Shown here: positions 1-38,183 of the stretch, in pieces
Layout of the letters: each line of letters starts with the position of its first letter
How positions within the stretch are numbered: the stretch's first letter is position 1
Assembly: GCF_900163745.1 (NCBI RefSeq)
Contig: NZ_FUKJ01000045.1
Coordinates: 1 to 38,183, forward strand
Length of the DNA: 38,183 bases
Direction: 5' to 3'
Origin: Crenothrix polyspora
Lineage (GTDB): Bacteria; Pseudomonadota; Gammaproteobacteria; Methylococcales; Methylomonadaceae
Position numbers and translations under genes: made by a program
The notes under the pieces: generated by a model
The model's database searches: none
The model's input: only the letters and a program-made list of their open reading frames with translations
Told to the model about the DNA's origin: nothing

Positions 1-29
1 TGTGAGCGGGTATCAACAACTGCTTGCCT

Positions 30-326
30 TCAAACGTTAGCAACGTAGGATTCAGCGTGTAACTTAATCCCCAGTGCTTTCGTTACTTTTAGAATGGTAT
101 CAAAACGTGGTTTCGAGCCAGGTGAGAGCGCTTTGTACAGACTCTCGCGGCCAAGCCCCGACTCTTTTGCAATCATTGCCATACCTTTAGCTTTGGCAAG
201 ATAACCCAGAGCGCGTATCAGCTCGTCATTATCACCATCGTCTAATACTTGTGATAAGTATTCGCTGATTGCAGCATCACTATCCAGTAAAATCGCTATA
301 TCAAAGGGTACTGTTTTTACGGTCAT
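30..326 (-). CDS. HigA-like antitoxin (XRE family, putative addiction-module antidote)
   Basis: This 98-residue protein matches the putative addiction-module antidote family (COG3636 type). Its helix-turn-helix part contains KGMAMIAKESGLGRESLYKA (about residues 47-66), followed by the typical segment PRFDTILKVTKALGIKL. By family it should bind the toxin and repress the shared promoter. I start it at the ATG at 326 because an AAGGAG ribosome site lies just upstream; a longer frame to 395 only overlaps the toxin gene. Its start is 4 bp after the toxin stop, so toxin comes first and antitoxin second, the HigBA order. It appears complete. Confidence 0.85.
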   Translation of the reverse strand: MTVKTVPFDIAILLDSDAAISEYLSQVLDDGDNDELIRALGYLAKAKGMAMIAKESGLGRESLYKALSPGSKPRFDTILKVTKALGIKLHAESYVANV

Positions 327-330
327 ACTT

Positions 331-615
331 TTAAAGCTCCTTAGCAAGTTTAACAGCACGTTTAATGTCGGCTTGTTGTGTGGATTTATCGCCACCGACT
401 AGCAATATAATGATCTTACCGCCGCGCAAGGTAAAATAAACACGATAACCCGCACCCACATCAACGCGCATTTCTGATACATCACCTATAACTGACTTCG
501 CATCGCCCATGTTACCATTCGCTGCGCGGTCAATGCGACGAGCGATAGCGATCTTCGCGCGTAAGTCCCGCAAAGCAGCATGCCATTGAGCAAAAGTGTC
601 GGTTTGTTCTACCAT
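331..615 (-). CDS. HigB/RelE-like toxin (addiction-module killer protein)
   Basis: The protein belongs to the RelE/ParE-like 'addiction module killer' family (COG3657 type), whose members are predicted ribosome-dependent mRNA interferases. The family signatures are visible: NGNMGDAKSVIGDVSEMRVD, then GAGYRVYFTL and the C-terminal LLVGGDKSTQQADIKRA. The start is uncertain: ATGs lie at 615, 624 and 651. A promoter-like pair upstream predicts transcription beginning near 624, which would exclude 651 and make 615 or a nearly leaderless 624 likely. The antitoxin gene follows after 4 bp. Length (about 94 residues) is normal for the family and no key region seems missing. Confidence 0.82.
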   Translation of the reverse strand: MVEQTDTFAQWHAALRDLRAKIAIARRIDRAANGNMGDAKSVIGDVSEMRVDVGAGYRVYFTLRGGKIIILLVGGDKSTQQADIKRAVKLAKEL

Positions 616-630
616 ATAATTCATGACATA

Positions 631-658
631 ATTGTATTCATTTAGATACAAAAGTCAA
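631..658 (-). promoter_or_regulatory. Sigma-70-type promoter of the higBA-like operon
   Basis: Reading the minus strand, TTGACT (653-658) is followed after 16 bp by TACAAT (631-636). Both boxes are near consensus. The predicted start falls around 624, giving a very short leader for the toxin gene. Operon autoregulation by the antitoxin at this site is expected from the family but no operator is proven. Confidence 0.6.
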
Positions 659-759
659 CTGTTGCTAATAACACGGAAAGCTGCAAGGATGTAAAATAAA
701 TGCTCCGATAAGCAATCCACCAAACAACAGCCTTTTTTATATAAAATCAGGATTAACCG

Positions 760-1371
760 ATGGCTAAAATTACTCATTTATCGCAATTGGATTTGAACCA
801 AACCTACAGTTATGCTGATTACTTAACATGGCACTTGAATGAAGCCGTTGAGCTAATCAAAGGCAAAATTATGTTAATGTCGCCTGCGCCAAATGTAAAA
901 CACCAGGGTATTTCAGGGAATTTATACGGGATGCTTTACAACTTTTTTCGTCACAAAAAATGTCGTTTTTTTCCTGCACCCTTTGATGTGCGTTTGTATA
1001 ACCGTAAAAAATCAATTTTGACTAACAAAGAAATTTACACGGTTGTTCAGCCTGATGTATGCGTTATTTGCAATCCTGAGTTATTGGATAAGCAAGGCTG
1101 TAACGGCGCACCCGACTGGATTATTGAAATTGTCTCAAGGGGCAATTCCAAGCGGGAAATGAATATTAAGTATGATTTGTATCAAGAAGCCGGTGTGAGT
1201 GAATATTGGCTGATTTACCCAGAACATCAGGCCATCCACCAGTTTGTTTTGGATGAAAAGGGCTGTTATCAATTAAAACACATGTACGCAGATGGCTTTG
1301 CTATACCGTCGTTATTTCCTGATTTGGCGATTGATTTAGCTGAAGTCTTTGAAACCTGGGAAGAAGAATAA
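760..1371 (+). CDS. Uma2 family endonuclease-fold protein (DUF820)
   Basis: This 203-residue protein has the PD-(D/E)XK-type core of the Uma2/DUF820 family: VVQPDVCVIC supplies the acidic Asp and DWIIEIVSRGNSKRE the Glu-containing strand, followed by YDLYQEAGVSEYWLIYPE and the usual Leu-rich tail. The family is widespread, often in many copies per genome; a nuclease activity is predicted from the fold but the biological role is unknown. The ATG at 760 has an AGGA ribosome site upstream (CAGGATTAACCG). It is followed after 12 bp by a second Uma2-like gene, so the two are likely co-transcribed. Confidence 0.85.
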   Translation: MAKITHLSQLDLNQTYSYADYLTWHLNEAVELIKGKIMLMSPAPNVKHQGISGNLYGMLYNFFRHKKCRFFPAPFDVRLYNRKKSILTNKEIYTVVQPDVCVICNPELLDKQGCNGAPDWIIEIVSRGNSKREMNIKYDLYQEAGVSEYWLIYPEHQAIHQFVLDEKGCYQLKHMYADGFAIPSLFPDLAIDLAEVFETWEEE

Positions 1372-1383
1372 AGGAAAACAGTC

Positions 1384-2079
1384 ATGAGCTCGATAATTGC
1401 AAAAAATATTCCGGAAAATAGTGTAACGGCTACACAAGCCAAATCGTCATCTGAAGCTATGCGCGTGACCGAAACAGACTATCTGGCCAGTGAGCCGGAT
1501 TCAGAGGTGCGACGTGAATATATTGATGGCCGAATTTATGCGATGGCCGGAGCGAGCAGCAACCATAATATTTTATCGGGTAATATTTTTGGTGAGTTTC
1601 GCAATCACTTAAAAGGCTCGTCTTGTGTAACTTTTATGTCTGATATCAAAGTACCATTAAAAGTCTCAGTGGGCACAAACTATGTTTATCCTGATGTATT
1701 GGTTGATTGCTCTAAGATAGACGGTAAAAATTACTTTTCAAACGCTCCACTCATTATTGTTGAGGTGTTATCCAAATCGACCCGAAAGTGCGATCTTACT
1801 ACAAAATTATTACGCTACATTAATTTGCCATCCTTACTGGAATATGTAGTGATAGAACAAGATATTGTTCAGATACAGGTATTTCGTAAACGCACTGATT
1901 GGAAAGATAGCTTTTACTTTCTGGGTGATAGCATCACGTTTGAATCCATTGAGTTAACGCTTACGGTCGAAGAAATTTATGACCGTGTCGAAAATGAGGA
2001 CATGAATGAATTCAGGCAAGGTATTGTTGTTTCCGAAGAACCCGAAGTTTTTGAAACGCCCGATTCTGTTACTATGTAA
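1384..2079 (+). CDS. Second Uma2-like (DUF820) protein
   Basis: A 231-residue Uma2 relative with REYIDGRIYAMAGASSNHN near residue 50, YPDVLVDCSK and PLIIVEVLSKSTRKCD (the PD-(D/E)XK acidic residues), and a YINLPSLLEYVVIEQD strand. An AAGGA ribosome site lies 8-9 bp before the ATG. It carries an N-terminal extension of about 30 residues and a C-terminal tail rich in Glu (ENEDMNEFRQ...) absent from its upstream neighbour. The two paralogues are clearly diverged, so this is not a recent tandem copy. Function is unknown; nuclease activity is only a fold-based prediction. Confidence 0.8.
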   Translation: MSSIIAKNIPENSVTATQAKSSSEAMRVTETDYLASEPDSEVRREYIDGRIYAMAGASSNHNILSGNIFGEFRNHLKGSSCVTFMSDIKVPLKVSVGTNYVYPDVLVDCSKIDGKNYFSNAPLIIVEVLSKSTRKCDLTTKLLRYINLPSLLEYVVIEQDIVQIQVFRKRTDWKDSFYFLGDSITFESIELTLTVEEIYDRVENEDMNEFRQGIVVSEEPEVFETPDSVTM

Positions 2080-2152
2080 TCGCTTGGTTCTGTGGCAGCG
2101 TGGATGGCGCTCAGTTTAGTGGTATACCCCAATAACAGATTAGAATCCTATC

Positions 2153-3079
2153 GTGTCTGCTTTTATTCTTACCGTACTTAAGTTACTCGGATCGATTGTA
2201 TCGGGGGGGCTTCTTTTTCAAGCCTTTGTGTCGAGTCACCACTCAAAACCGGTAACAAAAATTGCCGGTGTTGTCGTTAGTTTGATTACGCTGTTAATGT
2301 TTGTTGTCGATCTTAAAGATATATTTCCTGATGATGAAGCCGATAAAACTGAACAAATTTATTGGGAAAGTGTGGAAAAACATCCAAATGCTGCCTCATA
2401 TCGCGCCTATTTAAATCAATACCCCGATGGGAAATTTGTAACGCTTGCACGCACTCAGATAGCTGGCTACGCGAAGGCAATGCCAATAGCCGAGGTAAAG
2501 CAAACCGCTTCCTTGCCGGAAAAAACCAAAACACCAATAGTGGTAGAAAACGAAGGGCAGGGGGCTCACTCGTTGAATGCAGCACAACCATCAACATCCT
2601 CTGATAATTGGCAGATGATAGCGCACTATCAAATCAAAGACGGTTTAGTAAAAGATACCAAAACCGGTCTCATGTGGATGCGTTGTAGTTTAGGGCAGTA
2701 TTGGCAAGGCTCAGATTGCCTGGGCAACGCGGCAAACTATACCTGGGATCAGGCGATGAATAGTCCTAAGCAGGTTGATTATGCCGGTTACAACGATTGG
2801 CGTGTGCCTACCCGGGAAGAATTGAAAACCTTGGTGTATTGCAGCAGTGGCAAAACGCAATCGGTAAGTGATGAAGGCTTAAGTGCCTGCGCTGGTGATT
2901 ATGCCAGCCCGACTATTGTTAAAGCCGTATTTCCTGAAACACCGGCGTGGTTTTGGTCATCGTCACCGTATGCCAATAGCAGCAGCTATGCGTGGTATGT
3001 TTTTTTCGGTTACGGCTACGATGACTGGAGCTATAAGTACAACGATTATCAGGTTCGGCTAGTGCGTAACGGGCAGTGA
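2153..3079 (+). CDS. Membrane-anchored DUF1566 (Lcl C-terminal-like) protein
   Basis: The 308-residue product starts with two hydrophobic segments (about residues 4-26 and 37-53), suggesting an N-terminal membrane hairpin. A helical segment (YWESVEKHPNAASYRAYLNQ) resembles the short repeats near peptidase-like or TPR-like proteins. The C-terminal half is a DUF1566 domain: KTGLMWMRCSLGQYW, NDWRVPTREELKTLV, PAWFWSSSPYANSSSYAWYV and the closing QVRLVRNGQ. This domain is C-type-lectin-like and common in exported proteins; its ligand is unknown. The start is GTG at 2153 with no strong ribosome site, so the N-terminus is less certain. No operon partner is evident downstream. Confidence 0.75.
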   Translation: MSAFILTVLKLLGSIVSGGLLFQAFVSSHHSKPVTKIAGVVVSLITLLMFVVDLKDIFPDDEADKTEQIYWESVEKHPNAASYRAYLNQYPDGKFVTLARTQIAGYAKAMPIAEVKQTASLPEKTKTPIVVENEGQGAHSLNAAQPSTSSDNWQMIAHYQIKDGLVKDTKTGLMWMRCSLGQYWQGSDCLGNAANYTWDQAMNSPKQVDYAGYNDWRVPTREELKTLVYCSSGKTQSVSDEGLSACAGDYASPTIVKAVFPETPAWFWSSSPYANSSSYAWYVFFGYGYDDWSYKYNDYQVRLVRNGQ

Positions 3080-3186
3080 TGGTTTTGGAATGGCGCGTAA
3101 CATGGGATAGCTTCAGTACGAATTAAGGGCTAAATTTGAGACTATTAAATCAATGAGCCACGTTTATTTTATTTCCCCTCACCCAA

Positions 3187-3206
3187 CCCTCTCCCTTTGG
3201 AGAGGG
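3187..3206. repeat. REP-like palindrome downstream of mgtE
   Basis: CCCTCTCC and GGAGAGGG form a perfect 8-bp stem around CTTT. Together with the preceding CCCCTCACCCAA it matches the layout of the REP-like repeats at 28217-28295 and inside the gene at 34359-34407 (stem followed by a TNGGGNGAGGGG-like tail on the opposite strand). It lies 41 bp beyond the mgtE stop and could also act as a transcription end. Confidence 0.55.
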
Positions 3207-3247
3207 CTTCAATTCGACATTATTGATTTTTAGCTCTTAATTCACAT

Positions 3248-4699
3248 TTAATGGCGGTGGATTAGGAACAAACTGGCCAGTCCTAAAAAGATAAAAAATC
3301 CCATCGAATCTGTAATCGAGGTCAGCATTACGCTCGTACCAATAGCCGGATCTTTGCCGAATTTATAGCGCAGTAACGGAATCGCCAGACCGACGGTGAC
3401 AGCGACGATCAAATTGATAAACATGGCCATAGCCATGACAGCCGCAAGTGCAATATCCTGATATAGCAGCCACACCAAAAAACCCACCAGCAGACCAATT
3501 AATGTTCCGTTTAAAGCGGCCAGTGTCAGTTCTTTTTTGATCAGCCGTCGTTTATTGCCGGGTGTAATTTGACCCAGCGCCAGCGAGCGTATGATCAAAA
3601 TGCTGGTTTGATTGCCGGTATTACCACCGGTTGCGGCAATAATCGGCATCAGTGAGGCTAAGGCGACCAATTGTAAAATGACATCTTCAAACAAACCGAT
3701 AATGCGTGTCGACACAAATGCCGTGGCGATATTGATGAGCAACCAGCCCCAGCGGTTTTTGGCACTTTTCCAGACACTGGAAAATAAATCTTCTTCTTCG
3801 GCGACACCCACGGTAGAAAGCATATCTTCATCGGTTTTATCGCGAATAAAATCAACGATACTGTCCACACACAAGCGTCCTTGTAGGCGACCTTGGGCAT
3901 CAATAACCGGTGCGGAAATCAAATCGTAGCGCTCGAATGCACGCGAGGCTTCAGCAATATCTTGTGCAGCCTGAAAGCGCACAAAATCAGTGACCATGAC
4001 ATCGGCAACATGCTGTATCGGTAAATGCGTGAGCAGACGCTGTAACGGCAAGATACCCTTAACGACATCGTACTGATCGACGACAAACAGTTTATCAGTG
4101 TGGCGCGGCAGTTTGCCCAGTTTGCGAATATAGGCGGCGACTGATTTTAAAGTAAGATCATCCCGAATGGTAATCATACCAAAATCCATGCGCGAACCGA
4201 CCTGGTTTTCCTGGTAGGCCAGAATGGCATTTAAATGCGTGCGTTCTTTTTTATTCAGAGAGCGCAGGATTTTCAGCATGGCCCGCTTGGGAAGGTCGGC
4301 GGCTAAGTCAGCTATTTCATCGGTATTTAATTTACCGGCAACGCTAACAATCTCTTCCGCTTCCATGCTGGAAATAAGGGTTTGCCGCACAGCATCAGAG
4401 ACTTCCAGTAAAACATGGCCGTCGTCATCGTTTTTAATGGCATCCCAGGCGATTTTACGTTGGTCCAAGGGGAGCGACTCAAGAATGTAGGCAATATCGG
4501 CTGGATGCAGTAGCGCGAATTTTTCCTGCAAACGTGTTTGTTGCTGCTTGTTTAAAACGGTTTCGACCAAATCATGCTTAATGACAGGCCCACGCTCTAC
4601 TAACGATTTTTCTAGGTGCTGTTTTTCAAGCAGCGTCACAATGTCTTGCAACTGTTGCTGTAAAAACTGTGTAGGGCTGAGTTTTTCGGAAGATTCCAT
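3248..4699 (-). CDS. mgtE: Magnesium transporter MgtE
   Basis: A 483-residue inner-membrane Mg2+ channel/transporter of the MgtE family. In order it shows the N-terminal superhelical domain (FALLHPADIAYILESLPLDQ), a pair of CBS domains (about residues 140-290, with KLFVVDQYDVVKGILPLQRL and RYDLISAPVIDAQGRLQGRL), and the five-helix pore domain with TGGNTGNQTSILIIRSLALG and GTSVMLTSITDSMGFFIFLG. Length and domain order are normal and nothing seems truncated. It is transcribed alone; by family it gates in response to cytoplasmic Mg2+ through the N and CBS domains. Confidence 0.96.
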   Translation of the reverse strand: MESSEKLSPTQFLQQQLQDIVTLLEKQHLEKSLVERGPVIKHDLVETVLNKQQQTRLQEKFALLHPADIAYILESLPLDQRKIAWDAIKNDDDGHVLLEVSDAVRQTLISSMEAEEIVSVAGKLNTDEIADLAADLPKRAMLKILRSLNKKERTHLNAILAYQENQVGSRMDFGMITIRDDLTLKSVAAYIRKLGKLPRHTDKLFVVDQYDVVKGILPLQRLLTHLPIQHVADVMVTDFVRFQAAQDIAEASRAFERYDLISAPVIDAQGRLQGRLCVDSIVDFIRDKTDEDMLSTVGVAEEEDLFSSVWKSAKNRWGWLLINIATAFVSTRIIGLFEDVILQLVALASLMPIIAATGGNTGNQTSILIIRSLALGQITPGNKRRLIKKELTLAALNGTLIGLLVGFLVWLLYQDIALAAVMAMAMFINLIVAVTVGLAIPLLRYKFGKDPAIGTSVMLTSITDSMGFFIFLGLASLFLIHRH

Positions 4700-4901
4700 A
4701 ACGTAGGGTCTACTTAAGGTGAGTCGGTAACAGTAATCTGAAGTTACCGAAACAAATAATGTGCTGACGCTGTTATTGTAATATCGATTTTAAATAAAAC
4801 TAATCAATCGGAAGAAAATACGTACAGATAACTGTTTTCAGGGGGATAAAATTGGCGCAATTAAAAGCTCTAAACCGCTAGAAGCACCCGTGTCAGTGGC
4901 T

Positions 4902-4930
4902 TTGGCGATTAAGGTAATAAATTTTATATA
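4902..4930 (+). promoter_or_regulatory. Orphan sigma-70-type promoter upstream of candidate sRNA
   Basis: TTGGCG (4902-4907) is followed after exactly 17 bp by TATATA (4925-4930). No plus-strand gene follows, but a clear intrinsic terminator does, about 100 bp downstream of the predicted start near 4937. Confidence 0.45.
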
Positions 4931-4936
4931 AATGTT

Positions 4937-5067
4937 TAATGCAGGGAACTTGGCGTAATCATTGCTGTCCCATAGGCAGAACAAGCTGAAGCCAGCCACC
5001 GTCCAAGATTTTAATGACCTCCTCTATAATCCCTCCAAAGCAATCTCTTGGAGGGTTTTTTATTTTT
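4937..5067 (+). ncRNA. Candidate intergenic small RNA
   Basis: Between the divergent start of mgtE and the convergent end of the CARF gene there is no open frame of note, yet a promoter-like pair (4902-4930) and a strong intrinsic terminator (5031-5067) face the same way. The predicted transcript is about 125-130 nt. It contains ATGACCTCCTCT just before the terminator stem, a stretch that could pair with ribosome binding sites. No known RNA family is recognised. This rests only on signal spacing. Confidence 0.35.
5031..5067 (+). terminator. Intrinsic terminator (plus strand)
   Basis: CCCTCCAA (5031-5038) pairs with TTGGAGGG (5048-5055), an 8-bp perfect stem with a 9-nt loop, followed at once by TTTTTTATTTTT. 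The T run is on the plus strand, so it ends a rightward transcript, yet no rightward gene precedes it. Confidence 0.75.
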
Positions 5068-5133
5068 GCTTCAAATTCCCTAAATTTGGTCATGTGCGAT
5101 TAAATCAATCTTGACTGTCTGAACCACTACGGA

Positions 5134-6270
5134 TTAATCGCACGCTTCCTTAAGCTCCAAGCCCTTTATCTGTTGTGCTGTTAACGTTATGGCATGAACT
5201 TTTTGGGTATTTTTCCCAGTACTGTCAACAATAAATGCCCGTGCCGCATTCGTTCCTAATGCTTTCTCAAAAGCTTTTTTAACTGCTGTGATGCGTTCTG
5301 ACAACCACTTCGACTCCATGCCCTTTTCTAAAGTATTCTCGGTTTTTTCAATGTCCTTGAGCTCGCTGAATATCTTTTGGTAAGATTTTAAAAAACTGTC
5401 AGTATAATCAAGATTAGCATGTGCGGAACGCTTAATTACGCCCGGCTTAGATACAGTTTGTTCAATCATCCACAGGTAGAAAGCAAAGTTGATACCGGTT
5501 AATGGTACGGCAATGCCGTTGGCATACAAACAGCATTGCGCTAAATCAATTTCCAGCAATGGATCGGCTTTCAGGGTTCGGGCAAAGCGAATGCTGTCAT
5601 TAAAGCTGGCTGTGCCTTCCAGTAAAAAATGTGGCAACCCGCTGCGTAAGCGCACAAACGGAATGCTGGCTAATACAACTTGCGCTGCCTGGGTATCCAG
5701 GGGTTGGTTATCACGGTCGTAAATGACCTGGCTGTCGATGGTAGGGTAAAAGAAATCTTTTAGGCTTTCATAGCGGTCGGTGACCAGCACATGCGACAAA
5801 CGGTCTTGGGCGCGTCCGTACAGGCTTAAGGCGTAGCCTAAATAATAGCCCATGGTTTTACGCCCACCGGCTATGGAGACATGTAAGGCGCTTTCGGTAT
5901 CGCGGGTGAGTTCGTTGACTTTTTGGGTGATGAAATCCGCCGCCGCTTCGTTTTCTTCGGGCGTTTTAATGTCATCCAGCAACAGGCCATTTTTATCAGG
6001 AATGACATGAATGTTATCGCTAGTGAAGTGAATACCCTCCAGGCCATAGTCTTTGCACAGTTGATAGAACTTGCCGGTTTGCGGGTGCAGTAGCTCCAGC
6101 ATGGCTTTGTTTTTGCCGGTGGTGGTGCTGATTAAATGGATGTCGGTCGGAATAAACGCCTGTTCGGTTTCAGGCTGAGCCAGGGCGTATAAGGTTTCGG
6201 TGACAATTTGCGGTGACATGCCGCTGACGGCCAGTAGTATTCTTTTGGGATAACAGTGCGGTAAGTTCAT
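5134..6270 (-). CDS. NE0113-family CARF protein (Csm6-like / ring nuclease type)
   Basis: A 378-residue CRISPR-associated protein of the Cas_NE0113 type, annotated in databases as ring nuclease Csm6. The N-terminus KRILLAVSGMSPQIVTETLY (residues 9-28) and the segment LHVSIAGGRKTMGYYLGYAL (about 130-150) are the signatures of its CARF domain, which binds cyclic oligoadenylate made by Cas10. The C-terminal part is helical and charged. I see no R-X4-6-H motif, so the HEPN RNase site of classical Csm6 seems to be missing; a role in degrading or sensing the second messenger is more likely than mRNA cleavage. It is the outermost gene of the island, separated from the array by hipBA. A 16-bp palindrome lies 65 bp upstream of its start. 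Confidence 0.85.
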   Translation of the reverse strand: MNLPHCYPKRILLAVSGMSPQIVTETLYALAQPETEQAFIPTDIHLISTTTGKNKAMLELLHPQTGKFYQLCKDYGLEGIHFTSDNIHVIPDKNGLLLDDIKTPEENEAAADFITQKVNELTRDTESALHVSIAGGRKTMGYYLGYALSLYGRAQDRLSHVLVTDRYESLKDFFYPTIDSQVIYDRDNQPLDTQAAQVVLASIPFVRLRSGLPHFLLEGTASFNDSIRFARTLKADPLLEIDLAQCCLYANGIAVPLTGINFAFYLWMIEQTVSKPGVIKRSAHANLDYTDSFLKSYQKIFSELKDIEKTENTLEKGMESKWLSERITAVKKAFEKALGTNAARAFIVDSTGKNTQKVHAITLTAQQIKGLELKEACD

Positions 6271-6334
6271 GAGGGCTTGTGGTGTGGGGTAATAAAGGCG
6301 TGCAGTTTAACCGGGCTTGGGAACGTTGTCTGTG

Positions 6335-6350
6335 CTGACAAATTTGTCAG
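6335..6350. promoter_or_regulatory. 16-bp perfect palindrome upstream of the CARF gene
   Basis: CTGACAAATTTGTCAG is a perfect 16-bp palindrome between the hipA stop and the CARF gene start. No T run follows, so it is not a typical terminator. Twelve of its bases (TGACAAATTTGT) recur at 10585-10596 in the cas1/crn2 divergent region, which suggests a shared operator in the island. Confidence 0.4.
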
Positions 6351-6353
6351 GTT

Positions 6354-7523
6354 TTAATTTTTGGTATGGATTTCAGCAGGCATTGGTTTAGGTTTTTTGA
6401 AAAACAACGATACCTGCTTTTCAATTTTTGGCGTAATTTCAAAATCACGATAATCATCATTTTTCAATATCGCCACAGCAGCCTCTACAATGTTATCCAC
6501 AATCGCTTCGGCGGCTTTAATGCCGTGTTTATTGCCCCACAGGGTTAATTCCTGACGGGTTGGAAATGTTTTTCGGCCTAAAAACTTTAATGCGGGCTTG
6601 TCTTCCAGTTGATAGACTTTAGTGCATACCACATCATAAGCCGGTGACCATTTTAAGGTGGCAAAATAACCTGGGTCGCTGTAGGTGACGGCAAAGTTTT
6701 TAAGGTGGGCATCGCCATCGCCCAACACCATACTGAGGGCAATGCGCTGAAACAGGACGGACTTGTCAAGATTATAAAGCTCGGCCGCCTTCATCACATT
6801 CTCATAACTGCCTTCGTATTTTTGATCTGAACGTTTACCCATTAACACCGCCATGTCTTCTACGGCCAAAGATTGCCCTGCCAGCCTGTCAAAGCGCGTG
6901 CTGACCAATAACGTCTGGTCATCAGACAGCCAGAAGTCAGCGGTTTCTACACCGGCTTGTTGGGCAATTTTTAAGCACAGGAATTCATTGGCGGCCAGAT
7001 GGGGAAAATGGTCTTCGCCTTTTTTAACAATGAGCTGGTTGCATTTTAAGGTGCCGCGTTCGGGTACCAGTATTTTAGGTTGCACGCCGGATATGCCCGC
7101 GCTGATTAACAGGTATCGTTCAACAAGGTGTGAAAAATAGCTTGAATCGCGGGTTTTTAAAATATCCTCCAGGGTTTCGCCAGCGGTGTCATGGGGGATG
7201 CGGTTAGGATCACGAAGTACGATATTGCCAATCGCATGGGGACCTGCCAGGGATAAAAACAGCATGTCATCAATCGGGTGGTTCTTTCTGAGCGCTTCAA
7301 TCAAATAGCGCCTGATAAAGCCTTCGGGCAAATTCATTTCAAAAATGCCCGGCAGGACTTGCGCCGTGTAGCTTTGTGTTCTAACCGGCATGCCAATGGC
7401 TATCTGGTTATCGGTAATGGCTGTTGGTTGGTAGGCGAAAGCATAGCCGGATTCCCGCGCCAGAATGCCACACAGACCTGAAGGATTGGCGACCTGTAGT
7501 TTTTTAACGCGCTCAGTCGTCAT
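6354..7523 (-). CDS. hipA: HipA-type serine/threonine kinase toxin
   Basis: A 389-residue HipA-like kinase. The N-terminal couple domain is followed by LAGPHAIGNIVLRDPNRIPH, the phosphate-binding stretch SGVQPKILVPERG, the nucleotide-binding ERFD-type region LVSTRFDRL, the catalytic loop GDGDAHLKNFAVTY and the metal-binding SPAYDVVCTKVY. By family it phosphorylates a translation factor such as a tRNA synthetase and causes growth arrest unless held by HipB. The start at 7523 (MTTERVKKL) is preferred over an in-frame one at 7646, which would run deep inside hipB; here the overlap with hipB is 11 bp, normal for the pair. All kinase motifs seem intact. Confidence 0.9.
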   Translation of the reverse strand: MTTERVKKLQVANPSGLCGILARESGYAFAYQPTAITDNQIAIGMPVRTQSYTAQVLPGIFEMNLPEGFIRRYLIEALRKNHPIDDMLFLSLAGPHAIGNIVLRDPNRIPHDTAGETLEDILKTRDSSYFSHLVERYLLISAGISGVQPKILVPERGTLKCNQLIVKKGEDHFPHLAANEFLCLKIAQQAGVETADFWLSDDQTLLVSTRFDRLAGQSLAVEDMAVLMGKRSDQKYEGSYENVMKAAELYNLDKSVLFQRIALSMVLGDGDAHLKNFAVTYSDPGYFATLKWSPAYDVVCTKVYQLEDKPALKFLGRKTFPTRQELTLWGNKHGIKAAEAIVDNIVEAAVAILKNDDYRDFEITPKIEKQVSLFFKKPKPMPAEIHTKN

Positions 7524-7752
7524 TGAAAATATCCCCCAGTTCTTCAACAGTGGGAAAGGTGAAGACTTCAATGGAAAGCTGGTAACGCAACACAGCCAGC
7601 ACTTTTTCAAGTTTGGTGACACTGCCTGAAAAAGTGCCGTTTTCAATTTGCGAAATGACTTGCCGAGTAACCTGGGCTTTTTGCGCTAAGTCACTTTGAG
7701 TCATGCCGGATTTTTTTCGGATAGCTTTTATTTTTAAGCCTAAGTTGATCAT
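7513..7752 (-). CDS. hipB: HipB-type XRE antitoxin
   Basis: A 79-residue XRE-family regulator: helix-turn-helix MTQSDLAQKAQVTRQVISQI (residues 18-37), then the C-terminal GSVTKLEKVLAVLRYQLSIE, typical of HipB. It would neutralise HipA and repress the operon. AAGG lies close before the ATG. The gene overlaps hipA by 11 bp, and a 7-bp inverted repeat sits directly upstream as a likely operator. The pair is inserted between the CRISPR array and the CARF gene, all on the same strand. Confidence 0.9.
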   Translation of the reverse strand: MINLGLKIKAIRKKSGMTQSDLAQKAQVTRQVISQIENGTFSGSVTKLEKVLAVLRYQLSIEVFTFPTVEELGDIFNDD

Positions 7753-7761
7753 ACCTTGTAA

Positions 7762-7793
7762 GCCATACGTAACATTTAGGGGGTTAGTATGGC
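7762..7793. promoter_or_regulatory. Likely HipB operator
   Basis: GCCATAC (7762-7768) and GTATGGC (7787-7793) form a perfect 7-bp inverted repeat with an 18-bp spacing, starting 10 bp upstream of the hipB start codon. This position fits an autoregulatory HipB site, but binding is inferred. Confidence 0.45.
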
Positions 7794-7849
7794 ATAGGTA
7801 ATGTATGGGTTACATTTATTTTGTATTGAAGTTAATGCGGTGATGTGCG

Positions 7850-9135
7850 CTTTTAATCCCTTCGGAACAGGGAATGGTTTCTGAGAACTTACCCTCCCCC
7901 TTTAAAGAAGGGCGATTTGTCTTAATCCCTTCGGAACAGGGAATGGTTTCTGAGTGAACAACTAGATGTTGAAATGAACAAAACAGAAGTCTTAATCCCT
8001 TCGGAACAGGGAATGGTTTCTGAGAGAAGAGGAAGAAGCAGCACCTGCCCCTATTAGGTCTTAATCCCTTCGGAACAGGGAATGGTTTCTGAGTAAACAA
8101 AACTGACCTGTTGAAATCTTTGTTAGTGTCTTAATCCCTTCGGAACAGGGAATGGTTTCTGAGTCAAGGTACTGCGTGGTATGGTGGAGCCTCAATTGTC
8201 TTAATCCCTTCGGAACAGGGAATGGTTTCTGAGTGAAAAAGTTACTTTTATTGGCAAGCGTTTTGCTGTCTTAATCCCTTCGGAACAGGGAATGGTTTCT
8301 GAGCATACACCTCGAACGTGCTTTTCCTTACTCGATAGTCTTAATCCCTTCGGAACAGGGAATGGTTTCTGAGACGACGATCGCGACGCGTTATTGGCAG
8401 AGCTATGTCTTAATCCCTTCGGAACAGGGAATGGTTTCTGAGAGTTAGTGCCGACCTGTATGGTGATACTGTAATCGTCTTAATCCCTTCGGAACAGGGA
8501 ATGGTTTCTGAGTAAACGCGTACGGTAAGACCTATTTCACCTCGCAGTCTTAATCCCTTCGGAACAGGGAATGGTTTCTGAGAAAAACAGCCTTAAATTG
8601 CGTTGGCTTTCGAGCGTCTTAATCCCTTCGGAACAGGGAATGGTTTCTGAGTCATTAATCGGAAACCAATTCGGTAGCCTAACCGTCTTAATCCCTTCGG
8701 AACAGGGAATGGTTTCTGAGCTATGTTACTGGTAGCGAGTACACGCAAGATAAAGTCTTAATCCCTTCGGAACAGGGAATGGTTTCTGAGACTAGAGTCT
8801 GGTGCAGTTTCTCCGGTAGTAATAGTCTTAATCCCTTCGGAACAGGGAATGGTTTCTGAGATTAACAGCAAGCCAGGTTCAGACTTCGCAACGCGTCTTA
8901 ATCCCTTCGGAACAGGGAATGGTTTCTGAGAACGCCTCAACGTTTAATCAAACTTCGTAACAGTCTTAATCCCTTCGGAACAGGGAATGGTTTCTGAGTC
9001 ATATAGACCGATGTTTACTGGTGTGTTACTGGTCTTAATCCCTTCGGAACAGGGAATGGTTTCTGAGGACACGTCCTACCGAGCTATTTCCTCCATTCAG
9101 TCTTAATCCCTTCGGAACAGGGAATGGTTTCTGAG
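7850..9135 (-). CRISPR. CRISPR array, 19 repeats and 18 spacers, type III-A locus
   Basis: Nineteen 36-bp repeats alternate with 18 spacers of 32-34 bp. On the plus strand each repeat begins GTCTTAATCCCTTCGG and ends GGAATGGTTTCTGAG; TCCCT and AGGGA form a short stem around a 7-nt loop. Read on the minus strand the repeat ends in ATTAAGAC, the right form for the 8-nt 5' handle of a type III crRNA. Eighteen repeats look identical; the one at 7850-7885 differs in its first and third plus-strand bases, as expected for the leader-distal end. This and the promoter at 9266-9294 place the leader at the cas2 side, so the newest spacer is next to 9100 and the oldest at 7886-7918. Confidence 0.98.
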
Positions 9136-9298
9136 CGCACGATCGTAGAAGCTATTATAAATCAATACACTACAGATACCTTTATATATCCTTGATTTTA
9201 AAGAGCTTATCATTGTCGATTTTTCCTTTGAAGTGTGCTGGCCAGACTCAGTCAGCACAATTTTTATTCTATAAAACAAACGGTTATTTTGCAAGCGA
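9136..9298 (-). promoter_or_regulatory. CRISPR leader
   Basis: This 163-bp AT-rich stretch lies between the cas2 stop and the first (leader-proximal) repeat. It contains a promoter reading into the array: TTGCAA (9289-9294), 17 bp, TAGAAT (9266-9271), with a predicted start near 9258. Apparent reading frames here are not supported by coding features. Its position beside cas1-cas2 fits spacer integration at the 9135 end. Confidence 0.75.
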
Positions 9299-9571
9299 TT
9301 AAATATACAACAGCTCGTCATCGTCATGCACGGCCAAATCTATTTTGGCATTCGTCTTAAATAACCGGTAAATGGTGAGCTTGTCCGCCTCGCTATCAAT
9401 GCACGGCATTAATTTTTCCTGCAACTGTTGCAGCTCGGCATTGCTTAATTCGGCTTCAAAAACCGAATACTGTACCGACATGGCAATATCACTGAGTAAT
9501 CGATGCGCCCTACGTAAGCGTTTGCTATCGACAATGTCATAACAAATTAAAAACTTGCGTTTGTCTGCCAT
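9299..9571 (-). CDS. cas2: CRISPR adaptation nuclease Cas2
   Basis: A 90-residue Cas2. The N-terminus RKFLICYDIVDSKRLRRAHR has the ferredoxin-like first strand with the conserved Asp after Tyr, followed by SDIAMSVQYSVFEAELSNAE and TIYRLFKTNAKIDL. It forms the adaptation complex with Cas1 that inserts new spacers. It overlaps the cas1 stop by one base and ends directly before the leader, so cas1, cas2 and array read in one direction. Confidence 0.94.
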   Translation of the reverse strand: MADKRKFLICYDIVDSKRLRRAHRLLSDIAMSVQYSVFEAELSNAELQQLQEKLMPCIDSEADKLTIYRLFKTNAKIDLAVHDDDELLYI

Positions 9572-10518
9572 CAGTTAACCTCGTTCAGGGTATTAACCCA
9601 ATGCAAGGCGTAATAACGCAACAGGCGCTTAATGGGCTTGATGTAAGAAAAGAACAGCTTGTAAAAAATCGGCTTGCCGGCATCGGTCAAAAAACAGCCA
9701 CCGTCTTCATAAACAAAATGCGTGGCGGTTAAGGTTTGGTGGGCAAATAATCGCCAAATCCACTGATCCAGATACGGGCGCACCGGTTCGATTAAATCAC
9801 ACGCTAACGATTGACGGCCATAACAGGGTTGATGATAAAAACCCAAGGCCGGGTCTAAACCCTGTATTTTTAAGGCATTGACCGCTTCATGATAAATTAG
9901 CGTATAACTTAACGACAAAATCGCATTAACAGGGTCTTGTGGTGGGCGACGATTACGCGCGGTAAAGTGTAAGCTGGCCGCAAAAAGCTGGGTGTAAGCA
10001 TGAAAATACAGCATGGCTGCCGCGCCTTCCAGGCCGTTTAGCGTACTGATCTGCTTAATTCCTGGCTCAGTTAATTGCACCAGTAGCGCAGTGAGTTGCT
10101 GTACAGCGTGCGTGAGATCATGGTTTAACTCAGGGCGTTTGGCTAACGCGCGTTGTAATACGGTGCGTTGCCGTTCAATTTTTAAAATAACCAGACGAAT
10201 AGCGGCTTGTAAACAAAATTCCGGCTGTTGTGTACAGACGCGATATTGCAATAATCGCCGTTCTATATCACCGCTATAATCATTGGCTAATTGGGCGGTG
10301 CGTTGCGGCAGACGGGCATTTAACACTAATAACGACAAATGCTGTTCTGCAATCACCCCTAAAACCCCGGCGGTAATAATCACATGCGGCGATACAATAA
10401 CGCGCTCCAGCTGTTTAATGGCCACGCTATTCACCCGCTTGCCCGCACAATACACGGTCAGGTTAAGGCCTTGATAGCGTAGTTCAGAGCTTTCCTTGTC
10501 TACAATCAGCGTTCTCAT
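9571..10518 (-). CDS. cas1: CRISPR integrase Cas1
   Basis: A 315-residue Cas1. The N-terminal beta domain (MRTLIVDKESSELRYQGLNL, then ERVIVSPHVIIT) is followed by the alpha-helical integrase domain with the metal ligands in NGLEGAAAMLYF (Glu), LGFYHQPCYGR (His) and CDLIEPVRPYLD (Asp/Glu). It catalyses spacer integration with Cas2. The sequence is full length. It diverges from the crn2-like gene, with 192 bp between them that must carry promoters for both halves of the island. Confidence 0.95.
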   Translation of the reverse strand: MRTLIVDKESSELRYQGLNLTVYCAGKRVNSVAIKQLERVIVSPHVIITAGVLGVIAEQHLSLLVLNARLPQRTAQLANDYSGDIERRLLQYRVCTQQPEFCLQAAIRLVILKIERQRTVLQRALAKRPELNHDLTHAVQQLTALLVQLTEPGIKQISTLNGLEGAAAMLYFHAYTQLFAASLHFTARNRRPPQDPVNAILSLSYTLIYHEAVNALKIQGLDPALGFYHQPCYGRQSLACDLIEPVRPYLDQWIWRLFAHQTLTATHFVYEDGGCFLTDAGKPIFYKLFFSYIKPIKRLLRYYALHWVNTLNEVN

Positions 10519-10710
10519 GTCCAGCCTGTGCGGGTGATTTAGTATGCCGGGTATTTAACGCTGCTTTTAGCCGTAAAACTGCTTTGACAAATTTGTTGTT
10601 GCATTAACGTAGGGCACGCCACAGTATACTTTGGCTGTACAGGGCTTGGGCCGAAGGGCTCAGCGCGTTATTGTGCTTCCGCTATTAGAAATCCTATATA
10701 AGCTAAAACC
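10519..10710. promoter_or_regulatory. Divergent cas1 / crn2 control region
   Basis: The 192 bp separate two divergent transcription units. TGACAAATTTGT (10585-10596) matches 12 of the 16 bases of the palindrome at 6335-6350. For the rightward unit the best promoter is TTGTGC (10671-10676), 18 bp, TATATA (10695-10700), which would give an almost leaderless crn2 mRNA; a TATACT at 10625-10630 is another possible -10. The leftward promoter was not identified with confidence. Confidence 0.4.
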
Positions 10711-11031
10711 ATGACCCTATTTATTATAAATGCGCCCATATTAACCAGCTACGGTGACTGGCGCTTCGAAGGCCCCTTGTCAATAGATAAAACCCGTAAG
10801 CTATTGCGTGAGGGTTTCACTTCGGCCATTGGCCATGCCGCCAGTGCAGAGATGCTAGCGCGATTACTGGCGATGGATATTCCCGTTAACCGTATCGCCA
10901 TTACCATGGAAGCCGGTGATCGAGCCTTAATCTTACGCTTATTGCAACGCCTGCCAGAAGGCAAGGTGTTAAATCATCACGAAATGATGGCAACACCTTT
11001 TGAACTGGCCTTGCTGACAAAACTTAAGTGA
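10711..11031 (+). CDS. crn2: DUF1874 ring nuclease (Crn2 / AcrIII-1-like)
   Basis: A 106-residue protein of the DUF1874 family, whose viral members (AcrIII-1) and host members (Crn2) degrade cyclic tetra-adenylate. The diagnostic parts are FTSAIGHAASAEMLARLL with the catalytic-type His42, and RIAITMEAGDRALILRLLQR with Glu67, followed by LPEGKVL; they match my memory of the archaeal virus STIV B116 pattern. Substrate identity is therefore inferred from the family. Placed just before the Csx1 gene and inside a cas island, it is best read as the cellular off-switch of the type III signal, though a virus origin is possible. It appears complete. Confidence 0.85.
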   Translation: MTLFIINAPILTSYGDWRFEGPLSIDKTRKLLREGFTSAIGHAASAEMLARLLAMDIPVNRIAITMEAGDRALILRLLQRLPEGKVLNHHEMMATPFELALLTKLK

Positions 11032-11036
11032 CATGA

Positions 11037-11147
11037 GGAATCCTTACCCCCTTTATTAAAGACCCCGCTGTCCGCAAGAGCACGCGCAATGGCTACGTGA
11101 TTTATAACAAAATTGCCAAAACGGACTTCAAGCAAAATCCGCAGTAA
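11037..11147 (+). pseudogene. Unrecognised reading-frame tail
   Basis: One frame stays open for 36 codons from the stop at 11034-11036 to a TAA at 11145-11147 and reads like a protein end (TPFIKDPAVRKSTRNGYVIY, then NKIAKTDFKQNPQ), but has no ATG, GTG or TTG near its beginning. I do not recognise it. It may be the 3' end of a gene lost by the same rearrangements that damaged the neighbouring ecsC remnant, or chance. Confidence 0.25.
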
Positions 11148-11182
11148 ATTATCAGCTTGTTCTTCATCACACGAAAATCAAT

Positions 11183-11457
11183 ATGGCAAACGAATTATCA
11201 GAAAGCAAGCTTATGCAGGCACTTAACTGGACTTATGAACAGGCCGTTAAGGGTGGGGCAGGTTTTGATTCTGCTGAAGACATGGCGAATGACTACCTTA
11301 AAGGCAGTGGTTCCTTGCACGATAAAGCGGATTCACTGATCCGCTGGCAAAACACCAAGGCAGCATTCTGGGAGGTCTTATTGGTGGCACAGTGGACTTA
11401 ACCACAACTAATACCATCGGCAACGTGGCGCGTAATACCTTTATTGGTGTCCGATAA
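11183..11457 (+). pseudogene. ecsC-family remnant with internal deletion
   Basis: The first 60 codons (NELSESKLMQALNWTYEQAV, FDSAEDMANDYLKGSGSL, DSLIRWQNTKAA) match the start of EcsC-family proteins, which normally run on for roughly 150 more residues with hydrophobic segments. Here the frame switches near 11361-11366: the original frame ends at 11399-11401, while the shifted frame reads ILGGLIGGTVDLTTTNTIGN then VARNTFIGVR and stops at 11457, matching the usual EcsC C-terminus. So the central part is deleted and the ends are joined out of frame. A 72-residue product could still be made but would lack the membrane-associated core. Confidence 0.75.
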
Positions 11458-11489
11458 AGCCAACTTCTGTTTCCACAAGTTTACACGAG

Positions 11490-11699
11490 ATGAATATGAG
11501 CCAAGACATAAGCGATGAAATGGATAGCGTTATGAAGGCAGGGGGGAAGTTATTAAGTTCCAATCCTGCGGCCTTTGCTGCGGTTGGAGTAGCGCTGTTG
11601 TTAGGTGGTGCTCTAGCTTATACGATGGTAACACGTAGCAAAAATGTAAAAGTTAAAGTTGGGGGAGTGGAATTTGAAGCCGATTTTTACCCTTCATGA
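11490..11699 (+). CDS. Small single-pass membrane protein, unknown function
   Basis: A 69-residue protein: acidic, amphipathic N-terminus (SQDISDEMDSVMKAGGKLLS), one transmembrane helix (PAAFAAVGVALLLGGALAYT) and a basic-then-acidic tail (KNVKVKVGGVEFEADFYPS) that could form a short hairpin. ATGs lie at 11490 and 11496; GAG before the second favours neither strongly. It sits between the ecsC remnant and csx1, 90 bp before the Csx1 start. No family is recognised. Type III loci often carry membrane-associated accessory proteins, so a link to the signalling pathway is possible but unproven. Confidence 0.55.
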   Translation: MNMSQDISDEMDSVMKAGGKLLSSNPAAFAAVGVALLLGGALAYTMVTRSKNVKVKVGGVEFEADFYPS

Positions 11700-11732
11700 T
11701 AGGGGCTAATCGGCAAAATAAATTTGTAGGCT

Positions 11733-11761
11733 TTGGCTTACTTATAGTGTGCTTTAATACT
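11733..11761 (+). promoter_or_regulatory. Possible promoter of the csx1-csm-cas6 operon
   Basis: TTGGCT (11733-11738), 17 bp, AATACT (11756-11761), predicted start near 11768, 20 bp before the Csx1 ATG. This would let the effector operon be expressed apart from crn2. Confidence 0.4.
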
Positions 11762-11788
11762 CAACAATTTATACACCGAGCTTACGCA

Positions 11789-12964
11789 ATGACACATATC
11801 CTCATCAGCTTTTTAGGCAAATCTCCAAAAAAAGACGGGCAATACCGGCAAGCCAATTATTGCTTTGCGGATGGCTCTCAAGAAACAGCACGTTTTTTTA
11901 GTTTCGCACTAAATAAACATATTCAGCCAGAGCGTTTGGTGATGCTAGGGACATCCGGCAGTATGTGGGATGTGTTATGTGACGATAATCATGACCAATG
12001 GGCAGCCCTAAGCGAAGCGGTAGAAGACGATTCAGTTACCCAGGCACAGCTTGATGATTTTGCTATTCCCGCTGGCGAGGCCTTAAAAGTCGAGTGCCAG
12101 TTAAAACGCATTCCTTATGGGGATGACATTACACAACAGGTTGAAATCCTGCAAATTATGGCAGCTGCTATTCAATCAGGTGATACCGTTTCGTTAGACC
12201 TCACACATGGTTTACGGCATTTGCCGATGCTGGGCTTGCTCAGTGCAATGTATTTACAAACCGCTCGTGATGTCAGTATCAAAAATATTTATTACGGTGC
12301 ATTGGATAGAACCAAAGACGATTTAACCCCTGTGATGCAGTTAAACGGCTTGTTAAACATTGCCGCATGGCTAAATGCTTTGGATGGTTTCAATAAAACC
12401 GGCAATCTCGCGCCGTTTTCAACGCTTTTGCAACAAGATGGCATGGCACAAGAAACGGCCCAATGCCTGGAGGAAGCGGCGTTTTTTGAAAATACTCTCA
12501 ATATCCCCAATGCCCGCGCCCCGTTAAAAAAATTTACCGCCGCGACTAAAAACGGTTTAACAGGCATCGGCGCGTTATTTGAAGACAGCTTAAAAGACCG
12601 TATTGCCTGGCATAAAGAAGATAACTTGTATCTAAGGCAACGTAGCAACGCATGTTTTTATTTGCAACAAGGCGATTATTTACGCGCAGCAGCATTAGGT
12701 TATGAGGCTTATATCACTTGGCTCGTCCAACAAGATAAACGCGTACCGCGTTTAGACCCACAAAATTATGAACATCGCCAACAAATCAAAGAGTCGCTAA
12801 AGAAGAATAATGACTACAAGCTATTAAACAATCTGCGTAATGCCTTAGCACATGGTACGCGCAGTGATATGGCTGAAGTACAACGTGCTTTAAGCAGTAA
12901 GGACAATTTACACGCAGAATTGAGTCGTTTATTTAACAGCTTGTTACCCAAGGAATTAAAATGA
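11789..12964 (+). CDS. csx1: Csx1/TM1812-family CARF-HEPN ribonuclease
   Basis: A 391-residue CRISPR ancillary nuclease of the TM1812 type. The CARF domain shows THILISFLGKSPKKDGQYR, RLVMLGTSGSMWDVL and TVSLDLTHGLRHLPMLGLLS (ligand-binding loop). The C-terminal helical domain ends in LRNALAHGTR, an R-X4-H HEPN motif with Arg350 and His355. By family it is an RNase switched on by cyclic oligoadenylate from Cas10. The start at 11789 is chosen because the upstream extension overlaps the end of the preceding gene and lacks family similarity. Its stop overlaps the Cas10 start (ATGA), so effector and signal-making enzyme are translationally coupled. Confidence 0.9.
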   Translation: MTHILISFLGKSPKKDGQYRQANYCFADGSQETARFFSFALNKHIQPERLVMLGTSGSMWDVLCDDNHDQWAALSEAVEDDSVTQAQLDDFAIPAGEALKVECQLKRIPYGDDITQQVEILQIMAAAIQSGDTVSLDLTHGLRHLPMLGLLSAMYLQTARDVSIKNIYYGALDRTKDDLTPVMQLNGLLNIAAWLNALDGFNKTGNLAPFSTLLQQDGMAQETAQCLEEAAFFENTLNIPNARAPLKKFTAATKNGLTGIGALFEDSLKDRIAWHKEDNLYLRQRSNACFYLQQGDYLRAAALGYEAYITWLVQQDKRVPRLDPQNYEHRQQIKESLKKNNDYKLLNNLRNALAHGTRSDMAEVQRALSSKDNLHAELSRLFNSLLPKELK

Positions 12965-15630
12965 GCCATGATGAATTGCTACAGGCTTCTAGCCGTGTGG
13001 CGTTAGCCGCTTTTCTGCATGACATCGGTAAATTTGCCGAACGTGCGAAACTGCCGATTAAACAAGAAGAAATAGACATTAACCAGCAGCTTTATTGTCC
13101 GCAACGCGAAGATGAAGGACGAAAATTCTATACCCATAAACATGCCGCTTATACAGGCATGGCAGTGGATATACTGGAAAAACATGCCCCTAATCTAGTG
13201 GGTAAGAATGTTTATCCCTTCGGCAGTTGGAAAACCACTAACGTGGATGATTCACTCATCAATGCCGCCGCCGCGCATCATAAACCTGATACATTTTTAC
13301 AGTGGATTATTGCCACGGCTGATCGCGTTGCGTCTGGTTTTGAGCGTGAAGCCTTTGAAAAATACAACAAGGCGGAAGAGCAAAACCATTACACCAGTCG
13401 GCAATTGCCTTTGTTTGAGCAAATCCACCAGCCAATCAAAAAAGAAAGTGCCGATTTTAAATACCGTTATCCATTAAAACCCTTAAGCCCCGCGTCTATT
13501 TTTCCTGTACTTGCTCAAGGCTACGAAGCTAAAGACGATAAGGCAGCGCAAGCCGAATATTTAACACTGTGGGAGGCATTTAAAACTGGCTTACAAGACA
13601 TTCCGGCCTCACACCGTCAAGCGTTACCACTCTGGTTGGATCATTTTGATAGTTGCTGGCAAACCTATACACACAGCATTCCTTCGGCGACTGCTTTCGG
13701 TGCAAAACCCGATGTATCACTGTATGACCATTCCAAAGCGGTTGCTGCATTAGCGGTGGCGTTGTGGCGTTATCATGAAGACCGTGATGATGATAAACAA
13801 AAAGCAACTGTACAAATGCGGGAGCGTTTAGATTGGAACGAAGAAAAATTATTGCTGATTCAAGGTGATTTTTTTGGCATTCAAAACTTCATCTTTGCTC
13901 AAGGTGGCGACAGCACTAAAAAAGCCGCGAAGTTATTACGCGGTCGGTCGTTTTATGTGTCACTGATTACTGAATGCGCGGCACTCGCGGTATTGGAAGC
14001 ATTAGCTTTACCTTCTACCAGTCAAATCATTAACGCGGCAGGTAAATTTTTAATCGTTGCTCCGAATACCGATGCAACTAAAGACGCACTAAAAAAGGTA
14101 CAACAAACCTTTAACAATTGGTTTCTAGCGCACAGTTATGGGCAGTCTGGCTTAGGTTTAGCGTGGGAAGCGGCAACCTGTGAAGATTTTGTTTGTAGTA
14201 AAGAAAAACTCGGTTTTAAGGCTTTAATGACACGGCTGCATTCAAAATTAGAGCGCAGTAAATATGCGCATTTTGATTTGTGCGGTGACAGTGCCGCATC
14301 TGCGGTGTTTGGAAATTATCTAAGCAGTTTTAATGCAGATTTTGGCGTGTGTGCTGTCAATGACAAAGCCCCTGCAACTGGAAAAAATAAGCTTGGCGAT
14401 TTGGCACAGGATCAAATCAACATCGGTACTTGGCTAGTGAAACAAAAACGCTTGTTGATTGTTCGTGAACCGTTGACAGGTTTGGATAGCTTAACAATTC
14501 CATTATTCGGTTATAGCATCCAATTTACTGGTTCAGAGGAAGATAGCGGTAAATTTGGCAGAGAAGTTGATAACGGCAATATTCGCCGCGTATTTGATTT
14601 TAGCCCCGCTGCTACTAACAAAGAGCAAGCCTTATGGAATGGTTATGCGCGACGCAATATCAGCGGTTATGTGCCGTATTTCCAAGATATTAACGAATGG
14701 GAACAACCAAAATATAAAAACTGTGACATTGATGATGAGGTCAACATTAATGCACCTAAAACCTTGAATTATCTGGCTTGCGAAGATTTAACGCCTGACG
14801 GTGAAAAATGGATGGGTATTCGCGTCTTAGCGGTATTAAAAGGCGATATTGATAATTTAGGTGATTTGTTTCAAAACGGTTTAGAAAAACCGACTTTTGC
14901 AAAAATGGCGGCGTTATCGCGGCAGGTGAATAACTTTTTTGCGGTGTATTTACCTTATTTGTGCCAAAGAAAATACCCCAATACTTACATTGTGTTTGCA
15001 GGTGGCGATGATTTCTTTCTGTTAGGCTCATGGAAACAGTTAATGCGTTTAGCCGCTGAACTAAGAACCGAATTCAACCGTTATGTGGCGAATAATTCAA
15101 CCATTCATTTCTCAGCAGGCTTAAGCGTTACTAAACCAAAAATTCCAATTCATCAACTCGCTGTGATGGGAGAGGAGGCTTTAGAGCACGCCAAGGCTTA
15201 TAAAGAATTTGATGATAAAGGAATTATTAAAAGTACTAAAAATGCCGTCACTTGTTTTGGGGAAACCGTGAGTTGGATTGACTTTAATCGTTTATTTGTT
15301 ACTGAACACAATGCTACCGAACATTTGGAAGCGTTGCAGGAACAACACCAACTTTCAACCGCGTATGTTTATGGCTTATTGCGTTTAACCGACATGGCGG
15401 CAGATAAAAATAAACCTGAAAACTCACTGTGGCGTTCGCAATTGTATTACCGAACTTATCGACTACTGGCAAATAAACGCGGTTTAGATGCTAATCAGAA
15501 AAAACGTGCCTGTATCGAATTAGTGACTGATATTGGCGAAAAAGGCATTAAAGAATTTGGCAGTGGTTATCTCATTGCTTTACACGCTTATCTTTATCAA
15601 CACAGAGAACAAACACGGAGAGAGTCATGA
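12961..15630 (+). CDS. csm1: Cas10/Csm1, large subunit of the type III-A complex
   Basis: An 889-residue Cas10. The N-terminal HD nuclease domain begins with LAAFLHDIGKFAERA (His20-Asp21). LLLIQGDFFGIQNFIFAQGG starts the first palm-type region, and the second palm contains LKGDIDNLGDLFQNGLEK and FAGGDDFFLLG with Gly681-Gly682-Asp683-Asp684, the cyclase active site that makes cyclic oligoadenylate. Both activities thus look intact: target-activated DNA cleavage by HD and signalling by GGDD. It overlaps csx1 before it and csm2 after it by 4 bp each, indicating tight coupling. Length is in the upper normal range. Confidence 0.96.
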   Translation: MSHDELLQASSRVALAAFLHDIGKFAERAKLPIKQEEIDINQQLYCPQREDEGRKFYTHKHAAYTGMAVDILEKHAPNLVGKNVYPFGSWKTTNVDDSLINAAAAHHKPDTFLQWIIATADRVASGFEREAFEKYNKAEEQNHYTSRQLPLFEQIHQPIKKESADFKYRYPLKPLSPASIFPVLAQGYEAKDDKAAQAEYLTLWEAFKTGLQDIPASHRQALPLWLDHFDSCWQTYTHSIPSATAFGAKPDVSLYDHSKAVAALAVALWRYHEDRDDDKQKATVQMRERLDWNEEKLLLIQGDFFGIQNFIFAQGGDSTKKAAKLLRGRSFYVSLITECAALAVLEALALPSTSQIINAAGKFLIVAPNTDATKDALKKVQQTFNNWFLAHSYGQSGLGLAWEAATCEDFVCSKEKLGFKALMTRLHSKLERSKYAHFDLCGDSAASAVFGNYLSSFNADFGVCAVNDKAPATGKNKLGDLAQDQINIGTWLVKQKRLLIVREPLTGLDSLTIPLFGYSIQFTGSEEDSGKFGREVDNGNIRRVFDFSPAATNKEQALWNGYARRNISGYVPYFQDINEWEQPKYKNCDIDDEVNINAPKTLNYLACEDLTPDGEKWMGIRVLAVLKGDIDNLGDLFQNGLEKPTFAKMAALSRQVNNFFAVYLPYLCQRKYPNTYIVFAGGDDFFLLGSWKQLMRLAAELRTEFNRYVANNSTIHFSAGLSVTKPKIPIHQLAVMGEEALEHAKAYKEFDDKGIIKSTKNAVTCFGETVSWIDFNRLFVTEHNATEHLEALQEQHQLSTAYVYGLLRLTDMAADKNKPENSLWRSQLYYRTYRLLANKRGLDANQKKRACIELVTDIGEKGIKEFGSGYLIALHAYLYQHREQTRRES

Positions 15631-16055
15631 GTGAATATCAACGTTCTGCACCAAGAGAATACGCACCATCCATTCCCTTAAATTTAAAACCTATTCAATT
15701 TGCAGAAATCAAATCTGATTTATTTGATGAAGTCGCCAGAGAAACAGCGGAATGTATTGCCCAAAACAAAAAAGGCAATAAATCAACACAGTTACGCAAA
15801 TACTACGATGAAATCTGTATGTGGGATCAGAAAATCAAACAAAACCCAAATAACTATGCTGAATATTTGCCGCTGATAAAAATGCTTAATGCCAAAGTGG
15901 CTTATGCTAAAGGACGTGATTTAGTTGACCAAAATTTCGTGGACTTAATGCGCTATTGTTTAAACCAAGTTACAGCGGACAAAAAGACCTTTGAAACCTG
16001 CAAACGTTTTTTTGAAGCCTTCATGGGCTTTTACAAAATGTATCAACCCAAATAA
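15627..16055 (+). CDS. csm2: Csm2, small subunit of the type III-A complex
   Basis: A 142-residue all-helical Csm2 with the family core LFDEVARETAECIAQN, TQLRKYYDEICMWDQKI, YLPLIKMLNAKVAYAKGRDL and the C-terminal FFEAFMGFYKMYQPK. It forms the inner filament of the Csm complex along the crRNA-target duplex. Its presence, with csm5, defines the locus as III-A and not III-B. Start overlaps the csm1 stop (ATGA). Confidence 0.94.
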   Translation: MSEYQRSAPREYAPSIPLNLKPIQFAEIKSDLFDEVARETAECIAQNKKGNKSTQLRKYYDEICMWDQKIKQNPNNYAEYLPLIKMLNAKVAYAKGRDLVDQNFVDLMRYCLNQVTADKKTFETCKRFFEAFMGFYKMYQPK

Positions 16056-16072
16056 CGAATTAGGAAAACATC

Positions 16073-16786
16073 ATGCAACTCAAAGCAATTAACCAAATCA
16101 CTGGGCAAATTCAGTTAATCACAGGTTTACATATCGGTGCAGGTAACGAAGAAGTTCATATCGGTGGTATAGACAACGGAGTGATTAAACACCCGCATAC
16201 CCAACAGCCCTATATTCCTGGTTCAAGTTTAAAAGGCAAAATGCGTAGCTTGCTGGAATGGCGTGCAGGTTTAGTCGGTGACAGCGGGGGTAAACCTGTT
16301 TCTATCGATTTGTTAGGCAAATTAACGGGTGATAAAAAACAGCACGCCGAAACACTCATTCGCTTATTCGGTGCGGCAGGTGATACTAAAAATGATGCGA
16401 AAGCCGAAGAAATCGGCATTACTCGTTTATCGTTTTGGGATTGTGCTTTGAATGAAAGCTGGGCTAAAAATGTGCGAGACAGCAATCAACTTTATACTGA
16501 AGCCAAAAGCGAAAACACCATTAATCGCATAACAGGTACAGCCGACAACCCACGTCAAACGGAACGTGTTCCCGCTGATGCAATCTTTGATTTTAAATTA
16601 GGCATGAAAATTCTTGCTGACAATGAATACAGCTTTATTGATACCGTGTTGGCAGGTTTGAAATTATTGGAACTCGATGGCATTGGTGGTTCTGGTTCAC
16701 GCGGTTACGGCAAAATCAAATTTAAACTGGATGATGCGGATTTACAAGCCCGTTTAGAGGCAATCGACCCTTTCAAGGCGGCGTAA
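16073..16786 (+). CDS. csm3: Csm3, backbone RAMP with target-RNA cleavage site
   Basis: A 237-residue RAMP protein. ITGLHIGAGNEEVHIGGIDN carries Asp34, at the position of the catalytic Asp that cuts target RNA at 6-nt intervals in known Csm3 proteins; PYIPGSSLKGKMRSLLEWR follows, and the C-terminal GIGGSGSRGYGKIKF is the glycine-rich RAMP loop. AGGA precedes the ATG by about 8 bp. All the expected residues are present, so RNA cleavage and with it signal shut-off by target destruction should work. Confidence 0.96.
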   Translation: MQLKAINQITGQIQLITGLHIGAGNEEVHIGGIDNGVIKHPHTQQPYIPGSSLKGKMRSLLEWRAGLVGDSGGKPVSIDLLGKLTGDKKQHAETLIRLFGAAGDTKNDAKAEEIGITRLSFWDCALNESWAKNVRDSNQLYTEAKSENTINRITGTADNPRQTERVPADAIFDFKLGMKILADNEYSFIDTVLAGLKLLELDGIGGSGSRGYGKIKFKLDDADLQARLEAIDPFKAA

Positions 16787-17811
16787 TGCAACGGCTTATT
16801 TTCACACTCACACCCAAAACGGCGTTTGCCACACCTTTGGCTGGCGATACTTTATTTGGGCAATGTTGCTGGGCAATACGGCATTTATTGGGTACAGAAA
16901 AATTAACGGCCTTGTTAGCGGGTTATACTGAAAATAAGCCGTTTATGGTTATCTCCGATGCAATGCCACAAGGTTTTTTACCACGTCCAACTTTACCAAC
17001 TGAACCATTAGGTTTTGAAACCAGCGATACCAAACAACGCAAAGAACAAAAAGGCAAAGAACAAAAAGGCAAAAAATGGTTTCCTGAATCGGTTTTAACC
17101 AAGCCGTTGAATGAATGGGCAACACTGGCAAAAACTGAACAGGAAATGGTTGATACTTTTCTTTCTGATGATGTAAAAAGGGATAATAAAAGTAAAAACA
17201 AAAAGCCGCGCTATTTGATTAACGATAAACCGCAAGACCATAACAGCTTAAATCGTAAAACAGGGACAACAGGCGGCGATGAAGGTGTTTTTTCACCGTT
17301 TCAACGACAAACTTTTTGGTATCACCCCGATATTAAACTGACGCTAATTATCGAGTTGGATACCGACCGCCTAAGCAGTGATGATTTACTTGAAGCATTA
17401 AACTGGATAGGTCTACACGGTTACGGCAAAGAAGCCAGTTGTGGCTTGGGTAAATTTGAAATTGCACTAACCGACTCCCCAGCACCTAAAACCGTAGACC
17501 AACCCAATGCGTGGCTTACTTTAGCCCCATGTACCCCACAAGGCTTAAGCTGGCATTCTCAGCGTTGCTATTATCAAATTCTAACGCGCTTTGGACGACA
17601 CGGTGATATAGCTGTACATCAAAGCGGCGGCGTATTTAAAAATCCTGTATTAATGACGGCAACAGGCGCGATTTTAACGCCTAAAGAAGGCAACAGCCTG
17701 CAAGGTTTTACAGGCAGTGGCATCACAGGTGTTTCTAAAACAATTACTGCTACCGTACATCAAGGTTACGCCCCTGTTTATCCTGTTCGTTTAGAGGTGC
17801 ATCATGATTAA
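16786..17811 (+). CDS. csm4: Csm4, crRNA 5'-handle-binding RAMP
   Basis: A 341-residue RAMP. The N-terminal strand RLIFTLTPKTAFATPLAGDT, LFGQCCWAIRHLLG, the central LHGYGKEASCGLGKFEI glycine loop and the C-terminal GFTGSGITGVSKTI fit Csm4. It caps the crRNA 5' handle (here expected AUUAAGAC) and contacts Cas10. The csm3 stop and this start overlap as TAATG. A lysine-rich loop at about residues 86-97 comes from a perfect 15-bp tandem duplication (17041-17070). Confidence 0.93.
   Translation: MQRLIFTLTPKTAFATPLAGDTLFGQCCWAIRHLLGTEKLTALLAGYTENKPFMVISDAMPQGFLPRPTLPTEPLGFETSDTKQRKEQKGKEQKGKKWFPESVLTKPLNEWATLAKTEQEMVDTFLSDDVKRDNKSKNKKPRYLINDKPQDHNSLNRKTGTTGGDEGVFSPFQRQTFWYHPDIKLTLIIELDTDRLSSDDLLEALNWIGLHGYGKEASCGLGKFEIALTDSPAPKTVDQPNAWLTLAPCTPQGLSWHSQRCYYQILTRFGRHGDIAVHQSGGVFKNPVLMTATGAILTPKEGNSLQGFTGSGITGVSKTITATVHQGYAPVYPVRLEVHHD
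17041..17070 (+). repeat. 15-bp tandem duplication in csm4
   Basis: AAAGAACAAAAAGGC occurs twice in direct succession (17041-17055 and 17056-17070) and is followed by a partial third start (AAAAAATGG). It adds the residues KEQKG in frame, in a charged loop. Confidence 0.85.
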
Positions 17812-19471
17812 GCCATTTATGAAAACCACGCGCTGCACCATTTCAACTTTAAGCCCTGTGCATATTGGTTGTGGTGAAGATTATTATCCGACTAACTATG
17901 TGATCGATGACGGTTTGTTACATCATTTTTCCGAAGAGGGTTTGCTTGCGGCTTTGTCATCTGCTGAAAAAAATGCCTTAGCAAAAATCGCTGAAGAGCA
18001 AAACGACAGAAACGACAGCGGTATTAAGAAGTTACAGGAGTTTATTCATGGCAAAAAAGATAAATTACAGTTTTACGCTACGCACTCTGTACCTTTATCC
18101 AAAGAATTAGAAAATTTTTACTTATCCCGTATTGGCAAAACATCGCAACGTGAAGGTAATGGACGCAACGTTAATAACCAGCTTGCCATTGCCCGTCATG
18201 CGTTTAATCCTTATAACCAAACGCCTTATTTTGCAGGCAGTTCTATTAAAGGTGCAATTCGTACTGCGTTGTTGAATGCATTGAATGATGGCGATCCTTT
18301 ACCTATTAGATTAGAAGAAAGCAGAGATGCCCCCCGTGGAGAAGGCGACAAATTGCAAAAACAGGTCTTGGGTTATCAAGCTATTTCGGATAATCCAGAA
18401 AAAGGCATAAAAGGTGATCCGTTACGCTTATTAAAAATCAGCGATGCAAGTTATTCGCACACCGACAATTTGAATTCGGCAGAAATTCGTTTTGCGGTTA
18501 ATCGCAAAAACAAAGCCACCGATAAAAAATCAATGGCAGAAACCAAAGGATTGTATCAACTCTTAGAATGCCTTCCTACCAACCGTAGCCGTGCTTTAAC
18601 TTTTGATGTTGATTTCTTTGCCGATAAAGAATTAGCTTATCGCTGGACAGATCGTGACATTATAAAGTCGTGTAATGATTTCTTTTTGCCACAATTGGAA
18701 AAAGAGTTGGAAATGTTGCAACAGCTTAAATACGTCAATGTTGGCTGGGCAAATGGTTTAGAAAAGTTATTACTAAACGAACTAGGCGAGGCTTTAAAAA
18801 ATCAACACGCGTTTTTATTGCGTATCGGGCAACATGGCGGTGCGGAAAGTAACACATTAAATGGTGTGCGTCATATCAAAATCATGCAAGGTAAGGATGC
18901 GGAAGGGAAAAACAATCCACCTAAATATTTGCCTAAAACAACAACAATTTGGTTAGCAGCAAATCACAAAGACCAACAACATGACTTATTACCCTTTGGT
19001 TGGGTCATCGTTGAAATAGATGATTTCGTGTTAGACAAAACCCACGCCTTTTTAAAAGCCCAAGCCGCGCCTGATTATGCACGCCAGGCAACATTGCAAG
19101 CTTTAGCCAAACAACGTGCCGAATTTTTAGCCCAAGAACAGCAAAAACAAGCACAAAAAGAGCAACAAGCCGTTGAAGTTGCCGAACAACAACGCCGTGA
19201 ACAACAAGCCCAAACCGAAAAAGCCGCACAATTGGCAAGCATGACTGAGCCACAAAAAGCTGTATTTGAACTGAAACAACAATGCGATCTTGCCAAAACC
19301 AAAATACCTGAACCCAACGGCACACTACGGCAATTAATGACTCAAACTATCAACCAAGCCAGCGACTGGAACAATACAGACAAACAAGCCTTATTAACCA
19401 TTGGTAACGAACTTTGCACTTTTTGGGGCAAACCCAAAAAACTCAAAGACCAACTCAAAACCCTAGCCTAA
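17804..19471 (+). CDS. csm5: Csm5, RAMP with long C-terminal extension
   Basis: A 555-residue Csm5. The RAMP part begins with TRCTISTLSPVHIGCGEDYY, has YFAGSSIKGAIRTALLNALN and runs to about residue 405. Beyond that lies an extension: an Ala/Gln/Glu-rich coiled coil (for example QEQQKQAQKEQQAVEVAEQQ, about 440-480) and a small helical end domain (AVFELKQQCDLAKTKIPEPN to the C-terminus). Typical Csm5 proteins are clearly shorter. Csm5 sits at the crRNA 3' end and is linked to recruiting trimming nucleases, so the tail could be a docking arm; that is inference. Start overlaps csm4 by 8 bp. Confidence 0.92.
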   Translation: MIKPFMKTTRCTISTLSPVHIGCGEDYYPTNYVIDDGLLHHFSEEGLLAALSSAEKNALAKIAEEQNDRNDSGIKKLQEFIHGKKDKLQFYATHSVPLSKELENFYLSRIGKTSQREGNGRNVNNQLAIARHAFNPYNQTPYFAGSSIKGAIRTALLNALNDGDPLPIRLEESRDAPRGEGDKLQKQVLGYQAISDNPEKGIKGDPLRLLKISDASYSHTDNLNSAEIRFAVNRKNKATDKKSMAETKGLYQLLECLPTNRSRALTFDVDFFADKELAYRWTDRDIIKSCNDFFLPQLEKELEMLQQLKYVNVGWANGLEKLLLNELGEALKNQHAFLLRIGQHGGAESNTLNGVRHIKIMQGKDAEGKNNPPKYLPKTTTIWLAANHKDQQHDLLPFGWVIVEIDDFVLDKTHAFLKAQAAPDYARQATLQALAKQRAEFLAQEQQKQAQKEQQAVEVAEQQRREQQAQTEKAAQLASMTEPQKAVFELKQQCDLAKTKIPEPNGTLRQLMTQTINQASDWNNTDKQALLTIGNELCTFWGKPKKLKDQLKTLA

Positions 19472-19476
19472 TCCGC

Positions 19477-20412
19477 ATGAACGAACTCACCTTCCAGCGT
19501 TACCAATTTAATTTTATCCTGGAAACCCCGCTACGTTTGGATTTTTATTCAGGTTCATTATTGCGCGGGGTATTTGGCAAGGCCTTACGGCAACTTAGTT
19601 GTATGACTAAAATGAAAGTCTGCTCGGATTGCCCGTTATATCGTTCTTGCCCTTATACCACGGTGTTTGAAATGCCGCCGCCTGTACAGCATCAGCTACA
19701 AAATTTTAGTCAAATACCTAGCCCATATTTAATTGAGCCGCCGCCCTTAGGCAGTAAAGTGTATCAAGCGGGTGAAATGTTAAGTTTTTCTATGGTATTA
19801 ATGGGGCAGGCGATAGCTCAATTACCGTTGATTATATTTGCATGGCAAAAAGCTTTTGCGTCCGGTGTGGGTAGATTTAATAGTACAGCGCGATTAATGA
19901 CCGTGGTGTTAGCCTCCGATAAACCGCAAATCATTTATGACTACGCTTGTGATAATGCCGTCCAACCCCATGCGCTATCTACGCCACCACCCTTAGCTAC
20001 TCAAAACGCACTAACACTGAACTTTACCACACCCCTACATATTCAAAAGCAAGGTAAAGTGCTAGGCCATGACATGACCGCTAAAGATTTCTTGCTGGCA
20101 TTAATCCGACGCTATTACTTATTACAAGAGTTTTACGGACACGATTATCAGCCACCGAATTTTTCCCAACTTGCAGAGCTTGCACAGCAAATAATATGCA
20201 CTAGCAATTTTACGTGGTGCCAATGGCAACGGTATTCCAATCGCCAGCAACAAAAAATGCGTTTTGATGGCGTATTAGGGCGGTTAACTTTAACAGGTGA
20301 CTTATCGATATTTTTACCGATGATTCAGGCAGGACAATGGCTGCATATTGGCAACAAAACCACATTTGGCATGGGCTTGTATACTATTGAAGCCATTAAC
20401 TGCGAGGCTTAA
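19477..20412 (+). CDS. cas6: Cas6 pre-crRNA endoribonuclease (Cys4 variety)
   Basis: A 311-residue Cas6-type RAMP. The N-terminal half holds LRLDFYSGSLLRGVFGKALR and a four-cysteine cluster (Cys42, Cys49, Cys52, Cys58) as found in this Cas6 branch, probably a zinc site. The C-terminal part (HDMTAKDFLLALIRRYYLLQ, MRFDGVLGRLTLTGDL) ends with the glycine-rich loop IGNKTTFGMGLYTIE. It would cut the array transcript within the repeats to leave the 8-nt handle. I start it at 19477 because the in-frame extension from 19414 lies inside csm5. It closes the operon. Confidence 0.92.
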   Translation: MNELTFQRYQFNFILETPLRLDFYSGSLLRGVFGKALRQLSCMTKMKVCSDCPLYRSCPYTTVFEMPPPVQHQLQNFSQIPSPYLIEPPPLGSKVYQAGEMLSFSMVLMGQAIAQLPLIIFAWQKAFASGVGRFNSTARLMTVVLASDKPQIIYDYACDNAVQPHALSTPPPLATQNALTLNFTTPLHIQKQGKVLGHDMTAKDFLLALIRRYYLLQEFYGHDYQPPNFSQLAELAQQIICTSNFTWCQWQRYSNRQQQKMRFDGVLGRLTLTGDLSIFLPMIQAGQWLHIGNKTTFGMGLYTIEAINCEA

Positions 20413-20714
20413 TTCAGGCAGAATCTGCATACATTTATTTAGCATCACAGGGTAACGGAAATCACTGTGTAGAAATAGACCATAAGCCTTTTTACCGGTG
20501 ATCCTGAATTCATAGCACCATGTCTTTGTCCCCTGTTTTTGTATTATTTGACAATTCTGCAGGATATTTAAAAAAGGGGGGGGGGCGTAAATAATGGACT
20601 TCAATGGTTTTTATTGGGGCAGTCTAGGCATAAAAAAACCCGCTAAGTCAGAAAAATAGCGGGTTTATTTGAAAGTTTGGGACAGTCTAGGACAGTCTGA
20701 AACCGTGTCGAATC
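20413..20714. other. Convergent cas6 / glnA intergenic stretch
   Basis: About 300 bp without a credible gene. It holds a ten-G homopolymer (20576-20585), the glnA terminator, and short direct repeats (CAGTCTAGG near 20621-20629, then twice-repeated ACAGTCT after 20680) flanking that terminator. A minus-strand frame across it is a shadow without family features. Confidence 0.5.
20632..20666 (-). terminator. Intrinsic terminator of glnA
   Basis: On the minus strand AAACCCGCTA pairs with TAGCGGGTTT (10 bp, loop of 11) and is followed by a run of T. It lies about 50 bp beyond the glnA stop. Confidence 0.85.
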
Positions 20715-22124
20715 TTACAAGCTGTAGTACATATCAAACTCAACTGGATGTGTACTCATACGCAAACGGGTAACTTCTTGCATTTTCAGTTCGATGTAAC
20801 CGTCGATCACATCATCAGTGAAAACACCGCCGCGTGTTAAAAACTCACGGTCGTTATCTAATGCGTCTAGCGCTTGGTCAAATGAATGGCACACTTGCGG
20901 GATTGCGTTTGCTTCTTCAGCAGGCAAATCATACAAGTCTTTATCCATTGCATCGCCAGGATGGATTTTGTTTTGAATGCCATCCAGACCAGCCATCATC
21001 ATGGCTGCGAACGCCAAATAAGGGTTTGCGGTTGAATCAGGGAAACGCACTTCAATACGACGGCCTTTTGGATTTTTAACAAAAGGAATACGAATAGATG
21101 CAGAACGGTTACGGGCAGAATAAGCCAGCATAACAGGGGCTTCAAAGCCTGGAACCAAACGCTTGTAGCTGTTGGTTGAGGCGTTGGTGAAAGCGTTAAG
21201 GGCTTTAGCGTGCTTGATGATACCGCCGATGTAGTACAACGCAGTTTCTGACAAGCCACCGTACAAATCACCAGTAAACAGGTTAGCGCCGCCTTTAAAC
21301 AACGATTGGTGTACGTGCATACCGCTACCGTTATCGCCAACCATAGGTTTAGGCATAAAGGTGGCTGTCTTGCCGTAAGCATGAGCGATGTTAGCAACAA
21401 CGTATTTCAGACCTAACACTTCGTCGGCTTTTTTAACCAGTGTGTTGAATTTAACGCCGATTTCGCATTGTCCAGCAGTTGCAACTTCATGATGATGCAC
21501 TTCAGTCATCATGCCCATTTCTTCGAGGGTAGAACACATGGAAGAACGCATGTCTTGGAATGAATCAACCGGTGGTACTGGGAAATAACCGCCTTTAACA
21601 CCTGGACGATGACCGATGTTACCGTCAGCATAAACTTTTTCTGAGTTCCAGCCCGCTTCTTCAGAATCAATTTTGAAGAAAGAGCCGCTCATGTCGCTGC
21701 CCCAGCGAATGTCATCGAAAATAAAGAATTCGTTTTCTGGGCCAAAATAAGCCGCATCAGCAATGCCGGTTGATTGCAAGTAGGCTTCTGCACGTTTAGC
21801 CAAAGAACGCGGGTCGCGCTCGTAGCCTTGCATGTTTTTAGGCTCAATAATGTCGCAACGCAAGATTAATGTGTTGTCATCGTAGAAAGGATCGATAACA
21901 GCAGTGCTTGGATCAGGCATGAGGATCATGTCTGATTCGTTAATATGTTTCCAGCCAGCAATTGAAGAGCCGTCGAACATGTTGCCATCTTCAAAGGTAT
22001 CTTCATCAATGCTGTGTGCTGGGAAAGTAACGTGTTGCTCTTTGCCACGGGTATCGCAAAAACGGAAATCGACATATTTGATGTCGTTTTCTTTCATCAT
22101 ATTTAATACGTTTGCTACTGACAT
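20715..22124 (-). CDS. glnA: Glutamine synthetase, type I
   Basis: A 469-residue GSI making glutamine from glutamate, ammonia and ATP. Visible signatures: [17 protein letters not shown] near residue 50, the metal/glutamate-binding [25 protein letters not shown], the ATP-binding [29 protein letters not shown] and the adenylylation loop DKDLYDLP with Tyr398. This is the adenylylated GSI-beta form regulated by GlnE in proteobacteria. AGGAG precedes the ATG. It has its own terminator, so it is monocistronic. It is a core gene next to accessory islands on both sides. Confidence 0.98.
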
Positions 22125-22286
22125 GTTATGTTGTCTCCTAGTATGTTGTTAGGTCTGTGTTTTATGTCAAACCCAGTAACGATACCATTTTTTTTAAGTA
22201 TTTGGCCACTAAAAAAATAGGTGGCAAAAAAATGCTTATGTGTTTTGTCACATTAGCCGGATACGAAGCCATAATAGTACAAATAC
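22125..22286 (-). promoter_or_regulatory. glnA upstream region
   Basis: On the minus strand TTGACA lies about 45 bp before the ATG, but its 17-bp-spaced partner AACATA is weak. Farther up, GGCCAC/GTGGC (about 22204-22225) form an interrupted inverted repeat around an A-rich centre. No clear sigma-54 or NtrC site could be recognised. Confidence 0.3.
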
Positions 22287-22526
22287 CTAGCATTTTTTGT
22301 TTAAAGCAGCACCGGTCGGTTCGCGTCTTCCTTGCTCCCAATCCTGTAATGTGCGTGGCGATACGCCAAGTAACTTTGCAAATTCAACTTGCGAAAGGCC
22401 AACAAAAGACCTTGCTTGTGCAGCATCAGTCATAGTTACACGACTGACTCTTGTCGCTACACCTCGATTCATTTGTTTAACAGATTCAAGTAAATCTTGC
22501 TGGAATTGTTCCATTTCAGAGAGCAT
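22287..22526 (-). pseudogene. NadS/HigA-like antitoxin, truncated at the C-terminus
   Basis: The 79-residue frame has the XRE helix-turn-helix of the NadS-like antitoxins (SFVGLSQVEFAKLLGVSPRT, LQDWEQGRREPTGAA), but where relatives continue with another short helical segment it ends abruptly in LNKKC. The upstream toxin survives only as a C-terminal stub. The DNA-binding part may still be made. Overlap of its start with the end of the toxin frame preserves the original operon arrangement. Confidence 0.65.
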
Positions 22527-22639
22527 TTTCTACCTCTTTTTTCAGCTCGGCCAAAAATGATGTTGGAAGATTATCAAATTTTGCTTTTTTGTAAGCGATT
22601 AACAACCAAACCGTAGCAAGCCCCGTTACTTGAAATGTT
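22516..22639 (-). pseudogene. C-terminal stub of a RelE/HigB-like toxin
   Basis: Read on the minus strand the frame gives LATVWLLIAYKKAKFDNLPT then SFLAELKKEVENAL and a stop overlapping the antitoxin start. This matches the usual C-terminus of toxins paired with NadS-like antitoxins. Upstream the frame meets a stop within a few codons and the rest of the toxin is absent, so the module is dead. Confidence 0.65.
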
Positions 22640-22702
22640 CAAATTGCCGTTCGCTACGCTCAGACAATCTAACCTTACTCGTTAGGTTTCACTTAAATTC
22701 TG

Positions 22703-23162
22703 CTATGTTTGAATTTGATTATGCAAGTGCGCGAGAATTGAATTTGCCGTTAAAAACAGTGCCTTTTTAGGACTGGCCAATACATACTCTCTTCTTGACA
22801 TAACGACTTCTGCAACAGTTATTGTCTCATGAATACCACAGCCAAAATTATTGGTCATGTTTTCTAATTGCTGATTGTCTAGAGTTTGTATATATGTTGC
22901 AAAGGTAAAATTACTGTTACTAATTTTGTGCGCTAGCTTATTTCTTAATTCACCTAATGCCCTAATTGCCGATGCCTGATTTTTGTCAATGACTCCTAAT
23001 TTTCGCAAAAGGACAACTTTGCCAAATTTGCTATTCAATAGGTCAAGTTCAGAAAGTGAATCTTCTAAGCTAGGAGCATTAAGTTTATTTACAAGAACCT
23101 GCGTGCAGGCTGCCTCAAATAATGCATTTAATTTTATTATAAATGACCAATCATCTTCTCTA
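22703..23162 (-). pseudogene. HEPN-like protein gene, 5' end cut off by a MITE
   Basis: The frame reads DDWSFIIKLNALFEAACTQV, then LLNSKFGKVVLLRKLGV and RALGELRNKLAHKISNSNF, which has an R-X4-H motif (RNKLAH) in an all-helical setting like HEPN/DUF4145-type proteins. No ATG or GTG start remains between the MITE edge and residue 47; the first possible start is an internal TTG at 23038. If the 132-bp MITE and one TA are removed, the frame continues to a GTG at 23308-23310 inside the end of the upstream gene. So this was a protein of about 158 residues, now without its start. Confidence 0.7.
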
Positions 23163-23294
23163 AGAGGCTGTTTGGAAACTCTGAATGCAAGCCAGATAGA
23201 TCAAGGCTTTGCTCATTGTTTCAATGGAAATCTAAATTTGACTCGCTAAGCCATGCCACTCGTGGCTTTAGCTTGGAGTTTCCAAACAGCTTCT
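23163..23294. mobile_element. 132-bp MITE flanked by TA duplication
   Basis: Terminal inverted repeats AGAGGCTGTTTGGAAACTC (23163-23181) and the reverse complement at 23276-23294 match at 18 of 19 positions. TA dinucleotides flank both ends (23161-23162 and 23295-23296), the target duplication used by IS630/Tc1-mariner elements. There is no transposase, so it would depend on one elsewhere. An internal AGCCA/TGGCT hairpin lies near the right end. Its removal restores two overlapping frames, which confirms the borders. Confidence 0.85.
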
Positions 23295-23720
23295 TAGGAT
23301 TTCTTCCCACATTTTCAGCACCGACTCTACTGCTGGTAATAAAGGTTTTTCTGTGCCATCGTTAAGTATCGCAAAAACTATACAAGCCTCAGCGAAAAAT
23401 CCGTAACCAAACGGAGCATCAAATAAGCCAGGAGTTCTTGTCACTTGACTGCTATCGTGAACTTGGCGCGATTTGTTAGTCAACTGTGCATGTTTAGTGG
23501 CATCAGCAACATCATTAACAAAAGAATAGTCGGGGTTATTCTTCGATAGCTGATTTCGATAATTCTTTAAATTACATCCTTTTTCTATTGTCCAATAATC
23601 CGTCATTTGGTTTAGAACAATGGCTGATAACAATCCACGACGTATATTCAGCGGAGAAGCTATAAACTCTTCAACTGTTGGTTTGACAATTGAATTAAAA
23701 AAAACAGTGGCTGATGACAT
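23268..23720 (-). CDS. Hypothetical protein with MITE-derived C-terminus
   Basis: A 150-residue protein I do not recognise (start FFNSIVKPTVEEFIASPLNI, then RRGLLSAIVLNQMTDYWTIE, YSFVNDVADATKHAQL), probably helical. AAAGG precedes its ATG. The last nine residues (LRSCLETPS) come from the inserted MITE; with the element removed the end would read LEKMIGHL and stop, nearly the same length. Its original 3' end overlapped the start of the HEPN-like gene, so the two were a coupled pair. Such helical two-gene pairs can be toxin-antitoxin-like, but this is only a suggestion. Confidence 0.6.
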   Translation of the reverse strand: MSSATVFFNSIVKPTVEEFIASPLNIRRGLLSAIVLNQMTDYWTIEKGCNLKNYRNQLSKNNPDYSFVNDVADATKHAQLTNKSRQVHDSSQVTRTPGLFDAPFGYGFFAEACIVFAILNDGTEKPLLPAVESVLKMWEEILRSCLETPS

Positions 23721-24121
23721 AAATTACCTTTTAGTGCCATAGAATATGCTGAGGTACAAGTAAATAAGCACTTCACGCATTCTATGCAACTAGAATTACA
23801 CTGATTTATCCCCGTTTTAAGCTCCCGTTCAGGTTCACATTTAGCCGGTTTCTCAACCACAAAGGCTCACGAAAAAAACCGAAATCTAAAACTTCAACCA
23901 AAGAGTGCCAAATTTATTGAAAAGAAAGCTACAGACTGAAACATTAAAATGCGGGTAAGTGTAAAGGTATTTACACTGATTGTCTGTGAATTATTTCACA
24001 TCTATAAAAATTTAAATCCAGTACACTCGATACCCATTTTTAAATGGAACGGTATATGCTCCAAGCTAGCAGTGATTAGAGCTTCGGAATTCTGAAAGCC
24101 TGGAGTCTACTTGATACTTGA
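23721..24121. other. 400-bp gene-free stretch
   Basis: No gene is seen. It contains the tandem CRP-type palindromes at 23959-24000 and a TATAAA just after them, then sequence without recognised structure before the PIN remnant. It probably is debris of a lost gene. Confidence 0.5.
23959..24000. promoter_or_regulatory. Tandem CRP-type palindromes
   Basis: GTGTAAA-GGTA-TTTACAC (23959-23976) and TGTGAA-TTAT-TTCACA (23985-24000) are two perfect dyads with centres 25 bp apart. The second fits the CRP core TGTGA-N6-TCACA exactly; the first is the variant TGTAA-N6-TTACA. The nearest start codon (23720, minus strand) is about 265 bp away and no plus-strand gene follows. Confidence 0.5.
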
Positions 24122-24277
24122 TTAATTCAGAAACGGGTTAGCAATCACCAACTGCGTATCAATTTCCTGGCCATGCTGCATATCTTCCGACTACAACACA
24201 CTACAACCGGACTCAAGCGCAGAACTGACAATCATGCTGTCGTACAAAATCAGGTTATTGGCTGTTGGCAACTCAAC
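24122..24277 (-). pseudogene. PIN-domain (VapC-like) C-terminal remnant
   Basis: On the minus strand the frame reads ELPTANNLILYDSMIVSSAL, ESGCSVL, a TAG, then SEDMQHGQEIDTQLVIANPF and a stop. This is the C-terminal third of a PIN toxin (usual pattern YDALIVASALEAGC...LYSEDMQHGQ); the stop replaces the Tyr before SEDMQHG. The N-terminal two thirds are absent. It lies immediately downstream of an intact vapC of a different subgroup. Confidence 0.75.
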
Positions 24278-24287
24278 TTACCGGACT

Positions 24288-24689
24288 TTATGCGCCTAAT
24301 AACTGAAAATACTTGAATGATGCGGCTTTTTTGTCAAACGTAAAAACACTTTGGCAATTAAAGGCTTTTGCTGAATGGGCAATTAATAGATCAGCAAGAT
24401 CAAACTTTACTTCGCGTGCCGAAACAATAAAACCCTGAATGGCTGATTGTGCTTCAAACTTCAACACCGGCATCAGCAAAAGATCATTAATAGCCAAAAC
24501 AATGTCTGTATCCGCTATATCGTAAACGGATTGCAACACCCAAATAGTTTCCAAAACAACCAATAACGGCACAAACAAGGTTTCCTGCTTTTCTTCAGAT
24601 TGCTTAAAAAGCTGATAAACCAGTTGCGCCTGCTTATCGTCGTCTTTTACCAAAAAACGTACCAGAACATTGGTGTCCAGTGCCATCAT
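24288..24689 (-). CDS. vapC: VapC-family PIN-domain toxin
   Basis: A 133-residue PIN ribonuclease with the acidic residues in place: ALDTNVLVRFL (first Asp), VPLLVVLETIWVL (Glu), KFDLADLLIAHSAK (Asp) and VFTFDKKAASF (last Asp). By family it cuts a specific RNA, often tRNA or rRNA, when freed of its antitoxin. Its first ATG overlaps the antitoxin stop as ATGA, so the pair is translationally coupled. It seems complete. Confidence 0.9.
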   Translation of the reverse strand: MMALDTNVLVRFLVKDDDKQAQLVYQLFKQSEEKQETLFVPLLVVLETIWVLQSVYDIADTDIVLAINDLLLMPVLKFEAQSAIQGFIVSAREVKFDLADLLIAHSAKAFNCQSVFTFDKKAASFKYFQLLGA

Positions 24690-24934
24690 TGAAAATCTTT
24701 CCGGATTTTTTGCGCAATTGCCGCATTCATATCTTCAATGCTTACAGGGCTTCTACCTGGTTTATACAGAGCGCCAAACATGTCATCGACTTTTTTAGTA
24801 ATGGCTCTCAGCATTACTTCATTTTTTTCAGTGATAACAAACTCAATTTTATCACCAGCATGTAACCCAATGTAATCCCTTATATTTTTTGGAATGGTAA
24901 CTTGACCTTTACTGGTTAATGTCGTTTGTTGCAT
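24686..24934 (-). CDS. vapB: VapB/AbrB-type antitoxin
   Basis: An 82-residue AbrB/SpoVT-like swapped-hairpin protein: TLTSKGQVTIPKNIRDYIGL and GDKIEFVITEKNEVMLR are the DNA-binding hallmark; the C-terminal tail (SIEDMNAAIAQKIRKDF) is the expected toxin-neutralising part. It should repress its own operon through the inverted repeat just upstream. Confidence 0.9.
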   Translation of the reverse strand: MQQTTLTSKGQVTIPKNIRDYIGLHAGDKIEFVITEKNEVMLRAITKKVDDMFGALYKPGRSPVSIEDMNAAIAQKIRKDFQ

Positions 24935-24944
24935 ATCAATGCCT

Positions 24945-24975
24945 TACTATTTTATTAAAGTATTATTTGATAGTA
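24945..24975. promoter_or_regulatory. Possible vapBC operator
   Basis: TACTAT (24945-24950) and ATAGTA (24970-24975) are an inverted repeat in AT-rich DNA starting 11 bp upstream of the vapB start codon, where an autoregulatory site is expected. Another inverted repeat, CCTGTAT/ATACAGG (25040-25066), lies nearer to the ketosynthase gene end; its role is unknown. Confidence 0.35.
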
Positions 24976-25107
24976 GGATTTAATGGGGACACCGTCAAGA
25001 TGATTGCTGCAGCCAAGCAGGTTAAAGTGAAATGAGTAGCCTGTATGAAGTGTAACGTAATACAGGAATGGGATCCCAGATTCCAAAGCCCTATCCAGAG
25101 CTGCACG

Positions 25108-26280
25108 CTATGCCCTTGCAATCACAATAGATAAATTATTACCCCCAAACGCAAACGAATTACTCTGACAAACCTGAAGACTACGCCCCAAGCTTTCGCC
25201 TTTTTTAACCAGATGCAACGGCGCTAAACCAGTATCCCGTTCATCATCGTTAATATTGGGAATTAAAGCGCCCTGTTCATTTTCAGCCAGCAACATCCAG
25301 CAAAAACCCAACTCCAAAGCTGCCGCCGCACCCAAAGTATGCCCCGTCATACCCTTGCTGGAACTGGCTGCAACCTGGTTTCCGAATAAAGCATTGACGG
25401 CTTTACTTTCCATCGCATCGTTTAAAACCGTGGCCGTACCGTGCAAATTCAGATAATCAACTTCTTCCGGCTGCTTGCCAGCATCGGACAAAGCTTTTTG
25501 CATGGCGATAATAACGGCAGTACCGGCAGGGTCAGGTGCAGAAAAGTGATAAGCATCGCTGCTAGCGCCTATACCTAACAATTGCACCGGTCCTGGTTGT
25601 TTGCTCAACACAAAAAGACTGGCTGCTTCGCCGATATTAATGCCGTTACGATGCCGTCCAAATGGCTTACAGTAACCGGTACTCAAAGATTCCAGCGCAG
25701 CAAAACCGTTAATGGTCAGGCTGCATAAACTGTCCGCCCCTCCCACAATAACCGCATCGCACAAATCCAGATTAATCAACCGACGCGCTGAGGCAAATGC
25801 CTTGCCGCTCGACGAACACGCAGTGGAAATAGTATAAGCCGGACCAGTTAAACCCAAATAATTGGCAAGAAAATCAGCCCCTGCGCCCATTTGTTGTTGC
25901 TTATAATGGAATTGTTCGGGTAACGTTCCGAATTTTGCCTGATACGCCAATGCCAACTCGGTGCTTCTGACCCCGGAAGTGCTCGTCCCCAGCACGACAC
26001 CGATACGGTCAGCCCCATACCGTACAATCATCTCATTGACTGTTGCACGGATCTGACTTATCGCGGCCAGCAACAGCCGATTATTGCGGCAGTTGTAAAT
26101 ACTGTAGTACGGTTCAATTTCGGGTAATTCGCTGGCCACCTGCCCAACAATCGTACGAATACCAAACTCATCCGTTGCCATTAAACCGGAACGATCCCCC
26201 GCCAACAACCGTGCCAAAACTTCTGACCTGGAATTACCCACAGCGCACAACAACCCCAAATCATTCAGGTACAGATTCAT
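25108..26280 (-). CDS. Beta-ketoacyl-ACP synthase of an aryl-polyene cluster (ApeO-like)
   Basis: A 390-residue ketosynthase with the full Cys-His-His triad: TISTACSSSGKAFASA (Cys155), YLNLHGTATVLND (His280) and GMTGHTLGAAAALE (His314). In APE systems such an enzyme extends the polyene by condensing malonyl-ACP, working with a chain-length-factor-like partner; here that partner is probably the gene at 28780. It is the last gene of a three-gene minus-strand operon and overlaps the lipoprotein gene by 20 bp. Length and motifs are normal. Confidence 0.88.
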   Translation of the reverse strand: MNLYLNDLGLLCAVGNSRSEVLARLLAGDRSGLMATDEFGIRTIVGQVASELPEIEPYYSIYNCRNNRLLLAAISQIRATVNEMIVRYGADRIGVVLGTSTSGVRSTELALAYQAKFGTLPEQFHYKQQQMGAGADFLANYLGLTGPAYTISTACSSSGKAFASARRLINLDLCDAVIVGGADSLCSLTINGFAALESLSTGYCKPFGRHRNGINIGEAASLFVLSKQPGPVQLLGIGASSDAYHFSAPDPAGTAVIIAMQKALSDAGKQPEEVDYLNLHGTATVLNDAMESKAVNALFGNQVAASSSKGMTGHTLGAAAALELGFCWMLLAENEQGALIPNINDDERDTGLAPLHLVKKGESLGRSLQVCQSNSFAFGGNNLSIVIARA

Positions 26281-26827
26281 AACTGACGGTGTTAATATGC
26301 AACTGGTAATGGTAGCGATGATTGGTCAGCTCCACCGTTTTAGGCCAGATTGCATCAGGCTGTAGATAATTAACATCAACGCGCAATACGTTATTAAAAT
26401 ACAAACGGCGATGACGACTATCAGCTTCTAAGCGCCATTGCTGGGGTAATAGCCTTTGTAATTCCGATACCGGCCAATAGGCCAGTTGTAAATCTTTAAT
26501 GATCAATTCCGGAGAAAAGCTGTCCGGTAACAACGGGCTTTTATCCAGCACCAGCTTTTTGCCGTCATAACTTAAATTAAACAGACTGATACCGTCACTG
26601 CTTAAGCCTGCTATGGCAATGTGTTGTTGATCCAATTCCAAAACACACAGCAGGGTTTCTTGCTTTCCTGGCCAGATAGCGGTTAATTGCTGTACTACCC
26701 GCCGCGCAGGGCCGATGGGTTGTGCCATCGGCATAAACTCTTCTTGTTCAGAATGATGGGATGTCGGCAATATGGCACAACTGCTTAAACAGGCCGATAA
26801 CGCTAAAAACGCTAGCCCGCGCGGCAT
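26261..26827 (-). CDS. DUF3261 lipoprotein (ApeN-like)
   Basis: A 188-residue predicted outer-membrane-directed lipoprotein: short basic start, hydrophobic LAFLALSACLSSC lipobox, then a beta-rich domain (SLFNLSYDGKKLVLDKSPLL, HRRLYFNNVLRVDVNYLQPD). It fits the DUF3261 family commonly found in APE clusters, where it is thought to help place the polyene lipid. It overlaps the oxidoreductase gene by 16 bp and the ketosynthase by 20 bp, so the three genes are one operon. Confidence 0.8.
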   Translation of the reverse strand: MPRGLAFLALSACLSSCAILPTSHHSEQEEFMPMAQPIGPARRVVQQLTAIWPGKQETLLCVLELDQQHIAIAGLSSDGISLFNLSYDGKKLVLDKSPLLPDSFSPELIIKDLQLAYWPVSELQRLLPQQWRLEADSRHRRLYFNNVLRVDVNYLQPDAIWPKTVELTNHRYHYQLHINTVSYESVPE

Positions 26828-28044
26828 AATTCGACCAATGTATCCAACCTGGAACGGGCGTTACTGACATAAGGATTCGCTTCATCCCAGGCGTAACCCG
26901 CCAGTATTGAAGAAATCATGGCTTTGATTTCTGGTTGCTGCTTGGCATGAAAAATCACATCCTGAAAGCGCCCGTCGTACCAGGCATCCACAAACACGCG
27001 GAAGGTATTGACACCGCGTTGCAAGGGCGTGGCATACTCGGTTTGCCAGTCAACGCTTTCACCTTTAAATTGACGATCTAATATTGCGGCGGCCAGACTT
27101 GCCGATTTCATCGCAATGGTTACCCCGGAAGAAAACACCGGATCCAAAAATTCACCGGCATTGCCGAGCAGCGCATAACCTTTGCCATACAAACTTTTGA
27201 CATTAGCCGAATAACCGGTAATGTCATTGATTTTGTCATCAAAAACAGCATTTTTCAGTATCTTATGCAAGTTGTCATCCTGATTAAGAAGACGTTGCAA
27301 GACGGTTTCATTGCTGTCCGACGACGGGTAAAAATCCGTTTCCGCCACCACGCCGATACTGCTACGACCATTACTGAAAGGAATCAACCAAAACCAGACA
27401 TCCTTATGTTCAGGATGCACGGTAATTAATATTTTGTTTCGGTCAAAGCCCGTATCATCAATACGGTCTTCAATATGGCCGAACAAGGCTTTTCTGACCG
27501 GAAAACCAGACGGCGATTCCAGATTCAGCAAACGCGGCAAAATACGCCCGAAACCACTGGCATCGAGAACAAAATCGGCTTCAAGATGGCTGATGTTGCC
27601 TTCTACGTCACGCACATCAAGCCTGGGTTTGTCACCTGAAAAATCAACAGCAGTGACTTCCATTTGCCAACGAATATCAACACCCATTCGGGCGGCTTCA
27701 TTGGCGAGTATTTCATCAAACCGGCCACGTTGAACTTGAAATGTCGTCCCCATACCTTCGGAAAATTTTTCTTCAAAATTAAACTCTGTACGCTGATCTT
27801 GATACACAAAGGACGCACCGTTTTTAAACTGAAAACCGGCATTGACAACTGCATCCATCATGCCCGCTTGCTTGATAAATTCCATACATTGCGGCAACAG
27901 GCTTTCGCCTATACTGAAACGCGGAAATTGCTGGCGTTCCAGAATGGTGACTTGATAGCCCAGATTGTTTAATAACGCTCCGGCAATACTGCCCGAAGGC
28001 CCAGCGCCTATAATGATGACTTTATGCATTCGACAATTTTCCAT
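26812..28044 (-). CDS. FAD-dependent oxidoreductase (tryptophan-halogenase-like fold) of the APE cluster
   Basis: A 410-residue flavoprotein. KVIIIGAGPSGSIAGALLNN is the dinucleotide-binding GxGxxG; FVLDASGFGRILPRLL and KGYALLGNAGEFLDPVFSSG (the second FAD-binding motif) complete the COG0644-type fold. Such enzymes recur in aryl-polyene, xanthomonadin and dialkylresorcinol clusters, but their exact reaction is not settled. The start may be the ATG at 28044 or, more likely from GGAAAA spacing, the ATG at 28029 (MHKVIII). First gene of the minus-strand APE operon. Confidence 0.83.
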   Translation of the reverse strand: MENCRMHKVIIIGAGPSGSIAGALLNNLGYQVTILERQQFPRFSIGESLLPQCMEFIKQAGMMDAVVNAGFQFKNGASFVYQDQRTEFNFEEKFSEGMGTTFQVQRGRFDEILANEAARMGVDIRWQMEVTAVDFSGDKPRLDVRDVEGNISHLEADFVLDASGFGRILPRLLNLESPSGFPVRKALFGHIEDRIDDTGFDRNKILITVHPEHKDVWFWLIPFSNGRSSIGVVAETDFYPSSDSNETVLQRLLNQDDNLHKILKNAVFDDKINDITGYSANVKSLYGKGYALLGNAGEFLDPVFSSGVTIAMKSASLAAAILDRQFKGESVDWQTEYATPLQRGVNTFRVFVDAWYDGRFQDVIFHAKQQPEIKAMISSILAGYAWDEANPYVSNARSRLDTLVELCRAG

Positions 28045-28489
28045 GTTAAATTTCAGTAACCCGCCTTATGATTATTAAGAACGTATCTTAACAATCGAAT
28101 GGAATAGGCTTATTTTATTGCATCGGACAGTGACACCCTAACTGGCAATAACCGCCTTCGTGCCATTGCTTAAGATTATGCTAACCTTAATGAATATATC
28201 GGGTGTAACCGTTCAGTCCCCCTCTTTCAAAAAGAGGGGTTAGGGGAGATTTTTTAAATAAATCCCCCTCAATCCCCCTTTTTCAAAGGGGGAGGTGAAT
28301 ACTTACCATCGGGTTTGTTTTAACTGATATTTACCCGTTTATCCTAGCTGAATGAAGTTTAGCGAAAACAGGCAAGACAAGCAGATTTTTATGCACAGTG
28401 GACTTTCACCGATTTGCTTACTATCATGCCAAAAAGACTTCGTCGATTATACCAAACGCTACCTTTTATAGAGCGCTTAAGGAGACATA
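28045..28489. other. Divergent APE intergenic region
   Basis: 445 bp between the two divergent halves of the cluster. Besides the repeat pair at 28217-28295 no gene is seen. Promoters for both operons should lie here but no pair of boxes stands out. Confidence 0.5.
28217..28295. repeat. Inverted pair of REP-like repeats
   Basis: Unit A (about 28217-28252) reads CCCCTCTTTCAAAAAGAGGG, then GGTTAGGGGAGATTT. Unit B (about 28259-28295), on the opposite strand, reads CCTCCCCCTTTGAAAAAGGG, then GGATTGAGGGGGATTT. Each has its own hairpin and they face each other, a BIME-like arrangement. Relatives occur at 3187-3206 region, in the coding sequence at 34359-34407 and in a CRISPR spacer at 7886-7918. 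Confidence 0.75.
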
Positions 28490-28714
28490 ATGAAAACAGT
28501 TATACAATTTTTACCTTTATCTGTGATGCTATGCTTTTTGCTATTACCGGCCTGCGCTGAATTCAAAGAAGCGGGGAGATCAATCGGTAATACCACAAAA
28601 AATGTGACTACCGATATTGGTCATGGCTCGCGGGATACTGCCCAGGCCATAGGCAGGGGCACAAAAAGGGTTTTTAAATCAGCTACTGAAGAGCCAGCAC
28701 AACCCAATCAATAA
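28490..28714 (+). CDS. Small lipoprotein, entericidin-like
   Basis: A 74-residue protein with an AAGGAG ribosome site, signal peptide and lipobox (LCFLLLPAC, Cys22). The mature part (FKEAGRSIGNTTKNVTTDIG, SRDTAQAIGRGTKRVF) is a glycine/threonine-rich amphipathic repeat reminiscent of entericidin-type and related small envelope lipoproteins. It is the first plus-strand gene, 65 bp before the chain-length-factor gene; whether it belongs to the APE system or is a bystander is unknown. Confidence 0.65.
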   Translation: MKTVIQFLPLSVMLCFLLLPACAEFKEAGRSIGNTTKNVTTDIGHGSRDTAQAIGRGTKRVFKSATEEPAQPNQ

Positions 28715-28730
28715 AGCGGGGAACTGAATA

Positions 28731-28808
28731 ATGATTCAAATGTTATATGAATTAATGCAGCAAGGATTTTATGTGATGAATGGGAATGTCAGATTTTATC
28801 TTGTGTAA
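28731..28808 (+). CDS. Possible 25-codon leader frame before the chain-length-factor gene
   Basis: GGGGA followed by an ATG opens a small frame (MIQMLYELMQQGFYVMNGNV then RFYLV) that ends inside the first codons of the next gene in another frame. No family is recognised. It could couple translation to the gene at 28780 or be chance. Confidence 0.25.
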   Translation: MIQMLYELMQQGFYVMNGNVRFYLV

Positions 28809-29487
28809 CTGGAACGCATGGACTCCGGGTCTAGACTTTAGTGATGACAGGCTGATGACTTCTGGCAATGCCGCTGTACCCGAATGTGTGCCAAAAATGC
28901 TACAGCGCCGATTAACACCGTTAGCTAGGGCAGTTTTTAATGTCGCCGCCCCCTGTGTTGAGAGCGGAAAAAATCTGCCTGTAGTGCTCAGTTCCGCACA
29001 TGGTGAAATATGCAAATCATTAGACATGCTTAAAACAATTCAGGCGGGTGATGAAATTTCACCTACGGCATTCAGTCTATCGGTACATAATGCGATTGCC
29101 GGGCTGTTTTCTATTGCTTATGGCAATAGCCAGGAAATAACCGTGCTTGCCCCAGGATTGGAAGGCATTGCCCCTGCTTTTATAGAAGCGCTGGGGATGT
29201 TGAATGAAGGTGCAAATGAAGTTCTGATGATCTTATACGACGAACCCCTAGCCGATTTCTATCCGATTGCGCCTTTCAATCTTAATGTCTGTTTTCCTTG
29301 TGTACTGGCTTTAAGAATTGCGTTAAGCGGCAACGGCGTACCTCTTCAATTGTACCGCAACACACAATCCCGTGATGATGGTGAGCATCCTGTACAGTTA
29401 TTGGCTTTTATAAAATTTCTGGTTGCTGAAGAACGATCATTGTGTTTGGGTAATCAAGGGCACAGCTGGACATGGCACAAAAAATAA
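28780..29487 (+). CDS. Ketosynthase-like chain length factor (ApeC-like)
   Basis: A 235-residue short ketosynthase-like protein of the Ketoacyl-synt_2 type (VLSSAHGEICKSLDMLKTIQ, SPTAFSLSVHNAIAGLFSIA, ITVLAPGLEGIAPAFIEALG). No active-site Cys in the usual TACSS context is present, as expected for a chain length factor, and it is much shorter than a catalytic ketosynthase. In APE systems this type pairs with the ApeO ketosynthase. Start choice is between ATGs at 28780 and 28786; the ribosome site is unclear. It overlaps the acyltransferase gene by 16 bp. Confidence 0.82.
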   Translation: MGMSDFILCNWNAWTPGLDFSDDRLMTSGNAAVPECVPKMLQRRLTPLARAVFNVAAPCVESGKNLPVVLSSAHGEICKSLDMLKTIQAGDEISPTAFSLSVHNAIAGLFSIAYGNSQEITVLAPGLEGIAPAFIEALGMLNEGANEVLMILYDEPLADFYPIAPFNLNVCFPCVLALRIALSGNGVPLQLYRNTQSRDDGEHPVQLLAFIKFLVAEERSLCLGNQGHSWTWHKK

Positions 29488-30266
29488 TCCAAAAGTTAAG
29501 CTACTGCTGGCGACTTTTTGCTACCGGCTTTAGCTTTTTCATTTTTGGAGTTGGCGGCTTAATATTATGGCTTGTTGTTTTTCCCATATTGTCGATTTTG
29601 CCTGGCACGCGCTTACAAAAAGTTAATCGTGGCCAGCGCGTTGTCCATTACAGTTTTTATTTTTTCATCGGTTTGATGCACAAAATTGGTATCATGACTT
29701 ATGAAATAAACGGCCTGGAAAAACTAAATCGCCCCGGACAATTAATTATTGCCAATCATCCCACTTTAATAGATGTCGTATTTTTAATCAGCTGGATCAA
29801 ACAAGCCAATTGCATTGTCAAAGAAAGTTTATGGCATAACCCGTTTATGCGCAGTGCTATTTTAAATGCAGGCTATATTAGTAACGGCGATCCTGAAAAA
29901 ATGATAGCCGAGTGCGTAGCTTGGTTACAGTCCGGCGGCACCATGATTATTTTTCCGGAAGGCACGCGCTCGGTGTCGGGCAAACCCTGTCATTTTCAGC
30001 GGGGCGCTGCTGTCATCGCATTACAGGCCAATAAAATAGTAACGCCAGTAACCCTCTCGTGTTATCCCAGCACCTTAACCAAAGCCGAGCACTGGTATCA
30101 AATCCCTGAACGCCGCTTTCATCTGGCAATGCATGTAGGAGAAGACATTGCCCTGGATAAGTTTATCCGAATACAGCCCGCCTCAATTGCTGTACGCCGC
30201 TTTAATCAGTACTTGCAGGATTATTTTACCCAACAAAGAGAACGCTATAAACACTATGGAAAATGA
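29472..30266 (+). CDS. 1-acylglycerol-phosphate-type acyltransferase (ApeD-like)
   Basis: A 264-residue membrane acyltransferase. One long hydrophobic segment (about residues 15-40) is followed by the PlsC signatures: ANHPTLIDVVFL with the H-X4-D catalytic pair and IIFPEGTRSVSGKP. In APE clusters a PlsC-like enzyme is thought to attach the polyene to its lipid anchor. It overlaps the chain-length-factor gene before it and the ACP gene after it, so it is inside the operon. Confidence 0.85.
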   Translation: MAQKIIQKLSYCWRLFATGFSFFIFGVGGLILWLVVFPILSILPGTRLQKVNRGQRVVHYSFYFFIGLMHKIGIMTYEINGLEKLNRPGQLIIANHPTLIDVVFLISWIKQANCIVKESLWHNPFMRSAILNAGYISNGDPEKMIAECVAWLQSGGTMIIFPEGTRSVSGKPCHFQRGAAVIALQANKIVTPVTLSCYPSTLTKAEHWYQIPERRFHLAMHVGEDIALDKFIRIQPASIAVRRFNQYLQDYFTQQRERYKHYGK

Positions 30267-30504
30267 ATTAAAGCAATTAATCATTGATGCGCTGGATTTA
30301 GAAGACATCAGTGTCGCCGATATAGACAGTGACGCACCGCTGTTTAATGACGGTTTGGGACTGGATTCAATCGATGCACTGGAATTGGGGCTGGCTATCC
30401 GTAAAAAATACCATGTAAAAATTGATGCTGAAAAAGAAGACGTGGTGAAGATTTTTTCTTCGGTTACGACGCTGGCTAACTACATCAAATCAGCACAGGG
30501 TTAA
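30256..30504 (+). CDS. Acyl carrier protein 1 (ApeE-like)
   Basis: An 82-residue ACP: ELKQLIIDALDLEDISVADI, then GLGLDSIDALELGLAIRKKY with the phosphopantetheine-carrying Ser in DSID. The start at 30256 (11 bp inside the acyltransferase gene) is chosen because a longer in-frame reading from 30148 lies within that gene. It would carry the aryl starter or growing polyene. Confidence 0.9.
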   Translation: MENELKQLIIDALDLEDISVADIDSDAPLFNDGLGLDSIDALELGLAIRKKYHVKIDAEKEDVVKIFSSVTTLANYIKSAQG

Positions 30505-30511
30505 TGTTGTG

Positions 30512-30760
30512 ATGGACACTCGTGAAGAAATTTTGGCCGCCATCAAAACCATTATGGTGGAAATGTTTGAAATAAATGCCGAGGCGATTAAGCCGGAAGC
30601 ACGCTTGTATGAAGATCTTGATTTTGACAGCATTGATGCTGTCGATATGATCGTGCGGCTTAAGGAAATGACTGGGAAAGCCGTTAAGGCCGAAGATTTT
30701 AAATCTGCGCGTACTATTGGCGATGTGGTCGAGGCGGTTTATAGCATGTTGCATGGTTGA
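30512..30760 (+). CDS. Acyl carrier protein 2 (ApeF-like)
   Basis: An 82-residue ACP (DTREEILAAIKTIMVEMFEI, YEDLDFDSIDAVDMIVRLKE with the modified Ser in DSID). GTG at 30509 directly precedes the ATG at 30512; the ATG is preferred. It differs clearly from the first ACP, so the two probably have separate tasks, as is usual in APE clusters. A convergent methyltransferase gene ends 20 bp later, interrupting the operon. Confidence 0.9.
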   Translation: MDTREEILAAIKTIMVEMFEINAEAIKPEARLYEDLDFDSIDAVDMIVRLKEMTGKAVKAEDFKSARTIGDVVEAVYSMLHG

Positions 30761-30780
30761 TGCACTGTATAACTGAGGCG

Positions 30781-32040
30781 TTAATTTGGATCATCATAAA
30801 AACGTTGTCTTAATTCCTGGGCAATATAATATTCATTCAAGGTTTTAATCAGTTGTTTGCCCATAGCGTGAGCCAAATTGACTGGAACAGCGTTACCGAT
30901 TTGTTTATAAATTTGATTCATTGAACCTTTAAACTGCCAATCATCAGGGAAGGTTTGTATTCTTGCGTATTCTCGGGTCGTAAAAGGCCGAGTTTCTTCG
31001 GGATGACAGCGCTCGGTTTGTTTTTGCGCTGGTGAAGTAGTCAGTGTTAAACACGGTTCATCCCAATGTATTCGCCTTGCCATGCCTGTTTTGCCGCCAC
31101 CCAAATAAAAGCTTTTTAGCATGTATTCTTTCTGCACATCCAAGGGTAAATCCCGCCAATAACCACCGGCAGGAACCATAGACATGATTTGTTGTTTCCT
31201 GAGTGGATAAGCCTGTCCAGAAGCTAAGGGCACATCGCAATCATAAAGCGGCCCTGCTTTTAACGCATGTTTTAATGAATAAACCTCGTTATGAGGTTTT
31301 GGGTAGGAAAACTTAAGACCTAGGTCTTTTTTTAAACCGACTAATAGTAAACGCTCTCTTTTTTGGGGGACCTGGTAGAAAATAGCTTTTAATATTTGAG
31401 GCGGAATAACGTCATAACCCAAATCATCCAAAATGTCTTTCATGCCAGCTAATGTTTTTCCGTTATCATGCGTACATAAGCCACGGACATTTTCACCCAC
31501 ACAAATTAATGGCTGTATTTCTTTGACTACTCTTGCAAATTCGTAAAACAATGTGCCTCTCGCATCCTCAAGACCTCTTTTTTTACCTGCGTAACTAAAG
31601 GCTTGGCAAGGAAATCCACCTGTGACTACATCAATTTTGCCTTGATGGTCAGAAAAGGAAACATGGCTAACATCACCTTCAATAACTCGCCAATGAGGTC
31701 TATTAGCCCTAAGCGTTTCACAAGCCCAATGATCCAGTTCGTTGAGTGTGTGGCAGTGTAATCCTGCTTTTTCTAAACCAAGAGCCAGTCCTCCTGCACC
31801 GGCAAATAATTCGACCACGGAAAATGGGCGTATCGGCCGAAACTGAAATTCGTTTTCTTCTGAGGGATCAAATAAAAACTTAGAAGCCTCGAAGTTTTTC
31901 AAGGATTCTAAAGTATATCTGCGATAATTATTAGGCAAACGAATCGGCGCTAGCCTACCTGTAACATCCCAACGCCTGAGAGTTTCTTTAGAAACAGAAA
32001 GTAAGTGCGCCACTTCAGACAGCGTATAGGATTTTTCCAT
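30781..32040 (-). CDS. DNA (cytosine-5) methyltransferase with MerR-type HTH N-terminus
   Basis: A 419-residue m5C methyltransferase. Residues 1-55 form a MerR/excisionase-like domain (YTLSEVAHLLSVSKETLRRW, RLPNNYRRYTLESLKNF). The catalytic part shows motif I ELFAGAGGLALGLEKAG, motif IV VTGGFPCQAFSYAGKKRGLE with the nucleophilic Cys, motif VI ICVGENVRGL, motif VIII QVPQKRERLLLVGL, and motif X IYKQIGNAVPVNLAHAMGKQ. It protects DNA from the divergent restriction enzyme. The extra N-terminal domain suggests that it also regulates the module. It reads against the APE operon and looks imported. Confidence 0.93.
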   Translation of the reverse strand: MEKSYTLSEVAHLLSVSKETLRRWDVTGRLAPIRLPNNYRRYTLESLKNFEASKFLFDPSEENEFQFRPIRPFSVVELFAGAGGLALGLEKAGLHCHTLNELDHWACETLRANRPHWRVIEGDVSHVSFSDHQGKIDVVTGGFPCQAFSYAGKKRGLEDARGTLFYEFARVVKEIQPLICVGENVRGLCTHDNGKTLAGMKDILDDLGYDVIPPQILKAIFYQVPQKRERLLLVGLKKDLGLKFSYPKPHNEVYSLKHALKAGPLYDCDVPLASGQAYPLRKQQIMSMVPAGGYWRDLPLDVQKEYMLKSFYLGGGKTGMARRIHWDEPCLTLTTSPAQKQTERCHPEETRPFTTREYARIQTFPDDWQFKGSMNQIYKQIGNAVPVNLAHAMGKQLIKTLNEYYIAQELRQRFYDDPN

Positions 32041-32051
32041 TTAACATTACT

Positions 32052-32090
32052 CAACATTGGTCATGGTTATTAAAATTATACCCGATGTTG
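32052..32090. promoter_or_regulatory. Possible operator between the R and M genes
   Basis: CAACAT (32052-32057) and ATGTTG (32085-32090) form an inverted repeat in the short gap between divergent starts, with a further AACATT at 32043. This is where the HTH domain of the methyltransferase would be expected to bind. Confidence 0.35.
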
Positions 32091-32107
32091 ATATGAGAAC
32101 AAAGATA

Positions 32108-32824
32108 ATGACGGAAAACGAAAAAACTCAGATACTTCGTAATGCACAACAATGGTTTAAAAACAGCATCGCCAGCCAACATATTATCAATGCGAAAAAA
32201 CTAACCAATCCTGCCGAATTTAATATCAATCCATTTTTAACAATTTATCTGGCAAATTTTTTAACGGGTAACTCAAACCCTGAAAGTATTGCTAAAGCAC
32301 TTATTTATCCCAGAATTTTAGGCACATCTATTACCACTTCCTTTGGAACCCATATTCAAAGATTTACCGGAGAAGTACTGTCATCATTTGGAAGCACTAC
32401 TCATGGTATCGATATTGAGTTTATAGATCAGATAGATGGTTTTAAAAAATACTGCCAGTTAAAATCAGGGCCGAATACTATCAACAAAGACGATGTTGAA
32501 ACCATTGCCGGGCACTTTTCGAGCATTATTAACTTATCCAGAACCAACAATTTACGCGTTACCCATTCAGATTTATGCGTGGGTATTATTTATGGGGAAG
32601 AACGCGATTTAAGCAGTCACTATAAGAGAATCACCAGCCAATATCACTATTCCGTCATCATTGGCCAGGATTTTTGGTATCGACTCACAGGTGATGAACA
32701 CTTTTACCATGATCTGATAAAAAGTATTGGTGAGGTAGCAATAGAGGCGAATTTTACCCAAGAATTAGATACGGTTATTGCAGAACTCGCTAGCAAACCA
32801 GAAATTATTGAATTATCTTGTTAA
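32108..32824 (+). CDS. Type II restriction endonuclease, Eco47II/Sau96I-like family
   Basis: About 238 residues, PD-(D/E)XK-like: PFLTIYLANFLTGNSNPESI, AKALIYPRILGTSITTSFGT, HGIDIEFIDQIDGFKKYCQL then KSGPN (acidic residue, then Q-L-K core), and FWYRLTGDEHFYHDLIKSIG. This layout recalls the Eco47II family (GGNCC); I am fairly but not fully sure of the family, and the site is inference. The ATG at 32108 (MTENEKTQ) with GAGAA upstream is preferred to the ATGs at 32057, 32063 and 32093. Divergent from the methyltransferase; its 3' end lies 52 bp before the next APE gene. Confidence 0.82.
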   Translation: MTENEKTQILRNAQQWFKNSIASQHIINAKKLTNPAEFNINPFLTIYLANFLTGNSNPESIAKALIYPRILGTSITTSFGTHIQRFTGEVLSSFGSTTHGIDIEFIDQIDGFKKYCQLKSGPNTINKDDVETIAGHFSSIINLSRTNNLRVTHSDLCVGIIYGEERDLSSHYKRITSQYHYSVIIGQDFWYRLTGDEHFYHDLIKSIGEVAIEANFTQELDTVIAELASKPEIIELSC

Positions 32825-32876
32825 ATCAAATAAAGGGGTCAGGTTTTTTTGCCGCCTATCCTCTTATCAATCTAAC

Positions 32877-33428
32877 ATGCGTACACTAATAAACAGCCTC
32901 ATCGGCCTATTAACCATGCTTTACCCGTTTACGGTTTATTTCGGGATACGTTATTTAGAGCCCTGGAAAATAGCCGGCATTCTGGCCGCATTATTGGGCA
33001 TCAGACTGATTGCCAGTTATTCTGTTAAACATTGGAGCAGCCCACTGTTACTGGTCGGTATGGTTTATTTTAGTTTTGCCATCTGGAGCAATGAGATACT
33101 GACATTACGGTTTTATCCCGCCATCGCCAATGCGGCAATGTTGCTGCTTTTTTCATGGACATTGTTTTCACCACCCAGCTTAATTGAACGGCTGGCTAGA
33201 ATCCAGCATCCCGACTTGCCACCCGAAGGTGTTATTTATACACGTCGGGTAACCCAGATCTGGTGCGGTTTTTTCATTATCAACGGCAGTCTTGCATTAA
33301 TGACAGCACTTTGGAGCAGCATAGAAATTTGGAGTTTATATAATGGTTTGATCGCTTATTTATTGATGGGCATCTTGTTCGTTGGCGAATACATCGTCAG
33401 GATAAAAACCCAGAAACATGTCCGATAA
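32877..33428 (+). CDS. APE-cluster integral membrane protein (COG4648-like, ApeG-like)
   Basis: A 183-residue membrane protein with about five hydrophobic helices (LIGLLTMLYPFTVYFGIRYL, WKIAGILAALLGIRLIASY, LLVGMVYFSFAIWS, AMLLLFSWTLFS, LIAYLLMGILFVGEYIV) and the loop IQHPDLPPEGVIYTRRVTQI, known from the COG4648 membrane proteins of APE clusters. Its function is not established. The start is the ATG at 32877; the longer frame from 32778 runs into the restriction gene. It overlaps the ligase gene by 11 bp. Confidence 0.8.
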   Translation: MRTLINSLIGLLTMLYPFTVYFGIRYLEPWKIAGILAALLGIRLIASYSVKHWSSPLLLVGMVYFSFAIWSNEILTLRFYPAIANAAMLLLFSWTLFSPPSLIERLARIQHPDLPPEGVIYTRRVTQIWCGFFIINGSLALMTALWSSIEIWSLYNGLIAYLLMGILFVGEYIVRIKTQKHVR

Positions 33429-35154
33429 CGTTATCACCCTGTCAGGGTGCTTACTGACAGAAAGACATCCTACCCGCAAAATTGCTTACCATGACCGGCA
33501 ATACTTTTACGCCGATACGTTTAATGCAGCAGTACGATACTGGGTAACACAACTGCAAATACAGCCATTTGAGCGTTATGCGGTATACACGGAAGATGCC
33601 TATCCATTTGCCGTGCTATTATTCGCGTTGTTCCATGCTGGCAAACAAGTCTGGATAGCGGGTAATAACCGCCCAGGTACCGCGCAGCAACTTCTGCAAC
33701 ACGGTTGCCAGTTAATCGGCGACTGGAATGCAGCGCAACCGTTTGATTATCATCTAAACTCAACAGACTATTCTAATTTACCTTTATCACCCTTAAACCT
33801 GACAGAAACCAGTCTGGTGATTTTCACCTCCGGTTCTACCGGACAACCTAAACCCATAGAAAAATGTCTGATTCAGTTCCAGCTCGAAATCGCTAACCTG
33901 GAAAAGCAGTGGGGATCGCTACTGGGTGATTCGGAAATTTTAGCCACTGTCAGTCATCAGCATATTTACGGCTTGCTGTTTCGCGTGTTATGGCCACTTT
34001 CGGCAGGCCGGTGTTTTCACAGTTCGATTTATATCAACCCTGAAACGCTGATTAACAACAGTCAGGATATTGCCGCCTGCTGGGTTGCCAGTCCCGCGCA
34101 TTTAAAGCGTTTAGATCAGAATTCACCTTGGCAGAGTATTGCCAGATTAACCGCTATTTTCAGTTCTGGCGGTGTATTGTACGAATCTACTAAACAGCAA
34201 ATTACTACACATAGCGCACAACAGGTGATTGAAATTTACGGTAGTTCAGAAACTGGCGGTATTGCCTGGCGACAACATGACCCGCTTTGGCAGCTATTTG
34301 ATGGCATGCATTTAAGCTGTGTTAACAACAGATGGTTGCTGCATTCGCCTTATCTAAGCTCTCTTTTCTCCTCTCTTTGTAAAAAGGGGGCTGGGGGAGA
34401 TTTTCAATTAGAGGATCAAATTAGCTTACAAGAAGATGACCGATTTATTTTGCAAGGTCGACTGGATCGCATCGTTAAAATAGAAGAAAAACGTCTATCC
34501 TTATCTGAACTGGAACGACATTTAATCGACATTCCTGGGGTAGCTGATGCGTTTACCGTACCTTTAGCTAAAAGCAGGGATGTGATTGGCGCAGCCCTGG
34601 TATTAACTGAAGCCGGTTTTGAACAACTTAAAAATCATGGCCGAAACGCTTTCATTAAACACTTACGCACACAGCTACATCAATGGTTTGATGCCGTCGT
34701 CCTGCCAAGAAAATGGCTGTTTATGGACGGTATGTCGTTAACATCACAAGGTAAAATTGACCAGCACATACTAAACACGTTGCTCAATACAGATAATCAA
34801 AAATTACCGCAAGTGCAAAGCGTTTACATCAGCGCCAATGGTGTTGAATTAGCGCTCAAAGTGCCTGAGGACTTGATTTATTTTCCCGATCATTTTGCCG
34901 ATTACCCGATTTTGCCGGGTGTGGTACAAATAAGCTGGGCAGAGTATTTCGGTCGCTTGTTTTTTAGCCTTGAACAGCCGTTTTTAACGATGGAAGTCAT
35001 TAAATTTGTAAAACCCATTCAGCCGGGAAATGAGCTAACGTTGCTGCTTAACTGGAACACAACGACTCATAAACTGCTGTTTAACTTCGGTTCAGGTGAG
35101 GTGGCGTATAGTTCGGGCAGACTCATTTACACAGCCAAAACGAGACCACCATGA
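33418..35154 (+). CDS. Aryl-acid AMP ligase fused to a hot-dog dehydratase (ApeH-ApeI fusion type)
   Basis: A 578-residue two-domain enzyme. The adenylation domain has TSLVIFTSGSTGQPKPIEK (A3), EIYGSSETGGIAWRQH (A5) and ILQGRLDRIVKIEEKRLSL (A8 hinge); it would activate a hydroxycinnamate-like starter and load the ACP. The C-terminal 110 residues are FabA/FabZ-like (YFPDHFADYPILPGVVQISW with the catalytic-type His). Between LLHSPYLS and the A8 region lies an in-frame insert (about residues 315-330) made by a REP-like repeat. It overlaps the membrane-protein gene before it and the glycosyltransferase after it. Confidence 0.88.
   Translation: MSDNVITLSGCLLTERHPTRKIAYHDRQYFYADTFNAAVRYWVTQLQIQPFERYAVYTEDAYPFAVLLFALFHAGKQVWIAGNNRPGTAQQLLQHGCQLIGDWNAAQPFDYHLNSTDYSNLPLSPLNLTETSLVIFTSGSTGQPKPIEKCLIQFQLEIANLEKQWGSLLGDSEILATVSHQHIYGLLFRVLWPLSAGRCFHSSIYINPETLINNSQDIAACWVASPAHLKRLDQNSPWQSIARLTAIFSSGGVLYESTKQQITTHSAQQVIEIYGSSETGGIAWRQHDPLWQLFDGMHLSCVNNRWLLHSPYLSSLFSSLCKKGAGGDFQLEDQISLQEDDRFILQGRLDRIVKIEEKRLSLSELERHLIDIPGVADAFTVPLAKSRDVIGAALVLTEAGFEQLKNHGRNAFIKHLRTQLHQWFDAVVLPRKWLFMDGMSLTSQGKIDQHILNTLLNTDNQKLPQVQSVYISANGVELALKVPEDLIYFPDHFADYPILPGVVQISWAEYFGRLFFSLEQPFLTMEVIKFVKPIQPGNELTLLLNWNTTTHKLLFNFGSGEVAYSSGRLIYTAKTRPP
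34359..34407 (+). repeat. REP-like repeat inside the ligase-dehydratase gene
   Basis: The stretch contains CTCCTCTCTTTGTAAAAAGG then GGGCTGGGGGAGATTTTCAA, the same plan as the repeat units at 28217-28295 (stem, loop, stem, then GGGGAGATTT). It is read through in frame and adds SLFSSLCKKGAGGDF to the protein. Confidence 0.7.
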
Positions 35155-35885
35155 AACCCTGCATCATCATTCCTGTTTATGATCACGAACACGCGATTGT
35201 TCAGGTCATAGCGCGAATAAAAAACTATCGTGTTCCCTCCATCCTTGTTAACGATGGCAGCTCAAGTGCTTGTTCAGCGGTATTAGATGCCTGCGCTAAA
35301 CAGGAAGCTGACTGGATTACCCTGCTAAACCGGACAGAAAACGGCGGCAAAGGCGCTGCGGTTATAGATGGCTTCAACATGGCCATAAAGCTAGGTTACA
35401 GCCATGCACTACAAATTGATGCTGATGGCCAGCATAATACCGATGATATCCTGCGCTTTGTTGACGCTGGACAACTACACCCAGATGCGATGATATTAGG
35501 CCAGCCGGTGTTTGATGAATCGGTGCCGAAAAATCGCTTGTATGGGCGAAAATTTACTAATTTGTGGATTGCCATAAATACCTGGTCGTTAGCAATAGCC
35601 GATGGCATGTGCGGCTTTCGCTTGTATCCGTTGACCGCTGTGAATCAGTTAATCAGCACAACATCAATAGGGCAAGGTATGAATTATGATATTGATATTG
35701 TCGTGCGCTTGTATTGGCAGGGCATTGAGGCTATCAATTTACCAACAGCAGTACACTACCCTTATGACGGTGTGTCCCATTTTAAGCTATGGCAGGATAA
35801 TGTCCTGATTTCAAAAACCCATGCCCGATTGTTCTTGGGTATGTTAATACGTATACCGCGTTTAATCCTGCGGCACTGGATATGA
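35151..35885 (+). CDS. Family 2 glycosyltransferase of the APE cluster
   Basis: A 244-residue GT2: PCIIIPVYDHEHAIVQVIAR, SILVNDGSSSACSAVLDACA, GGKGAAVIDGFNMAIKLGYS and ALQIDADGQHNTDDILRFVD with the Asp-x-Asp metal site, then ADGMCGFRLYPL. It probably adds a sugar during assembly of the polyene lipid head. ATGA overlap with the gene before and a 4-bp overlap with the acyltransferase after, with which it is joined in one polypeptide in some APE clusters; here they are separate. Confidence 0.88.
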   Translation: MKPCIIIPVYDHEHAIVQVIARIKNYRVPSILVNDGSSSACSAVLDACAKQEADWITLLNRTENGGKGAAVIDGFNMAIKLGYSHALQIDADGQHNTDDILRFVDAGQLHPDAMILGQPVFDESVPKNRLYGRKFTNLWIAINTWSLAIADGMCGFRLYPLTAVNQLISTTSIGQGMNYDIDIVVRLYWQGIEAINLPTAVHYPYDGVSHFKLWQDNVLISKTHARLFLGMLIRIPRLILRHWI

Positions 35886-36829
35886 AAAATTCAGCACACT
35901 GGGCGCAAGTACAAGAACATAGCTTTGTATGGGGCATGCGCTTTTTGTTATGGGTTTATTTGGTGTGTGGCCGCACGGTTTTACAATTGTTTTTATACCC
36001 CGTAGTCATTTATTACTGGTTGATTAACCGGTCAGCTCGACAAGCCAGTCAAGATTATCTGAACAGAGTGGCAGATTTTGCCCCGTCATTAAAACTGCAC
36101 AGCAGTTTATTATGGAGCTACCGGCACTTTATCAGTTTTGCCAATGCCATTACCGACAAACTCGCCGCTTGGTCTGGAACGCTGTTACGAGCGGATGTAC
36201 AGTATTATGGCCGCGATGAACTCGTCGCTATACTTCGGTGCGGGCAAGGTGTGGTATTGCTGGGTTCACATCTGGGTAATCTTGAAGTATGCCGTGTGGT
36301 CGCTGATTTTGACAAAACCATCCACATTAATGTCCTGGTCCATACCAAACATGCCGAAAAATTCAACCAGCTGCTCAATAAGACCAGCGACAACAGCCGG
36401 TTAAATTTGATACAGGTTACCAACATTACCGCCGCCACTGCTATGCTTCTGAGTGAGAAAATTGATGCCGGTGAACTGGTTATTATTGCTGCAGACCGCA
36501 CGCCCATCAGCAGTCAGCGCAGCCAGCAACGTGTCAGCAACGTTGACTTCTTGGGTGCTACAGCGGCATTTCCACAAGGGCCGTTCATTTTGGCGGCTTT
36601 GCTAAAATGTCCGGTTTATACGGTATTCTGTTTAAAACAACACAATAAGCATGTGATTTATTTCGACCACTTTAGCGATATGCTGAACTTGCCCAGAAAA
36701 ACCCGCGAACAGGCCATGCAGCACATCATCCAACATTATGCAGAACGCCTACAGACGTACTGCCTGAAAGAACCATTACAATGGTTCAATTTTTTTGATT
36801 TTTGGCGTGTGGCAGATGACGACAAATAA
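35882..36829 (+). CDS. Lipid-A-biosynthesis-type (HtrB/LpxL-like) acyltransferase of the APE cluster
   Basis: A 315-residue membrane acyltransferase with an N-terminal hydrophobic segment (MRFLLWVYLVCGRTVLQLFL) and QGVVLLGSHLGNLEVCRVVA, the H-X4-E catalytic motif of the LpxL superfamily; VIIAADRTPISSQRSQQRVS and FPQGPFILAALLKCPVYTVF follow. It likely acylates the lipid anchor. Starts inside the stop of the glycosyltransferase gene; its own end overlaps the ammonia lyase start by 14 bp. Confidence 0.87.
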   Translation: MKNSAHWAQVQEHSFVWGMRFLLWVYLVCGRTVLQLFLYPVVIYYWLINRSARQASQDYLNRVADFAPSLKLHSSLLWSYRHFISFANAITDKLAAWSGTLLRADVQYYGRDELVAILRCGQGVVLLGSHLGNLEVCRVVADFDKTIHINVLVHTKHAEKFNQLLNKTSDNSRLNLIQVTNITAATAMLLSEKIDAGELVIIAADRTPISSQRSQQRVSNVDFLGATAAFPQGPFILAALLKCPVYTVFCLKQHNKHVIYFDHFSDMLNLPRKTREQAMQHIIQHYAERLQTYCLKEPLQWFNFFDFWRVADDDK

Positions 36830-38183
36830 CCCCGCCGTCGTTTTCAATGGCCAGCCGTTAAGCATTGAAGACATCTGCCAGATAGCCTCGCAACACGCAC
36901 AGGTTGAGCTAAGCACTGATGCTGAATTTATTAAACGCATCGACAAAGGCGCATTATTCATAGACACGCTGTTAAAAGAACAAGGCTTTGTCTACGGAGT
37001 GACCACAGGGTATGGCGATTCCTGTACCGTGTCAGTGCCGTTGCATTTGGTTGAACAATTGCCCAGAAACTTGTATACCTTTCACGGCTGCGGTCTGGGC
37101 AGTCATTTTGATGCCCAGCAAACACGCGCTATTTTGGCCGTACGCTTAACCAGTCTTGCCCGTGGCTTTTCCGGGGTGCGTTATAAACTATTGCAGCAGC
37201 TGACGATCTTATTAACACAAAACATTCTACCGTTGATCCCACAAGAAGGCTCCGTAGGTGCCAGTGGTGATTTAACCCCGCTGTCTTATTTGGCGGCGGT
37301 TCTGGCTGGCGAACGTGATGTACTGTATCAAGGCAAACAACAGGCAACGCATACTGTTTTTTCGACATTAAACATCAAGCCGCTGACCTTAAAACCCAAG
37401 GAAGGTCTGGCGATTATGAACGGCACAGCGGCCATGACGGGTTTGGCTTGTCTTGCTTACCAACGCGCAAAATACCTGTCGCAATTAACGACACGTATCA
37501 CCAGCCTGGCCTCGGTAGCCTTAAACGGTAACGCTTATCACTTTGATGCCAAGCTGTTTTCGGTTAAACCCCATCCGGGTCAAAACCGGGTTGCCGAACG
37601 GATTCGCTCCGACTTACAAGTTACTGAAACCGCGCCACGTAACGATACCCGTTTGCAAGATCGTTATTCGCTGCGCTGTGCGCCACATATTATTGGTGTG
37701 CTGGAAGACTCTCTGCCGTGGCTGCGCCAGTTTATCGAAAATGAACTGAACAGCGCCAACGACAATCCTATTGTTGATGCCGAAGATGAACATATCTTGC
37801 ATGGCGGCCATTTTTACGGGGGACATATCGCTTTTGCGATGGATAGTTTGAAAACAGCGGTAGCCAATTTGGCTGATTTACTGGATAGGCAAATGGCGCA
37901 GCTTATGGATCCTAAATTCAATCACGGTTTGCCGGCTAATTTATCCGGTGCCAGTAGCGATCAAGCGATGATTAACCACGGTTTTAAAGCGGTGCAAATT
38001 GCGGTTTCCGCCTGGACTGCCGAAGCACTTAAACTGACTATGCCGGCTAGTGTGTTTTCCCGTTCCACCGAATGCCACAATCAGGATAAAGTCAGCATGG
38101 GCACAATTTCGGCACGGGATTGTTTGCGCATACTGGAATTAACCGAACAAGTGGCGGCAGCGGTGTTGTTCGCTGCGGTGCAA
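36816..38183 (+). CDS. Aromatic amino acid ammonia lyase (HAL/PAL/TAL superfamily), 3' end beyond the window
   Basis: The frame from the ATG at 36816 is open to the window end (456 codons seen). QEGSVGASGDLTPLSYLAAV carries Ala149-Ser150-Gly151, which cyclises to the MIO group; VYGVTTGYGDS has the catalytic Tyr, and RLQDRYSLRCAPHIIGVLED and SANDNPIVDAEDEHILHGGH are family signatures. By family it removes ammonia from Tyr, Phe or His. In an APE cluster the likely product is a (hydroxy)cinnamate starter for the ligase. The substrate-selecting pair is Phe89-His90. Overlaps the preceding gene by 14 bp. Confidence 0.93.
   Translation, partial: MTTNNPAVVFNGQPLSIEDICQIASQHAQVELSTDAEFIKRIDKGALFIDTLLKEQGFVYGVTTGYGDSCTVSVPLHLVEQLPRNLYTFHGCGLGSHFDAQQTRAILAVRLTSLARGFSGVRYKLLQQLTILLTQNILPLIPQEGSVGASGDLTPLSYLAAVLAGERDVLYQGKQQATHTVFSTLNIKPLTLKPKEGLAIMNGTAAMTGLACLAYQRAKYLSQLTTRITSLASVALNGNAYHFDAKLFSVKPHPGQNRVAERIRSDLQVTETAPRNDTRLQDRYSLRCAPHIIGVLEDSLPWLRQFIENELNSANDNPIVDAEDEHILHGGHFYGGHIAFAMDSLKTAVANLADLLDRQMAQLMDPKFNHGLPANLSGASSDQAMINHGFKAVQIAVSAWTAEALKLTMPASVFSRSTECHNQDKVSMGTISARDCLRILELTEQVAAAVLFAAVQ

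Follow-up and report, generated by a model that had tools for sequence, protein, structure and literature searches.

The window analysed here is a 38,183-nucleotide stretch of DNA from Crenothrix polyspora (contig NZ_FUKJ01000045.1). Positions 33418..35154 of its forward strand encode a protein of 578 aa in which, as judged by Pfam and translation, an AMP ligase (AMP-binding domain, residues 122-288) is fused to an ApeI-like dehydratase (residues 472-558). The protein carries the features of an ANL adenylate-forming ligase, specifically the AMP-binding fold, a conserved P-loop, the A7 Asp and the A8 hinge (Pfam and alignment). Among the 50 Foldseek matches listed for a model of the ligase, all are adenylate-forming enzymes wherever the title is informative (best E 1.4e-22), and they include acyl-CoA synthetases, NRPS adenylation domains and aryl-CoA ligases. 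The aryl context assigned to this gene in the original prediction is sound, because among curated NCBIfam models the top match is 4-coumarate-CoA ligase (well under that model's cut-off) and because a gene for an ammonia-lyase of the histidine/tyrosine/phenylalanine type lies downstream at 36795.

Elsewhere in the window, a C5 cytosine methylase with a MerR-type N-terminus and an EcoO109I-like restriction enzyme are encoded at 30781-32824, amid the biosynthetic genes of the aryl-polyene-type cluster. A CRISPR-like array at 7831-9139 comprises 19 copies of GTCTTAATCCCTTCGGAACAGGGAATGGTTTCTGAG, the first of which is a variant, spaced at 68-70 nt.

A repeat-like stretch within the ligase gene

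The ligase reading frame is open throughout, including a stretch on the forward strand (34370..34405) that matches a dispersed palindromic repeat. Specifically, an nhmmer profile built from 27 other copies in the same genome detects positions 34370-34405 with an E value of 6.1e-7, and an independent profile, made from 55 units that come from other genera, matches positions 34375-34404 (E 3.5e-7). A 26-base core of the stretch occurs once in the window when up to 3 mismatches are allowed, and was matched by none of 100 shuffles. Alignments place this stretch in an extra linker, SSLFSSLCKKGAGGDF, that spans residues 314-329 (34357..34404, forward strand) between SPYL and QLEDQ. The peptide SLCKKGAGGDF encoded here corresponds, by eye, to the second of two frames in which the repeats are translated. 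The two profiles, the alignments and the open frame thus bear out the proposal that a segment of repeat origin is read in frame without a stop.

The inserted unit is a degenerate palindrome (34358..34406) that was recognized by eye and in an RNA fold, where its two arms pair with the inclusion of G-U pairs. This folding is no better than that of shuffled sequences (z only -0.78 as RNA and -0.55 as DNA), indicating that the palindrome is largely decayed. Such poor folding is expected of an old copy, yet it weakens the evidence. The match was originally described as about 49 bp long, which holds for the degenerate palindrome, whereas the recognizable part of the repeat covers 30-36 bp.

An 81-bp query yielded 34 matches, itself included, in the 3.53-Mb draft genome, most of which correspond to an element of ~100 bp with two hairpins. 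These copies constitute a dispersed palindromic family; in the relatives G109, G115 and G127, searches with their own ligase inserts give 44, 32 and 30 matches, respectively. A full-length intergenic copy with both hairpins is located in the window at 28215..28295, as determined by profile searches and DNA folding. The 27-copy profile matches its two parts at 28215-28257 (E 1.2e-16) and 28292-28258 (E 6.9e-6), and the segment 28215-28300 folds as DNA with a z score of -4.5. Two of the 29 non-ligase copies in this genome lie in frames of at least 100 codons, which does not make the donor family there an obviously coding one, and the ligase copy is the only one seen in a clear gene. This scarcity of coding copies fits the smaller number of open frames per unit, which averages 1.6 of 6 for the canonical units of the window's genome (which, as cut, exceed the others by 6 bp on average) and 3.9 of 6 for those of genera g14 and g15.

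Repeat inserts in homologous ligases

The gene was detected at E<=1e-100 in 83 of the 237 genomes searched from a family of relatives that we take to be Methylomonadaceae or nearby. The relatives include Methylobacter psychrophilus, the 'Methylobacter tundripaludum' MAG Bin_16_1, and further Methylobacter and other Methylococcales. From the 83 genomes with the gene, 63 genes were aligned, one per genome; L059, L127, L128, L068 and duplicates were excluded from the count, and the sequences of 17 of the 83 genomes were absent. The linker between SPYL and QxxDQ measures 4-6 residues in 46 of the 63 genes and 8 or more in 16, and is unmeasurable in one (G002). Lengths span 4 to 122 residues, with 16 in the window. 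Against the original estimate of about 15 added residues, the net gain relative to the 46 homologues with 4-6 residues is about 10-12. Alignment with these uninterrupted homologues defines the insert as residues 314-329, and no homologue among the 63 has the same residues without repeat similarity. L131 (KAGLVGDFQLEDQ) offers the weakest comparison; its DNA gives a repeat-profile E value of 5.5 yet has the look of a worn palindrome.

At this very codon site, clear repeat inserts are also present in G002 and in five genomes that belong to two further genera. In G002, a member of the same genus, the ligase gene is split over two contigs precisely at the insert, with the repeat at each end. One contig finishes with TTTCCCCCCCCCTTTTACAA and the other begins with GGGGGGGGGCTGGGGGGGCTTTTCAATTGG, while the join itself is unseen. 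Since the G002 gene breaks off at the repeat, a private assembly error in the window's genome is an unlikely source of the insert, which probably arose before the two genomes diverged.

Repeat inserts at the identical codon site measure 32 (L115) and 53 residues (L126) in genus g14, and 43 (L125), 47 (L124) and 122 residues (L123) in genus g15. In L113, a reduced insert of 13 residues is found. Each of the five inserts from g14 and g15 matches the repeat that is dispersed in its own genome, and the composite fold of the L115 insert has a z score of -5.1. Furthermore, the 55-unit profile, which contains no ligase copies, produces 27 hits at E<0.5 among 64 ligase sequences, and every one of these hits (in nine sequences) falls in the loop directly after SPYL. 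The repeat-derived linker of L123 (G109, 1136-1537) contains internal near-tandem duplications, and is a repeat insertion that subsequently expanded.

Two other candidates at this site were set aside. The 26-residue linker of L051 (G004) matches well only at its own place in that genome, and a repeat origin was rejected; the loop is thus also able to grow by other means. Possible scars in sisters with short linkers, such as AATCCCC in L036, were considered too short to carry weight.

Origin and fate of the insert

The stretch in the window is a unit of this repeat, read in frame, at a site where G002 shares it and where two other genera carry repeat inserts. The account that we favor, and hold with good confidence, is that a unit of a dispersed non-autonomous palindromic repeat, with a G/C-rich hairpin of the CCCCCCTTTGTAAAAGGGGGGCTGGGGGGATTT type, entered the ligase gene in frame. 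The insertion point would be a short variable loop, which we take to lie between the A6 and A7 motifs, and the event would date back at least to the ancestor that the window's genome shares with G002 of the same genus. The unit would be translated as a flexible linker of ~16 residues and would have decayed since, being tolerated rather than selected in an enzyme that retains its conserved residues.

A tree of the 63 ligase genes was built without the insert columns. The minimum number of changes on this tree is five with the seven clear carriers and seven with 11 carriers. A single clade of all clear carriers is rejected (AU p 1.5e-42), and the g15 carriers as one clade are compatible with the tree (AU p 0.37). 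The tree and the change counts cannot separate several gains from one old gain followed by losses.

The strongest alternative is a history in which a single insertion occurred in the ancestor of g1, g12, g14 and g15 and was often lost or shortened, such that the loop is no hot spot. We regard this history as plausible, if somewhat doubtful. It would account for start and end codons that are identical in all inserts, for the worn palindrome in L131, and for short palindrome-like remains in sister genes (CCCTTTTGCAAAGGG in L032 and L106, profile E 0.027). Moreover, L124 and L125 share 90% identity along the whole of their inserts and the L123 spacer is similar-looking, which shows that the insert was passed on within g15. 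However, near sisters are among the 46 genes with 4-6 residues (L036, for example, stands beside L115 and L126), and these short linkers, coupled with the minimum of five to seven changes on the tree, mean that a single insertion requires many clean in-frame losses. The spacers of g14 and g15 also seem unrelated by eye. We infer that separate insertions, beyond one ancient insertion with losses, have hit this loop.

The fate of the insert within the enzyme was considered using an AlphaFold2 model made from 31 ligase sequences (mean pLDDT 87.5, pTM 0.84). In this structure model, a check that had been proposed, the insert falls in a low-confidence loop. Residues 311-330 have a pLDDT of 63-64 and form a loop flanked by strands 305-309 and 333-337, and residues 314-328 contain no helix or strand except at one residue. 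The model thus suggests that the insert loop is disordered. The catalytic-type residues are invariant among the 31 aligned sequences. D333, whose codon (34414..34416, forward strand) lies just after the insert, is invariant in this alignment and is presumably the A7 motif aspartate. The sequence GRLDRIVK (residues 347-354; 34456..34479, forward strand), in which R348 and D350-K354 are invariant, is taken to be the A8 hinge region (D350/K354). The earlier description of the insert as lying just ahead of the A8 hinge is loosely right; it precedes D333, and the hinge follows ~20 residues on. Judging from its sequence, in which the conserved residues are retained, the ligase is probably functional.

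The insert might instead be selected, by altering how the ligase docks or how its domains rotate, and thereby the loading of the aryl starter. Its position near the A7/A8 hinge region, its intact frame in the genome of the window and its presence in G002 as well are in keeping with this idea, which we nevertheless consider improbable. Homologues carry anywhere from 4 to 122 residues in this loop with their conserved motifs intact, which argues for tolerance, and the inserts have no conserved residues other than those of the repeat itself. In addition, a comparable insert in Rickettsia guanylate kinase (Gmk) leaves the enzyme active with a changed substrate affinity, and is reported in the accessible text of PMC2229807 to be neutral or slightly harmful. 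The suggested change in aryl starter loading is not supported. Nor does 'exapted' seem the appropriate word, as nothing indicates a role and the loop of L051 was lengthened without a repeat. Most likely, we are dealing with a tolerated insertion in a length-variable loop, and one that would be near-neutral.

Finally, mere chance similarity of a G-rich low-complexity linker to the repeat, which the shortness of the copy and its nonsignificant hairpin might favor, is hardly credible given that two independent profiles detect the stretch (E 6e-7 and 3.5e-7), that no shuffle of 100 reaches the core match, and that the site coincides exactly with clear repeat copies in other genera.

Repeats in other genes and comparison with known elements

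We surveyed 48 loci around non-ligase matches in the genomes G127, G103, G119, G123, G115 and G109. Because these are matches to two ligase-insert queries in six genomes, the survey is not a census. It contains 62 repeat clusters, of which 57 are stop-free within ORFs of at least 100 codons. The claim that such insertions into catalytic genes are rare is thus not upheld in these six relatives. Random spans from the same loci fall in ORFs in 94% of cases, indicating that genes are neither preferred nor avoided. Under a stricter rule (200 codons, with 30 on each side), 34 of the 62 clusters qualify versus 76% of random spans, because several repeats sit at the starts or ends of genes.

Host genes in the survey, named from Pfam families and by eye, encode CcmI, YfiH, a BioH-like hydrolase, MurG, an RluB-like protein and a ketoacyl synthase, and all 10 host proteins tried have Pfam families. 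In-frame copies therefore occur in several unrelated conserved genes of the relatives. The YfiH repeat occupies an identical site in four genomes, and that of MurG lies between its two domains. By eye, two frames are in use, PPFxKGGxGGI and PLCKRGxxGDF.

Several other observations were made in these loci. The ketoacyl synthase genes L177, L199, L214 and L189 carry a repeat at the same site in G127, G115, G109 and G103, respectively, and the repeat-bearing gene is ~11 kb from the ligase in G127, G115 and G109. In-frame units are found at the extreme N-termini of DNA polymerase I-like (L184, L191 and L207) and PabA/TrpG-type ORFs (L180 and L206; both named by eye from the peptide), where they may be untranslated leaders. 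Type I restriction subunit-like genes in G127 and G109 (L175 and L215; named by eye) have several repeat units within a few kb, and a composite repeat lies in frame within an MmeI-type restriction-modification enzyme (L186, G103:C125). A RAYT was considered as the mover of the repeat and rejected, since none of the 30 PF01797 (Y1 transposase) loci inspected (92 kb, from 44 PF01797 matches) has a profile hit at E<=0.01.

In the literature, protein-coding palindromes figure as a peculiarity first of Rickettsia and then also of some REP-rich species. No report of the methanotroph repeats was found in the open-access literature. It is nearly as probable as not that undescribed, coding-compatible palindromes invade conserved Methylomonadaceae genes in frame in an RPE-like manner (in at least g14 and g15, with a worn relic in g1), and that the ligase loop received its inserts independently in three or more genera, growing to 122 residues in one species. 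The striking aspect is that one loop is used repeatedly. These genomes provide a dense case in free-living methane oxidisers, in which orthologous sites are filled or empty in near sisters. Such pairs would allow one to measure how often selfish repeats become protein, and to learn which loops admit them. In annotation, PPFxKGG and LCKRGxxGDF peptides from these genomes are to be regarded as repeat-derived rather than as functional motifs.

Intragenic REPs are known from several species, and some of their clusters encode 43-82 residues (BMC Genomics 2013, PMC3733652); the accessible part of that paper does not contain 'Methylo'. The GTAG- and CGTC-tagged REPs described there are likewise small palindromes, often paired in opposite orientation and intragenic. 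In contrast, the methanotroph units have no end tag (neither tetranucleotide was seen by eye at the ends of the printed units) and no adjoining Y1 transposase (30 loci). As far as the available text of PMC2759123 extends (Delihas 2007), the enterobacterial elements RU-1/ERIC, RU-2 and RU-3 are also small, mobile and intragenic with open frames, but at 103-168 bp they are longer than the methanotroph units and differ in sequence. Coxiella QMITE1 and QMITE2 are small gammaproteobacterial elements that overlap ORFs, sometimes in frame; according to the accessible portion of PMC5896051, however, they are MITEs of 150-400 bp that reside mostly at other locations.

The closest parallel is with the Rickettsia palindromic elements (RPE; Ogata et al. 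2000, 2002), which are in-frame coding palindromes (PMC10969869, PMC2229807, in the text available); in-frame palindromes are also cited there for Wolbachia (PMC2229807). In both systems, short palindromic families lie in frame in many unrelated conserved genes, are translated and are mostly tolerated. RPE are 105-146 bp long, whereas the units described here are ~36 bp, single or paired with a spacer, and belong to other bacteria. The same-site ligase inserts, coupled with the 57 of 62 clusters that are stop-free in ORFs, indicate that the Methylomonadaceae repeats behave like the "protein-coding palindromes" of Rickettsia, a likeness judged by behavior.
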